A stretch of DNA of 64,000 nt from Acidaminococcus massiliensis (lineage in GTDB: Bacteria; Bacillota; Negativicutes; Acidaminococcales; Acidaminococcaceae). Position numbers and translations under genes: made by a program. The DNA is taken from positions 1,107,873 to 1,171,872 of the forward strand of contig NZ_LT608315.1 in NCBI RefSeq assembly GCF_900095825.1, written 5' to 3'. The stretch's first letter is position 1. Each line of letters starts with the position of its first letter. The notes below the pieces were generated by a model. It was not told the DNA's origin. It made no database searches and worked only from the letters and a program-made list of their open reading frames with translations. This document shows positions 1-64,000 of this stretch, one piece after another.

Positions 1-1208
1 GTACAGATTTGGAAGGCCATCCCCAGGTCCATGCAGTGGCGTCCAACATTACGGCCACCACCCGGGCCACTACCCTGACGGAAAACGGGGCCAGCGTCAC
101 TACCATCGAACATCTGATGGCCGCCCTGGCCATCCTGAAGATCGACAACTGCTATGTGGAAATGTCTGCTGCTGAGCCGCCCGTAGGCGATGGCTCGGCC
201 CAAGCTTTCATCGATGAGATCCAGAAAGCCGGGATCCAGGAACAGGACGGAGAACGGCAGGTCTACCATGTGGACCGGGCCTTTTCCCATTATGACGGAG
301 ACCGTTCCATCGTGGTCCTGCCCTATGAGGGATTCCGGATCACCTTTACCTCCATCAATCCCCATCCCCTCTTGGGGACCCAGGTGCTGGATGTAGAGGA
401 CAAAGGAGACTGCTTCCTGAAGGAAGTGGCAGCCGCCCGGACGGTGGCTTTTGAAGAGGAAATCGCCCAGCTGCGGAAAATGGGACTGGGTCTGGGAGGC
501 AACCTGGACAATGTGGTGGTCTTCGGCAAGGATAAGGTCCTGTCCAAACTCCGGTTCCCCGATGAGCTGATCCGTCACAAGATCCTGGACGTGATCGGGG
601 ATATGTACCTGCTGGGTCCCATCCATGCACACATCATCTGTATGAAGAGCGGCCATGCCTTCAACGATAACGTGTCCCGCCAGATCGATGAATACCGGAA
701 GCTCCATGAATACCATCCCAGACATCAGGCTTCCGTACAACATAAAAGCGAGATAAGGAGTAAGGCTATGATTACTTTAGACATTCAGGAAATCCAAAAA
801 ATTCTGCCCCACCGGTATCCCATGCTGCTGGTGGACCGGATCATTGAACTGGAACCCATGAAACGGGCTGTGGGCATCAAGAACATTACCATCAATGAAC
901 CTCAGTTCATCGGGCATTTCCCCGGCAACCCCATCATGCCGGGAGTGCTGCTGATCGAAGCCATGGCCCAAGTGGGCGGTGTCACCCTGTTGTATCCGGA
1001 AGAGAACCGGGGTAAGATCGCCGTCTTCGGGAAAATCGACAAAGTGCGCTTCCGCCGTCCCATCAAACCGGGAGACCAGCTGGTGACTACGGCGATCATT
1101 ACAAAAATCAAAGGCAATATGGGTGTGGCCCACTGTGAAGGCACAGTGGACGGAGAACCGGCCTGTGAAGGAGATTTCTTCTTTGCACTGGCCGAAAATA
1201 AACAATAA
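1..1208 (+). CDS. lpxC/fabZ: Bifunctional LpxC-FabZ fusion (5' end outside window)
   Basis: The frame is open from the window edge. The first ~250 residues are the C-terminal four fifths of LpxC, the zinc UDP-3-O-acyl-GlcNAc deacetylase that commits sugar to lipid A: the TIEHL zinc motif, RHKILDVIGD and the SGHAFND histidine are visible. The same frame runs without a stop into a full FabZ hydroxyacyl-ACP dehydratase (about 147 residues from Met at 768; LPHRYPMLLVDR, GHFPGNPIMPG and the LIEAMAQ glutamate). An AAGGAG at 755-760 lies 7 nt before the FabZ Met, so FabZ may also be made alone. LpxC-FabZ fusions are known in Bacteroidetes. A sequencing error at the join is the main alternative. Confidence 0.9.
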   Translation, partial: TDLEGHPQVHAVASNITATTRATTLTENGASVTTIEHLMAALAILKIDNCYVEMSAAEPPVGDGSAQAFIDEIQKAGIQEQDGERQVYHVDRAFSHYDGDRSIVVLPYEGFRITFTSINPHPLLGTQVLDVEDKGDCFLKEVAAARTVAFEEEIAQLRKMGLGLGGNLDNVVVFGKDKVLSKLRFPDELIRHKILDVIGDMYLLGPIHAHIICMKSGHAFNDNVSRQIDEYRKLHEYHPRHQASVQHKSEIRSKAMITLDIQEIQKILPHRYPMLLVDRIIELEPMKRAVGIKNITINEPQFIGHFPGNPIMPGVLLIEAMAQVGGVTLLYPEENRGKIAVFGKIDKVRFRRPIKPGDQLVTTAIITKIKGNMGVAHCEGTVDGEPACEGDFFFALAENKQ

Positions 1209-1223
1209 AGGTGGAGTGGAACA

Positions 1224-2033
1224 ATGACAGCAGATTCTAGTATGATACATGAGACAGCCATCATTGCACCGGGTGCGGAAATCGGCCCCAACGTGAAAAT
1301 TGGCCCGTACTCTGTCATCGGTGAACATGTCAAGATCGGTGAAGGTACCGTGATCCATCCTCACGTCGTGATCACCGGGCGGACCACCATCGGGAAGAAC
1401 TGCGAATTCTTCCAGGGAGCCAGCATCGGCGAAGTCCCTCAGGACCTGAAATACAAAGGCGAAGATACGGCGACCATCATCGGAGACCATGTGACCATCC
1501 GGGAATGCGCTACCGTCCATCGTGCGGTGGGAGAAGGCAATGAGACTCGGATCGGCAACAATGTGCTGATGATGGCCTATACCCACGTGGCCCATAACTG
1601 CATCGTGGGCAACAACGTGATCATGAGCAATGTGGCCACCCTGGCCGGCCATGTGATCGTGGAAGATCGGGCCGTCATCGGCGGACTTACGGCAGTGCAT
1701 CAGTTCACCAAGATTGGACGGAACTGCATGTGCGGCGGCATGAGCCGGATTTCCCAAGATGTGCCGCCCTTTGTCATTGTGGCCGGCAACCCGGCTTATG
1801 TGGCAGGGCTCAACAGCGTAGGCATCTCCCGGGCAGGGATCCCCATGGAAGTCCGCCGAGAACTGAAGAAAGCCTACAAGATCCTGTACAAGAGAGGGCT
1901 GTCCCTGTCGGATGCCATCGCGACCATGGAACAGGAACTGGACAGCTACGAAGAAGTGGAACATTTCATGCGCTTCCTGCGCACGGTGGAAAGAGGCATC
2001 TGCCGGGCTTCCGCCCATGGCATCCGGGAGTAA
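1224..2033 (+). CDS. lpxA: Acyl-ACP--UDP-GlcNAc O-acyltransferase LpxA
   Basis: First enzyme of lipid A synthesis: transfers a 3-hydroxyacyl chain from ACP to the 3-OH of UDP-GlcNAc in the cytosol. The 269-residue product shows the hexapeptide-repeat left-handed beta helix over roughly residues 5-190 (repeats such as IIAPGAEIG, NVKIGP, THVAHNCIVGN, GLTAVHQFTKIG) followed by the helical C-terminal domain. The VAHNC histidine fits the catalytic base. Length matches the family (~262). It starts 15 nt after the LpxC-FabZ stop behind a GGTGGAG site, which places it in the same operon. Confidence 0.97.
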   Translation: MTADSSMIHETAIIAPGAEIGPNVKIGPYSVIGEHVKIGEGTVIHPHVVITGRTTIGKNCEFFQGASIGEVPQDLKYKGEDTATIIGDHVTIRECATVHRAVGEGNETRIGNNVLMMAYTHVAHNCIVGNNVIMSNVATLAGHVIVEDRAVIGGLTAVHQFTKIGRNCMCGGMSRISQDVPPFVIVAGNPAYVAGLNSVGISRAGIPMEVRRELKKAYKILYKRGLSLSDAIATMEQELDSYEEVEHFMRFLRTVERGICRASAHGIRE

Positions 2034-2037
2034 GCCT

Positions 2038-2859
2038 ATGGGGAAGACCTTGGGGGTGCTTGCCGGAGTGGGCCATCTGCCAGTGGATGTGATCCGGGGA
2101 GCCAAAAAAGCCGGCTACCGGACGGTGGCCATTGCCCTGGTCCCCGGCACCCATGAAAATCTGGCGAAGGAAGCAGATGTATTCCAGGCCATCAACATCG
2201 GGAAAGTGGGGAAGATCTTCAAGACCCTGAAGCAGGAAGGGGTGGATGAAGTCACCATGATCGGAAAGGTGACCAAGGAGATCCTCTATTCCGGAGGCAT
2301 CCTGGTCCCGGACTGGCAGGCCATCAAGATCCTCATGTCTCTGCCGGACCGCCATGATGATACCATCATGAACGCCCTGGTGGCCAAGCTGGAAGATATG
2401 GGGATCCATGTGATGGACCAGACCCTGTTCCTGACGGATCTGATGCCCCAGGAAGGGGTGCTGAGCAAGCGGCAGCCCACACCGGAAGAATGGGAAGACA
2501 TGAAATATGGCTTTGCCATGGCCAAAAAGATCGGGGGCCTGGACATCGGCCAGACCGTGGTGGTGAAGAACAAGGCCATCATGGCCGTGGAAGCCATCGA
2601 AGGCACCGACGCCTGCATCCTCCGGGGCGGGAAGCTGGGGAAGGGAGCCATTGTGGCCAAGACCGCCAAGCCCGCCCAGGACAACCGGTTCGATATGCCC
2701 GGCGTGGGGGTCAGGACCATGGAATCTATGATTGAATCCGGCTGTGCCGGCATCGTCATGGAAGCTGGACGGACCCTCCTGGTGGAACGGGAGAAGGCCC
2801 TGGACCTGGCCGACCGCCACAAGCTGGTGGTCGTGGCCATGAAGGATCCGGAAGCGTGA
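2038..2859 (+). CDS. lpxI: UDP-2,3-diacylglucosamine diphosphatase LpxI
   Basis: Hydrolyses UDP-2,3-diacylglucosamine to lipid X, the step done by LpxH in E. coli. The 273-residue product is of the DUF1009/LpxI family: N-terminal GKTLGVLAGVGHLPV, then the conserved C-terminal part with GQTVVVKNKAIMAVEAIEGTD and the MPGVGVRTMESM segment. The ATG at 2038 is chosen because it follows the lpxA stop by 4 nt. A longer in-frame reading from 1912 would overlap lpxA and has no family support. A strong terminator follows at 2896-2927. Confidence 0.95.
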   Translation: MGKTLGVLAGVGHLPVDVIRGAKKAGYRTVAIALVPGTHENLAKEADVFQAINIGKVGKIFKTLKQEGVDEVTMIGKVTKEILYSGGILVPDWQAIKILMSLPDRHDDTIMNALVAKLEDMGIHVMDQTLFLTDLMPQEGVLSKRQPTPEEWEDMKYGFAMAKKIGGLDIGQTVVVKNKAIMAVEAIEGTDACILRGGKLGKGAIVAKTAKPAQDNRFDMPGVGVRTMESMIESGCAGIVMEAGRTLLVEREKALDLADRHKLVVVAMKDPEA

Positions 2860-2876
2860 ATAAGTCCATAGAGGCT

Positions 2877-2897
2877 GTTGACCGTTGACAGCGTAGG
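2877..2897. repeat. Short heptad repeat beside terminator (locus I)
   Basis: GTTGACC at 2877-2883 is followed directly by GTTGACA at 2884-2890 and the looser GCGTAGG, giving a period of 7. It abuts the hairpin at 2896. The hairpin type (GGGGGTGTGA stem) is the same as those flanking larger heptad elements at 34.4 and 55.8 kb, so this looks like a minimal member without a core. Confidence 0.5.
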
Positions 2898-2927
2898 GGG
2901 TGTGAATTTTTTCACACCCCCTTTTTT
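2896..2927 (+). terminator. Rho-independent terminator after lpxI
   Basis: Perfect 11-bp stem GGGGGTGTGAA / TTCACACCCCC with a TTTT loop, followed by six T. It separates lpxC-fabZ-lpxA-lpxI from lpxB, so lpxB probably starts its own transcript. Confidence 0.9.
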
Positions 2928-2936
2928 GTTATGTGA

Positions 2937-2942
2937 TATAAT
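2937..2942 (+). promoter_or_regulatory. -10 box upstream of lpxB
   Basis: TATAAT lies 41 nt before the lpxB GTG and just after the terminator. No convincing -35 is seen at 17 nt (the region is the terminator T-run), so this is a single-box call. Confidence 0.5.
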
Positions 2943-2983
2943 AAACTGTACACTTATGTTCAGATGAGAGAGGAGACACCAGG

Positions 2984-4120
2984 GTGACAAAAGTTTTTAT
3001 TTCTGCGGGAGAGGCTTCCGGCGATCTCCATGCCGCTGCCCTGACCCGCGCCATCCTGCAGCGGGACCCCACGGTCCAGGTCTTTGGCATGGGCGGGGAT
3101 GCCCTGGCGGCAGCCGGCGGCGAAGTGGTGTTCAACTATAAAGATTACAGCGTCATGGGGTTCGTAGAAGTCCTTCAGTCACTGCCCCGGCTATTCGGCT
3201 TGAAAAAAGCCTTCCGCCGGCTCATGGAGGAACGGAAACCCGATGTGTTCGTTACGGTGGACTATCCGGATTTCAACATGCGGGTGGCCAAAGAAGCCAA
3301 GGCCCTGGGGATCCCAGTTTTTTCCTACATCCCCCCTTCGGCCTGGGCTTGGCGGCGGGGAAGAGCCAAAGATGTGGCCCGGCTGGCCACGAAAGTGGCC
3401 TGCATCTATCCCTTTGCTGCCCAAGTCTATCAAGAAGCAGGGGCGAACGTAGAATTTGTAGGGAACCCCCTGGTGGATATCGTCCAGCCCACCCTGAGTC
3501 CCCAGGAAGGGGAGGCTTTCATCGGCAAACGGCCCGGGCATCCGGTGGTGCTCCTGCTCCCTGGGAGCCGGGTGAAAGAAATCACCGGCGTCCTGCCGGT
3601 GATGCTCCAGGCGCTGCCGAAGATCCAGGAAAAACGGCCGGAAGTGGATTTTGTCCTCCAAAAGGCCCCTTCCATCGAACGGGAACTTCTCCGGTCCATC
3701 CTGGCCTCCTCAGCCGTACCGGTGAAAGTGGTGGAAGGCCGCGGTTATGACGTGATGGCTGCCTCCGACGCAGCCTTGGCCACCAGCGGTACTGTGACCT
3801 TGGAAGCGGCTCTCTGCGGCCTGCCCAGTGTCATCTGCTATGCGGCCAGTCCTCTCAGCATGTGGATTGCCAAACGCATGGTCTATGTGAAATACATCGG
3901 CCTGCCCAATATCCTGGCAGGCAGGGAAATCCTCCCGGAACTGATCCAGGAAAAAATGACCCCGGATCATATGGCCGCTTCCATCCTCCATTTCCTGGAA
4001 CCGGAAGCTGCCTCCGCCGTCCGTGAAGAAATGCGGCAGGCTGTGGCTAAATTGGGACAGCCCGGTGCCGTAGACCGGACGGCAGAACTGATCCTTGAAA
4101 CAGCAAAGGAGAATCCATGA
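2984..4120 (+). CDS. lpxB: Lipid-A-disaccharide synthase LpxB
   Basis: GT19 glycosyltransferase that condenses UDP-diacyl-GlcN with lipid X to the tetra-acyl disaccharide at the inner membrane face. The 378-residue product shows the N-terminal KVFISAGEASGDLHAA motif, the central YIPPSAWAWRRGRAK segment, and the C-terminal LPGSRVKEI and TSGTVTLEAALCGLP nucleotide-binding parts. The GTG start at 2984 is preceded by AGAGGAGA at 2969-2976. Its TGA overlaps the msbA ATG by 4 nt, implying coupled translation. Confidence 0.97.
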   Translation: MTKVFISAGEASGDLHAAALTRAILQRDPTVQVFGMGGDALAAAGGEVVFNYKDYSVMGFVEVLQSLPRLFGLKKAFRRLMEERKPDVFVTVDYPDFNMRVAKEAKALGIPVFSYIPPSAWAWRRGRAKDVARLATKVACIYPFAAQVYQEAGANVEFVGNPLVDIVQPTLSPQEGEAFIGKRPGHPVVLLLPGSRVKEITGVLPVMLQALPKIQEKRPEVDFVLQKAPSIERELLRSILASSAVPVKVVEGRGYDVMAASDAALATSGTVTLEAALCGLPSVICYAASPLSMWIAKRMVYVKYIGLPNILAGREILPELIQEKMTPDHMAASILHFLEPEAASAVREEMRQAVAKLGQPGAVDRTAELILETAKENP

Positions 4121-5901
4121 ACCTGTATCTGCGAATCTTGCGCTTCATCAAACCCTATCTGCCCCGGTTGGCCCTGGCAGGGATCTGCACCGTGCTCACC
4201 TCGGCTGCCAACCTGTATGTCCCCTGGATCGTCCGGGACGTGATCGACAAGGTATTCATCAACAATGACGCCCAGCTGCTGAACCTGATCGCCCTGGGCA
4301 TCGTAGTGATCTTCTTTGCTCGAGGCATTACCTACTACGGACAGAACTATCTGATGAACTATGTAGGCGAAAGCGTGGTCATCGATATCCGGGGCCTGGT
4401 GTTCAAAAAAATGATGGAACTGGATACCCGGTTCTATGATACCAATAAATTGGGCACCATCATGAGTTATGTGACCAATGACGTCCAGGCCATGCAGAGC
4501 GCCATGGTGGACAACTCGGTGGAAATCATCACGGAGACTTCCGTCCTTATCGGCTCCATCTGCGCCATGGTCTACCTGGATTGGAAGCTGACCCTGTTCG
4601 CCTTCTGCACCTTCCCTGTGGTACTGTTCTTCATGGATTTCTTCGGCAAGAAGATCCGCAAGACCGGCCATCGGATCCAGCAGGCTACGGCAGATATCAC
4701 CTCCGTGCTCCAGGAAACCCTTTCCTCCAGCCGTGTGGTGAAGTCCTTCGTCCGGGAACCTTATGAGATCGCTCGGTTCGAACGGACCAACCGGAAAAAC
4801 TTCGATGCCAACATGAAAAGCGTCCGGCTCATGGGCACCCTCTCTCCAGTGATCGAATTCATCGCGGCCTTGGGGGTCACCGCCATCATCTGGTTCGGGG
4901 GCCGGGGTGTCCTCAGCGGCGATATCACCGCCGGGTCTCTGATTGCTTTTTTGGTCTACGCGGTGAATATCTCCAACCCCATCAAGCGGATTGCCCGGGT
5001 GCTGGGGAATATCCAGAGGGCACTGGCCGCTGCGGACCGGGTGTTCAGCATCCTGGATCTGGATGAAAAGATCCCGGAAAAGGCCGATGCCATCGTCCTG
5101 CCTCCGGTGAAAGGGAAAGTGGAATTCCGGGACGTATCCTTCTCCTACAATCCGGATGAACCCATCCTGAAGCATCTGACGTTCTCCGCCCAGCCCGGCC
5201 AGGCCATTGCCCTGGTGGGCCCCAGCGGTGCAGGCAAATCCACCATCGCCAACCTGCTGCCCCGGTTCTATGATGTGACAGAAGGAGCCATCCTGATCGA
5301 TGACCACGATATCCGAGATGTGACCGTGGCTTCCCTCCGGGAACAGGTGGGGATCGTGCCTCAGGAAACCAATCTGTTCAATGATACGGTGTACAACAAC
5401 ATCCTCTACGGACGGCTGGATGCCACTCGGGAGGAAGTGATGGCAGCGGCCAAAGCTGCCAATGCAGATGAATTCATCCGGAACCTGCCCCAGGGATATG
5501 ATACCTATCTGGGGGATCGGGGCATCAACGTGTCCGGCGGCCAGCGCCAGCGCATCGCCATAGCCCGGGCTCTCCTGAAGGATCCCCGGATCTTGATCCT
5601 GGACGAAGCCACTTCCGCCCTGGATACGGAAAGCGAACGGATCGTCCAGGAAGCCCTGGACCGGCTCATGGTGGGGCGGACCACCTTTGTCATCGCCCAC
5701 CGGCTCTCTACCATCCAGAATGCCAGCAAGATCTTGGTGCTGGACCACGGGGAAATCGTGGAAGCCGGCACCCATGAGGAACTGATGGCCCTCCACGGGC
5801 TCTACGCCCACCTCCACGATATCCAGTACCGGGAAAAAGCCGAACAGGCGGAAGCCCGGGAACTGGCAGCGCGGAAATCGGAAGGGATGGCGGCCAACTG
5901 A
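4117..5901 (+). CDS. msbA: Lipid A export ATP-binding/permease MsbA
   Basis: Type I ABC exporter half-transporter that flips lipid A-core across the inner membrane. The 594-residue product has six predicted membrane spans (about residues 15-300) and one ATPase domain: Walker A GPSGAGKST near 368, Q-loop VPQETNLF, signature NVSGGQRQRIAIARAL, Walker B ILILDEATSALD and the H-loop IAHRLST. Its place between lpxB and waaA-lpxK in an LPS operon argues for MsbA rather than a generic multidrug exporter, which sequence alone separates poorly. Confidence 0.93.
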   Translation: MNLYLRILRFIKPYLPRLALAGICTVLTSAANLYVPWIVRDVIDKVFINNDAQLLNLIALGIVVIFFARGITYYGQNYLMNYVGESVVIDIRGLVFKKMMELDTRFYDTNKLGTIMSYVTNDVQAMQSAMVDNSVEIITETSVLIGSICAMVYLDWKLTLFAFCTFPVVLFFMDFFGKKIRKTGHRIQQATADITSVLQETLSSSRVVKSFVREPYEIARFERTNRKNFDANMKSVRLMGTLSPVIEFIAALGVTAIIWFGGRGVLSGDITAGSLIAFLVYAVNISNPIKRIARVLGNIQRALAAADRVFSILDLDEKIPEKADAIVLPPVKGKVEFRDVSFSYNPDEPILKHLTFSAQPGQAIALVGPSGAGKSTIANLLPRFYDVTEGAILIDDHDIRDVTVASLREQVGIVPQETNLFNDTVYNNILYGRLDATREEVMAAAKAANADEFIRNLPQGYDTYLGDRGINVSGGQRQRIAIARALLKDPRILILDEATSALDTESERIVQEALDRLMVGRTTFVIAHRLSTIQNASKILVLDHGEIVEAGTHEELMALHGLYAHLHDIQYREKAEQAEARELAARKSEGMAAN

Positions 5902-5955
5902 TGGTTCCCTTCCTTCCAGCAAGCAAGCCAAGCCCAATGAAAACGAGGTCAAAGC

Positions 5956-8487
5956 ATGTACTACATCTATAACTTCCTGGCCACAGTTTTGTTCATCCTA
6001 GTGATCCTGCCCTATTTCACCTGGCGGTATTTCCGGGAAAAGGGATTTCCCCGCCGGTTCCGCCAGAGCATGGGATTCCTCCGAGATGAAGAAATTGCCG
6101 CCGTTGCCCATAAAAACTGCATCTGGATCCACGGTGCTTCCGTAGGGGAGATCGTGGCCACCAGTCCCTTGGTGAAAGAGATCCGCAAGGCCATGCCCGA
6201 TGCCAAGATCCTGGTTTCGGCAGTGACCACAGGCGGCTACAACATGGCCCACCAGATCATCCCGGAAGCCGATGCCATCATTTATTTTCCCTTAGATCTG
6301 CCCTTTGTTTCCGAATCCTTTGTGAAGCGGATCATGCCCCGGATCTTCATGCCGGTGGAAACGGAACTGTGGCCCAATTTCCTCCGGGCCATCAAGCTGC
6401 GCCGGATCCCGGTGATGATGGTCAACGGACGGATTTCCGACAAATCCGTAAAAAGCTACCGGTACCTGTTCGGCATCCTTACCGATATGATGGGCAGCGT
6501 GACCCGGTTCTGCATGCAGTCTTCTATCGATGCGGAATACATCCAGCATCTGGGGGCGGAAAAACGCCGGATCTTTGTCACCGGCAACACCAAATTCGAC
6601 CAGACCTATGCGGAGGTGACTCCGGAAGATCTCCAGCAGTATAAGGAAGAACTGGGGCTGGGGTCGGATTATCCGGTGATCGTGGCCGGCAGCACCCATC
6701 CTACGGAAGAAGAGACCCTGTTCCAGAGTTTCCTGGAGATCCGGAAAGAATTCCCTAAGGCCCGTCTGATCATCGCTCCTCGGAAACCGGGCCGTGTCCA
6801 TGAAATCAGCCGGCTGGCGGAAAAATACGGCCTCTCCCTGGGGCTCCGTTCCGTCCTGAAAGATACCAGCAGCCCCCGTCCCCGGTACCAGGTGGTCCTC
6901 ATCGATACCATCGGGGAACTGGGCCGGATCTATGCCGTGGGGGATGCGGTCTTCGTAGGCGGCAGCCTGATCAACCATGGGGGCCACAATGTACTGGAAC
7001 CCGCCGCCCATGCCAAACCCATCATCGTAGGGCCCAGCATGTCCAACTTCAAGGATTCCTTTGCCCTTTTGAGCAAGGTGGGCGCCTGTGTCCAGATCCA
7101 TGACGGCAAAGAGATGACGGACATGTTCCTGAAGATCTTCCGGGACGATGGCCTGCGGAAAAAGATGGGGGATGCTTCCCTCCAGGTGATACGGGAAAAC
7201 CGGGGCGCCGCCGTGCGGACCATTGGCTACCTGAAGGAGCTGCTGGAACTGACCGCCACCGAAAGCATGGTGAATACCCACTACAAGATCAATACCCGGA
7301 ACATCAATGATGAAATCAGCCCCCGGATGCGTCCCGGAGATGCAGTGACCCAGTACCTGATCCAGCTTTCCCACGGTGAGGACAACGGGATCCTGGACTG
7401 GTGCGTCCTGGCCTTCCTTCGGGTGCTGTCCGTGCTCTATGAAGCAGGGGTCCGGCTGAAGCTGTTCTGCTACAATGCGGGGATCATGCCCCGGACCAAA
7501 CTGGACTGCTGCGTGATCAGCATCGGGAACATCACCGTAGGAGGCACCGGCAAGACCCCTACCGCCCAAAAAGTGGCCCTGATGATCCAGAAAATGGGCT
7601 ATCGGGTAGTGATCCTGAATCGAGGCTATCGGTCCCATTGGGAAGAAAAGATCGGGGTGGTATCCGACGGCAAAAAGATCTATATGACCGCCTATGAAGC
7701 GGGGGACGAAGCCTTCCTCATGGCCAAGCAGCTCCCGGGCATCCCGGTGGTCATCGGGAAAGAACGGGCCATCACCGGCCAGTTCGCCGTGGATAAATTC
7801 CAGGCGGAAGTGATCATCCTGGATGACGGCTACCAGCACTGGCAGCTGTACCGGGACCTGGATGTGGTGCTGGTGGATACCTTGAACATGTTCGGCAACG
7901 GCTGTATCCTGCCCCGGGGCACCCTCCGGGAGCCTCTCAGCAACCTGAGCCGGGCAGGGCTTTTCCTCCTGACCAAATGCGACCAGAGTTCCCCCATTTC
8001 CCGGGCTACTCTCTGTGATACCCTGCACAAATACGCTCCGGCGGCACCCATTGCCGAGAGCATCCACAAACCCTGCGACTATATCGAGATCGCGGACTGG
8101 TACAAGAACGATATGACCAAGGCCCTGCCTTTGGAAGCCCTCCGGGGCAAGCATGTGATGGTGTTTTCCGCCATCGGCAACCCCTCCTCCTTTGAGCAGA
8201 CCATGACCGCTGAAGGACTGAACATCGTGGAAGCCATCCGGTATCCGGACCATCATGATTACGGCATGGTGGAAATGCAGTACATCATGGACCGGGCCAT
8301 CAGCCGAGGGGTCAAAGCCCTGGTCACCACTGGGAAAGATGCAGTGAAGATCCCCACAGAATTCATTTACCTCCACCGGGATGTGCCTTTGTATATTTTG
8401 GATATGGAGATTCAGATTACTAGCGGCGAGAAAGCTTTTGTAGATACCATCAAAGCTGCTATTAAAAAGGAGAAACCATCAAAATGA
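5956..8487 (+). CDS. waaA/lpxK: WaaA-LpxK fusion: Kdo transferase and lipid A 4'-kinase
   Basis: One 843-residue frame carries two enzymes that are normally separate. Residues 1-~430 are Kdo transferase WaaA (KdtA): N-terminal membrane anchor, WIHGASVGEI, PVETELWPN, VAGSTHPTEEE, GHNVLEPAAHAKP. Residues ~460-843 are tetraacyldisaccharide 4'-kinase LpxK: SIGNITVGGTGKTPTA (P-loop), VILNRGYRS, DDGYQHW, LLTKCD, TTGKDAVKI. A ~30-residue linker with no stop joins them. The last codons overlap kdsB by 4 nt. Acting on consecutive substrates, a fused protein could channel lipid IV-A, which is inference. Confidence 0.93.
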   Translation: MYYIYNFLATVLFILVILPYFTWRYFREKGFPRRFRQSMGFLRDEEIAAVAHKNCIWIHGASVGEIVATSPLVKEIRKAMPDAKILVSAVTTGGYNMAHQIIPEADAIIYFPLDLPFVSESFVKRIMPRIFMPVETELWPNFLRAIKLRRIPVMMVNGRISDKSVKSYRYLFGILTDMMGSVTRFCMQSSIDAEYIQHLGAEKRRIFVTGNTKFDQTYAEVTPEDLQQYKEELGLGSDYPVIVAGSTHPTEEETLFQSFLEIRKEFPKARLIIAPRKPGRVHEISRLAEKYGLSLGLRSVLKDTSSPRPRYQVVLIDTIGELGRIYAVGDAVFVGGSLINHGGHNVLEPAAHAKPIIVGPSMSNFKDSFALLSKVGACVQIHDGKEMTDMFLKIFRDDGLRKKMGDASLQVIRENRGAAVRTIGYLKELLELTATESMVNTHYKINTRNINDEISPRMRPGDAVTQYLIQLSHGEDNGILDWCVLAFLRVLSVLYEAGVRLKLFCYNAGIMPRTKLDCCVISIGNITVGGTGKTPTAQKVALMIQKMGYRVVILNRGYRSHWEEKIGVVSDGKKIYMTAYEAGDEAFLMAKQLPGIPVVIGKERAITGQFAVDKFQAEVIILDDGYQHWQLYRDLDVVLVDTLNMFGNGCILPRGTLREPLSNLSRAGLFLLTKCDQSSPISRATLCDTLHKYAPAAPIAESIHKPCDYIEIADWYKNDMTKALPLEALRGKHVMVFSAIGNPSSFEQTMTAEGLNIVEAIRYPDHHDYGMVEMQYIMDRAISRGVKALVTTGKDAVKIPTEFIYLHRDVPLYILDMEIQITSGEKAFVDTIKAAIKKEKPSK

Positions 8488-9230
8488 AAGTATTGTGTGT
8501 AATTCCGGCCCGTTACGGTTCTACCCGCCTGCCGGGGAAACCCCTGGCCCTGATCCATGGCAAACCCGTGATCCAGCGGGTCTATGAACGGGCAGCGCTG
8601 GCCCGGATCCCTGATGAAGTGCTGGTGGCCACCGACGACCAGCGGATCCTGGACTGTGTCAATGCCTTCGGCGGCAGGGCTGTCATGACTTCAGCGGACC
8701 ACCCCAGCGGCACGGACCGGCTGGCAGAAGTGGCCCTGAACTTCGAGGATGTGGATGTGATCGTCAATGTCCAGGGAGATGAACCTATGATCCCGCCCCA
8801 GGTCATTGACGACCTGGCCCAAGCTTTTGGGGAGAATCCCGATTTGGAAATGGCGACCTGCAAGACCGAAATGAAACCAGAAGACTACCAGAACCCCAAT
8901 GCGGTGAAGGTGGTCACGGACCAGAACGGCTATGCTCTTTATTTTTCCCGGAGCCTGATCCCCTATCCCCGTAATGCAGAACCGGAAGTGAAAGTGTGGA
9001 AACACATCGGCATCTACGCCTACCGGCGGGATTTCCTGCTGAAATTTGCGGCTCTGCTGCCCACACCCTTGGAACGAGTGGAAGGACTGGAACAGCTCCG
9101 GGCCCTGGAGAACGGGGTGAAGATCAAAGTCCTGGCTACGGATTTCCAGGGAGTGGGCATCGATACCCAGGCCGATCTGGATCGGGCCAATGAAATCTTT
9201 GCCAAACTGGACGCGGAAGGAAAGGAGTAA
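8484..9230 (+). CDS. kdsB: CMP-Kdo synthetase KdsB
   Basis: Activates Kdo with CTP to CMP-Kdo, the donor for WaaA. The 248-residue product has the N-terminal VIPARYGSTRLPGKPL nucleotide-binding motif, SGTDRLAEVA, and VNVQGDEPMIPP typical of the family. The ATG overlaps the lpxK stop (ATGA), and kdsA follows after 3 nt. Confidence 0.97.
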   Translation: MKVLCVIPARYGSTRLPGKPLALIHGKPVIQRVYERAALARIPDEVLVATDDQRILDCVNAFGGRAVMTSADHPSGTDRLAEVALNFEDVDVIVNVQGDEPMIPPQVIDDLAQAFGENPDLEMATCKTEMKPEDYQNPNAVKVVTDQNGYALYFSRSLIPYPRNAEPEVKVWKHIGIYAYRRDFLLKFAALLPTPLERVEGLEQLRALENGVKIKVLATDFQGVGIDTQADLDRANEIFAKLDAEGKE

Positions 9231-9233
9231 TCC

Positions 9234-10058
9234 ATGGAAATCGTCAAGATCGGACCCTACCAGGTGGGACAGGGCCATCCTCTGCTCGTCATGGCCGGCC
9301 CCTGTGTGCTGGAAGGCTATGAACGGAGCCTGGCCATCGGGAAACGGGCCAAAGCCATCTGTGAGAAACTGGGCCTGCCCTATGTGTTCAAAGCTTCTTA
9401 CGACAAAGCCAACCGTTCTTCCCTGGATTCCTTCCGGGGACCGGGCCTGGAAGAAGGACTCCAGATCCTGGCCCAGATCAAGAAAGACCTGGGAGTGCCG
9501 GTGATCAGTGATGTCCACGAGACCTGGCAGGTAGAAAAAGCGGCAGAAGTCCTGGACATCATCCAGATCCCGGCCTTCCTATGCCGGCAGACGGACCTCT
9601 TGGTGGAAGCCGCCCGCAGCGGCCGGGTGGTCAATGTGAAGAAGGGGCAGTTCCTAGCCCCTTGGGATATGAAGAATGTGGTGCACAAAGTCACCGGGTC
9701 CGGCTGCCGGAACCTGACGCTCACCGAGCGGGGGGTCAGCTTCGGCTACAATACCCTGGTGACGGATATGCGCAGCCTGCCCATCATGCGGGATCTGGGC
9801 TTCCCGGTAATCATGGATGTGACCCACAGCGTCCAGATTCCTGGCGGCCAGGGCACCAGCTCTGGGGGCCAAAGCAAATTCGCTCCTCATATGGCCCGGG
9901 CTGCGGCAGCAGTAGGTGTGGATGGGCTCTTCATCGAGACCCACGATAATCCGGCAGAAGCCCTCTCCGACGGCCCCAACATGATCGCCTTGGATGATCT
10001 GGAACAGGTCCTGGCCGATGCCAAAGCCATCGACGCCATCGGCCGCAGGGAGGCATGA
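9234..10058 (+). CDS. kdsA: Kdo-8-phosphate synthase KdsA
   Basis: Condenses arabinose-5-phosphate with phosphoenolpyruvate to Kdo-8-P. The 274-residue aldolase-barrel product shows [50 protein letters not shown], and [10 protein letters not shown]. The -ANRSS- segment after KASYDK and overall length (E. coli 284) favour KdsA over the related DAHP synthase. It sits between kdsB and kdsD, completing the Kdo pathway in one operon. Confidence 0.97.
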
Positions 10059-10061
10059 CCC

Positions 10062-11027
10062 ATGTTTGAAAAAGCCAAAGAAGCACTGCAGATCGAAGCA
10101 GATTCCATCTTGGAACTGTTGCCCCGGGTGGACGACCATTTTGGTGCAGCCTTGGAGATGATCCTCCACTGTAAGGGACGGATCATCGTTACCGGTATGG
10201 GCAAATCCGGGATCATCGCCCGTAAAATCGCTGCCACCCTGGCCAGCACCGGTACGCCAGCCTTCTTCCTCCATCCGGCGGAAGGCATCCATGGGGATCT
10301 GGGCATGGTCACGGAACAGGATGTGGTCCTGGCCCTCTCCAACAGCGGAGAGACAGGAGAAGTCCTGAACATCCTGCCTTCCATCCGGCGGATCGGGGCC
10401 AAAGTCATCGCCATGGTGGGGAATCCGGAATCCACCCTGGCAAAAAATGCGGATATCGTCCTGAATGTGGGGGTCAAGCGGGAAGCCTGTCCCCTGGGTC
10501 TGGCCCCTACCAGCAGTACCACGGCTGCCCTGGCCTATGGGGACGCTTTGGCCATGGAACTCCTCAGCGCACGGAAGTTCACGCCGGAGGAATTTGCCAT
10601 TTTCCATCCCGGGGGCAGCCTGGGCCGGAAACTTCTCCTTACCGTGGATGATGTGATGCACAAGGGGGATGAGAATCCGCTGGTGCCTGCCGATGTGAGT
10701 GTGAAGGACGCCCTGTTCATCATCACTGATAAAGGCGTGGGCGCCGTATCCGTGGTGGATCAGGACCAGCACCTCCAGGGACTTCTGACCGACGGAGATA
10801 TCCGCCGGGGCATCGCCAAGGATCTGGACTGCCTGAACCGGCCGGTTTCGGAAATGATGACGAAACATCCCAAGACCATCCTGGATCACAAACTGGCCGC
10901 CGAAGCCCTGCATCTCATGGAATCCAATAAACCCCGGCCCATCACTGTCCTGCCCGTCGTGGATCCGGACAACAAAGTGGTCGGTCTGCTGCATATTACC
11001 GATCTGGTACACCAGGGAGTGGTATAA
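10062..11027 (+). CDS. kdsD: Arabinose-5-phosphate isomerase KdsD
   Basis: KpsF/GutQ-type isomerase turning ribulose-5-P into arabinose-5-P for KdsA. The 321-residue product has an N-terminal SIS domain (VTGMGKSGIIARKIAATLAS, HPAEGIHGDLGM, SNSGETGE) and two C-terminal CBS domains (about residues 205-321). Length and domain order match E. coli KdsD (328). The kdsC ATG follows its stop with no gap. Confidence 0.96.
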   Translation: MFEKAKEALQIEADSILELLPRVDDHFGAALEMILHCKGRIIVTGMGKSGIIARKIAATLASTGTPAFFLHPAEGIHGDLGMVTEQDVVLALSNSGETGEVLNILPSIRRIGAKVIAMVGNPESTLAKNADIVLNVGVKREACPLGLAPTSSTTAALAYGDALAMELLSARKFTPEEFAIFHPGGSLGRKLLLTVDDVMHKGDENPLVPADVSVKDALFIITDKGVGAVSVVDQDQHLQGLLTDGDIRRGIAKDLDCLNRPVSEMMTKHPKTILDHKLAAEALHLMESNKPRPITVLPVVDPDNKVVGLLHITDLVHQGVV

Positions 11028-11570
11028 ATGATTACAGAAGAACAACTTGCCAAGATACGCCTCCTGGCCCTGGATGTGGATGGGGTCATGACGGACGGTA
11101 GCATCATCATCGGACAGGAAGGCGAACTGTCCAAGCATTTCGACGCCCGGGACGGCATGGGCATCAGCCTGGCCCTGCGCCATGGCATCCAGGTGGCCCT
11201 GATCACCGGCCGCCACAGTGAGATCGTCCTCCACCGGGCCATGGAACTGGGCATCAGTTCCGTCTATGAGAATGTGATCTACAAGGGGAAAGTGCTGGAA
11301 CAGGCTTCCGGAGAACTGGGGATCCCCCTGGAAGAAACGGCCTTTATGGGAGATGATCTCAACGACCTGCCGGCTTTTTCCCGGGCGGCAGTCACCTTTG
11401 CTCCAGCCGATGCGGCACCGGAAGTCCGGGAACGGGCCATGCTGGTTTCTTCCTGCAGGGGAGGCCATGGGGCTATCCGGGATGTGATCGAACGGATCCT
11501 CAAAGCCAAAGGGCTGTGGGACGGGATCGTCCGGAGCTATGAAATCCAGGGACAGGGAGACAGACAGTAA
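11028..11570 (+). CDS. kdsC: Kdo-8-phosphate phosphatase KdsC
   Basis: HAD-superfamily phosphatase releasing Kdo from Kdo-8-P. The 180-residue product is a compact capless HAD: motif I LALDVDGVMTDG, motif II ITGR, a lysine near YKGK, and motif IV FMGDDLNDLPAF. The stop TAA shares one base with the next ATG (TAATG), so the following acyltransferase is probably translated by reinitiation. Confidence 0.95.
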   Translation: MITEEQLAKIRLLALDVDGVMTDGSIIIGQEGELSKHFDARDGMGISLALRHGIQVALITGRHSEIVLHRAMELGISSVYENVIYKGKVLEQASGELGIPLEETAFMGDDLNDLPAFSRAAVTFAPADAAPEVRERAMLVSSCRGGHGAIRDVIERILKAKGLWDGIVRSYEIQGQGDRQ

Positions 11571-12439
11571 TGCTGTATGGATTTTTAAAGGGAATGAGCC
11601 ATTTCCTGTCCCTGCTCCCTTACAAATTCGTAGTGCGGCTGGGACGGAATTGTGGTAAACTATACTGGCATATCGCCAAGAAACAACGGATCCGGGCGGA
11701 AGAGACCATCCAGGAACGGATGGGAGTCACCCCCCGGGAGGCACGGGCCATCATCCACCGGCTGTTCCTGAACCTGGGGATGACAGCCATGGAGATCCTG
11801 TACATGCCTGCCTTGGACAAGGACAATATCCGTGGCCTTGTGAGTTTCGACCGGCCGGATATCCTCTGGGAAGCCTTGGCCAAGAAGCGGGGAGTGGTGA
11901 TGCTGGCCTGCCATATGGACAACTGGGAATGGCTGGGAGCGGCCCTTGCCCTCAACGGCTTTCCCCTCAGTGCGGTGGAAAAGCCCCAGCCCAATCCAGT
12001 CTACAGCGATTTCCTCAATGAACTGCGCCGGGGCGTGGGACAGGAAATCTTTGCCCGGGGGACCAACGAGATCCTGGGCTGCGCCCGGGCCATGAAAAAG
12101 GGCCGGATGCTGGGCCTCATCGCCGATCAGGACGGAGGTTATCACGGCATCTTCGTCCCCTTCTTCGGGAAAATGGCTTCCACCCCGGAAGGACCTGCCT
12201 ATTTCGCCCGGAAGTTCAAAGCCCCGGTGGTCCCCATCTTCATGGTGCGCAAACCCAGCGGCTATGGCCACCAGGTGTTCGTGAAAGAACCCATTTACTA
12301 TGAAGATACCGGGAACCAGGAAAAAGATGATTATCGGATTACCCTGAAAATGACCCAGGAAGTGGAAAAGATCATCCGCCAATATCCGGACAACTGGATC
12401 TGGTTCCAGCACCGCTGGAACACTCCCTGGAACGGTTAA
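11570..12439 (+). CDS. Lipid A late acyltransferase (LpxL/HtrB family)
   Basis: Adds a secondary acyl chain to Kdo-lipid A at the inner membrane. The 289-residue product has an N-terminal hydrophobic anchor, the ACHMDNWEW catalytic block (HX4D/E type, near residue 110), and GLIADQDGG plus APVVPIFMVR motifs of the family. It is the only late acyltransferase in the window, so whether it plays the LpxL or LpxM role, and which chain it adds, cannot be read here. Mannosyl phosphatidyl-inositol acyltransferases share the fold, but the LPS operon context decides. Confidence 0.88.
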   Translation: MLYGFLKGMSHFLSLLPYKFVVRLGRNCGKLYWHIAKKQRIRAEETIQERMGVTPREARAIIHRLFLNLGMTAMEILYMPALDKDNIRGLVSFDRPDILWEALAKKRGVVMLACHMDNWEWLGAALALNGFPLSAVEKPQPNPVYSDFLNELRRGVGQEIFARGTNEILGCARAMKKGRMLGLIADQDGGYHGIFVPFFGKMASTPEGPAYFARKFKAPVVPIFMVRKPSGYGHQVFVKEPIYYEDTGNQEKDDYRITLKMTQEVEKIIRQYPDNWIWFQHRWNTPWNG

Positions 12440-12454
12440 AGAAAGGATGCCTTC

Positions 12455-13003
12455 ATGCACGCAGAAAAACGTACGCTGCTGGTGATAGCAGCCGCTGTGC
12501 TCCTGATGGGAGGCGTCATTGCCTGGCTCTTGAGCAGCAAGCCCACCACGGGCCCTGTGAAGGACAACGGCAAGGACGTGCTCCAGGAAGTGAACGGTTC
12601 CACCATCCAGGAAACGAAAAACGGGAAAAAAGTCTGGGAACTGACGGTCCAGTCCATGCTCTACGACAAGAAATCCCAGATCAGTCATATGAAAGGCATC
12701 AAAGGGACATTCTACCAGGAGGACGGCCGGAGCATGACCGTCACAGCCGATGAAGGGGAAGTCCACATGGATTCCAAGGACGTAGTCCTGACCAAGAATC
12801 CCCATGGCACCACTTCCGACGGAGGCGATGCGGTGGCCGACAAATTTACCTGGATCAACAAAGACCAGACCGTGGTGGGAGAAGGAAACGTCCGGCTGAA
12901 GAAGGGCGATACCACTGCCACGGCCCAAAAGGCCTCCTTCAATGTGGCCTTGGATCATGCCAAACTGGAACAGGATGCACACGTACAGAAGGGAGAATTC
13001 TAA
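12455..13003 (+). CDS. lptC: LPS export protein LptC
   Basis: Bitopic inner-membrane protein linking the LptB-F/G transporter to the LptA bridge. The 182-residue product has one N-terminal membrane span (about residues 6-26) and then a beta-jellyroll domain with the alternating pattern of the LptC family (WELTVQSMLYDKK, ADEGEVHMDSKDVVL). Similarity is weak, as usual for LptC, and the call leans on the order lptC-lptA-lptB. Its TAA overlaps the lptA ATG by one base. Confidence 0.85.
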   Translation: MHAEKRTLLVIAAAVLLMGGVIAWLLSSKPTTGPVKDNGKDVLQEVNGSTIQETKNGKKVWELTVQSMLYDKKSQISHMKGIKGTFYQEDGRSMTVTADEGEVHMDSKDVVLTKNPHGTTSDGGDAVADKFTWINKDQTVVGEGNVRLKKGDTTATAQKASFNVALDHAKLEQDAHVQKGEF

Positions 13004-13854
13004 TGCTGAAAATAAAGAAGATTGCAATGCTGGGTCTCCTGGCAGGCCTTCTGTCCGTTACCTCTGCCTGTTGGGCGGCGTCCTCCATTACCGGGGACCA
13101 GGTGGAGTATGATTTCAAGACCGGCCAGGCCGCTGCGGTGGGAAATGTGAAGATCCGCCATGACGACGGCACCGCCAGTGCGGAAGAAGCTGACTACAAC
13201 ACCAAGACTGGGGAAGGGAAGCTCACCGGGTCCGTGGTGGCCGACCAGAAGGATGCCCACCTGACCAGTTCCGAACTGATCATCAAAAAGCAGGGGAAAT
13301 TCCTCTCTGCCATCGGCAACGCTGTACTCCGGAAAGAGGACAAGACCCTCCGGGCTGCTCAGGTGGATTACGATTCCGATGCCCAATTCGCAGAGACCAT
13401 CGGTTCCTGGGCTCAGCTCACCATGGATGACGGATCCAGCCTGGATTCCGCCAACATGAAGTACAATATGGCTACCGGCATCGCCAATGCGGACGGCAAT
13501 GTGCGGCTGATCAGCCCCCCTCGGAACCTGACTGCCCGGGCGGACCGGGCCATCTACAATACGAAAGAAGCGGACGGGACCATCCGGCTCATCGGCCATG
13601 CCACCGCCACCCAGAACGATGATACAGTCAGCGGAGATACCCTGACCATCACCGGTGCCGGAGGAAAAGTGGCCATGGGCGAAGGGAATGTGAAAATGGT
13701 TGTGGTTCCCCAGGACAGCACCCCTAAAGAGGCGGAAACCGGAGCACAGCCGGTGTTCAGCCTGGCAGGGATGGCCAATGTGCCGGAATTCCTGTATAAG
13801 TTCTACAGTTGGCCCGGCCATCTCATGACCATCGGCCAGACCGAAATTGGATAA
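13003..13854 (+). CDS. lptA: Periplasmic LPS bridge protein LptA (OstA domain)
   Basis: Signal peptide (about residues 1-25, ending ACWA) and repeated OstA/LptA jellyroll strands (ITGDQVEYDFKTGQAAAVG, ADYNTKTGEGKLTG, VDYDSDAQFAET, ADRAIYNTKEADG). At 283 residues it is about 100 longer than E. coli LptA, enough for extra jellyroll turns, so a single chain could span more of the periplasm; that is inference. It lies between lptC and lptB. Confidence 0.9.
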   Translation: MLKIKKIAMLGLLAGLLSVTSACWAASSITGDQVEYDFKTGQAAAVGNVKIRHDDGTASAEEADYNTKTGEGKLTGSVVADQKDAHLTSSELIIKKQGKFLSAIGNAVLRKEDKTLRAAQVDYDSDAQFAETIGSWAQLTMDDGSSLDSANMKYNMATGIANADGNVRLISPPRNLTARADRAIYNTKEADGTIRLIGHATATQNDDTVSGDTLTITGAGGKVAMGEGNVKMVVVPQDSTPKEAETGAQPVFSLAGMANVPEFLYKFYSWPGHLMTIGQTEIG

Positions 13855-13866
13855 AGGGAGTCAAGA

Positions 13867-14586
13867 GTGAAGATACGTGCGGAAAAACTGGTAAAAGAAT
13901 ATGCCGGGCGGCGGGTAGTCAACGAAGTCAGCCTGGAAGTGGAGCAGGGGACCATTGTGGGGCTCCTGGGACCCAACGGCGCCGGGAAGACCACTTCTTT
14001 CTACATGATCGTGGGTCTGGAGCATCCGGATACCGGCCATGTGTATTTGGATGACGAGGATGTTACCGCTCTTCCCATGTACAGACGGGCCCTGAAGGGC
14101 ATCGGCTATCTGCCCCAGGAAGCGTCCATCTTCCGGAAGCTGACGGTGGAAGAAAACATCATGGCCATCCTGGAACAGATCGAACCGGACAAGGCCAAAC
14201 GGCTGCAGAAGATGGAAGACCTGATCCAGGAATTCCACATCGACCACATCCGGAAAAGCAAGGGCAGCGCCCTGTCCGGGGGCGAGCGGCGGCGGGTGGA
14301 GATTGCACGGGCCCTGGCCACGGATCCCGGATTCATCCTCCTGGATGAACCTTTTGCGGGCATCGACCCCATTGCAGTTGCGGATATCCAGGTGATGGTG
14401 GCTCATCTGGCCAAACGGGGCATCGGGGTGCTGATCACTGACCACAACGTCCGGGAAACCCTGAGCATCGTGGAACGGGCCTATATCCTCAGCAGCGGAA
14501 AGATCCTGGTGGAAGGCACCAGCCAGCAGGTGGCCCAAGACCCCGTGGCCCGGGAATTCTACCTGGGCAAGAATTTCAGAATGTGA
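13867..14586 (+). CDS. lptB: LPS export ATPase LptB
   Basis: Cytosolic ATPase powering LPS extraction from the inner membrane. The 239-residue product has Walker [18 protein letters not shown]-loop [17 protein letters not shown], signature [15 protein letters not shown], Walker [15 protein letters not shown] and the switch histidine in [10 protein letters not shown], all very close to the LptB consensus. GTG start at 13867, 12 nt after lptA. Its stop overlaps an alternative GTG of the next gene. Confidence 0.97.
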
Positions 14587-14594
14587 GGCTGCCC

Positions 14595-15686
14595 ATGTCC
14601 ATCTTAGATAAATACATTTTAAAACAGATGATGCAGCCCTTCCTGTTCGGGGTGGCTGCCTTTTCCACCATCTTCGTGGCCAGTTCCTTCCTGTTCCGGG
14701 TGACCCAGTACATCACCCAATACGGGGCTTCCTATTCTTCCCTGATCCGGCTGTTCCTGTGCCTCATGCCGGAAGTGATCAACTACACCTTCCCTATGTC
14801 CATGCTGCTGGCGGCCCTTCTCACCATGGGGCAGCTGTCCAGCAACAGCGAGATCACCGCTATGCGCAGCGGGGGGCTCAGCTTCCGCCGGATCGCCGCT
14901 CCCATCCTGGCTGCCGGCTTCGTGGTGAGCTTGTTCTCCGTGGTGTGGGCGGAAAAGGTTGTGCCTCCTGCCAAAAGTGAATATGAACGGATCATCAAAG
15001 TGGAGATCAAACGGGATACCAAACCCCGGACCCAGGACCATGTGCTGATCAAACAGGTGTCCAAGGGCCAGTTGGTCCGTCTCACCTATGCCCGGACCTT
15101 CGACGAAAAGCAGGGGATGATGAAGGACATCACCATCGAGGATTGGGACAACGGGAAAGTGGCCCGGATCCAGCGGACTCCCCAGGCCAAATGGACCCAG
15201 GGGACCTGGATCATGGAAGGGGGCACCATCACCGACCTGACCGGCAAAGACGGGGTGGCTCGGACTATGACCTTCGACAAACAGGTGCTGCCCATCAGCG
15301 AGACTCCCAAGGCCATCACCCTGGACCAAAAAGATCCGGACCAGATGACCATTGGGGAACTGAAGATGTACATCGACATCCTGAAGCGGCAGTACATGCC
15401 CACCAGCAAGTATGAGATGGAAATCTACCGCCGGTTCACCGTGCCTCTGGCCAGTTTCTTCTTCGCCCTGATCGGGGTTCCCCTGGGGGTCCAGTCCCAG
15501 CGGACCGGGGCCTCCATGGGCCTGGGCTTTTCTGTGGTGATCATCTTCATCTATTATTCCATCATGACCTTCATGACCGGTCTGGGCCAAGGCGGCGTGA
15601 TCCCGCCCCTTTTGGCCGCTGCCACTCCCAACCTCCTCTGCGGGGCCTTCGGGTGTTGGATGATTTATAAAAAGGATAATGTATAG
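14595..15686 (+). CDS. LptF/LptG family LPS permease
   Basis: Inner-membrane permease of the YjgP/YjgQ family: three N-terminal spans, a large periplasmic jellyroll domain (about residues 120-255), and three C-terminal spans (ASFFFALIGVPLG and on), 363 residues. ATG 14595 is preferred, with GAGG 7 nt upstream; GTG 14583 overlaps the lptB stop and lacks a site. Only one such permease is present although E. coli needs an LptF-LptG pair; a second copy may lie elsewhere, or this one may form a homodimer. Confidence 0.9.
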   Translation: MSILDKYILKQMMQPFLFGVAAFSTIFVASSFLFRVTQYITQYGASYSSLIRLFLCLMPEVINYTFPMSMLLAALLTMGQLSSNSEITAMRSGGLSFRRIAAPILAAGFVVSLFSVVWAEKVVPPAKSEYERIIKVEIKRDTKPRTQDHVLIKQVSKGQLVRLTYARTFDEKQGMMKDITIEDWDNGKVARIQRTPQAKWTQGTWIMEGGTITDLTGKDGVARTMTFDKQVLPISETPKAITLDQKDPDQMTIGELKMYIDILKRQYMPTSKYEMEIYRRFTVPLASFFFALIGVPLGVQSQRTGASMGLGFSVVIIFIYYSIMTFMTGLGQGGVIPPLLAAATPNLLCGAFGCWMIYKKDNV

Positions 15687-15687
15687 C

Positions 15688-15714
15688 AAAAAAGCTGCCG
15701 GAAGGCAGCTTTTT
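15688..15714 (+). terminator. Terminator ending the LPS operon
   Basis: AGCTGCC / GGCAGCT stem with a GGAA loop, flanked by A-run and T-run, beginning 2 nt after the permease stop. Confidence 0.88.
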
Positions 15715-15729
15715 GCGGTTGCGGGCCCT

Positions 15730-15865
15730 GAGTCACGGGTCGCGGGCTAATGAGACGTGAACTTTTGTTCACGGTATGATATAATAAATACCGTATATTG
15801 ACAAGCAGCCGTACCTCCGGCTGCACCAACAAAGCCCGCGACCCGCGACCCGTGGCTCGCGACCC
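15730..15865. repeat. Heptad-repeat intergenic element, copy A
   Basis: Left arm of period-7 units (GAGTCAC 15730, GGGTCGC 15737, GGGCTAA 15744) and right arm of four exact heptads (GCGACCC at 15838, 15845 and 15859, GTGGCTC at 15852). The arms are roughly inverted complements. The ~87-bp core holds hairpins GTGAAC-tttt-GTTCAC and GCAGCCG/CGGCTGC and a TATAAT at 15780-15785 that may serve the next gene. The CCAACAAAGCCCGCGA boundary recurs in copies B (28.7 kb) and C (34.5 kb). Confidence 0.75.
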
Positions 15866-15884
15866 TGCCAAGGAGGGAATTCCC

Positions 15885-16292
15885 ATGCTTCTCATCACTG
15901 CCGTCGATGCTTCCGGCGGCCTTTTGTTCAATCATCGGCGCCAGAGCCAGGACCGGCTCCTGCGGGCCCGTATCCTCGATCTGACGGGGGATGCACCCCT
16001 GTGGATGGATGAATATACGGCCAGCTTGTTCGACCCGCCAGCCGCCAATATCCGCGTAGCAGAGGACTTCCTGGAACAGGCCGGACCCGGGGAATACTGT
16101 CTCTTGGAAGACCAGAACGCGGCTCCTTATCTGGAAAAAATCGAGAAAATCATCCTTTACCGCTGGAACCGGGCCTATCCCGGAGACTTTTTCTTCGACA
16201 TCGACCTGGATCAGGGGTGGCAGAAGGTCTCCGCGGCAGATTTTGCCGGATCCTCCCATGACAAGATTACAGAAGAGGTGTACATCAAATGA
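15885..16292 (+). CDS. Conserved hypothetical protein
   Basis: 135 residues starting at ATG 15885 behind AGGAGG (15871-15876); an upstream in-frame extension would run through the heptad repeat. No signal peptide or membrane segment. The sequence has the look of a small family I recall from Clostridia and Negativicutes (FNHRRQSQDR near the start, LWMDEY, IILYRWNRAYPGDFFFD, and SSHDKITEEVY at the end). I cannot assign a function; no metal-binding HxHxDH motif or other catalytic signature is visible. It overlaps the nuclease gene by 4 nt. Confidence 0.8.
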   Translation: MLLITAVDASGGLLFNHRRQSQDRLLRARILDLTGDAPLWMDEYTASLFDPPAANIRVAEDFLEQAGPGEYCLLEDQNAAPYLEKIEKIILYRWNRAYPGDFFFDIDLDQGWQKVSAADFAGSSHDKITEEVYIK

Positions 16293-17026
16293 AAAAATTC
16301 ACTGCGTTTCTCTCCGCTCTCCTGGTTTCCCTGTCCCTCCTCCTTTCTGCCTGCGGAGCTGCCAAACCGGCGGCCAATCAGGGGACTCCCAAAAACAGCA
16401 CCAAAGTCACCCAGAAAGTGGGGAAGGATCAGCCTTCCTTTGACCTTTCTTCCATTCCCGCCTTCACCAACAAGCCCTATGTGGTGCTGAACAACAATGT
16501 GCCCGCTTTCCCCGATAAGGATAAGACCAAAAAGTCCTTTGAGCACTACAGCAATCTGGACAGCCTGGGCCGCTGCGGCCCGGCCTATGCCAATGTGGGC
16601 CGGGAGACCATGCCCACCCAGAAGCGGGGCCCCATCGGCAATGTGAAGCCTACCGGCTGGCAGACCGTGAAATACGAAGGCATTGACGGAAAATACCTGT
16701 ACAACCGGTGCCATCTCATCGGCTACCAGCTCACGGCGGAAAACGCCAATCCCAAGAATCTGATCACCGGCACCCGGTATCTGAATGTCACCGGCATGCT
16801 GCCCTTTGAAAACATGGTGGCCGACTACGTCAAAGAAACCAATCACCATGTACTGTACCGGGTGACGCCCATTTTCCAGGGCAGTGACCTGGTGGCCAGG
16901 GGCGTCCAGATGGAAGCTTGGAGCGTGGAAGACAAAGGGGCCGGCATCCAGTTCAACGTGTTCGTCTACAATAACCAGCCCGGCATTACCATTGATTATA
17001 AGACGGGGAAGAGCCGCAAAGGATAA
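16289..17026 (+). CDS. DNA/RNA non-specific endonuclease lipoprotein
   Basis: 245 residues with a lipoprotein signal (LLLSAC, modified Cys 22) and a C-terminal beta-beta-alpha-Me nuclease domain of the EndA/NucA type. The catalytic block is NRCHLIGYQL (His 142), a variant of the usual DRGH, followed by the NLITGTRYLN segment carrying the metal-ligand asparagine region. Likely sits on the outer leaflet of a membrane and degrades or imports external DNA. Family enzymes act in nutrition, competence or defence; which applies here is open. It is translationally coupled to the preceding small gene. Confidence 0.85.
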   Translation: MKKFTAFLSALLVSLSLLLSACGAAKPAANQGTPKNSTKVTQKVGKDQPSFDLSSIPAFTNKPYVVLNNNVPAFPDKDKTKKSFEHYSNLDSLGRCGPAYANVGRETMPTQKRGPIGNVKPTGWQTVKYEGIDGKYLYNRCHLIGYQLTAENANPKNLITGTRYLNVTGMLPFENMVADYVKETNHHVLYRVTPIFQGSDLVARGVQMEAWSVEDKGAGIQFNVFVYNNQPGITIDYKTGKSRKG

Positions 17027-17029
17027 GAA

Positions 17030-17212
17030 CGGCCCTATGAGAAGTCAGATACGGCCCTGAAGGGCCTTGAGACATCAGACGTCAGCTTTGTCCGGTATAG
17101 CAATAGATCCGATCTGCTTATCGCCGACAATCTGACGTCTGAAAGGCCCGCAAGGGCCGGCCTGACTTCTGCTATCTGATAAGCCCGTCAGGGCGGGTCT
17201 GACGTCCGATAT
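17030..17212. repeat. Heptad-repeat intergenic element, copy F
   Basis: Period-7 units GACATCA 17071 and GACGTCA 17078, CTGACGT 17132 and CTGAAAG 17139, then CTGACTT 17162, CTGCTAT 17169, CTGATAA 17176, and CTGACGT 17199 with CCGATAT 17206. Short GC hairpins (GGCCCTGAAGGGCC, GGCCCGCAAGGGCC) sit between the runs. The stretch from GGCCTTGAGAC through CAGCTTTGT to AATCTGACG is clearly homologous to the element at 27.0-27.15 kb. No coding potential is seen in this 268-bp gap. Confidence 0.75.
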
Positions 17213-17214
17213 CC

Positions 17215-17246
17215 AAAACTGGGGCTCCTCCACGAGCCCCAGTTTT
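17215..17246 (+). terminator. Strong hairpin terminator
   Basis: 13-bp perfect stem AAAACTGGGGCTC / GAGCCCCAGTTTT, loop CTCCAC, with the A and T ends pairing so it could act on both strands. Confidence 0.88.
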
Positions 17247-17250
17247 ATGC

Positions 17251-17256
17251 TATAAT
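17251..17256 (+). promoter_or_regulatory. -10 box before DUF3084 gene
   Basis: TATAAT 4 nt after the terminator stem and 39 nt before the ATG. No good -35; it would fall in the hairpin loop. Confidence 0.5.
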
Positions 17257-17294
17257 GTACAGGATAATATACACACGAAAGGAGAGCGCATCCC

Positions 17295-18518
17295 ATGACC
17301 GGCATTACCCTGATCCTGGTTCTGGCCCTGATGGGCGGTTTGATTGCCTATCTGGGAGACAAACTGGGAAGCAAAATCGGCAAGAAACGGCTCCGGCTTT
17401 TTGGCCTGCGCCCTCACGACACCTCCGTGGTCATGACCATCGTCAGCGGTATCCTGGTTGCCACCCTAACCATCACCGTCCTGACCATCGCGTCCAAAGA
17501 GGTCCGCACGGCCTTGTTCGGCATGGAGAAGATGCGGGCGGAAATCGCTTCCCTGACAGCCACCCGGGATAAGGCCAATGAAGAACTTTCTGCCCAGAGT
17601 GCCAAAATCGAAGAACTGGACGGGAAAATCAGCGAAGCCACCCAGGCGGCGGAACAGGCCCGCCTCCAGCAGGCCCAGGCGGAAGCCCAGATGAAGGAAG
17701 CCCAGGCCCAGATGCAGCAGGCCCAGGCTGACTTGGAGCAGCTCCAGGCCCGGTACAACGAAGCCAGTGCCCGGCTCCAGGAAGCCCAGGCACAAGTCCG
17801 CCAGGCAGAAGCAGCCCGTGACCAGCTCCAGCAGGATGTGAAATCCTTGGAAGACACCGCTAAGAAACTCCGGGAGGGCATCGTGGCCATCCGGGAAGGG
17901 AATGTGGTGTTCCGCAGCGGTGAAATTCTCTATTCAGGAGTCCTGAAAGGGGGACAGAGCGAAGAAGCCACCCAGAAACAGGTCCAGGATTTCCTCAACG
18001 AAGCCAATATCCAGGTGGCCGGCCGGGTCGGGGTGGATCCCACCACACCGGTGATCTGGCTCAGCCAAGAGGCGGTGGAACAGGCCGCCCAGAAACTGGA
18101 GAAATACAAGGGGGATATGTACGTCCGGGTCTGTGCTGCCGGAAACATCCTTTCCGGAGAAGTGGTGGTTTCCCGGCTGGAAATGGCCGGGGATAAGGTG
18201 GTATACCCCCAAGGGACCCTGATCCTGTCCCAGACCATTACGGTCCAGCCGTTTACCAGCGAGCCGGATCTGGCCCTCATGGCTTTCCTGAAGTCTGTGA
18301 ACCGGGCTGCCCAGGCCGACGGCGTGATTCCCAATCCCATCACCGGGGATGTGGGGGCCATTACCAGTACGGAACTGACCGCTGCTAGTGAAAAGATCCG
18401 CAGCCTGGGAGGCCGTGTGACCATTACGGCAAAGGCCCGCCGGGACATCACCGTGGCAGGGCCGGTGCTGCTGGATCTGGAAATCCGTCAGACAGGAGGG
18501 AGTGCCCATGTCCAGTGA
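17295..18518 (+). CDS. DUF3084 membrane coiled-coil protein
   Basis: 407 residues: two membrane spans (about 2-21 and 45-67), a long Ala/Gln/Glu-rich coiled coil (about 75-195, with many QAQAEAQ-type repeats), then a globular C-terminal domain (LREGIVAIREGNVVFRSGE onward) that defines DUF3084. The family occurs in cyanobacteria and Negativicutes, often beside a YqgF-like gene as here, in envelope gene clusters. The molecular role is unknown. A scaffold between the inner membrane and an envelope machine is a guess from the coiled coil. RBS GAAAGGAG precedes ATG 17295. Confidence 0.85.
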   Translation: MTGITLILVLALMGGLIAYLGDKLGSKIGKKRLRLFGLRPHDTSVVMTIVSGILVATLTITVLTIASKEVRTALFGMEKMRAEIASLTATRDKANEELSAQSAKIEELDGKISEATQAAEQARLQQAQAEAQMKEAQAQMQQAQADLEQLQARYNEASARLQEAQAQVRQAEAARDQLQQDVKSLEDTAKKLREGIVAIREGNVVFRSGEILYSGVLKGGQSEEATQKQVQDFLNEANIQVAGRVGVDPTTPVIWLSQEAVEQAAQKLEKYKGDMYVRVCAAGNILSGEVVVSRLEMAGDKVVYPQGTLILSQTITVQPFTSEPDLALMAFLKSVNRAAQADGVIPNPITGDVGAITSTELTAASEKIRSLGGRVTITAKARRDITVAGPVLLDLEIRQTGGSAHVQ

Positions 18519-18924
18519 AACCTTCTATCTTGGGGTGGACCCAGGACGGGATAAGACCGGGGCTGCCCTGGTAACGGGGGACGGCGCCCTGGTCCGCCAG
18601 GCCGTCCTGCCCACCGCCTGCTTTTTGGAGCACCTCCGGGATTTTCTGGGGGACGATGTCCCCGCCGGATGCATCCTGGGGGATGGCACAACTTCACAGG
18701 CCATGAAAGGGCAGCTAGAGGAAGCTTTCCCCCGGCTGCCTCTTTACCAGGTGGATGAATACGGCAGTACCCAGGAGGCCAAAAAGCTTTATTGGCAGCT
18801 CTTCCCGCCCCGGGGCTGGAAACGGCTGCTGCCGGCAGCTCTTTTGGATGCTCCGTCCGCGGTGGATGGACTGGCAGCTGTGGTTTTGGTCCGAAGGTAT
18901 CTGCGTGATAAAACTGTGAAATAA
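18508..18924 (+). CDS. YqgF/RuvC-like RNase H-fold protein
   Basis: 138 residues. The N-terminal GVDPGRDKTGAALV matches the first strand and acidic residue of YqgF/RuvC-type RNase H folds; GDGT in the middle and DAPSAVDGLAAVVLV near the end supply further acidic positions. It is distinct from the housekeeping YqgF because of its divergence and its partner DUF3084. ATG 18508 is chosen for its spacing of 7 nt from AGGAGGG (18494-18500); it overlaps the preceding gene by 11 nt, so the two are coupled. Substrate unknown. Confidence 0.75.
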   Translation: MSSETFYLGVDPGRDKTGAALVTGDGALVRQAVLPTACFLEHLRDFLGDDVPAGCILGDGTTSQAMKGQLEEAFPRLPLYQVDEYGSTQEAKKLYWQLFPPRGWKRLLPAALLDAPSAVDGLAAVVLVRRYLRDKTVK

Positions 18925-18963
18925 AGACTGATAAGTCACATAACAGACTCATTGGTCATGTGA

Positions 18964-19023
18964 AGAAACAAGGTACAATCGGGTGAAAATGGAAACTTTC
19001 TCCCCTGTACCTTGTTTCTTTTT
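18964..19023 (+). terminator. Long extended terminator before the porin array
   Basis: AGAAACAAGGTACA pairs with TGTACCTTGTTTCT, with an inner GGG-GAAA / TTTC-CCC stem, followed by TTTTT. Its 3' arm overlaps the likely -35 of the first porin. Confidence 0.8.
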
Positions 19024-19061
19024 ATTCCTCATGCTACACTGGCATTGTGAAGGAATTCACA
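19012..19061 (+). promoter_or_regulatory. Promoter and Crp/Fnr-like operator of porin 1
   Basis: TTGTTT (19012-19017), 17-nt spacer, TACACT (19035-19040). Immediately downstream TGTGA-N6-TCACA (19046-19061) matches the Crp/Fnr-type palindrome exactly and would cover the transcription start, a position typical of repression. Similar half-sites recur at the other porin promoters. Confidence 0.6.
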
Positions 19062-19110
19062 CCGTCCTGCCCAAAGGACAATGGATGGATGCTTCCAGGA
19101 TGTGTACGTA

Positions 19111-19131
19111 GAGGAAACAAGGATACTCGCA
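19111..19131 (+). promoter_or_regulatory. Conserved porin leader motif, copy 1
   Basis: GAGGAAACAAGG followed by ACTCGC, about 90 nt before the ATG. The same motif lies 64-91 nt before all six porin starts, in the transcribed leader. Confidence 0.7.
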
Positions 19132-19201
19132 CGGAAAAGACTGGAAAACTCCGGAAAGGAACCTGGCAGCAGGACAAATCCAATTCAAGGGAGTGTTTCC
19201 T

Positions 19202-20500
19202 ATGAAAAAATCTTTAGTTTTTGCCATGGCTATGGCTCTGGGTGTCAGCGCTACTGCTTTCGCTGCCAACCCCTTCTCTGATCTGCCTGCTGGCCACTGG
19301 GCTTACGGCGCTGTTGCCAAACTGGCTGCTGCCGGCGTAGTCGACGGCTATCCTGACGGCACCTTCAAAGGCGACAAGACCATGACCCGTTATGAAATGG
19401 CTCAGATCGTTGCCAAGGCTCTGGCCAAAGGTGCCATCGGTGCCGACGACAAACTGGTCAGCGAATTCGCTGATGAACTGGACAACCTGGGCGTCCGGGT
19501 TGCCAAACTGGAAAAGAACGCTGATAACGTAAAGATTACCGGGAACGTCCGTGCCAGCTACCGGGACAGCAGCGGCGGCAAACTGAAAGGTGTCGATGAC
19601 AAATCTCAGTCCCGTCTGCGTACCCGTCTGTGGCTGACCGGTGAAGTCAACGACAACTGGCATTACGTTTCCATGCTGGAAAACAACCAGTACTTCCAGG
19701 GCAAGAACGAATCCGGCGATTCCGATACTTCCTTCCAGAGAGCTTATCTGAATGGTAACATCGGCGTCTGGAACATCACTGCCGGCCGTTACAGCAAGAC
19801 CATTGCTGAAGGCAACGTGTATGATACCCGTGTGGACGGTGTTGAATTCAAAGTTCCTTTCGGCCAGACCTATTTCAGCGCTGCTTACGGCAAGATGGCC
19901 AATAAGGACAACTATGGCTGGACTGACGGTGATTTGGGGACCATCGCTGGCCGTAAATGGACCAAAGATGATTCCGTAGCTGACAAATTCTGGAACGCAG
20001 AACTGGGCGGCAGCATCGGCAACCTGGACCTGGCTGCTACCTACACCAAGGCTGACGATGTAAATCCGTACATCGACAACGGCCTGACCGGCGATGCCAA
20101 GATTTGGACCGTTGGGGCCAACTACAAAGCCGGCGACTTCAAGATCGGTGCTATGTACCTGAAGGGCGACGATGATACCTTGAAGTACAGCAACTACAAG
20201 AACGGCGATGATGACGGCTATGTCATCTCCCTGGGCTACAAGGGCGCTACCGCTTCCAAACCTGGTTCTTGGGGCCTGTTCGCCAAATACTACGATCAGG
20301 GAGCTCCCACCATCGTTTACCACACCATGAATGGCCTGTGGGATTCCTTCAACGGCGAAGGCTTCAAAGGCTATCAGGTGGGTGGCAACCTGACCCTGGC
20401 CAAGAACATGGTGGCTCAGGTTGAATACTACGACCTGAAGGGCAAAGAATCCGATGCCCATGCTCGGACCCTGTGGTCTCAGATGGTCGTAACCTTCTAA
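19202..20500 (+). CDS. ompM: OmpM-type SLH porin 1
   Basis: 432 residues: signal peptide (1-21, ending ATAFA), one SLH domain (about 23-78: NPFSDLPAGHWAYGAV, GYPDGTF, MTRYEMAQIV), a short coiled coil (83-108) and a beta barrel to a C-terminal phenylalanine (MVVTF), the signal read by the BAM machinery. In Negativicutes such proteins bind polyamine-modified peptidoglycan through SLH and form the main outer-membrane pore and tether. Start ATG 19202 behind AAGGGAG. Codons are strongly GCT/CGT/GGT-biased, unlike porins 3-6, suggesting very high expression. Confidence 0.95.
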   Translation: MKKSLVFAMAMALGVSATAFAANPFSDLPAGHWAYGAVAKLAAAGVVDGYPDGTFKGDKTMTRYEMAQIVAKALAKGAIGADDKLVSEFADELDNLGVRVAKLEKNADNVKITGNVRASYRDSSGGKLKGVDDKSQSRLRTRLWLTGEVNDNWHYVSMLENNQYFQGKNESGDSDTSFQRAYLNGNIGVWNITAGRYSKTIAEGNVYDTRVDGVEFKVPFGQTYFSAAYGKMANKDNYGWTDGDLGTIAGRKWTKDDSVADKFWNAELGGSIGNLDLAATYTKADDVNPYIDNGLTGDAKIWTVGANYKAGDFKIGAMYLKGDDDTLKYSNYKNGDDDGYVISLGYKGATASKPGSWGLFAKYYDQGAPTIVYHTMNGLWDSFNGEGFKGYQVGGNLTLAKNMVAQVEYYDLKGKESDAHARTLWSQMVVTF

Positions 20501-20522
20501 TTCCACTGCTTCTTTGGGTATC

Positions 20523-20617
20523 CGCCCTTTTTAAGGGCGGGGGACCATGCAGAGCATGGTGGTGGATTCTTCCATCACCAATACAAAAAGGACGATTCTT
20601 CGGAATCGTCCTTTTTT
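20523..20617 (+). terminator. Hairpin series ending in terminator after porin 1
   Basis: Three hairpins in a row (CCGCCCTT/AAGGGCGG at 20523, ACCATGC/GCATGGT, TGGTGGA/TCCATCACCA) followed by the terminator GGACGATTC-TTCG-GAATCGTCC with six T at 20585-20617. The extra stems could protect the mRNA 3' end. Confidence 0.85.
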
Positions 20618-20711
20618 CGCGCTATAAAATCGCAATATCGTGATAAAAACATGAATTTTAAAAAATAAAACATGCATGATTGTAAATATCAGTCAAATAA
20701 AATTCACATAT

Positions 20712-20766
20712 TTGCATCTTTCTGTTACCTTGTGGTAAAATAAGTACGTGACAAAAAGTTGTCACA
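20712..20766 (+). promoter_or_regulatory. Promoter and inverted repeat of porin 2
   Basis: TTGCAT (20712-20717), 18-nt spacer, TAAAAT (20736-20741). GTGACAA-aaag-TTGTCAC follows at 20748-20765, then CACAAT-agt-ATTGTG and TTGTG-aattc-CACAA up to 20787. These are Crp/Fnr-like half-sites, but the spacing here is 8 rather than 6. The 390-bp gap 20501-20890 holds this, the terminator series and the leader; 20618-20700 is AT-rich with nothing else recognised. Confidence 0.6.
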
Positions 20767-20809
20767 ATAGTATTGTGAATTCCACAAGAACAGAAAGCTG
20801 AAGGAACCA

Positions 20810-20830
20810 GAGGAAACAAGGCGACTCGCG
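20810..20830 (+). promoter_or_regulatory. Conserved porin leader motif, copy 2
   Basis: GAGGAAACAAGG plus ACTCGCG, 81 nt before the start codon. Confidence 0.7.
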
Positions 20831-20890
20831 GCAGAATTCAGCAGGATGTCCTTACGGGATCCACTCCGACTTTCCTAAGGAGGAATATCC

Positions 20891-22141
20891 ATGAAAAAGT
20901 CTTTAGTTTTTGCTATGGCTATGGCTCTGGGCGTCAGCGCTACCGCTTTCGCTGCCAACCCCTTCTCTGATCTGCCTGCTGGCCACTGGGCTTACGGCGC
21001 TGTTGCCAAACTGGCTGCTGCCGGCGTAGTCGACGGCTATCCTGACGGCACCTTCAAAGGCGACAAGACCATGACCCGTTACGAAATGGCTCAGATCGTT
21101 GCCAAGGCTCTGGCCAAAGGCGCTATCGGTGCTGATGACAAACTGGTCAGCGAATTCGCTGATGAACTGGACAACCTGGGTGTCCGCGTTGCCAGACTGG
21201 AAAAGAACGCTGACGCTGTGAAGATCACCGGGAACATCCGTACCCACTATGCCAACACCACTGGTGAACTGGCTAAAGGCCATGTAAGCAAGACCCGGTC
21301 CCGTCTGTTCTTCACCGGCGAAGTGAACGACAACTGGCATTATGTTGGGATGCTGCAGAACGAACAGCGCTGGGACAACGCCGGCAAGAATGATTCCGGT
21401 GACAACGACACCGACTTCCAGCGCGCTTACCTGACCGGTAACATCGGCGTGGTGAACGTGACCGCCGGCCGGTACAACGGCACCTATTCCGAAGGCAACG
21501 TGTATGATACCCGTGTGGATGCTGTGAACGCCAATGTGAAATTCGGCGCTACCTACTTGGGCGCAACCTGGGGCAAGATGGCCAACCTGGATACCTATGG
21601 CTGGACTGCTGCTGGTAAGAAAGACTCCAAGGCTGGCGAATACACCCAGGCTGTACTGGGTGGCGACATCGGCAACCTGAACCTGGAAGCCAACTACTTC
21701 CATGTGAAAGACATCGATACTGCTTGGATGACTGGCAAAGACAACATCTGGACCGCTGCTGCCACCTACAAGGCAGGCGACTGGACTGTTGGCGCTATGT
21801 ACCTGCATGGCGATGCCGATGATAAGGTTGACGGTGTAGAACCCGACAACGATGGCTGGGTAGCCAAACTGTCCTACAAGGGCGCTACCGCTTCCAAACC
21901 CGGCAGCTGGGGCCTGTTCGGCAAATACTATGACCAGGGCGGCGCTACCTACATCGCCCACACCATGAACGGCAACTACGATGCCTTCGGTCCGGACGGC
22001 TTCAAAGGCTGGATGGTTGGCGGCAACCTGACCGTGGCTAAGAACATGGTGGCTCAGGTGGAATACTATGACCTGAAAGACAAAGGTGATACCAGCGATC
22101 ATTCCAAGACCCTGTGGTCTCAGATGGTTGTTACCTTCTAA
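20891..22141 (+). CDS. ompM: OmpM-type SLH porin 2
   Basis: 416 residues with the same plan as porin 1: signal peptide 1-21, SLH domain ~23-78, coiled coil, beta barrel, terminal MVVTF. The DNA for the SLH part is identical to porin 1 over 137 nt (20945-21081 against 19256-19392), including synonymous sites, while the barrels differ, notably in the loops. This points to gene conversion or shared extreme codon selection. Strong site TAAGGAGG before ATG 20891. Like porin 1 it uses GCT, CGT and GGT codons of highly expressed genes. Confidence 0.95.
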   Translation: MKKSLVFAMAMALGVSATAFAANPFSDLPAGHWAYGAVAKLAAAGVVDGYPDGTFKGDKTMTRYEMAQIVAKALAKGAIGADDKLVSEFADELDNLGVRVARLEKNADAVKITGNIRTHYANTTGELAKGHVSKTRSRLFFTGEVNDNWHYVGMLQNEQRWDNAGKNDSGDNDTDFQRAYLTGNIGVVNVTAGRYNGTYSEGNVYDTRVDAVNANVKFGATYLGATWGKMANLDTYGWTAAGKKDSKAGEYTQAVLGGDIGNLNLEANYFHVKDIDTAWMTGKDNIWTAAATYKAGDWTVGAMYLHGDADDKVDGVEPDNDGWVAKLSYKGATASKPGSWGLFGKYYDQGGATYIAHTMNGNYDAFGPDGFKGWMVGGNLTVAKNMVAQVEYYDLKDKGDTSDHSKTLWSQMVVTF

Positions 22142-22156
22142 TTCCAGAACGATTCC

Positions 22157-22186
22157 AAAGACGGTTCCTTCGGGAACCGTCTTTTT
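22157..22186 (+). terminator. Terminator after porin 2
   Basis: AAAGACGGTTCC-TTCG-GGAACCGTCTTT, perfect 12-bp stem with a stable TTCG loop and T-run. Confidence 0.9.
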
Positions 22187-22246
22187 GCATATATTGTTAC
22201 AAAAGATACAAGAAATAAGTTATGACAAAAAGAATAACTATACATA

Positions 22247-22293
22247 TTGCTATTTATACAGAAATGTGATAAAAATATGACATATATACACTA
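22247..22293 (+). promoter_or_regulatory. Putative promoter of porin 3
   Basis: TTGCTA (22247-22252), 17-nt spacer, weak TAAAAA (22270-22275). A degenerate TGACA-N6-CACTA follows at 22278-22293. Assignment rests mostly on position shared with the other porins. Confidence 0.45.
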
Positions 22294-22316
22294 GGAACTG
22301 GAACACCCATCGTACT

Positions 22317-22437
22317 CGCTTTATCCCGGTCAGCTGACGGAAAGCTTCCACCAGCAAAAGAGGCAACAAGGAAACTCCGCAGGGTGGAAGGATCCGTACA
22401 CTGCCTGGATAAAAATAAACTCCAGGAGGAATCTCCC
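22317..22437 (+). promoter_or_regulatory. Structured leader of porin 3
   Basis: Contains CTTTATCCCGGTCAG (also upstream of porins 4 and 5), the leader motif variant GAGGCAACAAGG at 22360, and CCTGGA (22404) able to pair with TCCAGG (22421), which runs into the Shine-Dalgarno AGGAGGA. A second small hairpin GGAG-gaat-CTCC uses the ribosome site itself. Together these could hide the site and control translation. Confidence 0.55.
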
Positions 22438-23736
22438 ATGAAAAAATCTCTAGTCTTCGCCATGGCGATGGCACTGGGCATCAGCACCACTGCTTTCGCC
22501 GCCAATCCCTTCTCCGATCTGCCCACCGGCCACTGGGCCTACGGCGCCGTTGCCAAACTGGCTGCCGCCGGCGTAGTAGATGGCTATCCTGACGGCACCT
22601 TCCAAGGTGACCGGACCATGACCCGGTATGAAATGGCCCAGATCGTGGCCAAAGCCCTGGCCAAAGGGGCCATCAGCGCCGATGACAGACTGGTCAGCGA
22701 ATTTGCCGACGAACTGGACAATCTGGGGGTCCGGATTGCCAGACTGGAGAAAAATGCAGACAATGTCAAAGTCACAGGGAACATCCGTACCCACTACGTC
22801 CACACCACTGGAGACCGGGGCAGGAGCAGCGTCACCAAGACCCGGTCCCGGCTCTTCTTCACCGGGGAAGTGAACGACAACTGGCATTATACGGCTATGC
22901 TCCAGAACGAACAGCAGTGGAACAACAAGGGGAAGAACGATTCCGGGGACAGCGATACGGATTTCCAGCGGGCCTTCCTCACCGGGAACATCGGTGCCGT
23001 CGATGTGACCGCCGGCCGCTATGGCGCCTTCTATGGGGACGGCAATATCTACGATACCCGGGTGGACGGCATCAACGCCAAAACGAAATTCGGGAATGCC
23101 TATGCAGGCGCTACCTGGGGCAAGATGGCCAACAAGAGCACCTATGGCTGGACCGGCCTCAATGAAACCGATAAGGAAAAACAAGCCAAGGCCAAAGCCT
23201 CCAAAGCCGGGGAATTTGCCCAGGCTGTACTGGGCGGCGACATCGGCAACCTGAACCTGGAAGCCAGCTATTACCATATCGAAGACCTGAAAACCGACTG
23301 GGTAAGCGGCTCCAACAACATCTGGACTGCAGCTGCCAACTACAAGGCCGGAGACTGGAATGGGGGCATCATGTACCTTCACGGGGACGCCGATGAATTG
23401 GTAAACGGTGTGGAACCGGACCATGACGGCTGGGTGGCCAAATTGGGATACAAGGGTGCCACCGCCGCCAAGCCGGGGAGCTGGGGCCTCTACGCCCAGT
23501 ATTATGACCAGGGCGGCGCCACCTACGTGGCCCATACCATGTGCGGGGATTACGCGGCTTTCGGCCCTGCCGGCTTTAAAGGCTGGATGGTGGGTGGGAA
23601 CCTGACCGTGGCCAAGAACATGGTGGCCAAGGTAGAATATTACGACCTAAAGACCCGGGACGCCAATGCTGACCTGGAAATCAAAGACGGCGACCACAGC
23701 CGGACCCTGTGGTCCCAGATCGTGGTGACGTTCTAA
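22438..23736 (+). CDS. ompM: OmpM-type SLH porin 3
   Basis: 432 residues: signal peptide, SLH domain (variant GYPDGTFQGDRTMTRYE), coiled coil, barrel ending QIVVTF. Closest to porin 2 in the barrel (shared RTHY start, VEPD-DGWVAKL, GGATYVAHTM). ATG 22438 sits 7 nt after AGGAGGA; an upstream GTG reading (22384) runs through the leader and is rejected. Codons are GCC/CGG/GGG-rich, as in the rest of the genome and unlike porins 1 and 2, so lower expression is likely. Confidence 0.95.
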   Translation: MKKSLVFAMAMALGISTTAFAANPFSDLPTGHWAYGAVAKLAAAGVVDGYPDGTFQGDRTMTRYEMAQIVAKALAKGAISADDRLVSEFADELDNLGVRIARLEKNADNVKVTGNIRTHYVHTTGDRGRSSVTKTRSRLFFTGEVNDNWHYTAMLQNEQQWNNKGKNDSGDSDTDFQRAFLTGNIGAVDVTAGRYGAFYGDGNIYDTRVDGINAKTKFGNAYAGATWGKMANKSTYGWTGLNETDKEKQAKAKASKAGEFAQAVLGGDIGNLNLEASYYHIEDLKTDWVSGSNNIWTAAANYKAGDWNGGIMYLHGDADELVNGVEPDHDGWVAKLGYKGATAAKPGSWGLYAQYYDQGGATYVAHTMCGDYAAFGPAGFKGWMVGGNLTVAKNMVAKVEYYDLKTRDANADLEIKDGDHSRTLWSQIVVTF

Positions 23737-23751
23737 GGGGAAAAGGGAAGA

Positions 23752-23783
23752 GGGGCTGTTGCAGGAGCGACAGCTCCTTTTTT
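23752..23783 (+). terminator. Terminator after porin 3
   Basis: AGGGGCTGTTGC pairs with GCGACAGCTCC, then TTTTTT. The GGGGCTGTTGC stem is a recurring terminator type in this window. Confidence 0.85.
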
Positions 23784-23846
23784 CTGCGTAAAAATGTACC
23801 AAGCTATACAATATTTTCCTTATAGACCAATCCCAGCTCGGCTCCA

Positions 23847-23900
23847 TTGCGTTTACATACAAAATATGGTAAATTTATGAAAGATGACAGATTATTCACA
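23847..23900 (+). promoter_or_regulatory. Promoter and operator of porin 4
   Basis: TTGCGT (23847-23852), 17-nt spacer, TAAATT (23870-23875), then TGACA-N6-TCACA at 23885-23900, ten nt after the -10 box, as at porin 5. Confidence 0.55.
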
Positions 23901-23903
23901 CTG

Positions 23904-24025
23904 GCTTTATCCCGGTCAGGCACTGGAACGCTTTTCTTGGAACAGAGGAAACAAGGAGACTCGCGGGAAGGGAAGGACGGAGCAGGGACTGCCTGGATAA
24001 AAATAAACTCTGGGAGGAATCTCCA
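23904..24025 (+). promoter_or_regulatory. Structured leader of porin 4
   Basis: Homologous to the leaders of porins 3 and 5: CTTTATCCCGGTCAG, the motif GAGGAAACAAGG plus ACTCGCG at 23945-23965, and a TGCCTGGATAAAAATAAAC block whose CCTGGA can pair, with two G-U pairs, to TCTGGG at the Shine-Dalgarno GGGAGGA. Confidence 0.55.
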
Positions 24026-25297
24026 ATGAAAAAATCTCTGGTATTTGCTATGGCTATGGCCCTGGGCGTCAGCGCTACCGCTTTTGCGGCCAACCCCTTC
24101 TCCGACCTGCCGGCCGGCCACTGGGCCTATGGCGCTGTGGCTAAACTGGCGGCTGCCGGCGTAGTTGACGGCTATCCTGACGGAACCTTCAAAGGCGACA
24201 AGACCATGACCCGGTATGAAATGGCCCAGATTGTGGCTAAAGCCCTGGCCAAAGGGGCCATCGGTGCCGACGACAGACTGGTCAGCGAATTCGCTGATGA
24301 ACTGGACAACCTGGGAGTCCGGGTGGCCAAACTGGAAAAGAACGCGGACAATGTGAAGATCACCGGGGCTGCCCGTTATGCTACCTATACGGTAAAGGGC
24401 GGAGCTGCCAAAGCTGCTTATGGTGGAAATGAGCATGGTTCCACTCTCCGTACCCGTCTGTGGTTCACCGGAGAAGTGAATGACAATTGGCATTACACCG
24501 CCATGCTCCAGAATATCCAGAGCTTCGAAGGAAAGAATGAATCTGGGGACAGCGATACCGAATTCCAGAGAGCTTACCTGAGCGGGAACATCGGGGCTGT
24601 GAACCTGACCGCCGGCCGTTACAACGCTTTCTTCTCCGATGGGAACGTATTCGATGACCGGGCCGATGCCATCGAAGGCCGGATCAACTTCGGCAAGACC
24701 TATTTCGATGCAGCCTGGGGCAAATTGGCCAACGATGTGAACTATGGCTGGACGGCAGATGGGGATAAGAACCAATCCGCTGCAGATACCTTCTATGCCT
24801 TTGTATTGGGCGGCAACTACGGCAACCTGCATGGAGAAGCGACCTACCTGAAAGCCAATGATGTAAAAGCCATGGGCATGCAGGGCGATGACAAGATCTG
24901 GACCCTGGGAGCCGATTATCAGGCTGGCAAGCTGAATATCAATGCCATGTATCTGAAAGGCGATAATGACTACATCGATACATTGAGCGGAGCTGATGAT
25001 GACGGCTATGTGGTGGGCTTGAATTATGCCGGTGCTGAAACCAGCAAACCGGGCACCTGGGGCCTGTATGCCAAATATTATGACCAATCCGCTCCTACCG
25101 TGCTGGCACACACCATGAACGGGGATTATACGATGTTCGACACCTATGGCTTCAAAGGCTGGATGGTGGGCGGCAATCTGACCGTGGCTAAGAACATGGT
25201 GGCTACGGTGGAATACTTTGACCTGAAAGGCAAGGGCGGCGACTTGGATAACAGCCATGCCCGTACCCTGTGGTCTGAACTAAACGTTACTTTCTGA
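24026..25297 (+). CDS. ompM: OmpM-type SLH porin 4
   Basis: 423 residues: signal peptide, SLH domain nearly identical to porin 1, coiled coil (DDRLVSEFADELDNLGVRVA), barrel ending ELNVTF. Barrel strands resemble porins 1 and 5 (GNIGAVNLTAGRYNA, AYLSGN). The start follows GGGAGGA by 8 nt. It has its own promoter and terminator, so each gene of the array can be switched separately. Confidence 0.95.
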   Translation: MKKSLVFAMAMALGVSATAFAANPFSDLPAGHWAYGAVAKLAAAGVVDGYPDGTFKGDKTMTRYEMAQIVAKALAKGAIGADDRLVSEFADELDNLGVRVAKLEKNADNVKITGAARYATYTVKGGAAKAAYGGNEHGSTLRTRLWFTGEVNDNWHYTAMLQNIQSFEGKNESGDSDTEFQRAYLSGNIGAVNLTAGRYNAFFSDGNVFDDRADAIEGRINFGKTYFDAAWGKLANDVNYGWTADGDKNQSAADTFYAFVLGGNYGNLHGEATYLKANDVKAMGMQGDDKIWTLGADYQAGKLNINAMYLKGDNDYIDTLSGADDDGYVVGLNYAGAETSKPGTWGLYAKYYDQSAPTVLAHTMNGDYTMFDTYGFKGWMVGGNLTVAKNMVATVEYFDLKGKGGDLDNSHARTLWSELNVTF

Positions 25298-25323
25298 TCC
25301 GTACCAACCGGATACCTACTGAT

Positions 25324-25381
25324 GGGCTGTGCAGGCCTGGCCGATGGGAAACTGTCGGCCAGCTGTACAGCTTATTTTTTA
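25324..25381 (+). terminator. Long terminator after porin 4
   Basis: GGGCTGTGCAGGCCTGGCCGA pairs imperfectly with TCGGCCAGCTGTACAGCTT, followed by TTTTTT. The rest of the 328-bp gap holds the porin 5 promoter and leader. Confidence 0.85.
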
Positions 25382-25433
25382 TGTAACAATTTGTACAATA
25401 ATTATCTTATATCATAAATTTGATTTCACCATA

Positions 25434-25487
25434 TTGCCATTTTTCGCAAAATATGTTACAAATATGCAAGATGACACAAAATTCACA
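25434..25487 (+). promoter_or_regulatory. Promoter and operator of porin 5
   Basis: TTGCCA (25434-25439), 17-nt spacer, TACAAA (25457-25462), then TGACA-N6-TCACA at 25472-25487. Spacing from -10 box to operator equals that of porin 4. Confidence 0.55.
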
Positions 25488-25502
25488 CTCAGAAATCATA
25501 CT

Positions 25503-25625
25503 TGCTTTATCCCGGTCAGCTGCCGGAAAGCTTTCACCAGAACCAGAGGAAACAAGGAGACTCGCGAAAATGGGGGAAGTGGAAGGGACTGCCTGGATAA
25601 AAATAAACTCTAGGAGGACTCTCCA
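25503..25625 (+). promoter_or_regulatory. Structured leader of porin 5
   Basis: Same blocks as porins 3 and 4: CTTTATCCCGGTCAG, leader motif GAGGAAACAAGG plus ACTCGCG at 25546-25566, and CCTGGA pairing with TCTAGG at the ribosome site AGGAGGA. The pairing survives base changes between copies through G-U pairs. Confidence 0.55.
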
Positions 25626-26948
25626 ATGAAAAAATCTCTAGTCTTTGCCATGGCCATGGCACTGGGCGTCAGTGCCACCGCTTTCGCAGCCAATCCTTTC
25701 TCCGATCTGCCCACTGGCCACTGGGCGTACGGCGCTGTAGCCAAACTGGCTGCTGCCGGAGTCGTCGATGGCTATCCTGATGGGACCTTCAAGGGCGATA
25801 AGACCATGACCCGGTACGAAATGGCCCAGATCGTGGCCAAGGCGCTGGCCAAAGGGGCCATCGGTGCCGACGACAGACTGGTCAGCGAATTCGCTGACGA
25901 ACTGGACAACCTGGGAGTCCGGGTGGCCCGGCTGGAAAAGAACGCGGACAATGTAAAGATCACCGGTACGGCCCGGATCAGCTATGCAGATAAAAAAGGC
26001 GGGGCTTTCAAGGGAGATGGCAGCGGCAATTCCCAATCCCAGCTCCGTACCCGTCTGTGGTTCACGGGGGAAGTGAACGACAACTGGCATTACCTGGCCA
26101 TGCTCCAGAATAGACAGTATTTCCAAGGTAAGAATGAATCCGGGGACAGCGATACCGATTTCCAGAGAGCGTACCTGAGCGGGAACATCGGCGCCGTGAA
26201 CATCCTGGCCGGCCGTTTCGACGATTACATCGCTGGCGGGAACCTGTACGATGACTTCTCCGATGCGGTCCGGGCGGAAGTGAAATTCGGCCAGGGCTAT
26301 CTGTCCGCAGCTTGGGGCAAGATGGCCAATACGGATCGGTATGGCTGGCAGAAATATGATCCGGCCAAAGGGATCTTCGAAAAAAATGATTCCGTAGGGG
26401 ATACCTACTGGAACGTGGCTCTGGGCGGCAACTGGGGGAATCTCCATGGAGAAGCCACCTACACCAAGATCAACGACCAAGACTTCGGGGCCATGGCCGG
26501 CAATCCTGGTCTGGACCGGTATGACAACAAGGTCTGGACGGTAGGCGCCGACTACACCGCCGGGAAATGGAAAGCCAGCGCCCTGTACCTGAAAGGGGAT
26601 GCGGATGCCCATGGTGCAGAAGATGCGTTCGACGATGACGGATACGTATTCGGCCTGAGCTATGCCGGTGCCGAAAACAAGAAACCGGGCAGCTGGGGCC
26701 TCTATGCCAAATACTATGACCAGTCCGCAGTGACCGTGGTTTCCCACACCATGAACGGCGATTGGTACATGTTCCCCTACACCGGGTTCAAAGGCTACAT
26801 GGTGGGCGGCAACCTGACCCTGGCCAAGAACATGATCGCTTCTGTGGAATATTATGACCTGAAGAACAAGAGTGCAAGCGGCTTCGAAGACTTTACCAAC
26901 CAAGGCCATGCCCGCACCCTGTGGTCCGAGGTGAACATCACCTTCTAA
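25626..26948 (+). CDS. ompM: OmpM-type SLH porin 5
   Basis: 440 residues, the longest of the six. Signal peptide, SLH domain (NPFSDLPTGHWAYGAV), coiled coil, barrel ending EVNITF. Extra length lies in loop regions, for example around WQKYDPAKGIFEKND and NPGLDRYDNK, where surface exposure is expected. Starts at ATG 25626 behind AGGAGGA. Codon use is the genome-average GC-rich type. Confidence 0.95.
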   Translation: MKKSLVFAMAMALGVSATAFAANPFSDLPTGHWAYGAVAKLAAAGVVDGYPDGTFKGDKTMTRYEMAQIVAKALAKGAIGADDRLVSEFADELDNLGVRVARLEKNADNVKITGTARISYADKKGGAFKGDGSGNSQSQLRTRLWFTGEVNDNWHYLAMLQNRQYFQGKNESGDSDTDFQRAYLSGNIGAVNILAGRFDDYIAGGNLYDDFSDAVRAEVKFGQGYLSAAWGKMANTDRYGWQKYDPAKGIFEKNDSVGDTYWNVALGGNWGNLHGEATYTKINDQDFGAMAGNPGLDRYDNKVWTVGADYTAGKWKASALYLKGDADAHGAEDAFDDDGYVFGLSYAGAENKKPGSWGLYAKYYDQSAVTVVSHTMNGDWYMFPYTGFKGYMVGGNLTLAKNMIASVEYYDLKNKSASGFEDFTNQGHARTLWSEVNITF

Positions 26949-26965
26949 TCACCTGATTGGAAGCA

Positions 26966-26999
26966 AAAAAACGGCTCTCCCCATAGGAGGGCCGTTTTT
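26966..26999 (+). terminator. Terminator after porin 5
   Basis: AAAAACGGCTCTCC / GGAGGGCCGTTTTT with a CCATA loop; ends in TTTTT and also has an A-run on the 5' side. Confidence 0.88.
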
Positions 27000-27009
27000 C
27001 GGTCTCACG

Positions 27010-27147
27010 CCGAAGAAGAAGTCAGAAACAGCCCCAAAGGGGCCTTGAGACGTCAGCTTTGTTCGGCATAGCAGCAAATCCGTCCTGCTTTTCGCAAACA
27101 ATCTGACGGCTGTCCTCTGAAAGGCCCAAAAGGCCGGTCTGACGTCT
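27010..27147. repeat. Heptad-repeat intergenic element, copy G
   Basis: Homologue of copy F (17.1 kb): GGCCTTGAGACGTCAG, CAGCTTTGTTCGGCATAGCA, AATCTGACG, CTGAAAGGCC and GGTCTGACGTCT occur in the same order. Period-7 structure is weaker here. No open frame of interest; the 366-bp gap otherwise holds the terminator, the porin 6 promoter and its leader. Confidence 0.7.
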
Positions 27148-27160
27148 TTATTTCCCCTCC

Positions 27161-27195
27161 TTGCCAAATTAATTAGCACGGTGTATAATTTGTGA
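27161..27195 (+). promoter_or_regulatory. Promoter of porin 6
   Basis: TTGCCA (27161-27166), 17-nt spacer, TATAAT (27184-27189), the best promoter of the array. Only a half-site TGTGA follows (27191-27195). Confidence 0.75.
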
Positions 27196-27250
27196 AGTAA
27201 AGTTAGAAAAAACTAACTTATTTTTCTTTCCCTTCCCTGCGGCGCTGGCG

Positions 27251-27271
27251 GAGGAAACACGGCAACTCCTG
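27251..27271 (+). promoter_or_regulatory. Conserved porin leader motif, copy 6
   Basis: GAGGAAACACGG followed by AACTCCTG, 64 nt before the start; the most diverged copy. Confidence 0.55.
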
Positions 27272-27314
27272 CTGGCTGGGAAGGAAAGAGGGAAACCACA
27301 AGGAGGCTTTACCT

Positions 27315-28583
27315 ATGGATAAAAAAATGATGCTGGCCCTGGCTCTGGCCTTGGGCATCAGCGGGACGGCCCTGGCGGCCAATCCTTTCTCCGATCTGCC
27401 TGCCGGCCACTGGGCCTATGGAGCTGTAGCCAAACTGGCGGCGGCCGGGGTGGTGGACGGGTTCCCTGACGGTACTTTCAAAGGGGACAAGACCATGACC
27501 CGGTACGAAATGGCCCAAATCGTGGCCAAGGCTCTGGCTAAAGGAGCCATTGGCGCCGATGACAAACTGGTCAGCGAATTTGCGGACGAACTGGACAATC
27601 TGGGCGTTAGAGTATCCAAACTTGAAAAGAACGCAGACAATGTCCAGATCACCGGGGAAGTACAGATGAGTTACCGGAATGATTCCGGGGCCGCCACCGG
27701 CAAGGGCAGCGAATCCGATCTCCGGACCCGTCTGTGGTTCACCGGGGAAGTGAACGACAACTGGCATTATGTGGCCATGCTGGAAAATCACCAGTACTTC
27801 GGCGGCCGGAACGAATCCGGGGACAGCGATACGGATTTCCAGAGAGCTTTCTTGGACGGCCGGATCGGGGTCTTGGAACTGAAGGCCGGGCGGTATGATG
27901 AATTCCTAGCAGATGGAAACATTTACGATAACCCGGTGGACGGGATCAAGGCCAAGGTACCCCTGGGCCATGCTTCCTATCTCCAGGCTGCCTACGGCAA
28001 GATGGCCGATGTGTCCGGGTTCGGCTATATGAGCGATGAGGAAAAGGTATCCACCGCCGACAAGTTCTGGACCAGCGAACTGGGCGGGGACATCGGCAAC
28101 CTGCACCTGGCGGCCACCTACACCAAGGCGGACAATGTGACCTTCCTGGATGGGGCGGACAATGAGATCTGGACCGCCGGAGCCGGGTACCAGGCCGGCA
28201 AGCTGGGCATCAACGCCATGTACCTCCGGGGCAGCAACGACTACGAAAAAGACCGTGACTGGGACAAGGACGGCTGGGTGGCCGGGCTGACCTACGGCGG
28301 GGCTGAAAGCGACAAGCCGGGCAGCTGGGGCCTTTTGGCCACTTATTATGACCAGAGCGCTTCCACGGTGATCGACCATACCATGGATGGCAATTGGGAT
28401 GCCTTCATCCCAGGAGACAACGGGATCACCAACGGGTTCAAAGGCTGGAAAGTGGGGGGCAACCTGACCCTGGCCAAGAACATGGTGGCCGAAGTGGATT
28501 ACTACGACCTGAAAGGCAAAGAAGGGGACCAGAACGGGAAACACGCCCGGACCCTCTGGAGCCAGCTGGTGGTGACATTTTAA
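27315..28583 (+). CDS. ompM: OmpM-type SLH porin 6
   Basis: 422 residues. The signal peptide differs from the others (MDKKMMLALALALGIS), but the SLH domain (DGFPDGTFKGDKTMTRYE) and barrel ending QLVVTF keep the plan. The most diverged member, with GGG/GCG/GTG-rich codons and a leader lacking the CTTTATCCCGG block. AAGGAGG precedes ATG 27315. Confidence 0.95.
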   Translation: MDKKMMLALALALGISGTALAANPFSDLPAGHWAYGAVAKLAAAGVVDGFPDGTFKGDKTMTRYEMAQIVAKALAKGAIGADDKLVSEFADELDNLGVRVSKLEKNADNVQITGEVQMSYRNDSGAATGKGSESDLRTRLWFTGEVNDNWHYVAMLENHQYFGGRNESGDSDTDFQRAFLDGRIGVLELKAGRYDEFLADGNIYDNPVDGIKAKVPLGHASYLQAAYGKMADVSGFGYMSDEEKVSTADKFWTSELGGDIGNLHLAATYTKADNVTFLDGADNEIWTAGAGYQAGKLGINAMYLRGSNDYEKDRDWDKDGWVAGLTYGGAESDKPGSWGLLATYYDQSASTVIDHTMDGNWDAFIPGDNGITNGFKGWKVGGNLTLAKNMVAEVDYYDLKGKEGDQNGKHARTLWSQLVVTF

Positions 28584-28588
28584 AGAAG

Positions 28589-28751
28589 GGGGATGAAAAT
28601 ATCACCCCCCGGTCGCGGGTCACGAGCCTGGACGTTTCATCCGTTTGTCCTTTTCCATATAATGATAAGATAAGGTCGAATGGAAACTGTAAAATGGAAT
28701 CTTGGGTCCATGCCAACAAGCCCGCGATTTACGACTTACGACTCGCGAGCA
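28589..28751. repeat. Heptad-repeat intergenic element, copy B
   Basis: Starts with hairpin GGGGGATGA/TCACCCCCC, then heptads GGTCGCG 28611 and GGTCACG 28618, a ~100-bp core with TATAAT at 28658, and four right-arm heptads (GCGATTT 28724, ACGACTT 28731, ACGACTC 28738, GCGAGCA 28745). Alignable with copy C over its whole length, core included (for example TGTCCTTTT, CCAACAAGCCCGCGA). Confidence 0.75.
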
Positions 28752-28801
28752 AAGCGGCTGTGAAGAAATGGTTTTTCATTTCTTCACAGCCGCTTTTTTT
28801 T
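28751..28801 (+). terminator. Strong terminator after porin 6 / element B
   Basis: Perfect 20-bp stem from AAAGCGGCTGTG to CACAGCCGCTTT, loop GTTTTT, followed by a T-run. Lies between the converging porin 6 and NlpC/P60 genes. Confidence 0.9.
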
Positions 28802-28825
28802 AATTGGAATAAAGTGATCGGTGCT

Positions 28826-30103
28826 TTATCTCCATGTATTGCATTGGGTCATCTGGTCCACCAGGGAGGTCCCGCTGCCGGCCATCAAATCCACTTTGCT
28901 GACTACCACCTGCATGATCCGGTTCTTCACCACGCCGCTGGAGGTTTCCATGCCGTAGGAAGCCAGGGAGTGGATCATATAGGGGGTGCCATTGTAATTG
29001 CCCAGCACCATCATTACATGGTAGGGGGTGAACAGCAGGGAGCCGGGGGCTGCAGTTTTGATGTAGGCCAGTTTCTCCCCATGGGTCAGACACTGGAAGC
29101 TTTTTCCTGGGAAGGACTGGGCCTGCTCATCTCCGTTCCGGGGCAATTGGATCCCCATGGTCCGGTACACATCCTGGACGAAAGAGGAGCAGTCCACACT
29201 GTTATGCATGCCGCCCCAGCCGTAGGGAGCTCCCAGATGTTTGAAAGCCATTTCGATGGTATTGTTGGCCGTATAGGGCAGGTAGCCTTGGTGGAGATCC
29301 GCTCCATAAGCGGCTTTTACCGGGACGATCAGGAGATAGCCTTGGTGGTTCCGGGTGGGCAGGAGCAGGTTCCCGTTCCGGGTGGGGATGGCGGCACCCA
29401 TTTGGTACAGCTGGGGTTGGGAGCCGGCCTGGAGGGTCAGGATCCGTCCGGTGACCACCGCCGGAGCGTCCGGAGCGGCGTAGGTCTGCCAGGTCTTGGC
29501 ATCAGTGATGGCTACTTTGTTCCGGGGAACCCAGCCTCGATAGTGGGGGGTCCGGACAAAGATGAAATTTCCCTGGGGATTGGTGTGGTACACCCGGACC
29601 GGAGTGGCCGGATCCACAGCCGTTTCCTGCCAGTTGTCGAACTGGGTATCGGAGGCGGAATCGAAGGCTCGCTGGAGGGTGGGAAAGGAACGGAGATCCA
29701 CCCGGTCCACCACCACTCCGTATTTCACCGTATTGGTGGGACGGATATTGGCTTTGGCGTCCTGGACCAGCTGGGCGGCAAAGGTGTGGCTGATGGGCGC
29801 CCCTTGGATATACTGGTCTTCGTCCATGCCGAAGGAATTCACATAGCCGGTGAGTTTGTCGCCGGAAATGGTGGCGCCCAGATCCTGGATGGAATCGCCG
29901 AAAGTGGCTTTGTCCATCTGGGCGTTCATGGCACGGATCCGTTCCGGGGTGGCCAGGACGGTGTTCCCGGCAGCAGTGGTCCAGGCGGAAGGTTTGGTCA
30001 AAGAAGCCGGTGTGCCGGGCATGGCCGCCGCAGCCAAAGCCACAGATGCGGACAGGCAGAGGGCACCGGTCAAAAGGGATATACGATGGAAAGCATGCAG
30101 CAA
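28826..30103 (-). CDS. SH3-containing NlpC/P60 cell-wall peptidase
   Basis: 425 residues: signal peptide (about 1-25), an N-terminal helical domain, two SH3-like regions (about 130-270), and a C-terminal NlpC/P60 domain with catalytic Cys ~305 (SVDCSSF), His ~362 (PYHVMMVLG) and a third polar His ~378. Such C40 enzymes cut gamma-D-glutamyl bonds in peptidoglycan stems in the periplasm. The TTG at 30103 is chosen: AGGAGG lies 8 nt upstream, whereas the next ATG would be poorly placed. The gene is the only minus-strand one in the first 55 kb and converges on the porin array. Confidence 0.9.
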   Translation of the reverse strand: MLHAFHRISLLTGALCLSASVALAAAAMPGTPASLTKPSAWTTAAGNTVLATPERIRAMNAQMDKATFGDSIQDLGATISGDKLTGYVNSFGMDEDQYIQGAPISHTFAAQLVQDAKANIRPTNTVKYGVVVDRVDLRSFPTLQRAFDSASDTQFDNWQETAVDPATPVRVYHTNPQGNFIFVRTPHYRGWVPRNKVAITDAKTWQTYAAPDAPAVVTGRILTLQAGSQPQLYQMGAAIPTRNGNLLLPTRNHQGYLLIVPVKAAYGADLHQGYLPYTANNTIEMAFKHLGAPYGWGGMHNSVDCSSFVQDVYRTMGIQLPRNGDEQAQSFPGKSFQCLTHGEKLAYIKTAAPGSLLFTPYHVMMVLGNYNGTPYMIHSLASYGMETSSGVVKNRIMQVVVSKVDLMAGSGTSLVDQMTQCNTWR

Positions 30104-30132
30104 AATGATAACCTCCTTTACATAGCGTCCCT

Positions 30133-30138
30133 ATTATA
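30133..30138 (-). promoter_or_regulatory. -10 box of the NlpC/P60 gene
   Basis: TATAAT on the minus strand, 29 nt before the TTG start. The -35 position falls in the hairpin GGCTGTTGC/GCAACAGCC (30149-30170). Confidence 0.55.
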
Positions 30139-30141
30139 CCA

Positions 30142-30438
30142 TAAGAAAGGCTGTTGCATGAGCAACAGCCAGGTAAACAGTCAACTGTCAACGGCCGGGA
30201 AGGGCGTGCCTTTGGCCCGCCCTACAGCGTTGGTGTCGGATGCTCGATTACGAGAATCTGGGAAATGGATTTTTCGATAATTCCGTTTCTGTGATTTTTC
30301 GTTGTTCCTATGACTCCAACGTGGTAGGGGCTCCCCGCAGGGGAGACCGTCCCGGCCGCCCAGAGGGCAAATATGTTCAGCGGAAAATGCCTGGCATTTG
30401 GCATCCAAAACGATGAACGATGAACGACCAACGATGAA
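30142..30438. repeat. Heptad-repeat intergenic element, copy E
   Basis: Fills most of a 419-bp gap. It starts with hairpin GGCTGTTGC-atga-GCAACAGCC, then heptads AGGTAAA 30171, CAGTCAA 30178, CTGTCAA 30185; ends with four heptads CGATGAA (30411, 30418, 30432) and CGACCAA (30425). The core has an inverted pair CCCTACAGCGTTGG (~30220) and CCAACGTGGTAGGG (~30317) and a GGGCTCCCC-type hairpin. Part of the core (30320-30371) matches 53084-53140 in reverse. No gene seen. Confidence 0.75.
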
Positions 30439-30476
30439 ACCTCAGGTCCCCCGGCCGCTGACTGCCTTTCTTATGG

Positions 30477-30482
30477 TATAAT
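30477..30482 (+). promoter_or_regulatory. -10 box of the YigZ gene
   Basis: TATAAT 41 nt before the ATG and directly after the heptad element. No clear -35. Confidence 0.5.
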
Positions 30483-30522
30483 ATCCCCTGTGATACACCT
30501 AACGGAAAGGACGGAAACGGCA

Positions 30523-31164
30523 ATGGGAAAATATGTGATCGCCCGGCCGGTGGTCAGTGAACTGGTGGTGGAAAAATCCCGGTTCCTGTGCACCCTGACA
30601 CGGGTGGAGAGTGAAGCCGAAGCCCAGGGGTTTGTCCGGGCCATGAAAAAGAAGTACTGGGATGCCACCCACAACTGTTCCGCCTACATCGTGGGGGCGG
30701 ACAACCGGGTGGAACGGTCCAATGACGATGGGGAACCCAGCGGGACGGCGGGATCTCCCATGCTGGAAGTGCTGCGCCGGAAAGAGCTCTACAATACGGC
30801 TGCGGTGGTGACCCGGTATTTCGGAGGCATCAAGCTGGGGGCCGGCGGTCTTACCCGGACCTACGGAAAAGCCGTGGCACAGGCGGTGGACGAGGCCGGC
30901 CTGGCGGAAAGGGTGCCCATGGCGGACTGCAGCTTCCTTTGGTCTTTGGACGATGTAGGCCGGGTACTGAACTTATTGTACCAGCAGTCTTTGTTTACGG
31001 TGGGGGATGTGGAATATGGCAGCCGGGCAAAGCTCCATCTGGTGATGCCGGAGAGCCGGAAGGAGGAAGCAGAGGCCTGGCTGACTGAAAGTCTCAGCCG
31101 GCCGGTGCAGCTGGAAGAGGAAAGGAAGTTCTTCAAAGAATGTCCCGTCCTTTCCCGGCCTTGA
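30523..31164 (+). CDS. yigZ: YigZ/IMPACT family protein
   Basis: 213 residues. N-terminal UPF0029 domain with EKSRFLCTLTRVES, ATHNCSAY, SNDDGEPSGTAGSPML and the conserved TRYFGGIKLGAGGL, then a C-terminal DUF1949 ferredoxin-like domain (about 140-205). The family is widespread and linked to translation stress in eukaryotes (IMPACT); the bacterial role is unsettled. ATG 30523 is preferred to GTG 30490, which would begin right at the predicted transcript start. Confidence 0.9.
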   Translation: MGKYVIARPVVSELVVEKSRFLCTLTRVESEAEAQGFVRAMKKKYWDATHNCSAYIVGADNRVERSNDDGEPSGTAGSPMLEVLRRKELYNTAAVVTRYFGGIKLGAGGLTRTYGKAVAQAVDEAGLAERVPMADCSFLWSLDDVGRVLNLLYQQSLFTVGDVEYGSRAKLHLVMPESRKEEAEAWLTESLSRPVQLEEERKFFKECPVLSRP

Positions 31165-31189
31165 TTTTCCACCCATATTACAGTACACT
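31161..31189 (+). promoter_or_regulatory. Promoter before the SH3/DUF4163-like gene
   Basis: TTGATT (31161-31166), 17-nt spacer, TACACT (31184-31189), about 60 nt ahead of the ATG. Confidence 0.6.
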
Positions 31190-31251
31190 TATCATATTGT
31201 ACATTTATGAGATGATGGGGAAAGTACATCTTAGAAAGCAGGCTCGATAGA

Positions 31252-33078
31252 ATGCTGAAAAAAACTTGTGCGGTCCTGATGAGCTGCCTGGTCCTAGGGG
31301 CCACGCCAGCCCCTGTCTGGGCAGCAGATGCCAGTGGTGCTGTAAAGACGCTTACACGTACGGAAAACAAAGTAACGGTAGAATGTCCGCAGGTAACCGG
31401 CGGCAGCAGGGCAGCTGATGAAAAAATCAACCGGGCCCTGAGCAGCCAGGCGGCTTCTTTTGCCAGTGAAGCTTCCACCTTGGGCGGAGGGAAGGTCCAC
31501 TATGATGTCCACAAATCGGATGGGGAGCTGATCAGTTTCACCTTGGTCATGACGCCCAACATGGGTGTGGAAGAAAGCCTCGGTATGACTTTTGACCGGA
31601 AAACCGGAGATCTGCGGCCATTGAGCTACTATTATACCAAAGACCAGCTGGCAGGACTGGCCCAGAACGGGCTCCAGTACCTGTACGACGTGGATCCGGC
31701 CAAGCTCCAGACCCTTCCAGATACTTATTATGTGGATAAGGACGGCAGTCTGATCGGGGTCTACCATGCTGGTGCCGTGCTGGATAAAAGCGAGGGAGAA
31801 ATCGAGATCAATCTTTCTGCTGCGGGCATGGATGCGGACGGCAATGTAACGGCAGCTCCCATCGACCACAGCAGCGGATCTGCGGAGGAGACGCCGGCTC
31901 CAGCTGACACGGCTGACAAACCCGCTGGTGCGGCAGTTGCGACCGGGGAAAGCACAGGGACTGGCCTGGCCAAACTGAGAGCTCGGATCGCTGCCCGGGA
32001 AAAAGCCCAGGATGAGGCCCAAGCCAAAGCCGATGCCAAGGCAAAGGCCAAGGCGGAGAAAGAGGCCCGGGCCAAAGCGGAAGCAGAAGAACGCCTGAAG
32101 GCCCAGCAGGAAGCGGAAGCCCAGGCCAGGGCAGAAGCACGGGCCAAAGCCCGGGCGGAAGCCAAAGCCAAGGTTGAAGAACAGGCACGGAAAGAGGCTG
32201 CCCAAGCTGCCAAGACCCAGTCCGCAAAGGAAACCAAGGCAGCAGAAGCGGCGGCCGGCAGCCTGACAGCCGTGGCCAAAGGGGCTGATGCAGCTGGGAA
32301 GACCGCTGCTGCCGCAGCCAAACAGGCCGTGCTGGAACCTAAACCAGAAGTCCAGAAGGCAGAACAGGCTCCTGCCCGGCCGATGACTGTGAAGGAAAAG
32401 GTGGCGGCCATCCAGGCTCAGGAAGCCAAAGAAGAAGCTGCCCGGGAAGAAGCCCGGATGAAGGAACTGGTGGCCATCCGGGAAGCGGCAGAGAAACGGG
32501 CTGCTGAAGAAAAGGCCCGCCGGGAAGCGGAAGAACGGGCGGCAGAAGAAGCCCGCCGGGCAGCGGAAGCTGCTGCGGAAGCAGAACGGCAGGCTGAGGC
32601 ACAGCGCCAGGCGGAAGCAGCACGGGCTGCAGCTGCGGCGCTGGATACGGATGTGAGCGGGGCCGGGGTGATCACTGGCACGGAGGTGCGGATGCGGGAT
32701 GGCGCCGGCCTGGACAGCGGCGTCATCGGTGTCTTTAGCCAGGGTGAGTCGGTCCAGGTGCTGGGCAGCACCCGGGCGGACGGCATGACCTGGTACAAGG
32801 TGAGCCGCAGTGACGGCTCCACCGGCTATGTGGCTGCAGACTACTGCAGCCTGGGCAGTGGAGACGGCAGTGCCGGTGCTTCCGGCACCATCACTGGCAC
32901 AGAAGTGCGGATGCGGGCCAGCTACAGCACGGACAGCGAGGTGCTGGGGTATTTCGAGAACGGCGAAACGGTTGCCATCCTGGACGATGTGACCAGTGCC
33001 GGACAGCGCTGGCTGAAAGTCCGCCGGAGCGATGGTTCCGTGGGCTGGGTATCCGCTGATTTCTGTGCCCAAGGCTGA
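31252..33078 (+). CDS. Secreted protein with PdaC/RsiV-like domain, Ala-Lys-Glu stalk and two SH3 domains
   Basis: 608 residues: signal peptide (1-24, ending VWA); a domain at about 30-200 resembling the DUF4163/DUF3298 (PdaC/RsiV) fold; a 220-residue Ala/Lys/Glu/Arg-rich helical stalk (about 236-460) like that of TolA; then two bacterial SH3 domains (about 471-535 and 544-608) that each begin TGTEVRMR. SH3 domains of this kind bind peptidoglycan, so the stalk may span the periplasm. No enzyme residues were recognised. The SH3 repeats resemble those of the next gene. Confidence 0.8.
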   Translation: MLKKTCAVLMSCLVLGATPAPVWAADASGAVKTLTRTENKVTVECPQVTGGSRAADEKINRALSSQAASFASEASTLGGGKVHYDVHKSDGELISFTLVMTPNMGVEESLGMTFDRKTGDLRPLSYYYTKDQLAGLAQNGLQYLYDVDPAKLQTLPDTYYVDKDGSLIGVYHAGAVLDKSEGEIEINLSAAGMDADGNVTAAPIDHSSGSAEETPAPADTADKPAGAAVATGESTGTGLAKLRARIAAREKAQDEAQAKADAKAKAKAEKEARAKAEAEERLKAQQEAEAQARAEARAKARAEAKAKVEEQARKEAAQAAKTQSAKETKAAEAAAGSLTAVAKGADAAGKTAAAAAKQAVLEPKPEVQKAEQAPARPMTVKEKVAAIQAQEAKEEAAREEARMKELVAIREAAEKRAAEEKARREAEERAAEEARRAAEAAAEAERQAEAQRQAEAARAAAAALDTDVSGAGVITGTEVRMRDGAGLDSGVIGVFSQGESVQVLGSTRADGMTWYKVSRSDGSTGYVAADYCSLGSGDGSAGASGTITGTEVRMRASYSTDSEVLGYFENGETVAILDDVTSAGQRWLKVRRSDGSVGWVSADFCAQG

Positions 33079-33162
33079 TCCTGTGAAATCTTTTTTATGA
33101 CTGGAAGGTCAGGGACGTTCGTGATACAATGACTACATCAAAGGAGAAGGAGGCAGACCGTG

Positions 33163-33684
33163 ATGAAAAAGATGGGACGGATCATCGCCGCACTATGCTG
33201 TCTGCTGGGTCTGACATTCCCCATGGATCGAAAAGCGGATGCTGCTGCAGCTGGAACCATTATCGGTACGGAAGTGCGGATGCGGAAAGGCGCAGGGACG
33301 GATACGGAAATCCTGGGTTATTTTGAGGATGGAGAAAAGGTAGAAGTCCTGAAGAGCAACGTGAACGAGGGCCGAAAATGGTATGAAGTGAGCCGGAAGG
33401 ATGGAACCCTGGGCTGGGTGGCCGGAGAATACTGCCGGGTACAGGAAGGGGCCCTGATCCCTTCAGAGACCCGCCTCCAGGACCGGAAGGGCCGGATCAC
33501 CGGTACGGAAGTACGGATGCGCAGCGATCCCAGCCAGAACGGGGATGTGCTGGATTATTTCGCCAAGGGGGAAATCGTGACCATCCTGGATGCAGCTGAT
33601 GGAGGCGGTATCCACTGGACCAAAGTGGAACGGGAAAACGGGGATATCGGCTGGGTTGCTTCTGATTACTGCCAAGAACTTTAA
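33163..33684 (+). CDS. Secreted protein with two SH3 domains
   Basis: 173 residues: signal peptide (about 1-24) and two SH3b repeats (about 28-93 and 109-173), each with TGTEVRMR or IGTEVRMR, a Y/F-F-x-G-E turn and GWVA near the end. Likely binds peptidoglycan or a periplasmic partner; it has no catalytic domain. It looks like a duplicate of the C-terminal part of the preceding protein. ATG 33163 follows AAGGAGG by 9 nt; GTG 33160 is possible. A TACAAT at 33124-33129 may be its -10 box. Confidence 0.8.
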   Translation: MKKMGRIIAALCCLLGLTFPMDRKADAAAAGTIIGTEVRMRKGAGTDTEILGYFEDGEKVEVLKSNVNEGRKWYEVSRKDGTLGWVAGEYCRVQEGALIPSETRLQDRKGRITGTEVRMRSDPSQNGDVLDYFAKGEIVTILDAADGGGIHWTKVERENGDIGWVASDYCQEL

Positions 33685-33752
33685 TTTTCTGGCCAAAGCT
33701 TTCCCGGATGTGATAAAATAAGAGAAATGACTACTAGGAGGTTTGTAGCAAT

Positions 33753-34391
33753 ATGAAAAAATTCTGGCAAACGCTGTCTGCCGTCGCTTTCAGTGCAGCA
33801 CTGACGCTGCCTGTCTTCCAGCAGGCGGAAGCAGGGACTTTTACGTTTACGCCGTCCAAGCCGGCAGAAACCACCGCCCAACAGCAAACTCCTGCTGCAA
33901 CGCCTCAGGTGAAATCCCTGAAATTGGCTGTGGTGCCCTTGATGATCGGGGAAAAGGTAGAAGACAATGAAGGGATGAAACCCATCGTTTTCAGCAATGA
34001 AATCGCCAAGGCTTTCCAATATCCCGAATATGATATGGTGGATTCCGATGTGGTCCGGAAAGTGGCTCTCCAGGAACAGGACAACCTGTTTACCCAGGCC
34101 GGGCTGGAAGCAGTAGCCAAAGCCAGCGGCGCTGACGTGGTCATCGTCATGGCTGTGGACAAGTTCGACGTAACGGAAGACAACTTCCGCAGGGAACCCA
34201 TGACCATCCTGGATTACCAGGGGCGGTTCGCTACGGTGAACATGCTGAACCACAAATTCAAAAAAGACAACTGGCATTACGGAAGGGAAATGGAATCTGG
34301 AGCCATCAATCCCCGGTCCGACTGGCCTCATCACGAATTCGGCCTGTTCTGCCGGAGAGAGCTGAAAAAAGTGATTAAGAACAATAAATAA
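33753..34391 (+). CDS. Secreted protein, possible CsgG/TolB-N-like fold
   Basis: 212 residues: signal peptide (1-27, ending AEA), a Pro/Thr/Gln linker, then an alternating alpha-beta domain (LKLAVVPLMIGE, AFQYPEYDMVDSDVV, ASGADVVIVMAVDKF). That pattern is typical of the anticodon-binding-like fold in CsgG, LpoB and TolB-N, periplasmic proteins of outer-membrane machines, but similarity is only of pattern. The C-terminal 60 residues (WHYGREMESGAINPRSDWPHHEFG) are not recognised. AGGAGG lies 11 nt before the ATG. Confidence 0.65.
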   Translation: MKKFWQTLSAVAFSAALTLPVFQQAEAGTFTFTPSKPAETTAQQQTPAATPQVKSLKLAVVPLMIGEKVEDNEGMKPIVFSNEIAKAFQYPEYDMVDSDVVRKVALQEQDNLFTQAGLEAVAKASGADVVIVMAVDKFDVTEDNFRREPMTILDYQGRFATVNMLNHKFKKDNWHYGREMESGAINPRSDWPHHEFGLFCRRELKKVIKNNK

Positions 34392-34392
34392 A

Positions 34393-34600
34393 GGGGGTGT
34401 GAAAGAATCCACACCCCGGGGCCGCGGGTCGCGGGTCACGGGTCGCGAGCCAGGAGGTTCAAGCCGTATGTCCTTTTTCTATAGGAAGGGTACGACAAAA
34501 TCGTCTGGAACTTGCAAAACTGGATCTTCGGTCTGTACCAACAAGCCCGCGACTCATGACTCGCGACCAAAGGGGCTGTTGCATAAGCAACAGCCCCTAT
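34393..34600. repeat. Heptad-repeat intergenic element, copy C
   Basis: Hairpin GGGGGTGTG/CACACCCC, then four heptads (GCGGGTC at 34424 and 34431, ACGGGTC 34438, GCGAGCC 34445), a ~95-bp core, CCAACAAGCCCGCGA, heptads GCGACTC 34549, ATGACTC 34556, GCGACCA 34563, and hairpin GGGGCTGTTGC-ataa-GCAACAGCCCC (34572-34597). The most complete example of the layout: hairpin, arm, core, inverted arm, hairpin. Confidence 0.8.
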
Positions 34601-34626
34601 TTCTTGCAAGGAAGGGAACCACACCA

Positions 34627-35550
34627 ATGGATTGGGCAGAAATCAAGGCGGCAGGCTTGGCCTGCTACAATATCAAGCATCTGAAGGAACGGAAACGCTA
34701 CTGGGTCTATCTGATCCGCTGCCGGACCCACCGGGGACAGATGGATGCACTGCAGAAATTCTTCCATGGGGATCCCCTGCGCCGGGAAGTGCTCCAGGGG
34801 ATGCCCTGTCTCCTGGAACAGGCGACCCGGGCTTTCTTTTTCAAGGGAGCAGATTGGGCAGAACGGGAAAAACTGATCACCTATCACATTTTTGCCCTGC
34901 AACAGCTGATGGAACCGGAATTCCTCCGGCAGATTTATGTCCGCCACGGCCGGGTGAATTTGTGGACCGATGCATTCCAGGAAAAGCCTCTGACCCTGGA
35001 TCTCCTTTTCCATCCCGGACAGCGGAAGGAAGGCTGTCTCTCCCTGGTCCTCCACTGGGGAGAACTGGATTTTTATCAGATCATGTTCTGGCTGGGACCG
35101 GATCCGGAAAGCGGAAAACCCTGCTTCTGGGTGGGGGCTCTCCAGGGGACCAGCCTAGGGAACGATGCGGTGAAGGCTATGACCAAGAAATTCTTTGGCT
35201 ACCGAACCAAGAACCTGATCTTCTACGGGCTGCGGACCCTAGCGGATCTGATGGGCTGCCAGGCCATCTTTGCGGTGACCAATGCAGGCTATTATGCCAT
35301 GAACCATGTGCGGATGGACCGGAAGCTGAAGACCGATTTCGGGGATTTCTGGGGAGAATGCGGGGGAGAACCCTGCGCTGATCCCCGGTTCTACCGGATC
35401 CCACTGGAAGAAAAACGGCGGGATCTGTCAGAACTGAAGCCTTCCAAACGGGCCAATCACCGGCGCCGGTATGAACTGATGGATCGGATGCGGGCCGAAA
35501 TGGCAGAGAAACTGGCCCCCTGGAAAAAAGCAAAGAGTGGAGAGGCCTAG
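34627..35550 (+). CDS. DUF535 (VirK/YbjX family) protein
   Basis: 307 residues. Matches the VirK/YbjX/DUF535 family: GCLSLVLHWGELDFYQIMF, VGALQGTSLGNDAVKAMTKKFFGYRTKNLIFYGLRTLA, and GDFWGECGG near the end. In enterobacteria such proteins affect virulence, LPS-related phenotypes and resistance to antimicrobial peptides, with unknown mechanism. No signal peptide, so cytosolic. ATG 34627 is used with AAGGAAGG upstream; longer readings run back through the repeat element. Confidence 0.85.
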   Translation: MDWAEIKAAGLACYNIKHLKERKRYWVYLIRCRTHRGQMDALQKFFHGDPLRREVLQGMPCLLEQATRAFFFKGADWAEREKLITYHIFALQQLMEPEFLRQIYVRHGRVNLWTDAFQEKPLTLDLLFHPGQRKEGCLSLVLHWGELDFYQIMFWLGPDPESGKPCFWVGALQGTSLGNDAVKAMTKKFFGYRTKNLIFYGLRTLADLMGCQAIFAVTNAGYYAMNHVRMDRKLKTDFGDFWGECGGEPCADPRFYRIPLEEKRRDLSELKPSKRANHRRRYELMDRMRAEMAEKLAPWKKAKSGEA

Positions 35551-35561
35551 AAGGAACGGCC

Positions 35562-35590
35562 TTTCACCGTACCCTGATTTATGATACAAT
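35562..35590 (+). promoter_or_regulatory. Promoter before the 35.6-kb gene
   Basis: TTTCAC (35562-35567), 17-nt spacer, TACAAT (35585-35590). Confidence 0.55.
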
Positions 35591-35633
35591 AAAACCAATA
35601 GTTCCTGAAAATACCCTGACGGAGGTGTCTGGA

Positions 35634-36974
35634 TTGAAGAAAAAATTCATCAGCTTGTTATTGACGGCTCTGCTCTGCCTCACCAGCCTGGTCCCTGCTT
35701 TCGCAGAAGAGCTGGCTTCTACCAATACGGTGGCAGGGAAGGTGGAAATCGCGGAGAATTTCCTGTATGGCGCGGTGCAGACCGGCTCCCTGGTCTCCCG
35801 GGTGGATAAGATGGAAACGGATATGTATGGCCAGAAAAGCACTGGTTCCGTCATGAGCCGAGTGGACAAACTGTACAACCGGCTGGAAGGAGCCCCTGTC
35901 AATGGGCAGCTGTCCATGGCCACCATGATGAACGTCATCGAGTGGCAGTTCTCGGACCGGATGTCCATCGATGCGGCCAAGAGCCGGCTGGGCCATCTGG
36001 AAACCCAGATCTTCGGTACGGAATATGCCAAGGATTCCTTCAACAGCCGCCTGAACCGTCTCACCAAGGCGGCCTTCCCCAACGGCAGCCTGACTTCCAG
36101 CACGGTGGTGCTGCCCAAGGATTCCCTGATCAAAGTAAAATTCATGGAAGACATCAACAGCAAGACCAATCAGCAGGGGGATACCATCGACTTCATCGTG
36201 GATGACAATGTGTATGTGGGGGATGCCCTGGTACTGCCCAAAGGAGCCAAAGGCTACGGACAGATCAAAAAGATCGTGCAGCCTCGGATTTTCGGACGGG
36301 ATGCCCGGATCGACCTGGATTTTTCCCATGTGGTGGCGGTGAACGGGGGCGCGGTCCCTGTGATGGTGGGTGACCTGGCCAAACAGCAGGCCAAGACAGC
36401 TGCCGGTGCCGCCGGTGCTTCCATCGGGGGCATGATCCTCTTCGGGCCTGTAGGCGTTGTGGGCGGTGCCTTTGTGAAGGGTTCTTCTGTGACCATTCCT
36501 GCTGGGACCAACACTTATGTGCAGGTAGCGGAAGATACCAGCGTGGACGGCGTGATCCTGGCCGGCAGTTCTGCTGTGGGACAGCAGCTGGATGGGAGCA
36601 ATGCCCAGGAAGGGCCTTCTGCTGCCCAGCCCGCTTCTGCGGTGACCAAGAAACCGGCTGGAGAACCGGCCGCTGTTGAAACGGCTCCTGCCCAGGAAAC
36701 CCAGAAGGAAACTGCCGGGACGGTCCAACCCAAGAAATCTACGGGAGTGGCTCTGGATGAAACGGAACTGGAGCAGCCTGCGGATGACAAGAACGCTGTC
36801 CAAGAACCTGCTGCGAAAGACAGCGGGGAAGATAAAGCGGATGCAGAGACCGAAGCGGCTCTGGCCGAAGACCAGAAACGGGACGAAGAAGCCAAGAAAC
36901 TGGTACGCAGGAACAACAGCCAGCCTGTGCTGGATGAAGATGACGGAAGTGCCTACAATTCCTCCACCCTTTGA
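35634..36974 (+). CDS. Secreted protein of unknown function with acidic tail
   Basis: 446 residues: signal peptide (ending AFA near 24), two to three short repeats of the form G-S-(L/V)-(V/M)-S-R-V-D-K (about 50-90), a beta-rich middle (VVLPKDSLIKVKFMEDINSK, VDDNVYVGDALVLPKGAKG), a Gly/Ala-rich hydrophobic stretch (about 255-285) that may cross or enter a membrane, and a disordered Ala/Glu/Pro/Lys tail. The TTG at 35634 sits 7 nt behind GGAGGT; GTG 35625 would lie inside that site. I do not recognise the family; envelope location is inferred. Confidence 0.7.
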   Translation: MKKKFISLLLTALLCLTSLVPAFAEELASTNTVAGKVEIAENFLYGAVQTGSLVSRVDKMETDMYGQKSTGSVMSRVDKLYNRLEGAPVNGQLSMATMMNVIEWQFSDRMSIDAAKSRLGHLETQIFGTEYAKDSFNSRLNRLTKAAFPNGSLTSSTVVLPKDSLIKVKFMEDINSKTNQQGDTIDFIVDDNVYVGDALVLPKGAKGYGQIKKIVQPRIFGRDARIDLDFSHVVAVNGGAVPVMVGDLAKQQAKTAAGAAGASIGGMILFGPVGVVGGAFVKGSSVTIPAGTNTYVQVAEDTSVDGVILAGSSAVGQQLDGSNAQEGPSAAQPASAVTKKPAGEPAAVETAPAQETQKETAGTVQPKKSTGVALDETELEQPADDKNAVQEPAAKDSGEDKADAETEAALAEDQKRDEEAKKLVRRNNSQPVLDEDDGSAYNSSTL

Positions 36975-36990
36975 GACGGTGGGGAAACCG

Positions 36991-37034
36991 GGCCTCTCTC
37001 TTTCACACAAAGTTGCGGAAGAGAGGGGCCTTTT
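36991..37034 (+). terminator. Terminator before lptD
   Basis: GGCCTCTCTC pairs with GAGAGGGGCC (one T-G pair), inner CTTT/AAAG, followed by TTTT. Confidence 0.75.
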
Positions 37035-37038
37035 GTGT

Positions 37039-37044
37039 TATAAT
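37039..37044 (+). promoter_or_regulatory. -10 box of the lptD-heptose operon
   Basis: TATAAT right after the terminator, about 90 nt before the lptD start. No -35 match at the proper distance. Confidence 0.5.
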
Positions 37045-37135
37045 ATTGAAGAGTGTAACTGTTTTTCAGGCAGGGAGCTGCCTGCATGCAGATGATTTGA
37101 TGATGCAGAAATTATCCATTGGAGGACAAGATCCT

Positions 37136-38749
37136 ATGAACAAGAAGGCATTGGCCTTGGGAATTACATTGGCCCTGTCGCTGCCTGGGATGGCCAGTGC
37201 AGCGGTGACCTATGATGGGGGAAAACTGAGCAGCAAGGATGGCCCCGCCTTTCAGCCGGCCGTCCAGAGCCTGGATGAAGTGGAATCGCTGGCCCGGACC
37301 AAGGAAGGAGTCCATCGGCTCCAGGACCAGCCGGATGCCAAGACAGAAACCATCACCCGGGCTGGCCGGGAGACGGCAAAAGAGCAGAAATTGCGCCAGA
37401 AAAAGGGGGAAACGGTCCCCAGCGAATCCACCCTGCCCATCACCATTTATGGGGATCAGGTACAGTACAATTCGGAGACAGGGGATTTTGAAGCCAAGGG
37501 GAATGTGCGCCTATACCAGGGCAACCAGAAGCTCTACACCGCCCAGGCCCAGGGCAATTCCAAGACTGGGGATGTGTATCTGTTGACCGGCGGCCGGATC
37601 GTGGATGAAACCAGTTCCGGGACCAGTGTGACCGATGGCCAGTGGGGCCACTATAATTTCCTGGACAAGACCGGCACGGTGAAGAACATTTCCGGCCACA
37701 ACGGCAAGGACTTGTACAAGGCAGATATCGGGGAAATCTACCCGGACCGGGTGGAACTGACCAGCGGGGGCAGCACCACCCGATGCCCGGCGGTGAAGCA
37801 TCCTCCCTGTGTGGAAGTGAAGGCGGACAAAGTGGTGATCTATCCCAAGGACAAGATCATCGCCTACAATGTGAAAGTATATGTAAAGGGCAAACACATC
37901 TATTCCCGGGACCGGTGGATCAACCGGATGGACGACAACGGCAGCAAGCAGAGTCTGCTGCCCCATATTGGCTATGATACGGACCATGGGGTGAAGATCC
38001 GCTACAATCTGGATTTTCCCCTGAGCGACAAGAACAATCTGGATGCAGAGCTGAAGTACTATTCCAAGATCGGCTGGCGGCCTCTCTTTACTGACCGGCA
38101 GGACGAAAAGAACTTCTATGTGCAGATCCAGGACGGTCATACGGAAGACTCGGACAACAACTGGATCCGGAAAGAACGGGATGTGAAGTTCGTCTACAAA
38201 GCCCACAAGTTTGATGACCGGGTGCCGGTGAACTATTCTGCCTATATCAGCCACGGTCTATGGAAAGACAACTGGAAGCGGAGCTGGCACACGGAATACG
38301 GAGTATTCCTGAACCATGATCCCATCCGGCTGACCCATGAAAAGATGCCTCTGTACCTGAACCTGGGGGTGGGGCACAAGTGGGTGAAGGAAAGCATCAC
38401 TGACGATACGAAAAAGACCATGCTGTATTCCGCCACCCTGCGGAAGGACTTCGATGGGGGCTGGAACACCTGGCTGGGTTATTACTATGAGAAGGAACAC
38501 AGTTCCGTCTTCTCTTATGCGGATCCGGACATGGCCAAGGAAATCCAGTGGGGACTGGGCAAGCGGCTGGGACCCAATGACTGGGTGAACGTAGTCATGC
38601 GGTACGACCAGGGCAAGAGCAGTGTGTACGAATACATCTACCGGTGGTATCATGATTTCTGCTGCTTCCGCTTGGGCCTGGAATATCGGGACAAGAAGTA
38701 CAAAAATGATCATGAATGGAGTGTGACATATGACCTCTATCGGTGGTAA
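37136..38749 (+). CDS. lptD: LPS-assembly outer membrane protein LptD
   Basis: 537 residues: signal peptide (1-22, ending ASA), an N-terminal OstA jellyroll (about 95-290: [31 protein letters not shown]), then a beta barrel ending in an aromatic residue (YDLYRW). LptD inserts LPS into the outer leaflet. It is short against E. coli LptD (784). Cysteines occur as a pair in [10 protein letters not shown] and as adjacent Cys in FCCFRLG near the C-terminus, reminiscent of the disulfide-linked pairs in E. coli. ATG 37136 follows GGAGG; no LptE gene is seen. Confidence 0.88.
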
Positions 38750-39320
38750 GGCACAGGAAATCATCGGAGCCCGGCTGCTGGAACATGAAAAACTGGTCCA
38801 CCGGGTCATGGGCAGCAAACGGCTGCTGAAAGCCATTGAAGAAGCGGCCGGGATGATCTCCCTGACCCTGGCTTCCGGGGGCAAGGTGATGTTCTGCGGC
38901 AACGGGGGATCAGCGGCGGATGCCCAACATTGGGCGGCCGAAATCGTCGGCCGGTTCCAGAAGGAACGGCCGGGGATGGCAGCCCTTGCACTGACGACGG
39001 ATACGTCCATCCTGACGGCCATCGGCAACGACTACGGTTATGAACGGATCTTTGCCCGGCAGGTGGAAGGCCTGGGCCGGGAAGGGGATGTGCTGGTAGG
39101 GATTTCTACTTCCGGGAACAGCGGCAATGTGCTGGCGGCCATTGAAACGGCCCGGACAAAGGGCATCCGGGTCATCGGCTTCACAGCCAAGGGAGGCGGC
39201 AAGATGGCCGGTCTCTGCGACGTGCTGCTGGATGTGCCGTCGGAAAATACGGCACGGACCCAGGAAATCCATGAAATCATGGGACATATCATTTGTGAGC
39301 TGGTGGAAGAATATGCGTAA
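38730..39320 (+). CDS. gmhA: Sedoheptulose-7-phosphate isomerase GmhA
   Basis: First step of ADP-heptose synthesis. The 196-residue SIS-domain protein shows [17 protein letters not shown], the [13 protein letters not shown] helix, [12 protein letters not shown] and the C-terminal [13 protein letters not shown] with metal-binding Glu/His. The start codon lies inside the last codons of lptD (20-nt overlap), so the two are co-translated and the heptose genes belong to the lptD operon. Confidence 0.95.
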
Positions 39321-40791
39321 TACCAAAAGTACCCAATTCCTGACGGAAGATATCCAGAAACTGCGGATCGCGGTGATCGGAGATGTGATGCTGGACCGGT
39401 ATATTTACGGGGAAGTGAAGCGGATCTCTCCGGAAGCTCCGGTGCCGGTGAATCGGGTGCGCCGGATGGAAAGCGTCCTGGGGGGGGCCGGGAACGTGGC
39501 CGCCAACCTGGCCGGACTGGGGGTACAGGTCTATGCGGCAGGGGTCACCGGCCCCGATGAGCACCGGGAAGCCCTGGAAGAAAAGATGGCGGCGGCGGGA
39601 ATCGATTTCAGCGGACTATTGCCCATGATGGGCCGCCGGACCATCACCAAAATGCGGATCATCGGGGCTCGGCAGCAGATGCTCCGGCTGGACTTCGAAG
39701 AACCGGGGGATCTGACCCCGGAAGAAGAGGGACGGCTGCTGGATTGGCTGGAAAAACGGCTCCAGGCCGGGCTGGATGGCATCGTCCTCAGTGACTATGC
39801 CAAAGGGGTCTGTTCGGACCATTTCTGCCAGACGGTGATCGCTTTGGCCCACAGTGCCCAGGTTCCGGTGCTGGTGGACCCTAAGGGAGCAGACTGGCGG
39901 AAGTATGCCGGCTGCGATTTTATCACCCCCAATGTGAAGGAAATGTGTGAAGCCGGAGGCAAAGTGGTCCCCAACGAAACGGAACCCCTGGTAGAACTGG
40001 CGTCCAAAGCCCGGGATGATTTCCACATCAAAAATGTGGTGGTGACCCGGTCGGAAAAAGGGGTTTCCCTGATCAACCGGAACGAAGTGATCACCGAAGC
40101 GGCTACGGCCCGGGATGTATTCGATGTTTCTGGGGCCGGGGATACGGTGGCGGCGGTGCTCTTGGCAGCTGTGGCCGGGGGGCTGTCCCTGGGAGATGCC
40201 CTGAACCTGTCCAACAAGGCGGCAGGGATCGTGGTTTCCAAAGTGGGGACCTATCCGGTCCATCGGGAGGAACTGCTCCGGGAAGTCCTGGCCTGTGAAG
40301 AACGGGAAGGACGGGATTACCGGCCCCTCAGCTGGGACGAAGTGACCAGTCTGGCTCGGACATGGCAGGCTGCTGGAGAAAAAATCGTCTTCACCAACGG
40401 CTGTTTCGATATCCTCCACACCGGCCATGTGACCTATCTGGAACAGGCTTCCCGGCTGGGACAGCATCTGATCGTGGGGGTCAACACCGATGCTTCTGTA
40501 AAACGGCTGAAGGGGGAAACCCGTCCCTTGAACCAGGAAAACGACAGGGCCCGGATCCTGGCCGCCCTGGCCTGTGTGGACGCGGTGGTACTCTTTGGTG
40601 AAGATACCCCCGCGGAATTGATCCGCCGGATCCGGCCGGATATCCTGGTGAAAGGCGGAGACTACAAACCGGAAGAAGTGGCCGGACGGGAATACGCCGG
40701 CCGGGTGGAAATCCTCCCCTTCAAGGAAGGCTATTCCACCACCGGGGTGATCCGGAAAATCGCAGAACTGGTCAAGGAGGGTAAATTATGA
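39313..40791 (+). CDS. hldE: Bifunctional heptose kinase/adenylyltransferase HldE
   Basis: Phosphorylates heptose-7-P at C1 and, after GmhB, adds AMP. The 492-residue product has an N-terminal PfkB/ribokinase domain (about 1-330: [39 protein letters not shown]) and a C-terminal nucleotidyltransferase (about 355-492: [30 protein letters not shown]). ATG 39313 overlaps gmhA by 8 nt. Confidence 0.97.
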
Positions 40792-41756
40792 TCATTGTAA
40801 CCGGGGGTGCCGGTTTTATTGGCAGCAATATCGTCAAAGGACTGAATGACTTGGGACGGGAAGACATCCTGGTGGTGGACAACCTGACCAATATGGTGAA
40901 GTTCAAGAACATCCAGGGGCTGAAGGTCATGGATTACCTGGACAAAGTGGATTTCATCCAACGGGTCCGGGCCGGGAAGTTCGATCACGAACCCATTGAA
41001 GTGATCTTCCATGAAGGAGCCTGCTCCGATACCATGGAATACAACGGCAAATACATGATGGAGAACAATTTCGAATATACCAAGACCCTCATGCATTTTG
41101 CCCTGGACCGGCGGATCCAATTCCTCTACGCCTCTTCTGCGTCCACCTATGGCAGCGGGAAAAACGGTTTCCGGGAAGAACCGGCCTGTGAAGAGGCCCT
41201 GAATGTGTATGCTTTCTCCAAGCTGTTCTTCGACAACTATGCCCGCCGGTATTTCGACAAAGCGGAAAGCCAGATTGCTGGGTTCCGGTATTTCAACGTA
41301 TTCGGGCCTCAGGAGAACCACAAAGGGAAGATGGCTTCTATGGTGCGCCAGATGTTCCTCCAGTGGCAGGCGGAACACAAGGTGAAACTGTTCGGGGAAT
41401 ATGACGGCTACGGGCCGGGAGAACAGACCCGGGATTTCATCTACGTCAAAGATGTGGTGAAGGTGCTGTTCGATTTCTGGCAGCATCCGGAACGGAAAGG
41501 GGTCTTCAACTTGGGGACCGGCCATGCCCATACCTTCAATGATATGGCCAAAGCCGTACTGGAATTCTTTGGCAGTGGGGAATTGGTCTATGTGCCCTTC
41601 CCAGAAGTGCTGAAAGGCAAATACCAGAGCTATACCCAGGCGGATACCACCAAGCTGCTGGCAGCCGGTTATACGGGCGGCTTCACGGATTTCAGCCAGG
41701 CGGTGAAGGAATACTGCCAGGTGCTCCAGGATTCGGACGGCTACTACAAGGCATGA
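40788..41756 (+). CDS. hldD: ADP-heptose 6-epimerase HldD
   Basis: Turns ADP-D-glycero- into ADP-L-glycero-D-manno-heptose. The 322-residue extended-SDR protein has the NAD motif VTGGAGFIGSN, catalytic Tyr and Lys in NVYAFSKLFFD, and FRYFNVFGPQENHKG specific to HldD. ATGA overlap with hldE, and the same 4-nt overlap with gmhB. Confidence 0.97.
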   Translation: MIIVTGGAGFIGSNIVKGLNDLGREDILVVDNLTNMVKFKNIQGLKVMDYLDKVDFIQRVRAGKFDHEPIEVIFHEGACSDTMEYNGKYMMENNFEYTKTLMHFALDRRIQFLYASSASTYGSGKNGFREEPACEEALNVYAFSKLFFDNYARRYFDKAESQIAGFRYFNVFGPQENHKGKMASMVRQMFLQWQAEHKVKLFGEYDGYGPGEQTRDFIYVKDVVKVLFDFWQHPERKGVFNLGTGHAHTFNDMAKAVLEFFGSGELVYVPFPEVLKGKYQSYTQADTTKLLAAGYTGGFTDFSQAVKEYCQVLQDSDGYYKA

Positions 41757-42280
41757 GACAGGCGAAAAAAGCAGTGTTCCTGGACCGGGACGGGGTCCTG
41801 GACATGGACAAAGGCTATATTTACCGTCCGGACCAGGTGGAATGGGTGGCTGGAGCCAGAGAGGCTGTGGCCCACCTGTGCCGCCTGGGCTACCAGGTGT
41901 ATGTGGTGACCAACCAGAGCGGCATCGCCCGGGGCTACTACACCCAAAATGACATGGAAAAGCTCCATGCCTATATGGCAGAAGAAATCAAAAAAGCCGG
42001 CGGCCAGATCGACGGCTTCTATTTCTGTCCCCACCATCCTACCAAAGGGGTGATCCCGGAATTGACCATTGCCTGCAGCTGCCGGAAACCCCGGCCGGGG
42101 ATGATCCTGAAAGCCTTGGAAGAACACGGACTGGACCGGGAAGGGTCCTTCCTGATCGGGGATAAGGAAAGCGATGTGGAGGCGGCCTTGGCCGCAGGGA
42201 TCCCAGGCTACCGGTTCACCGGCACGGACCTGCTGGCTTTTGTCCGGCAGATACTGGCTCGGCAGGAGGCGGTGAAGTGA
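41753..42280 (+). CDS. gmhB: Heptose-1,7-bisphosphate 7-phosphatase GmhB
   Basis: HAD phosphatase acting between the two HldE steps. The 175-residue product has FLDRDGVLDMD (motif I), VTNQSGIARG, the zinc loop FCPHHPTKG with CSCRKPRPGM, and LIGDKESDVEAA. It ends 4 nt inside the first heptosyltransferase. Confidence 0.96.
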   Translation: MRQAKKAVFLDRDGVLDMDKGYIYRPDQVEWVAGAREAVAHLCRLGYQVYVVTNQSGIARGYYTQNDMEKLHAYMAEEIKKAGGQIDGFYFCPHHPTKGVIPELTIACSCRKPRPGMILKALEEHGLDREGSFLIGDKESDVEAALAAGIPGYRFTGTDLLAFVRQILARQEAVK

Positions 42281-43329
42281 CCTACAAGAACATCCTGATC
42301 ATCAAAATGAGTTCCCTGGGGGATGTGATCCATGCCCTGCCCTTTGCGGCAGCTCTCCGGGAGACGTTTCCGGACAGCCGGATCAGCTGGCTGGTCCATC
42401 CCCAATTCAGCGCCTTTGTGCCGGAACCGCCCATCATCGATGAAGTGCTGTATTTCGATAAGGCGGCCTTTGGCAAGATGGGGCTGGAGGAAAAATGGAA
42501 GACACTCCGGGCAACCCGGTCTATGCTGCGGTCCCGGAATTTCGATCTGGTCATTGATCTCCAGGGCCTGTTCAAAAGTGCCGTGATGGCCTGGCTCACC
42601 GGCTGTCCCCATCGGATCGGCTACTGTGAGATGCGGGAAGGGAGCCGCCTGGTTTCCCGGCCCATCACCGGAAGCCATGCCCATGACCACGTGATCGAGC
42701 GCTATCTGGATGTGGCCCGGTATCTGGGAGCGAAGGTGGAAAAAATCACTTATCCCATGCCGGCACTCACGGAAGAGCGGAAGACCATCCGCCGGCGGCT
42801 CCAGGAGGCGGGGATGCCGGAGGGAGAAAAGCTGCCCTATGTGGTGTTGGTGCCCGGTGCCCGGTGGGAAACCAAACGGTGGCCGACCGGACATTATGCA
42901 GCTCTCGCTCGGAAGTTCCTGGCAGAGGGAATCTGGGTGGTACTGGCCGGCGGTCCTGGAGATGCGTCCTTGGGAGAAAAGATCCGGGAGCTGGTGGGGC
43001 CGGAACCCCATCTTTTGGATTGGATCGGACAGACCAGCCTCCGGGAATTGGGGGCGCTCATCAAAGAAGCACGGTTCTATGTCAGCGGGGATACAGGACC
43101 TCTCCATATCGCCACGGCACTCCAGAAGCCTCTGGTGACCATGTACGGTCCCACCCGGCCGGATCGGACCGGGCCCTACGGGAATCCCCAGGCCACCGTG
43201 CTGGTGAGCCCGGTCTCCTGTGCCGGCTGCCTGAAAAAACACTGTGACCACTGGAACTGCATGGGGGCCGTGACCCCAGAGCAGGTTTACAAGCTGTTCA
43301 AGGAGAAGGAGGCAAGAGACTGTGACTGA
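42277..43329 (+). CDS. waaC: Lipopolysaccharide heptosyltransferase I-type (GT9)
   Basis: 350-residue GT9 enzyme transferring heptose from ADP-heptose to the inner core. N-terminal NILIIKMSSLGDVIHALPFA, middle FDLVIDLQGLFKSA, and C-terminal LVPGARWETKRWP and SGDTGPLHIATAL motifs. The start motif (KxSSxGD) fits the WaaC side of the family better than WaaF. GTG 42277 is used with AGGAGG upstream. Acceptor specificity is inferred from order, not proven. Confidence 0.85.
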   Translation: MTYKNILIIKMSSLGDVIHALPFAAALRETFPDSRISWLVHPQFSAFVPEPPIIDEVLYFDKAAFGKMGLEEKWKTLRATRSMLRSRNFDLVIDLQGLFKSAVMAWLTGCPHRIGYCEMREGSRLVSRPITGSHAHDHVIERYLDVARYLGAKVEKITYPMPALTEERKTIRRRLQEAGMPEGEKLPYVVLVPGARWETKRWPTGHYAALARKFLAEGIWVVLAGGPGDASLGEKIRELVGPEPHLLDWIGQTSLRELGALIKEARFYVSGDTGPLHIATALQKPLVTMYGPTRPDRTGPYGNPQATVLVSPVSCAGCLKKHCDHWNCMGAVTPEQVYKLFKEKEARDCD

Positions 43330-44356
43330 ACTGGCAGGGAAGAAAATCATCGTGACCTTCCTGATGCACCTGGGAGATCTGGTGCTCACAACGCCCTTCC
43401 TCCATGCCCTGCGGAAGGCGGCTCCCGGAGCAGACATCACTTATCTGGTGGATGAAAAGCTGAAGGAAATCGTGGAATACAATCCCAATATCGACCATGT
43501 GTGGACCATCGACAAAAAAGGGAAGGACAACAATCTCCGGGCCCTGTGGGCCATGAGCCGGAAAATCACCGATGCCCATTTCGATGTACTGATCAACCTG
43601 CATCCCAATGAACGGTGTTCCTTCATCGATGCCATGGCAGTAGTACCGGTGAAGGTGGGGGCTTCCCATTTCCTGTTCCGGGGCTTCTTCCATCCCTGGC
43701 TGAAGCTGAACCGGAAGATCCATGCGGCGGATATGTACCTGGATGTGCTGAAGCGGATCGGGGTGGAACATCCCCAGCACAACGGACTGGAGGTGTTCCC
43801 AGGGCCAGAACACAAAAAAGCGGCAGAAGCCTTCTGGGCGGCCCAGGACCTGCAGCCGGGAGAGCAGGTAGTGGGGTTCAACATCGGCAGTGCCGTAGTC
43901 ACCAAACGGTGGGCTCCGGAACGGTTCGCTCAGGTAGCGGATACCCTGGCCAAGGAAGGATACCGGACGGTGTTCTTCGGGGGCTCCATGGATGAGGATA
44001 TGGTCCGGGAGGCAGTAGCTTTTATGAAAAGTAAGCCCATGATCGCCACGGGAAAATTTTCCCTGGGTGAGCTGGCTGCGGCCATGAGCCGGTGCAGCCT
44101 GATTATCACCAACGACAGCGGCCCCATGCATGTGGCCATCAGCCAAAAAGTTCCCATTGTGGCCATGTATGGACCCAGCCATCCCGAGCTGTATGGACCC
44201 TATACCAGACTGGCCTCCATCGTTCGGGCTGATCCTCCCTGTGACGGCTGCCGCAAAGGCATGAAACACCACTGTGACGATATGCGCTGCATGCGGGATC
44301 TGACAGTGCAGCAGGTGCTGAAGGCGGCCCACCGTTGGCTCAGCAGAAAAAAGTAG
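43322..44356 (+). CDS. Second heptosyltransferase (GT9 family)
   Basis: 344-residue GT9 enzyme: IIVTFLMHLGDLVLTTPFLHAL, GFNIGSAVVTKRWAPERFAQ, ITNDSGPMHVAIS. Probably adds the second core heptose (WaaF or WaaQ role). The C-terminus has a cysteine cluster (PPCDGCRKGMKHHC, RCM) seen in many GT9 proteins, as in its neighbour (SCAGCLKKHCDHWNCM). GTG 43322 overlaps the previous gene by 8 nt behind AAGGAGG. Last gene of the lptD-heptose operon. Confidence 0.85.
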   Translation: MTELAGKKIIVTFLMHLGDLVLTTPFLHALRKAAPGADITYLVDEKLKEIVEYNPNIDHVWTIDKKGKDNNLRALWAMSRKITDAHFDVLINLHPNERCSFIDAMAVVPVKVGASHFLFRGFFHPWLKLNRKIHAADMYLDVLKRIGVEHPQHNGLEVFPGPEHKKAAEAFWAAQDLQPGEQVVGFNIGSAVVTKRWAPERFAQVADTLAKEGYRTVFFGGSMDEDMVREAVAFMKSKPMIATGKFSLGELAAAMSRCSLIITNDSGPMHVAISQKVPIVAMYGPSHPELYGPYTRLASIVRADPPCDGCRKGMKHHCDDMRCMRDLTVQQVLKAAHRWLSRKK

Positions 44357-44376
44357 AAAATTTTTCAAAAAAGGGG

Positions 44377-44405
44377 TTGCCAAATTCGGGAGAATCTTGT
44401 ATACT
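44377..44405 (+). promoter_or_regulatory. Promoter of the tRNA operon
   Basis: TTGCCA (44377-44382), 17-nt spacer, TATACT (44400-44405), 37 nt before the first tRNA. A near-consensus vegetative promoter. Confidence 0.85.
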
Positions 44406-44441
44406 AACATAGTCGACGGTTGATGAAGCCACCGACATGAT

Positions 44442-44517
44442 GGTCCGCTAGCTCAGCTGGTAGAGCACCTGACTCTTAATCAGGGTGTCCAGAGTTCGAT
44501 CCTCTGGCGGATCACCA
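44442..44517 (+). tRNA. tRNA-Lys (CTT)
   Basis: Acceptor GGTCCGC/GCGGATC, D-arm GCTCAGCTGGTAGAGC, anticodon stem CCTGA/TCAGG with loop CTCTTAA (anticodon CTT), T-arm with GTTCGAT, discriminator A and encoded CCA. Confidence 0.95.
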
Positions 44518-44525
44518 TTTTTTTT

Positions 44526-44600
44526 GGCCGGATGGTCAAGCGGTTAAGACACCGCCCTTTCACGGCGGTATCGGGGGTTCGATTCCCCCTCCGGTCACCA
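44526..44600 (+). tRNA. tRNA-Glu (TTC)
   Basis: Acceptor GGCCGGA/TCCGGTC, anticodon stem CCGCC/GGCGG with loop CTTTCAC (anticodon TTC), T-arm GGGGGTTCGATTCCCCC, encoded CCA. Eight nt after tRNA-Lys. Confidence 0.95.
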
Positions 44601-44606
44601 ACTTAT

Positions 44607-44682
44607 GGGCGCTTAGCTCAGCTGGGAGAGCGTCTGCCTTACAAGCAGAATGTCAGCAGTTCGATCCTGTTAGCGCCCACCA
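44607..44682 (+). tRNA. tRNA-Val (TAC)
   Basis: Acceptor GGGCGCT/AGCGCCC, D-arm GCTCAGCTGGGAGAGC, anticodon stem TCTGC/GCAGA with loop CTTACAA (anticodon TAC), T-arm with GTTCGATC, encoded CCA. Six nt after tRNA-Glu. Confidence 0.95.
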
Positions 44683-44688
44683 CAAAAG

Positions 44689-44724
44689 AAGACGATACAT
44701 GCGTAACGCTGTATCGTCTTTTTT
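44689..44724 (+). terminator. Terminator of the tRNA operon
   Basis: AAGACGATACA pairs with TGTATCGTCTT, followed by TTTT; ends the three-tRNA transcript. Confidence 0.9.
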
Positions 44725-44886
44725 ATATGTATTTTTTTGACGGCAGGAGCGGGCTGACCGAGCGGGATTGCAGAGCAACCCCTGGTGCGCCCTGCAGAGA
44801 GGGATTTGAATTGAAAGCAGGGATTTTTCTCTTTATCTCGAATAATATGTATTGATTCTGCTGATTCTGCAAAGGAGGTGCATACC

Positions 44887-45357
44887 ATGGCAATCCAACT
44901 GCTGGCAGCCGGCCTGATCCTGCTGGCTGTGGAATCCTTTATCCCCGGTTTCGGGATCTTCGGCATCAGTGGACTCCTGTGTCTCTTGGGAGCGCTGTAT
45001 CTGGCACTGGGGGCCACGGCCCAGGCTGCGGCCCTGGTGGGAGGCCTGCTGCTCATGCTGGTGGTCCTGGGCTGGTGGCTCGTCCGCCGTGGCCCAGGCA
45101 GCTGGCTGGGCCGCCATGTCACCCTGCATCTCCGTTCTACGGCAGCCAGGGGCTATACGGGCCAGGCGGAACGGAAGGATCTTTTGGGCCGGAAGGGGAT
45201 CACCCAGACGGTCCTGCGTCCTTCCGGCCGTGCCCTGATTGACGGGGAATTGGTGGATGTGATCACTGAGGGAGAATTTTATGAACCGGGAACCGCCATC
45301 AAGGTGGTGTCTGTAACTGGAGGTCGGACTGTGGTCCGGAAGGAGGAAGATCCATGA
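44887..45357 (+). CDS. NfeD-family membrane protein
   Basis: 156 residues: membrane spans at about 3-25, 30-45 and 50-66, then a soluble OB-fold (about 95-155: [34 protein letters not shown]) diagnostic of NfeD. NfeD proteins pair with flotillin-like SPFH proteins in membrane microdomains; here floA follows with a 4-nt overlap. This is the short form without the ClpP-like protease domain. ATG 44887 lies 8 nt behind AAGGAGG. Confidence 0.9.
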
Positions 45358-46352
45358 TTGCGATTTTAGGCAGTACCGTATTCCTGGTGGCCATCTTGGT
45401 CATCATTGTCCTGTTCCTGCACTTTGTCCCTCTGGGCCTGTGGATTTCAGCCATGGCTGCTGGGGTCAATGTGCATATTTTTACCCTGGTGGGCATGCGG
45501 CTGCGCCGGGTCATCCCCTCCAAGATCATCCTGCCTTTGGTGAAAGCCAACAAAGCCGGGTTGGATGTGAACGTGGACCAGCTGGAAGCCCATTATTTGG
45601 CCGGCGGGGATGTGGACCGGGTGGTAGATGCACTGATCGCTGCGGAACGGGCGGCCATCCCTCTGACCTTTGAACGGGCAGCGGCCATCGACCTGGCCGG
45701 CCGGGATGTGCTGGAAGCGGTCCAGATGAGCGTCAATCCCAAAGTCATCGAGACTCCGCTGATTTCCGCTGTGGCCAAGAATGGCATCGAACTGAAGGTA
45801 CGGGCCCGGGTCACGGTACGGGCCAATATCGACCGGCTGGTAGGCGGTGCCGGAGAAAGCACCATCATCGCTCGGGTGGGAGAAGGCATCGTCACTACCG
45901 TGGGGTCTTCGGAAGAACATACGGATGTATTGGAAAACCCGGATCACATTTCCCGGACCGTCTTGAGCAAAGGGCTGGATGCGGGTTCTGCCTTTGAAAT
46001 CCTTTCCATCGACATTGCAGACGTGGATGTAGGCCGGAACATCGGGGCTCAGCTCATGACGGACCAGGCGGAAGCGGACAAAAACATCGCCCAGGCCAAG
46101 GCTGAAGAACGCCGGGCCATGGCGGTGGCCAAGGAACAGGAAATGCGGGCGTATACCCAGGAAATGCAGGCCAAGGTGGTGGAAGCCCAGGCCCAGGTGC
46201 CGGAAGCGCTGGCCCAGGCTCTCCGGGAAGGCCATCTGGGAGCCATGGATTATTACCAGCTGAAGAACCTGATGGCAGATACGAAAATGCGGGAGAGTCT
46301 GGTGGCACCGCAGCAGGACGAGCTGCCGGCCACTCGGAAACCGGAAAAATAA
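45354..46352 (+). CDS. floA: Flotillin-like protein FloA
   Basis: 332-residue SPFH-family scaffold of membrane microdomains. N-terminal hydrophobic hairpin (about 4-45), SPFH domain ([57 protein letters not shown]) and a C-terminal Ala/Glu helical region (about 230-300: [19 protein letters not shown]). Closely follows Bacillus FloA in length (331) and motifs. Operon with the NfeD gene and the small gene after it. Confidence 0.95.
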
Positions 46353-46364
46353 CAGGAGGCTTTC

Positions 46365-46769
46365 ATGAGAAGTGATTTGCTGCTGTTCCTGCTGTGGGTG
46401 GTTTTCCTGCTGGCGGGACAGTTCCTGAAAAAGAAGAAAAAGCCTCAGAAAGTGCGGCAGCCGGCACCGGACCGCACGCCAGGCCCCTTTGTCTGTGAAG
46501 AAGCCCAGGCTCCTGACCGGAAGGCGCCGGTGGTACAGCCCACCGTAAAACCAGTTCGCAGTGGCCTGGTGGAGGAAATCCGGGATCTGAAACCTATGGT
46601 GGCCCCCCAGGTAGGGGAGATCCGGGAACGAAAAATGGAAGCTCCCGTGCATCCGGCTCTTCCTGGGACCCTGCGCCAGGGGATGCTGTGGACTTTGGTA
46701 CTGGGAGAACCCCGGAGCCGCCGGAGCTGGGCTCAGGAACAAAGGGAGCGCCGAACTCATGGAATCTGA
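46365..46769 (+). CDS. Small membrane-anchored hypothetical protein
   Basis: 134 residues: one N-terminal membrane span (about 4-20) followed by KKKKK and a Pro/Lys/Arg-rich cytosolic tail with no recognised domain; the end (LRQGMLWTLVLGEPRSRRSW) might form a short amphipathic helix. Located 12 nt after floA with AGGAGG upstream, so part of the nfeD-floA unit; it occupies the place of a third accessory gene. Confidence 0.65.
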   Translation: MRSDLLLFLLWVVFLLAGQFLKKKKKPQKVRQPAPDRTPGPFVCEEAQAPDRKAPVVQPTVKPVRSGLVEEIRDLKPMVAPQVGEIRERKMEAPVHPALPGTLRQGMLWTLVLGEPRSRRSWAQEQRERRTHGI

Positions 46770-46792
46770 AAAAAGTGACTGCAGGATACAAG

Positions 46793-46821
46793 TTGTTTCT
46801 GCGGAGCAGAATCAGTATAAT
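46793..46821 (+). promoter_or_regulatory. Promoter of the C_GCAxxG_C_C gene
   Basis: TTGTTT (46793-46798), 17-nt spacer, TATAAT (46816-46821). Confidence 0.7.
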
Positions 46822-46854
46822 AGATACAGTATTTTGTGAGGGGGATTTGATCCA

Positions 46855-47253
46855 ATGATAGAAACAACAACGCGGGCGGAACAGGCTGTGGCCCTGAAAC
46901 ATGCTTCCGGGGTGCATACCAACTGTGCCCAGGCAGTGATCTTGGCCTACCAGGACAGACTGGGTAAATCCACAGAAGAACTCCGGGCCCTGGGAGCTGC
47001 TTTCGGTTCCGGCATGGGCGGCATGGAAGCCACCTGTGGGGCACTGACGGGCGCAGCAGTAGTGCTGGGACTGCTGGACAAAAGCGGCCGGGAACCCAAA
47101 CTGGTGATGAAGGACATTCTCCAGGAATTCAAAGAAAAAGCCGGTGCCACCATCTGCAAGGATTTGAAAGGCGTGGGAACGGGAGAAATGCTCTGTTCCT
47201 GCGATGACTGTGTACGGTTGGCCGTCCTGGGACTGGAAAAACACCTGGGGTGA
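46855..47253 (+). CDS. C_GCAxxG_C_C family redox-type protein
   Basis: 132 residues with the conserved cysteine pattern of the family: NCAQAV near residue 24, GSGMGGMEATCGALTGA in the middle, TICKDL, and CDDCV near the end. Members are small cytosolic proteins of anaerobes, often predicted to bind metal or act in redox reactions; no activity is firmly established to my knowledge. Single-gene unit with its own promoter. Confidence 0.85.
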   Translation: MIETTTRAEQAVALKHASGVHTNCAQAVILAYQDRLGKSTEELRALGAAFGSGMGGMEATCGALTGAAVVLGLLDKSGREPKLVMKDILQEFKEKAGATICKDLKGVGTGEMLCSCDDCVRLAVLGLEKHLG

Positions 47254-47271
47254 GAGCCGGAAAACAGAAAA

Positions 47272-47327
47272 TGTGGACAAGTGGGGAGTTATCCACGAAA
47301 AAGTGGATAACTCCTTGCTTGTCCACA
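47272..47327. repeat. 25-bp palindrome built of DnaA-box-like motifs
   Basis: TGTGGACAAG, TGG, GGAGTTATCCAC, loop GAAAAA, then the inverse. Arms pair over 25 positions if G-U pairs are allowed. It holds TTATCCAC at 47289-47296 and on the other strand at 47310-47303 (8 of 9 positions of the TTATCCACA box), plus TTGTCCACA at 47319-47327 and its mirror at 47280-47272. There is no T-run, so a plain terminator is unlikely. The 152-bp gap holds nothing else recognised. Confidence 0.6.
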
Positions 47328-47405
47328 AGAAGAGTAGAAAAGTCAGAAATAGACGACTCGGCAATGGATAAATGATTTTCCTTTTAGGCAGATAGGAGGT
47401 CAATT

Positions 47406-48287
47406 ATGGATATAGAAGAAATTAAAACTTTTATTGAACTTTCAAAAAGCCGTAATTTTTCCCGAACAGCAGATTTGCTCCATGTCGTGCAGTCTACTGT
47501 TTCTAACCGGATCCGCTCTTTAGAGGAATATGTGGGAAAAACACTGGTGATTCGAGATAAGACAGGTATCCGGTTGACAGCTGCTGGTAATTTATTTCTA
47601 CAATACGCCATACAGATTGTGAAACTGGATAAGGCAGTTTTGGAGGAAATCCAAATGGCCAGTGATTTTACCGACAGTTTGAACATTGCCAGTGTTCAGT
47701 GGCTTTTTGATTATTATTTGAAAGAGCCATTGATTCAATATTCTTTTCAGAATCCTCAGATTGCAACCAACTTGACCATAGCACATAGTGAGGATATCTT
47801 GCCTCTGCTCCAAAACCGGATTTATGATGTCGCCTTGATTTCTTATCGAGTGAATCACCCTTCTTTATTGTGTCTTTCTCTGCCGTCTACACCTGTAGTT
47901 TTTGTGGGGCAGAGAGAACAGTATGGCTATTTGGCCAAAGGCATACGGAAAGAAGAACTGGCAGGAATCCCGTTAATTTATTCGGATATCTGGGAAAACT
48001 ATCTTTCGGATATTTCAGAAAATATAGTTTCAGAAAGTCGAATATTTGAAGTACGCTGTAACATGCTAGGCAGTGCAAAGGCCTTTTGCCTGTCTGGCAG
48101 CGGTTGCTGTTTTCTGCCTCGGAAAATGGTGGAGAAGGAACTTCAAACAGGTAAACTGATCCAGATTCCCATCCAGGACTTATCAGAAAAGGTGATGCAG
48201 CCATTTATGATTTGCCGTCGAAACCGGTTAGATTCACCGGCTTTGAAAAGTTGGCTTTTCTTATTGTCTGAAATGAAAAAAATATGA
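47406..48287 (+). CDS. LysR-family transcriptional regulator
   Basis: 293 residues: N-terminal winged helix-turn-helix (about 1-60: MDIEEIKTFIELSKSRNFSRTADLLHVVQSTVSNRIRS in part) and a periplasmic-binding-like effector domain. AGGAGG lies 7 nt before the ATG. Its sequence is clearly AT-richer than the LPS and heptose genes. It stands just upstream of ridA, the PLP enzyme and the NhaC-type transporter and is the likely regulator of that operon, although it is codirectional rather than divergent. Confidence 0.9.
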   Translation: MDIEEIKTFIELSKSRNFSRTADLLHVVQSTVSNRIRSLEEYVGKTLVIRDKTGIRLTAAGNLFLQYAIQIVKLDKAVLEEIQMASDFTDSLNIASVQWLFDYYLKEPLIQYSFQNPQIATNLTIAHSEDILPLLQNRIYDVALISYRVNHPSLLCLSLPSTPVVFVGQREQYGYLAKGIRKEELAGIPLIYSDIWENYLSDISENIVSESRIFEVRCNMLGSAKAFCLSGSGCCFLPRKMVEKELQTGKLIQIPIQDLSEKVMQPFMICRRNRLDSPALKSWLFLLSEMKKI

Positions 48288-48336
48288 AAGTCAGTAGTTT
48301 TTTGTGCTGAAGCAGTCTGATTCAATGATCTCGTGG

Positions 48337-48386
48337 AAGACTTTTTCCTATCGATAGTTCCTTAGGAAAAAGGTCTTTCTTTTTTA
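48337..48386 (+). terminator. Terminator after the LysR gene
   Basis: AAGACTTTTTCCTA pairs with TAGGAAAAAGGTCTT (one bulge), followed by a T-rich tail. Confidence 0.8.
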
Positions 48387-48445
48387 TTTGTATGGAGTCA
48401 TTTATGGCTTGGAGAAAATGATTTTTGAATGAAGCAATTTAAAAA

Positions 48446-48501
48446 ACGAATCAAAATAATCATTTTTATTCGTTAGACGAATAATATAAAAACACTATAC
48501 T
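48446..48501 (+). promoter_or_regulatory. Promoter with ATTCGT inverted repeats (LysR operator candidate)
   Basis: TTAGAC (48473-48478), 17-nt spacer, TATACT (48496-48501). The -35 lies inside the palindrome ATTCG-ttaga-CGAAT (48468-48482), and a further ACGAAT at 48446 faces it. Another ACGAAT lies near 48534. Dyads of this form around the -35 are typical of LysR-type control. The 300-bp gap holds only this and the terminator. Confidence 0.65.
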
Positions 48502-48587
48502 GAAGGCATCTCAGAGAAACAGAATCGATAGGAAACGAATGGATTGTCTCTGTTCAAGCCCTGAAAAAATGAAAGGAGATATTGATT

Positions 48588-48974
48588 ATGAAGAAAATCC
48601 AAACGGCGAATGCACCAGCAGCTATTGGCCCGTATTCACAAGGAATCCAGGTGGGGCAGTTTTTGTTCATTTCAGGACAACTCCCTATCAACCCGGATAC
48701 AGGATCATTTCCAAAAGGCGATATCCGTGACATGACTGTTCAAGTATTGAAAAATATCCAGGAAATTTTGAAAGAAGCTGGCGGAACTATGAATAATGTG
48801 GTGAAAACTACAATATTTGTCAAGGACCTGAGAGACTTTGCCTTTATTAATGAAGTATATGATAAATTTTTCGATTCTGTACCTCCAGCTCGCTCTTGTG
48901 TGGAAGTTTCGGATATTCCCAAAGGCGCACCAGTAGAAATCGAAGCCATTGCTACTCTCTGCGTCGAGAAGTAA
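48588..48974 (+). CDS. ridA: RidA-family enamine/imine deaminase
   Basis: 128 residues with IGPYSQGIQVG, FISGQLPINP, the active-site Arg in ARSCVEVSDIPKGAPVEIEAIA. RidA hydrolyses reactive enamines/imines such as 2-aminoacrylate released by PLP-dependent dehydratases and lyases. Its place just before a PLP lyase-like gene supports that role. ATG 48588 is 9 nt behind AAAGGAG. Confidence 0.93.
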   Translation: MKKIQTANAPAAIGPYSQGIQVGQFLFISGQLPINPDTGSFPKGDIRDMTVQVLKNIQEILKEAGGTMNNVVKTTIFVKDLRDFAFINEVYDKFFDSVPPARSCVEVSDIPKGAPVEIEAIATLCVEK

Positions 48975-49025
48975 AAAGAAAACGGAACAGCCAAGTAGAG
49001 CATCCAGATAAGGGAGAAATCCAAA

Positions 49026-50294
49026 ATGTATTATACCGGAAAAGTGAAATGTCTCCATTGCGGAAGAGAATATGATACGGAACATTTATTTGAAGGGTGT
49101 CCTCATTGCCGGACCAAAGAATTTGTATCCAATGTGACACCTCTATATGATTTGCCAAAAACTGATGGAAAAAGGGAAACATTTTTACAGATGTTTCCGG
49201 GAAAAGGACTGTCCGCCTATCAGGCTTTATTGCCGTTCCGAAAAAAAAGGAAACTAGTGGATTTAGGGGTGGGAAATACAGCTTTGACTGCTCTGGAACG
49301 GCTAGGAAAAGAATTAGACCTGGAACTGTACATCAAAGATGAAACGAGGAATCCTACATGGGGGCATAAGGATAGATTGAATGCGGTGCTGATTAATAAA
49401 GCATTGGAACAGGGGGCACCCGGTGTCATCTATGCTTCCACAGGTAACAACGGAGCTTCAGGGGCTGCTTTTGCGGCTAAAGCAGGGCTTCCTTGTATCA
49501 TTATGACGGTGACTGGAGTCAATCGGACTCTGGAGACTTTTATGCAGATATACGGTGCAGCCCTTATTGGGGTTAAGACTACAACTGATCGATGGAATGT
49601 GCTGAAGCATATGGTAGATGAAAAAGGTTGGTACCCAGCGACCAATTATGTGATTCCTATTGTGGGGAGTAACCCCTGGGCTATCGAAGGATACAAAATC
49701 ATTGCTTATGAACTTTATCGGCAGATGAAAGTACTGCCAGATAAAATCGTAGTTCCCATCTGTTATGGAGATGCGCTATTTGGCATTATGAAAGGTTTTT
49801 CTGAGCTAAAGGAAATGGGCTTTATTCAAAAAATCCCTCAGATGGTTTCAGTGGAAGATTATGGACCGGTGGCAAAGGCGTATCATGAACAGCAAAATAT
49901 TATTGAACCAGTAAAAGGATGGGGAAGTGTAGCTTCTTCGATGTCCACTGTTTGGGGAACGTATCATTCGCTTTATGCTCTGAAGAAGTCTCATGGCTTG
50001 GCTGTTTCATTGGAAAATAATCGTGAAATCAATGCTGCTCAAAAGGAACTAGCGCAAAAGGAAGGTGTCTATTGTGAATCGGCTTCTGCTTCCACTTTGG
50101 CCGGCTTGAAGAAACTCTTGGCACAGGGAGCCATCAAAAAAGGAGAAAAAGTTGTTTTACTGATTACTGCCAGTGGAGTAAAAGACACTGCAGTTACAGC
50201 TTCTTATCTGCCTCCTGTACCAGAAAGCACTGCAGAAATGGATGATATCGTCCGTATCTTGAAGGATGTCTATCACCTCCCAGTGGGCAGCTGA
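49026..50294 (+). CDS. Threonine-synthase-like PLP enzyme with zinc ribbon
   Basis: 422 residues. N-terminal zinc ribbon (Cys 9, 12, 25, 28), then a fold-type II PLP domain: VGNTALTALERLG, IKDETRNPTWGHKDRLN (PLP lysine ~115), ASTGNNGASGAA. Threonine synthases usually have SFKDR at the lysine; here it is GHKDR, so another beta-elimination or replacement reaction is likely. With RidA beside it, an ammonia-lyase or dehydratase releasing an enamine is the best guess. Substrate unknown; the transporter next door may import it. Confidence 0.75.
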   Translation: MYYTGKVKCLHCGREYDTEHLFEGCPHCRTKEFVSNVTPLYDLPKTDGKRETFLQMFPGKGLSAYQALLPFRKKRKLVDLGVGNTALTALERLGKELDLELYIKDETRNPTWGHKDRLNAVLINKALEQGAPGVIYASTGNNGASGAAFAAKAGLPCIIMTVTGVNRTLETFMQIYGAALIGVKTTTDRWNVLKHMVDEKGWYPATNYVIPIVGSNPWAIEGYKIIAYELYRQMKVLPDKIVVPICYGDALFGIMKGFSELKEMGFIQKIPQMVSVEDYGPVAKAYHEQQNIIEPVKGWGSVASSMSTVWGTYHSLYALKKSHGLAVSLENNREINAAQKELAQKEGVYCESASASTLAGLKKLLAQGAIKKGEKVVLLITASGVKDTAVTASYLPPVPESTAEMDDIVRILKDVYHLPVGS

Positions 50295-50344
50295 GATATT
50301 TTCCAAGGGGAAATCTCCTGGTATAACGAACGGAGGGAAAATAT

Positions 50345-51832
50345 ATGGAAAATAAAAATCTGTTTGATCAGGAAAATAGGAAAAAAGAAAGGCAAAAGCC
50401 CATGACACTGGGAGGAGCCTTATTGATATTTTTGATTATCTGTACGGCTATCGCTCTTCAAAAAGTAGTCATTAAGGGTGATATGGGAGCTATGTTTTTC
50501 ATGCTCTGGGTATTTCTGATTCCCGTAGGAATTTATTTTGGACATTCTTCTTCAGAAATGGAAGAAGCTGCGATCCAGTTTACGGCTAAAGCCATCTCTC
50601 CTATGCTGGTCCTTCTGGCAGCAGGGGCACTGATTGGAACTTGGATTTCTTCAGGTACCACGCCAGCTCTCATCTATTATGGGCTGAAATTCATCAATCC
50701 TAAGATCTTCCTGGTGGTTTCCATGCTGCTTTGTACGATAGTTGCTCTCTTTTGCGGTACATCTAATGGAACAGTCGGAACAGCAGGTGTTGCTTTGGTA
50801 GGAATCGGCAACAGCATGGGAATCCCTATTGGAATCACAGCGGGAGCTGTAATTTGTGGCGCTTTTTTTGGAGATAAAATGTCTCCTGTTTCCGACACAA
50901 ATATCCTTTCTACTTCCATCACAGGTGTCAATATGTTTACCCATATCCGGTATATGGTATTTGATCAGGTTCCCGGCTATTTGATTTCTCTGCTACTTTT
51001 TTTCTTCATCGGTCTGCAGTACCAAGAATCTATCGATAATGCATCTACTTTAGCATTGATGGAGGGGTTGCAGGACCAATTTCAGATGGGCTTTTTTGCC
51101 TTTTTGCCTATGCTGGTTACAGGCATTCTCCTTGCTATGAAACAGTCTTCCCTGCTGGCTATTTTGGGGGGAGCAGTCATCGGAATCCTGGTTTCTATCT
51201 TCTACCAGGGCATGGATCCCATTGCGGCCATAAATGTTTTCTACAGTGGATATTCTATCGTTACGCCCAATAAAGATTTAGCTACGTTACTGAACCGAGG
51301 AGGGGTAGCCGATATGTGGGGCCTTGCCGGTATTACTCTATTCGGTTTTACGGTAGCTGGAATGCTGGATTATCTGGATGTGCTGAAAAAATTGGCCGAA
51401 GCTGTATCTAGAAAAATACATTCTATTACTGGGCTTGCTTTCATTACCATTTTGTTTGGATTTATTGGTAATGCAGTTGCCCTTAGTCAGAATTTTGCTA
51501 TAGTAATGACGGGAACCCTAATGAATCCGATATATCCCAAATACAATCTGCTTCCCAAGAATTGTTCCAGAGATCTCCAGGCAGGAGGAACTTATGGAGC
51601 GATGTTCATTCCGTGGAACAGCAATACTGTTTTTGTTTGTGGTGCACTGGGTGTAACCGTAACTGAATATTTGCCTTATATTCCATTGCTGTATCTGACG
51701 CCGCTGGTAATCCTGGTTTATACTGTCATTCGGTTTAAAGTTGAACGGATTTATCCGGATGTAGGATATGTAGATATCACAGGACGATTGGCAAAAGATC
51801 CGCAGAAGCAGAAGGAAATATTGGAAATATGA
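50345..51832 (+). CDS. NhaC-family Na+/H+ antiporter-like transporter
   Basis: 495 residues with about 11-12 membrane spans. NhaC-like parts: LVLLAAGALIGTWISSGTTPALIYYGL, FCGTSNGTVGTAGVAL, GAFFGDKMSPVSDTNILSTS, and the C-terminal AMFIPWNSNTVFVCG. NhaC-family members include Na+/H+ antiporters and amino acid or organic acid antiporters. Third gene of the ridA operon, so uptake of an amino acid for the PLP enzyme is more plausible than pure ion homeostasis; that is inference. Confidence 0.85.
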   Translation: MENKNLFDQENRKKERQKPMTLGGALLIFLIICTAIALQKVVIKGDMGAMFFMLWVFLIPVGIYFGHSSSEMEEAAIQFTAKAISPMLVLLAAGALIGTWISSGTTPALIYYGLKFINPKIFLVVSMLLCTIVALFCGTSNGTVGTAGVALVGIGNSMGIPIGITAGAVICGAFFGDKMSPVSDTNILSTSITGVNMFTHIRYMVFDQVPGYLISLLLFFFIGLQYQESIDNASTLALMEGLQDQFQMGFFAFLPMLVTGILLAMKQSSLLAILGGAVIGILVSIFYQGMDPIAAINVFYSGYSIVTPNKDLATLLNRGGVADMWGLAGITLFGFTVAGMLDYLDVLKKLAEAVSRKIHSITGLAFITILFGFIGNAVALSQNFAIVMTGTLMNPIYPKYNLLPKNCSRDLQAGGTYGAMFIPWNSNTVFVCGALGVTVTEYLPYIPLLYLTPLVILVYTVIRFKVERIYPDVGYVDITGRLAKDPQKQKEILEI

Positions 51833-51901
51833 TGAATGGAAGCTGCTCCTGGAAATGAAGAGAGTGTGCAGATCCTAGTAAAATATCGTTGGATGTATAA
51901 C

Positions 51902-51927
51902 GAGGCTGTTGCGTGGGCGGCAGCCTC
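51902..51927 (+). terminator. Hairpin after the NhaC-like gene
   Basis: GAGGCTGTTGC-gtgg-GCGGCAGCCTC, 11-bp stem. T-run is weak (TATTAGTTT). It belongs to the recurring GGCTGTTGC hairpin type. Confidence 0.6.
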
Positions 51928-52019
51928 TATTAGTTTATGTGGAATCGTCAAAAACTTGTTGATACATATAAGAACAGGCGAAAGGCAATGTAGAAATGCA
52001 CCGGTTCCAGGCAGCTGCA

Positions 52020-52806
52020 GGGGGTGAAGCAGATTGGCAAGAGGTGGATTTTGACAGGATTTTACGTCATTGCCGGATTCAATCGGAAGCATGTCGTGGA
52101 GCTGCTGGATACCTATCTGGACAACTATTACGACCTGTCTCAATGTACCGTCTTGAGCAACAGTGACGGGGGCAGCGGGTATACAAAGGGATGTGTTCGA
52201 TGAACTGGTGGCAGGCTGCCAGCGCCACGAGCATTTCCGGGATCGGTACCATGTGAACGAGAAAATCCGTCAGCGACCAGGATGGGTCTGGAAGCGGGGC
52301 CTGGTTGACTGTCTCCATCACAAGGTCCGGCAACACGACCTGGAGGGTGTCCACTGCTGCCTGGACATGCTGGAAGGAGAAAACAGCAATGCCGAAGAGG
52401 AGGAGAACGTCAGGAAACTGCGGGCTTACTTGAAACGGAACTGAGAATATCTGACTCCCCTGCCACTTCGGGAGGGTCTGGAAAAGTGCTTGAAAGGCCT
52501 GGGGACATGTGAGAGCAACCATCGGACAACACCTATCGAATGAAGAAGCAGGGCCACCGCTGGAGCGAAGGCGATGGTCAAGGTGATCAGTGGTCTGAAG
52601 AATGGAGACCTAGAGCAGGCACTGTCAGGAGAGCTGTGCGGTATGGAATGCTGCTGAAAACCCGGAAAGAGTACCGGAATGCAGTGCGGGAAGCGCTGAA
52701 AAAGCCGATATTCGTCCCTCACGTAGGTACCCATCAGTGCAGAATTGCCAATTACGGTCCCAGCAGCAGTCCCATGGGACAGTTGGCCGCAGCACTGAAC
52801 TGGTAA
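52020..52806 (+). pseudogene. Degraded ISLre2-family (UPF0236) transposase
   Basis: Readable in pieces across frames: IGKRWILTGFYVIAGFN and YDLSQCTVLSNSDGGSGY (to ~52189), then after a frameshift DVFDELVAGC, HEHFRDRYHVNEK, VRKLRAYLKRN (to ~52441), an in-frame TGA where tryptophan is expected, then LKGLGTCESNHR, a second shift, MKKQGHRWS, MVKVISGLKNGD, and a possible C-terminal end at 52806. The N-terminal half is missing. No terminal inverted repeats found. Clearly inactive. Confidence 0.8.
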
Positions 52807-53083
52807 TAAGGGCGGACTTGGCCTCCGGCCTTGCTGGTACTTTGTACGAGTATACATCGATTCTCCGGGAGCCGGGAGGGCAGGCCCAGGAGGAGTCGGC
52901 GGGACAACATCGGGTGTTGTCGCTCCTGGGGTGGAGCACGCGGGCGAGGCCATCCGGCTTCCTGGTCCGTAGCCGCTGCCTTTGACCGACAGGGCAAGGC
53001 GATAGGCTGTGAGCCTCCCGCCAGGGACGAACGGGTCTGCCCTCCCGGCGGAGAGACTTTGCGGGTGGATGAGTAGAGAAGTT
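52807..53083. other. GC-rich non-coding block with hairpins, origin unknown
   Basis: No convincing gene. It holds a nested hairpin at 52886-52929 (CCAGGAG/CTCCTGG outside, GACAACA/TGTTGTC inside) and further short GC-rich inverted repeats. It lies between the transposase remnant and heptad element J, so it could be decayed mobile DNA or part of the element. Confidence 0.4.
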
Positions 53084-53235
53084 TTTTGCCCTCTGGGCGG
53101 CCGGGATGGGCTTCCCATACGGGAAAAGCCCCTACAGCGTCATGGTCAGAGTCTGGTACAGATGGCGGGCCGCCGGTTGTACGGCCCTTACGGTTCTGTA
53201 CTCTTGACTTTTCACTCTGCACTTTCGGCTCATGA
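53084..53235. repeat. Heptad-repeat intergenic element, copy J
   Basis: Starts with TTTGCCCTCTGGGCGGCCG, matching the reverse of 30350-30371 in copy E, and continues to GCCCCTACAGCGT. It ends in five degenerate period-7 units all starting CT (CTCTTGA 53201, CTTTTCA 53208, CTCTGCA 53215, CTTTCGG 53222, CTCATGA 53229). Only one heptad arm is seen. Confidence 0.6.
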
Positions 53236-53272
53236 ATAACTATACTGTGATGAAGGTTTTACCGAGAACTTG

Positions 53273-53329
53273 TTGACACATACCGGATAAAGTCACTATC
53301 TTTTTTTTTATCCCTAGATACGGTATAAT
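53273..53329 (+). promoter_or_regulatory. Putative promoters of the que operon
   Basis: TTGACA (53273-53278) with TATCTT at 53297 (18-nt spacer), and further down TATAAT (53324-53329) without a good -35. Either could drive queF. I looked for a preQ1 riboswitch between here and 53407 and could not identify one. Confidence 0.5.
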
Positions 53330-53407
53330 CTAAATTTGTGAGTCCGCCCGGAACTGTTTTTTTCGGATGCGGATTTTCCCAGAACTGTACTTTTTGGAGG
53401 AATGACG

Positions 53408-53872
53408 ATGAGAACAAAAGAAGAATTGCAGGGTGTGACCGAACTGGGCAGTGGCCATACGGTGTACCAGAATACGTATGCGCCGGAAGTGTTGGAATGC
53501 TTTCCCAACAAACATGAAAAGGCTCCTTACATGGTAAAGCTGAACTGTCCGGAATTCACCAGCCTTTGTCCCAAAACCGGCCAGCCGGATTTCGGCCGGA
53601 TCGTGATCAGCTACATCCCGGACCACAAACTGGTGGAAAGCAAATCTTTGAAGCTGTACCTGTTTTCCTTCCGGAACAACGGGGACTTCCACGAGGACTG
53701 TGTGAACATCATCAAAAACGACCTGGTGGACCTGCTCCAGCCCAAATACCTGGAAGTGGCCGGCTATTTCAATCCCCGGGGCGGTATCAGCATCCTGCCT
53801 TTTGCGGTATATTATCAGCCGGAATACAAAGACATGGCCCAGCGGAGAATGGAGGCCTTTGTCCATGAATAA
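53408..53872 (+). CDS. queF: NADPH-dependent 7-cyano-7-deazaguanine reductase QueF
   Basis: Reduces preQ0 to preQ1, the base put into tRNA for queuosine. The 154-residue unimodular (YkvM-type) protein has the catalytic Cys ~54 in [14 protein letters not shown] and the substrate glutamate segment [17 protein letters not shown] 53408 is 7 nt behind TTGGAGG; ATG 53402 would be too close. Overlaps queC by 8 nt. Confidence 0.96.
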
Positions 53873-54563
53873 GAAGGCACTGGTGCTGTCCAGCGGCGGG
53901 GTGGATTCCACCACCTGCGTCTCTGTGGCAGTGGAAGGATTCGGCAAGGAAAACGTATCTACCGTTTCTATTTTTTACGGACAGAAACACCGGAAGGAAC
54001 TGGAGTGTGCCCAGAAGGTGGCGGAGTATTACGGGCTTCCCCATTACGAGTTGGACCTATCCAAGCTCTTCCAGTATTCCAACTGCTCCCTTTTGGCCCA
54101 TTCCACGGAAGAAATCGTCCACAAAAGCTATGAACAGCAGATTGCGGAAAACGGGGAAGGGAAGGTATCCACCTATGTGCCTTTCCGGAATGGACTCATG
54201 CTGTCGGCGGTAGCCAGCCTGGCCATGAGCATCTATGAAAAGGACGATGTGTCCATCTTTATCGGGGCCCATGCGGATGATGCGGCAGGGAACGCCTATG
54301 CGGACTGCAGCGAGGCCTTCATCGACGCCATGGGGCGGGCTATTGCCCTGGGCACCTACAGCCAGTGCCACATCGTGGCCCCCTTTGCCAGCTGCAGCAA
54401 AGCCGGCGTGGTGAAACGGGGCCTGGAGCTCCACACCCCCTATGAACTGACCTGGAGCTGCTATGAAGGCGGGGACAAACCCTGCGGCACCTGCGGCACC
54501 TGCATCGACCGGGCCCGGGCCTTTGCCGCCAACGGGGTCAAAGATCCGGCACTGGAGGATTGA
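53865..54563 (+). CDS. queC: 7-cyano-7-deazaguanine synthase QueC
   Basis: ATP-dependent conversion of 7-carboxy-7-deazaguanine to preQ0. The 232-residue product has the PP-loop [23 protein letters not shown], the FRNGLMLS segment and the C-terminal zinc cluster [19 protein letters not shown] 53865 lies inside the last codons of queF. Confidence 0.97.
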
Positions 54564-54565
54564 AC

Positions 54566-54892
54566 ATGTATACGGTAACCAAACGGATGGAAGTCAGCGG
54601 GGCCCATTGCCTCCAGCTGCCTTATGAAAGCAAATGCACCCGTCTCCACGGGCACAACTGGATCATCGATGTGACCTGTCAGCGGGAAAAACTGGACGAA
54701 AACGGCATGGTGGTGGATTTCACCCACATCAAGGACGTGGTGATGCAGATGGACCATGCCTTCATCAATGATATTGTGAAAACCAATCCTACGGCAGAAA
54801 ACATCGCCAAATGGATCCACGACCAGATCCCCTTCTGCACCCGGGTCTCCGTCCAGGAATCGGAAGGGAACGTGGCTATTTATGAAGACTGA
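54566..54892 (+). CDS. queD: 6-carboxy-5,6,7,8-tetrahydropterin synthase QueD
   Basis: Makes the pterin precursor from dihydroneopterin triphosphate. The 108-residue protein has zinc ligands His 14, His 28 and His 30 (GAHCLQL, RLHGHNW), catalytic Cys 24, and EGNVAIYED at the end. GGAGG at 54553-54557. Overlaps queE by 11 nt. Confidence 0.96.
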   Translation: MYTVTKRMEVSGAHCLQLPYESKCTRLHGHNWIIDVTCQREKLDENGMVVDFTHIKDVVMQMDHAFINDIVKTNPTAENIAKWIHDQIPFCTRVSVQESEGNVAIYED

Positions 54893-55538
54893 GATATTTC
54901 CTGTGGTGGAGCTTTTCGACTCCATCGAAGGGGAGGGGAAACGGACTGGGTACATGGCGGTGTTCGTCCGGTTCGCCGGATGCAATCTGCGGTGCAGCTA
55001 CTGTGATACCGGCTATGCTCTGGAACGATCCGATGCCCGGGAACAGCTGACGGAAGAAGCGCTGCTGGAACGGATCCATTCCTATCCCTGGAAAAAGGTG
55101 ACCCTCACTGGGGGCGAACCTTTGCTGCAGCCTCTGGAAGGGCTGTGTTGGACTCTTTCCCGGGAAGGCTATGGAGTGAACATCGAGACCAATGGGGCGG
55201 TGCCCCTTTTGGAAGAACGGCCTAAAGGCCTGTTCTACACCATGGACGTGAAATCCCCTTCTTCTGGGATGCGGGGGCGGATGCGGATGGAAAACCTTAC
55301 TCGGCTTACAGAAGACGACGTGGTGAAGTTCGTGGTGGGCAGCCAGGAGGACCTGGAAGATATGGAACAGGTCCTTCAGAAGTACACCATCCGGAGCCAG
55401 GTGTACGTCTCTCCGGTGTACGGCGCCATCGAACCCAAAGAATTGGTGGAATTCGTCCGGGACCACAAGCTGGCCCAGGTCTGTATCCAGGTCCAGCTCC
55501 ACAAGATCATCTGGGATCCGGAAATGAGGGGGGTGTAA
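54882..55538 (+). CDS. queE: 7-carboxy-7-deazaguanine synthase QueE
   Basis: Radical SAM enzyme contracting the pterin ring. The 218-residue product has the cluster motif FAGCNLRCSYCDTG (Cys 34, 38, 41), VTLTGGEPLLQP, and EGEGKRTGYMAVF at the N-terminus. The queF-C-D-E set covers the path to preQ1 except for GTP cyclohydrolase. Confidence 0.96.
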   Translation: MKTEIFPVVELFDSIEGEGKRTGYMAVFVRFAGCNLRCSYCDTGYALERSDAREQLTEEALLERIHSYPWKKVTLTGGEPLLQPLEGLCWTLSREGYGVNIETNGAVPLLEERPKGLFYTMDVKSPSSGMRGRMRMENLTRLTEDDVVKFVVGSQEDLEDMEQVLQKYTIRSQVYVSPVYGAIEPKELVEFVRDHKLAQVCIQVQLHKIIWDPEMRGV

Positions 55539-55836
55539 AAAAGGGGCTGCTGCCTGGGCAGCAGTCCCTTTTTGTCACTGGTCAACGGTCACTGGTCACT
55601 GGCCGATGGAAAGAACCCGTGGCTGACGGGTTCTTCCGAATAAAAATAGGAATGTGCCTTTCTTTTAATCCGTTGCTTGTCTTGGTTTCTTCTGGAGAGG
55701 CAAGGACAAGCCAAAGGCGCGTCTGAGCCAGCATCATACAATGAAAGGCAGCCGCAGCCCGGCTGCCTTCCTTCGTCCAGTGACTAGTGACAAGAGACCA
55801 GTGACCGGGGGTGTGATTTTATCACACCCCCTTTTT
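55539..55836. repeat. Heptad-repeat intergenic element, copy D, with flanking terminators
   Basis: Hairpin GGGGCTGCTGC-ctg-GGCAGCAGTCCC with T-run (55543-55573), then heptads GTCACTG (55574, 55588, 55595) and GTCAACG (55581); a ~175-bp core with hairpins AAGAACCCGT/ACGGGTTCTT and GGCAGCCG/CGGCTGCC; four inverted heptads CCAGTGA (55777, 55798), CTAGTGA 55784, CAAGAGA 55791; then hairpin GGGGGTGTGAT/ATCACACCCCC with T-run (55807-55836). It fills the whole gap between converging queE and sbcC. Confidence 0.8.
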
Positions 55837-58109
55837 CATACCCTGAACCGTGTCGTGCTCCCCTGATTGGTGGGGATGATTTCCAGCTGGGCGGAAATCC
55901 TTTCTTTCAATTCGGCTACGTGGGAGATGATGCCTACCAGCCGGCCTCCTTTTTGGAGTTCCAGCAGGGCGCTGATGGCACTGTCCAGGGTTTCCGGATC
56001 CAAAGACCCGAACCCTTCATCCACCAGGATGGTATCCAGGTGCAGGCCCCCGGCGTAGGATTCCAGCACATCGGACAGCCCCAGGGCCAGTGATAGGGAG
56101 GTGAAGAAGATTTCGCCTCCGGACAGGGTGGTCACGGCCCGGGACTGGCCGGTGAAGGCATCCATGATTTCCAGGCCCAGCCCTTGTTCCTTCCGGGCAT
56201 CCACGATATCGCGGCTCCGGTACAGGCTGTAGCGGCCCTGGCTGATCTTGTTCAGCCGCAGGTTGGCCGTCTGGAGCACATCATCCAGCACTGCCTGGAG
56301 TACAAAGGAAGAAAAAGTCAGTTTCCGGCTGTTGTCCCCTTTGGCAGTGGAAGCCAAGAGAGCGATGGGGCCATAAGCTTCCTGGAGACGGGACAGGTCC
56401 TTTTCCAGTTTTTCCAGCTGTTTCAGACTGTTTTCTTCCCGGCGGAGTGTTTCTTGGAGGGCACCGGTCCGGGCGGCCAAGGTTTGGGATGTACTGCCGG
56501 TCTGCTGGACGGCTTCCTGGAGGGGAGCCAGATCCGGAGGCGTCTTGTCCTTCAGCTGTTCGGCCAGGATCTTCAGTTCTCCTTGGAGGCTGTCCGTCTG
56601 CTGCCGGTACCGGTCCACTTGCGCCTGCCACAAAGGTTTTTGGGGCAGGGCATTGTGAGCAGCTATAAAAGTATGCTGGTCTGGGAAAGGAGACTGCTCC
56701 AAGGCGGCTTTGTAGGCTTCCCGGTCCTCTTCAAAGGCTTTTTGGGCAGCGGCCAGGTTCTCTTCGGCAGTTTTGCAGGAGCCGGCTGCCTGGTCCGCTT
56801 CCTTCTGGGCTTTTTCCAGGGCCTTCTGTTTCCTGTTCAGCTGGGTGATCTGGGCTTCCATGGCCCGGGTTTTCCGGGCCAATTCTTCCTGGGCTTGGCG
56901 GGTCTGGGTGGCGGGATGGGGATGGTCAGGAGAACCGCACACTGGGCAGGGCTTGCCGGGCGCCAGGGTCTGGGCCAGCCGGACGGTCTCTCCGGAAACG
57001 GCGGTCATCCGGGCCAGCTGTTCCCGGACCTGGGCCATCTGCTCCTGGAGGGCATGGGTGTTGGTTTCCGTGGCGGAAGCCAGCTGCTGTCGGAGAGCTT
57101 CTTGGGCGGTCTTGCGGGTCTCCCGGGCACGGGTCAGCAGTCCTTCCGCTGTATCCTGCTGGGTTTTGGCCTTTCGGGTCCGATCATAGATGGGATGGAG
57201 CTTCAGGGCTTCCTCCAGCCACTGGAGCTTCTTCTGGAGGTCCTGGATGGCAGGAGCCTGTTGGAGCAGGGCTTCCTTCCGCTTTTGGCCTTCCTGCCAG
57301 CGCTGGAAGGTATGGGCCAGCTGCTGGGCCTGCTGGAGGGCCTCTAGGGCGGCGGCAGCAGCTTTTTGGGCTTCGGCTGCCTGATTTTCCAATATCTTGG
57401 CCTGCTGTTTTTCCTCTTTGATCCGTCCCTTTAGGGCAGCAGGATCCTTAGCATCGGCACTTTCCAGGAGCAGCAGGTATTTCTGCTTACAGTCATCATG
57501 TTGCTTTTTCAGGACTTTGGCCCGGGCATCCAGGGCATCTTCCAGGGCACTGTACTGGCCGGTCTTGAACAAGGTTTCCAAGATGGCTTTCCGCTCTTTG
57601 GAATCGGCCACCAAAAAGCGGCGGAATTCCCCCTGGGGCAGCACCATCAGCTGCCGGAACTGCCGGGCCTGGAAGCCCAGGAGCTGTTCCACAGCATGGG
57701 TCACGGAACTGGTGGAGGTGCCCAGCACTTCCCGTTCTCCCGACGGAAGGATTTCCACCAAGGAAGCACCTGACGGGACGGTACGGGTCCCTTCTCCCCG
57801 CTGTTTGTTCAGGATCTGTTCTGGGGTCCGGATGACTTCATAGGTACGGTCCTGGTTCCGGAAGGTGAACTGGACTTCCGTCTTTTGATCAGGGGTGGCA
57901 TAGTCGCTGCGCAGGGATCGGTTGTCCCTGAGATCCCCGCTGGCCGTGCCGTAGAGGGCGAAGGTGATGGCATCCAGGATGGTGGTCTTGCCGCTGCCGG
58001 TGGGGCCGGTGATCAGGAAGAATTGGTTGTCTCCCAGCCGGGTGAAGTCGATGGCTTCCTCTCCGGCATAGGGACCAAAGGCGGTCATTACAAGTTTGAG
58101 CGGGCGCAT
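55836..58109 (-). CDS. sbcC: Exonuclease subunit SbcC
   Basis: 757-residue SMC/Rad50-like ATPase of the SbcCD nuclease that opens DNA hairpins and cruciforms. Walker A ITGPTGSGKTTILDAI near residue 35, zinc hook CPVCGSPDHPHP near 390, signature TTLSGGEIFFTSLSLALG near 665, Walker B TILVDEGFGSLD. The coiled-coil arms are short: E. coli SbcC has about 1,050 residues, though many Firmicute forms are also compact. Its ATG shares a base with the sbcD stop. Confidence 0.93.
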   Translation of the reverse strand: MRPLKLVMTAFGPYAGEEAIDFTRLGDNQFFLITGPTGSGKTTILDAITFALYGTASGDLRDNRSLRSDYATPDQKTEVQFTFRNQDRTYEVIRTPEQILNKQRGEGTRTVPSGASLVEILPSGEREVLGTSTSSVTHAVEQLLGFQARQFRQLMVLPQGEFRRFLVADSKERKAILETLFKTGQYSALEDALDARAKVLKKQHDDCKQKYLLLLESADAKDPAALKGRIKEEKQQAKILENQAAEAQKAAAAALEALQQAQQLAHTFQRWQEGQKRKEALLQQAPAIQDLQKKLQWLEEALKLHPIYDRTRKAKTQQDTAEGLLTRARETRKTAQEALRQQLASATETNTHALQEQMAQVREQLARMTAVSGETVRLAQTLAPGKPCPVCGSPDHPHPATQTRQAQEELARKTRAMEAQITQLNRKQKALEKAQKEADQAAGSCKTAEENLAAAQKAFEEDREAYKAALEQSPFPDQHTFIAAHNALPQKPLWQAQVDRYRQQTDSLQGELKILAEQLKDKTPPDLAPLQEAVQQTGSTSQTLAARTGALQETLRREENSLKQLEKLEKDLSRLQEAYGPIALLASTAKGDNSRKLTFSSFVLQAVLDDVLQTANLRLNKISQGRYSLYRSRDIVDARKEQGLGLEIMDAFTGQSRAVTTLSGGEIFFTSLSLALGLSDVLESYAGGLHLDTILVDEGFGSLDPETLDSAISALLELQKGGRLVGIISHVAELKERISAQLEIIPTNQGSTTRFRV

Positions 58110-59251
58110 CAGGCATGCCTCCCTTCCTGGCTGACTTCATCAGCGATCTGGAGGAACAGGGCTTTTTCTCCCTCCGTCAGGTCCCTTCCCTGGACTTCCC
58201 GGAAAAAGGCCTGGAACAAATCGTCGGTGGAAAGTCCTTTCCGCTGGTTTGCGGCTGCCTCCTGGCTTTCCAGAGGTTGGAGCCGTTCATAGCCCAGCTG
58301 GAGGATCTGGGGGTACACCTGTTCCAGCCGGTGCTTGGCATCCAGGATAGGTATCTGGTCCGTCAGTTGGATCTGGAGATAATCCTGGAGATGGCCGGTC
58401 CGAGGATTTTCCAGGAGATCCCGGAATTCTCCCTTCAGCACCGCCAGTTCATGAGGGGCCGTCAGGGGGACCGTTTCTACGGAAAGGTCTCCTTTGGCAT
58501 CCAGGTCCACAATGTGGACGGCCTTTTTCTGGCTGGCCTCTGCAAAGGAATATTTCAGCAGGGAACCGCAGTACCGGACCCGGGGACTGTTGTTCTGGCA
58601 GGCGTGGAGATGGCCTAGGGCCGTATAATTGAAGTCCTTGAAACAGTCGATGCTCACGGTGGTGGCCCCGCCGGCGGCCAGGGGCCGTTCGCTGTCCGGC
58701 GTAGTCTGGGCTCCGGTCAGGAACACATGGGCCAGGGCTACTTTCCGGGCTCGGGTGGGGATCTGGCGGAGGATCCGTTCCACCTGCCATTGGAGGGCCG
58801 CTTCATGGGTGGGCTTCTTTTCTCCGCTGAGCGCTGTGGCGGTCAGCGGTTCGCAGTAGGGGAGTGGGGCAAAGTAGACAGGACCGTCGGCATCTTCCAG
58901 TACCACCGGATGGGTATCCGGATCCACCGGGCCAGTGATGTAGAGCTGCCGGGCGGCAAACAGCGCCTGGCCGAAGTTCAGCCGGTCCGGGTTGTCATGG
59001 TTGCCGGCTATGAGGATGACGGGAATCTTCAGATCCAGCACCAAGCGGCGGAGAGTCTCGTCCAGCAGGTTCACAGCTTCCGTGGGAGGAACGGCCCTGT
59101 CGTAGACGTCCCCAGCCACCAAGAGAGCATCCACTTTGCAGTCCCGGGCCAGGTCCAGGATCTGGTCCAAGGCGGCCCGCTGGTCCTCCAGCAGGTGGAG
59201 ACCATGGAAGATCCGGCCCAGGTGCCAGTCAGATGTATGTAAGAATCGCAC
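58109..59251 (-). CDS. sbcD: Exonuclease subunit SbcD
   Basis: 380-residue Mre11-type metallophosphatase nuclease, partner of SbcC. Motifs FLHTSDWHLGR, LVAGDVYDRAVPP, IAGNHDNPDRL and LGHLHACQ supply the two-metal site. GTG start at 59251 with a GAGG upstream. First gene of the minus-strand sbcDC operon. Confidence 0.95.
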   Translation of the reverse strand: MRFLHTSDWHLGRIFHGLHLLEDQRAALDQILDLARDCKVDALLVAGDVYDRAVPPTEAVNLLDETLRRLVLDLKIPVILIAGNHDNPDRLNFGQALFAARQLYITGPVDPDTHPVVLEDADGPVYFAPLPYCEPLTATALSGEKKPTHEAALQWQVERILRQIPTRARKVALAHVFLTGAQTTPDSERPLAAGGATTVSIDCFKDFNYTALGHLHACQNNSPRVRYCGSLLKYSFAEASQKKAVHIVDLDAKGDLSVETVPLTAPHELAVLKGEFRDLLENPRTGHLQDYLQIQLTDQIPILDAKHRLEQVYPQILQLGYERLQPLESQEAAANQRKGLSTDDLFQAFFREVQGRDLTEGEKALFLQIADEVSQEGRHA

Positions 59252-59277
59252 AGCAATACCTCGCTTTCGTCAGTAGT

Positions 59278-59293
59278 TGTTATCATGATAACA
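59278..59293. promoter_or_regulatory. Perfect 16-bp palindrome upstream of sbcD
   Basis: TGTTATCATGATAACA, 27 nt before the sbcD start. Its symmetry suits a dimeric repressor; it does not match the Firmicute LexA box (GAAC-N4-GTTC). Confidence 0.5.
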
Positions 59294-59366
59294 CGAAGGG
59301 GGAAAGAAGACCATGGGAAGAGAAGGGAGACTGAGGGCTGAAACCATTTGTGAAAAAATAGAAATC

Positions 59367-59395
59367 TTGTCATAAAAATATTCTTACGGTATACT
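59367..59395 (+). promoter_or_regulatory. Promoter before the small membrane protein
   Basis: TTGTCA (59367-59372), 17-nt spacer, TATACT (59390-59395), about 115 nt ahead of the gene. The 258-bp gap 59252-59509 holds this and the palindrome only. Confidence 0.7.
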
Positions 59396-59509
59396 GAACC
59401 CAGAAAATATAAACAAACGCCAGGGGTTGTGGATCATAGGGAGTCTATGGACCGGAATCAGAGGGGCAGTATCTGGGAGAATGGCTTGGGCTGAATAGGA
59501 TGTGGATTT

Positions 59510-59869
59510 ATGGATGTTATTGCAGTGTTTTTCTTAGCGGTCTTTTTATATGGAGTCTTCCATGTGCTGTGGAAGAAAAAAGAGGAGCCGCTATTATGGA
59601 AAGTTGGGTCTATCGCCTTCTTATCCATCAATTTGCTTGTGGCAATCCTATTTGAAGCACCGGATCGATTTCATGATTTTGTTAGAAAACATAGATATTA
59701 TTATATTGCGTGGAAATATGGTGCCATGGGAATGTTTTTAGCCGGTTATTTAAAATGGATCTTTGTCCATACTGAAAAAGGGACAGAAATACGGAAGAAA
59801 AAAATCAAGGACTTTTTATCAACCTCGCTGTGTTTGATCGTACTTGTTATTTTGCTTATAAATGAATAG
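59510..59869 (+). CDS. Hypothetical small membrane protein
   Basis: 119 residues with three to four predicted membrane spans (about 2-20, 30-47, 68-85, 100-117) joined by short Lys-rich loops. No family recognised. AT-rich compared with sbcDC and the M48 gene. AGGATG is the only weak ribosome site. It has its own promoter and lies 34 nt before the next small gene. Confidence 0.6.
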   Translation: MDVIAVFFLAVFLYGVFHVLWKKKEEPLLWKVGSIAFLSINLLVAILFEAPDRFHDFVRKHRYYYIAWKYGAMGMFLAGYLKWIFVHTEKGTEIRKKKIKDFLSTSLCLIVLVILLINE

Positions 59870-59903
59870 TGCAATATAATGAAAAAATAAGGAGGGAGTT
59901 TTT

Positions 59904-60113
59904 ATGAAAAAGGCTTTGGTGATCCTTGTTGCCTTATTATCCACACTGTGCCTGGCTGCACCGGCATTGGCTTATTTGGGCAATCCCCGGACGATGAAAT
60001 TCCATAATGAAAGTTGCCGGACCATCAAGCATCGAGGCAATTTCGTAGAAATCGAAAGCCGGGAAGAAGCCATTGAGGAAGGGTATGTACCCTGCAAAGT
60101 TTGTCATCCGTAA
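59904..60113 (+). CDS. Small secreted protein with Ada-like metal-binding motif
   Basis: 69 residues: signal peptide (about 1-23, ending ALA), then YLGNPRTMKFHNESC, TIKHRGNFVEI, SREEAIEEGYVPCKVCHP. This Cys...Cys-x2-Cys pattern is the short domain found at the end of some nucleases and in the Ada DNA-repair protein, where cysteines bind zinc. As a lone secreted domain it may bind metal or DNA in the envelope. AAGGAGGG precedes the ATG. Confidence 0.75.
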   Translation: MKKALVILVALLSTLCLAAPALAYLGNPRTMKFHNESCRTIKHRGNFVEIESREEAIEEGYVPCKVCHP

Positions 60114-60158
60114 TTTCAAAACCTGTTAGAAGAGGAAAATGATTTTTTTTAATCAGAG

Positions 60159-60262
60159 GGGGTTGCTGTATGTGTGGAAATCACGCACGTGCAGCAACCC
60201 CCTTGGTCTCGAGTGGCGACCTGCGACCGGGAGGTATGAAAAAATTTTTCACACCCCTCTCA
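60159..60262. repeat. Compact heptad-repeat element, copy H
   Basis: Hairpin GGGGGTTGCTG...CAGCAACCCCC (60163-60202; inner CGCACGTG), then period-7 units around GCGACCT 60216 and GCGACCG 60223, then hairpin TGAAAAA/TTTTTCA with GAGGT/ACCCCTC. Same parts as the large elements but without a core. A TATAAT at 60275-60280 follows and may drive the M48 gene. Confidence 0.55.
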
Positions 60263-60308
60263 CTTCCATCATGTATAATAACAAGATATGGATGCAGGAG
60301 GAATTGCT

Positions 60309-61436
60309 ATGCGGAAACTGTTTGGAATCCTGGTCTTCTGCCTGCTGATGGTGCTGCCGGCGCCCCGGAGCCAGGCGGCCATGATCAGCCAGAAACAGGA
60401 AATCGAAATGGGGCAGCAGGTGGCCCAGCAGCTGGAGAATCACTATGGTTTGGTCCAGGATGACGAGATCCAGGACCGAGTGAGCCGGATCGGCCAGAAG
60501 CTGTTGGCCAACGGCACCCGCCCCGGTCTTACCTATACCTTCAAGGTGCTGAATACTCCCGATGTGAATGCCCTGGCCTGCCCAGGCGGTTTCATCTATG
60601 TGTACAAGGGGCTCCTGGACTACATGACCAGTGATGATGAACTGGCTGCCGTCCTGGGCCATGAAATCGGCCATATTGAAAAACGCCACACGGTCCACCA
60701 GATGGAACAGCAGATGGCACTGTCCCTCTTGACCCTGCTGGCCGGGGTAGCATCTGGAGACCCTGGAGCCGGGATGGTGCTGGCTTCTACTGCCAGTCAG
60801 GCCCTTATGGCCGGCTACAGCCGGAAGGACGAACGGGAAGCAGACCAAGAGGGCTTCCGGCTGTCCACCCTGGCAGGGTACAATCCCTATGGGTCCTACG
60901 TGACCATGGCCAAGCTGGAGGACATGAGCAAGGACATGGGGAACCCAGGGTACGGCCTCTTTGCTTCCCACCCGGAGCCGGAAGTCCGGATGGCCAAGGC
61001 CCTGAAATGGACGGAGCCCCTGAAGATCCCAGAAAAAGTCACGGTGAAACCGGACGGAACGGCTGCTGTGAGCTTGGGAGCCTGGTCTTTTCCCCTTACG
61101 GAAACTGCCGGGTATGACAAACCGGAATACCGGGCACGGCTCATGGCTGGTGCCCTATACTTGGCCTGGAAGCGGGGGAACTTGGATGAATCCCATTTCA
61201 TGACGGTGGACGGGGACCGCTGGTCCGATGTCTATTATGAGGACATCCGGGTGCTCCGGGTGTATCCCCAGGACAACCAGGAAAATGGGAACACTGGGGA
61301 ACTGGCCCTGAAAATCGCTGGCCGGCTCCAAGAATGGGCCCGGATCGCTCGGCAGCAGCCGGTACCCAAAGTGGCGCCGGCGGTTCCGGCAGCACCCGCC
61401 TCCGGACAGAAAGGAACCAACCATGAAAAATCTTGA
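60309..61436 (+). CDS. M48-family periplasmic metalloprotease
   Basis: 375 residues: signal peptide (about 1-23), zinc protease domain with VLGHEIGHIEKRH near residue 120 and a downstream glutamate in KDEREADQEGF, then a C-terminal domain with no recognised TPR repeats. BepA/YcaL-like enzymes of this type degrade misassembled outer membrane proteins including LptD, a fitting role beside an LPS/porin region. ATG 60309 lies 7 nt behind AGGAGGA. Overlaps the next gene by 14 nt. Confidence 0.88.
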   Translation: MRKLFGILVFCLLMVLPAPRSQAAMISQKQEIEMGQQVAQQLENHYGLVQDDEIQDRVSRIGQKLLANGTRPGLTYTFKVLNTPDVNALACPGGFIYVYKGLLDYMTSDDELAAVLGHEIGHIEKRHTVHQMEQQMALSLLTLLAGVASGDPGAGMVLASTASQALMAGYSRKDEREADQEGFRLSTLAGYNPYGSYVTMAKLEDMSKDMGNPGYGLFASHPEPEVRMAKALKWTEPLKIPEKVTVKPDGTAAVSLGAWSFPLTETAGYDKPEYRARLMAGALYLAWKRGNLDESHFMTVDGDRWSDVYYEDIRVLRVYPQDNQENGNTGELALKIAGRLQEWARIARQQPVPKVAPAVPAAPASGQKGTNHEKS

Positions 61437-62499
61437 AGCACTGGATCAGGAGCCCTATCTGTGGGAGTATCTCCAGACGGTCCAGAAGCCCATTGTCCTT
61501 TATGGCATGGGCAACGGGGCCGATGCCATCCTGGACCGCTGCGCCCAATTGAATATCCCGGTGGCCGGGGTCTTTGCCAGCGATAAGTTCGTCCGGGGCC
61601 AGGAGTTCCGGGGCTACAAGGTGAAGACTTACAAAGAGATGCAGGCGGAATGGGGCTCCTTTGTGATCCTCATCGCCTTTGCCAGCGAACGGCCGGAAAT
61701 CCTCCGGCGCTTCTTCCATCTGGCGGAAGAACAGGAAACCTATGCGCCCCATCTGCCTCTGTTCGGAGATACTACGGTGGTGACACCCTCCTGGATCCGG
61801 GAAAACCGGGGAGTACTGGAACGGGTCTATGGGAAATTGGCGGATGATGCCAGCCGACAGGTGATGGAAGACATCCTCCGGTACAAGCTGACGGGGAAGC
61901 TGGACTTCCTTTTCCGGACCACGGACCGGCGGCAGGACCTGGAGACCCTTTTTGCCTTCGGAGAGACGGAAAGTTATGGGGACCTGGGCGCCTACAATGG
62001 GGATACCCTCCGGGAATTCCTGGAACTCACCGGGGGCCATTACGACCATCTCTACGCAGTGGAACCGGATCCCAAAAATTTCGCCAAGCTCCAGCACTTT
62101 GTGGAAACAGAACAGCTGGGCCGCTGCCGTCTGTGCCCGGAAGGGATCTGGGCACAGACGGCACAGCTCCCCTTTGCGGCTCGGGGAGGCCGGATGTCCG
62201 CTTTGGAGCAGGAGGGGAAAAAAGAAGTGCTGGTGACCTGCCTGGATGACCTGGTGGGAGAGGCCCCTCTGACCTACATCAAGATGGATGTGGAAGGAGT
62301 GGAAAAAGAAGCCTTGGACGGAGGTGCCCGGGTGATCCGCCGCTGTCGGCCGAAAATGCTGCTGGCGGGCTATCATCATGATGACGATCTTTGGGAAATC
62401 CCTCTGGAAGTCTGGAACCTGGTGCCGGAGTACCGGATCTATCTCCGCCGCCATCCCTATGTTCCCTGCTGGGAGATAAATTTTTTCGCAACGGTCTGA
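61423..62499 (+). CDS. FkbM-family methyltransferase
   Basis: 358 residues. N-terminal Rossmann-like part (VLYGMGNGADAILD) and a C-terminal SAM-dependent FkbM domain (DLGAYNGDTLREFLEL, YAVEPDPKNFAKLQ, YIKMDVEGVEKEALDGG, then RPKMLLAGYHH). FkbM proteins methylate sugars and natural products; in envelope clusters they often modify glycans. Acceptor unknown. Translationally coupled to the M48 gene. Confidence 0.85.
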   Translation: MKNLEALDQEPYLWEYLQTVQKPIVLYGMGNGADAILDRCAQLNIPVAGVFASDKFVRGQEFRGYKVKTYKEMQAEWGSFVILIAFASERPEILRRFFHLAEEQETYAPHLPLFGDTTVVTPSWIRENRGVLERVYGKLADDASRQVMEDILRYKLTGKLDFLFRTTDRRQDLETLFAFGETESYGDLGAYNGDTLREFLELTGGHYDHLYAVEPDPKNFAKLQHFVETEQLGRCRLCPEGIWAQTAQLPFAARGGRMSALEQEGKKEVLVTCLDDLVGEAPLTYIKMDVEGVEKEALDGGARVIRRCRPKMLLAGYHHDDDLWEIPLEVWNLVPEYRIYLRRHPYVPCWEINFFATV

Positions 62500-62541
62500 G
62501 ACTTGAGGCGGATGTTACAAAACAGAATGATGGATGGGAAA

Positions 62542-62566
62542 AAACGGGGCAAAATGCCCCGTTTCG
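62542..62566 (+). terminator. Terminator after the FkbM gene
   Basis: AAACGGGGC-aaaat-GCCCCGTTT, 9-bp stem; short T-rich tail. Confidence 0.75.
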
Positions 62567-62595
62567 TTGCTCATGGGCCCGGGATATGTTAGAAT
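62567..62595 (+). promoter_or_regulatory. Promoter of the TrpX-like pair
   Basis: TTGCTC (62567-62572), 17-nt spacer, TAGAAT (62590-62595). Confidence 0.55.
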
Positions 62596-62656
62596 GGAAC
62601 AATAGACAAAACAGTGATCCCAGAAGTTATCACAGGGAAATGAGAAGGAAAGAAGG

Positions 62657-63652
62657 ATGGTAGAAATGAAGATGTGGAAGAAAGGGTTCCTCCTCCTGAC
62701 AGCACTGGCTGTGGGACTGACAGCGGGCTGCGGAGGTACCCAGCAAACAGGGGCAAAGAAAAACGTGAAGGTTGGCGTGGTCCAACTGGTGGAACACCAG
62801 GCCCTGGATGCGGCCAACAAAGGCTTTGTAGACGGGCTGGCCGCCGGGGGATTCAAGGAAGGGGAAAACTTGACCTTGGACCGGCAGAACGCCCAGGCGG
62901 ATCAGTCCAATCTCCAGACCATCGCCCAGCGGTTCGCAAACAACAAGGAAGACCTGATCTGCGCCATTGCCACCCCGGCTGCTCAGACCGTGGCCAATGT
63001 GACGAAGGAAATCCCCATCGTGGGGACGGCCATCACTGACTATAAGGAAGCCAAGCTGGTGAAGGATCCGGAAAAACCGGGGACCAATGTGACTGGTACC
63101 ACGGATATGAACCCCATCGATCAGCAGCTGGACCTGCTCTTGAAAATCGTTCCCAAGACCAAGACCATTGGGATCCTGTACAACTCCAGCGAAATCAATT
63201 CCCAGATCCAGGTGAAAAAGATGAAGGAACTGGCGGAAGCCAAGGGGCTGACAGTAAGGGAAGCCACAGTTTCCAACGTCAATGACATCCAGCAGTCCGC
63301 TCAGAGCCTGGTGGGGCAGGTGGACGCCATCTATGTGCCCACGGACAATGTGATTGCTTCGGCTATGCCTGTCTTGGCTAAGATCACCAACCCGGCGAAG
63401 ATCCCGGTGATCTGCGGGGAAGAAGGGGTCGTCAAGAGCGGGGCCCTGGCCACCATCGGCATCGATTACTACAAATTGGGCTATCAGACAGGCCTCATGG
63501 CGGCCAAGATCCTGAAAGGAGAAGCCAAGCCCCAGACCATGGCCATCGAAAAACAGAAGGACATGAAGGTCACGGTCAATGAAACCACGGCCAAAACGCT
63601 GGGAATCACTCTTCCGGAAGCCGTCCTGAAGGGTGCAGCCATTGTGAAATAA
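62657..63652 (+). CDS. TrpX-like ABC transporter substrate-binding lipoprotein
   Basis: 331 residues: lipoprotein signal (LTAGC), then an ABC_sub_bind (PF04392-type) fold: VGVVQLVEHQALDAANKGFVDGL, NAQADQSNLQTIAQRF, AIATPAAQTVANVT, PTDNVIASAMPVL, CGEEGVVKSGALATIGIDYY. Family members bind aromatic amino acids (TrpX) or other small solutes. Permease and ATPase genes are expected downstream, outside the window. ATG 62657 has GAAGGA 7 nt upstream; ATG 62666 is an alternative. Confidence 0.88.
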   Translation: MVEMKMWKKGFLLLTALAVGLTAGCGGTQQTGAKKNVKVGVVQLVEHQALDAANKGFVDGLAAGGFKEGENLTLDRQNAQADQSNLQTIAQRFANNKEDLICAIATPAAQTVANVTKEIPIVGTAITDYKEAKLVKDPEKPGTNVTGTTDMNPIDQQLDLLLKIVPKTKTIGILYNSSEINSQIQVKKMKELAEAKGLTVREATVSNVNDIQQSAQSLVGQVDAIYVPTDNVIASAMPVLAKITNPAKIPVICGEEGVVKSGALATIGIDYYKLGYQTGLMAAKILKGEAKPQTMAIEKQKDMKVTVNETTAKTLGITLPEAVLKGAAIVK

Positions 63653-63671
63653 GAGCAGGAGGGGAAGAATC

Positions 63672-64000
63672 ATGAAGAAAAGTGTGAAAGCAGTGGCCGC
63701 TCTGGCCATGATCGCCATGCTGCTGGGTGCTGCCGGCTGCGGGGGAGAGTCCAAACAGGCTTCGAAAAACAAGACTTACAATGTGGGGATCCTGCAGCTG
63801 GTGGAACATCCGGCTTTGGATGCAGCCAATAAGGGCTTTGTGGACGGCCTGAAATCCAAAGGCTTCGAAGAGGGGAAGAATATCAAGTTCGACAAGCAGA
63901 ATGCCCAGGGGGATCAGTCCAATCTCCAGACCATCGCCCAGCGGTTCGTCAGCAACAAGGTGGATCTGGTCTGCACCATCGCTACTCCGGCAGCCCAGAC
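63672..64000 (+). CDS. Second TrpX-like binding lipoprotein (3' end outside window)
   Basis: The first ~109 residues of a close paralogue of the preceding gene: lipobox GAAGC, VGILQLVEHPALDAANKGFVDGL, NAQGDQSNLQTIAQRFVSN, TIATPAAQ. AGGAGGGG lies 8 nt before ATG 63672, 19 nt after the first gene's stop, so the pair is one operon. Tandem paralogues imply duplicated or alternative binding proteins for one transporter. Confidence 0.88.
   Translation, partial: MKKSVKAVAALAMIAMLLGAAGCGGESKQASKNKTYNVGILQLVEHPALDAANKGFVDGLKSKGFEEGKNIKFDKQNAQGDQSNLQTIAQRFVSNKVDLVCTIATPAAQ

Follow-up and report, generated by a model that had tools for sequence, protein, structure and literature searches.

Inverted heptad arms suggest a link between an apparently mobile non-coding element of Acidaminococcus massiliensis and PF05635-encoding elements

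A 64-kb window of the Acidaminococcus massiliensis genome (the whole stretch of 64,000 nucleotides analysed here) harbours a composite of hairpins and tandem 7-bp repeats, termed element C, which is bordered on the left by a gene (33753-34391) lacking Pfam matches at E 1e-5 and on the right by a DUF535 gene (from 34627). The locus raises the question of which of these parts belong to one unit and what kind of unit this is. With a probability of roughly two in three, C is a non-coding, apparently mobile element of a class whose hallmark is inverted arms built of tandem 7-bp repeats and whose coding members carry a gene of family PF05635. We read C and a second element of the window (D) as putative non-coding relatives of rRNA intervening sequences (IVS).

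Architecture and families of the heptad elements

Element C (34393-34597) is composed of hairpin 1, GTCGCGG-type heptads, a core of ~95 bp, inverted heptads, the triplet AAA and hairpin 2 (Table 1), in agreement with the original prediction that it starts and ends with a hairpin. D carries its hairpins in mirrored order (55543-55831), also as predicted, its neighbours being a radical-SAM gene and, on the other strand, an SbcC-like gene. The RNA of C is predicted to fold into three consecutive stems (hairpin, arm stem, hairpin; -104.6 kcal/mol, z -7.3), as is that of D (-165.3 kcal/mol, z -12.6), with none of 200 shuffles being as good in either case. C is intergenic and not situated in 23S rRNA, and a PF05635 reading frame is absent from between its arms. 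An Rfam scan of the 64-kb window returned three tRNAs and no other family; group II introns had no match there at the gathering score. With RNAalifold, 30 copies of C yielded 8 pairs, all of them in the arms and none changed on both sides; a conserved RNA structure within the C core was rejected due to this lack of covariation.

Table 1 Heptad elements and associated hairpins in the window
Feature	Position	Strand	Remark
Hairpin 1 of C, GGGGGTGTG...CACACCCC	34393..34417	.	Flush with the heptads, moves together with the unit
Left heptad arm of C, GTCGCGG / GTCACGG units	34418..34451	+	TRF period 7 at 34419-34447
Core of C	34452..34544	+	30 aligned copies, mean column identity 82 %, no internal covarying pair
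Right arm of C	34545..34568	+	Heptads inverted relative to left arm
Hairpin 2 of C, GGGGCTGTTGC...GCAACAGCCCC	34572..34597	.	Most likely resident terminator
Terminator hairpin left of D	55543..55568	.	Resembles the one terminator present at the empty G401 site
Element D: GTCACTG heptads, core, inverted heptads	55574..55806	+	9 near-full copies in the A. massiliensis genome
Hairpin 1, right end of D	55807..55831	.	Missing from the empty sites of G401 and G405
Second C-family copy	28611..28742	+	Followed by strong hairpin 28751-28796
Element B: C-type heptads around a different core	15715..15865	+	Alignments with G398 and G401 continue through B
Element E, AACGATG heptads	30193..30439	+	22 matches in G401, 2 in G398
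Inverted-repeat element, GTCAGA-type units	17040..17170	+	78 % match ~1.4 kb from the PF05635 gene at C4:2022669
GTTGACC remnant (two units), then hairpin 1	2877..2921	.	The 2.9-kb locus

With C as DNA query, 21 matches were obtained in the A. massiliensis genome, 16 of which (C included, one partial) extend beyond short arm matches and share 73-100 % identity. Among nine Acidaminococcus genomes searched, C-family matches are confined to A. massiliensis (16), G398 (19) and G401 (3, one of just 28 bp), the six other genomes having none. D as query yielded 28 matches in the A. massiliensis genome, comprising the near-full copies, one split copy and short pieces of arm or core; two D copies reside on a small contig (G000:C3, 41.5 kb). 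Since cores and heptads differ, C and D represent two families; a single unit comprising both, as had been proposed, was rejected. The unit is dispersed in many copies and occurs in either orientation, the number of heptads differs among copies, and the adjacent genes vary from copy to copy. This dispersal of families with conserved cores suggests mobile elements.

The core of B has no second copy detectable by DNA search in the A. massiliensis genome, E is strongly amplified in the sister genome G401, and in G398 the site of the second C-family copy contains no more than one heptad array and hairpins. A palindrome like AAAATTTGC..GCAAATTTT recurs within heptad elements of differing families (L038, L246, L248, L268). 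The region 20891-28583 of the window is occupied by a series of similar long open frames (~420-450 aa), to several of which relatives align simultaneously.

Orthologous sites and assignment of the hairpins

The site of D was compared in eight other genomes of the genus, five of which are uninformative because the right flank is located elsewhere. In G401 and G405, one terminator and no element are present, providing two clean empty sites for D. Relative to these, D plus hairpin 1 has been added in A. massiliensis, and the terminator of G401 resembles hairpin 2 of A. massiliensis. G398 has a different heptad element (GTCAACG-type units) at the same terminator. T-runs border D on both sides, T-runs being terminator features anyway, and no clear target duplication could be distinguished from them at this site.

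In case of the C site, the element is present in G398 (L164), a different heptad element occupies the site in A. fermentans WCA-389 (L086), and in five relatives that are more distant (L087-L091) a single hairpin is present. Comparison of 14 C-family loci of G398 with 36 loci of A. massiliensis revealed four sites in common, one of them by a single flank. In the stretches compared between the two genomes, gap lengths differ by at least 60 bp at nine sites; a heptad array is present in one or both genomes at seven of them, two of which consist of the terminator alone in A. massiliensis. At site L239 7564, G398 carries an element with two hairpins; this site does not resemble insertion at a resident terminator, since A. 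massiliensis has no terminator there. A further site (L179/L074) contains a full C element in G398 and just the fused arms in A. massiliensis, which looks like a deletion. Judged from the distribution of copies and the site comparison, C and D are probably mobile.

As an alternative without mobility, heptad arrays could grow at terminators by replication slippage and fold-back copying, with the composites evolving in place. Such a process would account for the variable number of heptads among copies and for the orthologous copies L057 and L164, which differ in heptads and hairpin 1; it is nevertheless improbable, as dispersed copies share conserved cores, sister sites are empty or hold an unrelated element, and coding members (see below) have the same ends. 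Even less probability, indeed very little, is assigned to a regulatory RNA device (attenuator or antiterminator) that selection maintains because it controls adjacent genes: it would fit the strong folding and the position at gene ends, but the neighbours vary by copy, sites are empty in relatives and the core lacks covariation.

A strong hairpin was found near the left flank in 35, near the right flank in 26 and near both flanks in 22 of 39 C and D copies from three genomes, compared to 15, 17 and 0, respectively, of 234 control positions obtained by shifting the same positions by 500-900 bp. In 238 kb of the A. massiliensis genome, a hairpin lies beside 11 of 13 intergenic period-7 arrays versus 50 of 291 random intergenic pairs, a count based on a crude gene mask that hid C itself and including some hairpins internal to the element. 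The two hairpin types differ in their association. Hairpin 1 has 24 exact occurrences in the A. massiliensis genome, of which 22 abut heptads as judged by eye (three of these, L011, L306 and L307, adjoin just one short or partial heptad) and two do not (L010, L014). Hairpin 2 occurs 30 times genome-wide, and from 15 occurrences read, five abut heptads, one is doubtful and nine do not. Independence of the hairpins from heptads, which would speak against the original prediction, is therefore found for hairpin 2 and not for hairpin 1. We assign hairpin 1 to the element, and hairpin 2 most likely represents the resident terminator. Duplication of a whole terminator upon insertion was rejected, given that left and right hairpins differ even in copies 97-98 % identical to D.

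From the proposed unit with two distinct ends, inserted in either orientation rather than formed by chance neighbours, there thus remains a repeated unit with an end-specific hairpin; the assignment of both hairpins to that unit does not. Similarly, the C hairpins had been attributed to B, E and the 2.9-kb locus, which applies to the latter (hairpin 1 at the GTTGACC remnant) and not to B, with a different hairpin at its left flank, or to E, where neither motif is present.

PF05635 genes between heptad arms and inside structured RNAs

Enclosed by the arms of the split D copy (C4:1275999-1276758) is an intact gene of family PF05635 (23S_rRNA_IVP, Avd-like), a link invisible to the original prediction because this copy is located outside the window. 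This copy matches D positions 1-62 at 85 % and positions 125-232 at 88 % identity, and the gene lies in between. The reading frame matches PF05635 with 131 bits, and the protein is related to the solved structure 2gsc; matches to Avd models of diversity-generating retroelements (DGR) are weak (E 5.5e-10 and 2.6e-6, the latter under the curated cut-off). D shares its ends with this coding copy. In case of C, no coding parent was found among 109 PF05635 loci at E 1e-4, and none of these has a C-type core.

The A. massiliensis genome possesses two PF05635 genes, one within clear D arms and the other with weaker heptad arms recognized by eye, the latter being scored as a miss in the period-7 statistics. 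Across 398 genomes of the phylum, a PF05635 match was detected in 74, above the cut-off in 61. Flanks were analysed for 71 loci (2 from A. massiliensis, 29 from the phylum search and 40 further), a period-7 array being defined by 11 of 14 positions within 160 bp of the gene. Such arrays are present on the left side in 42/71 and on the right side in 37/70 loci, on both sides in 31/71 and on neither side in 22/71. Other periods (5, 6, 8-11) are found at 0-8 loci (maximum 8/70), and period 7 one kilobase off the genes at 7/68 and 5/70. The two flanks of a locus match each other in inverted orientation above the 99th percentile of mismatched pairs in 41/70 and in direct orientation in 14/70 loci. 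With 26 loci added (97 in total), the best period is 7 in 61, 8 in 8 and another in 6 loci, with 8 ties and 14 loci having none.

PF05635 matches were also obtained in 29 plasmid records. Among 13 plasmid loci, mostly cyanobacterial, the gene is accompanied by period-7 arrays in 10, by 8-bp units in two and by no array in one; at least one of the plasmid arrays is direct and not inverted. The gene may be located inside operons, e.g., between cas6 and cas4. On the cyanobacterial plasmid loci L252, L256, L261 and L254, its flanking genes are either cas6 and cas4, or cas10 and a Cmr3-family gene, or ribonucleotide reductase genes. One contig (G294:C150) harbours four PF05635 matches within ~5 kb, out of seven in that genome. 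A phage origin was rejected, as one PF05635 protein used as query had no match at E 1e-5 in 50,697 phage records.

Alternatively, C and D could be miniature transposons of a conventional type. The heptads would then represent iterated end binding sites for a transposase of DDE, HUH (RAYT-like) or another type that is encoded elsewhere, and PF05635 would be a passenger. Inverted terminal repeats, the dispersal and D as an internal deletion relative of a coding copy would all be expected on this account. It appears unlikely, though, since the heptad sequence varies among families while the unit length stays 7, and since in many genomes the arms lie so near to the PF05635 gene that a second gene would not fit between them.

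An Rfam scan of 80 of the 109 PF05635 loci placed the gene inside 23S rRNA in 7 and inside RNase P RNA in 3 loci (L131, L133, L136), two of the latter from one genus. As RNase P RNA accounts for ~0.02 % of such a genome by our own arithmetic, 3/80 is not expected by chance. In the alignment of L131, the insert falls within an RNase P RNA helix that we take to be P12, and the heptad arms prolong the stem; L133 and L136 have the same context. STRR are known from RNase P RNA of cyanobacteria and from a tRNA-Leu intron. At L144, L152 and L157, a tmRNA gene lies ~0.1-0.5 kb from the PF05635 gene.

Arms were found on both sides at 36 loci, 28 of which are coding elements of other Bacillota outside 23S and RNase P RNA. 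A strong hairpin directly outside the arm was found in none of these 28 (control positions 1/213), and several of them, as judged by eye, occupy the gap that separates a stop codon from the following ribosome-binding site. Flanking hairpins were therefore rejected as a trait of the whole class; end hairpins characterize the Acidaminococcus families and the RNA insertions.

The same observation concerns an RNA-mediated route, in which a transcript ending at hairpin 1 plus U-run would be copied into DNA by a reverse transcriptase acting in trans and inserted into another terminator at its T-run, with PF05635 assisting as Avd does in DGRs. D ends in hairpin 1 followed by a T-run and starts just after the T-run of the resident terminator (C being mirrored), the PF05635 protein matches Avd models, and DGR requires a target hairpin/cruciform whose stem sequence is free to vary (excerpt of PMC3240598). 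We consider this route rather unlikely, as elements elsewhere are found in operon gaps without a hairpin and the T-runs may be chance features of terminators.

A proposed class and its comparison with known systems

Under the preferred reading, i.e., C as a member of a heptad-armed class whose coding members carry PF05635, C and D may represent relatives of coding elements that were internally deleted or had their sequence replaced. Pairing of the arms in the transcript would seal off the insert in a single long stem next to the terminator, comparable to the helix extension by such arms in 23S or RNase P RNA, so that insertion would do little harm. Conceivably, the Avd-like protein acts in trans on arms, hairpin target or transcript and thereby moves the element, and a protein footprint or a copying step might be the cause of unit length, not sequence, being conserved. 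Several observations stand against this reading: C is without a coding parent, 22/71 loci (including one A. massiliensis gene) have no period-7 array on either side, flanks match directly in 14/70, some plasmid units measure 8 bp, hairpins are found at 0/28 coding elements, site L239 7564 deviates, and the C core shows no covariation.

One may further speculate, more tentatively, that a single widespread mobile class, with no transposase, nuclease or reverse transcriptase of its own, unites the heptad-armed PF05635 elements with their non-coding derivatives, and that an Avd-like multimer sets the 7-nt unit and places the element in harmless spots of transcripts. Such spots would be rRNA loops, the RNase P RNA helix, operon gaps and, in Acidaminococcus, terminators. 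If true, this one class would have left its traces in the 23S IVS as well as in the so far unexplained heptamer repeats found in cyanobacteria and other bacteria; and if the protein moves the element, this would constitute a mode of DNA mobility without a known enzyme. An Avd-like gene in inverted 7-bp arms is the architecture common to Bacillota, cyanobacterial plasmids, two structured RNAs and, in its multicopy non-coding form, sites beside terminators. IVS elements and bacterial heptamer repeats have each long been unexplained, and the shared architecture makes both testable in one system.

Among known systems, group IIC introns also insert beside terminator hairpins, and differ in that the window contains no match to a group II intron family at the gathering score. 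MITEs and REP/BIME elements are likewise short, non-coding, dispersed inverted-repeat elements between genes; in contrast to these, the ends of C and D are 7-bp arrays varying by family, and the coding relative has PF05635 and no known transposase. DGRs resemble the heptad elements in Avd being a PF05635 homologue and in the target hairpin with free stem sequence, as given in the excerpt of PMC3240598, whereas no reverse transcriptase, template or variable repeat was seen between heptad arms.

Heptamer repeats or STRR of cyanobacteria, Xanthomonas and Beggiatoaceae are tandem intergenic 7-bp units as well, some of them inverted (excerpts of PMC4692102 and PMC4679880). Heptamers are described for Xanthomonas and Nostoc in an excerpt of PMC4692102, according to which no detailed literature on heptameric repeats existed as of 2015, and for Beggiatoaceae as TAACTGA units (PMC4679880). 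Unlike the heptad arms considered here, they are presented in these excerpts as repeats without an associated gene. Among the literature matches listed, none links heptamer arms to the PF05635 gene family except for the Coxiella IVS heptamers (PMC4990558). In that case, tandem GACAGAT heptamers of variable number precede the S23p ORF within the 23S IVS, the function and origin of IVS being called unclear in the excerpt of the same source (PMC4990558). The 23S rRNA IVS (S23/IVP gene, PF05635), which are further characterized by removal from the transcript through RNase III, share with the heptad elements the inverted arms forming a long stem, the PF05635 gene in coding members and, in Coxiella, the tandem heptamers; they are described in 23S rRNA helices, whereas C is non-coding, intergenic, multicopy and located beside terminators.
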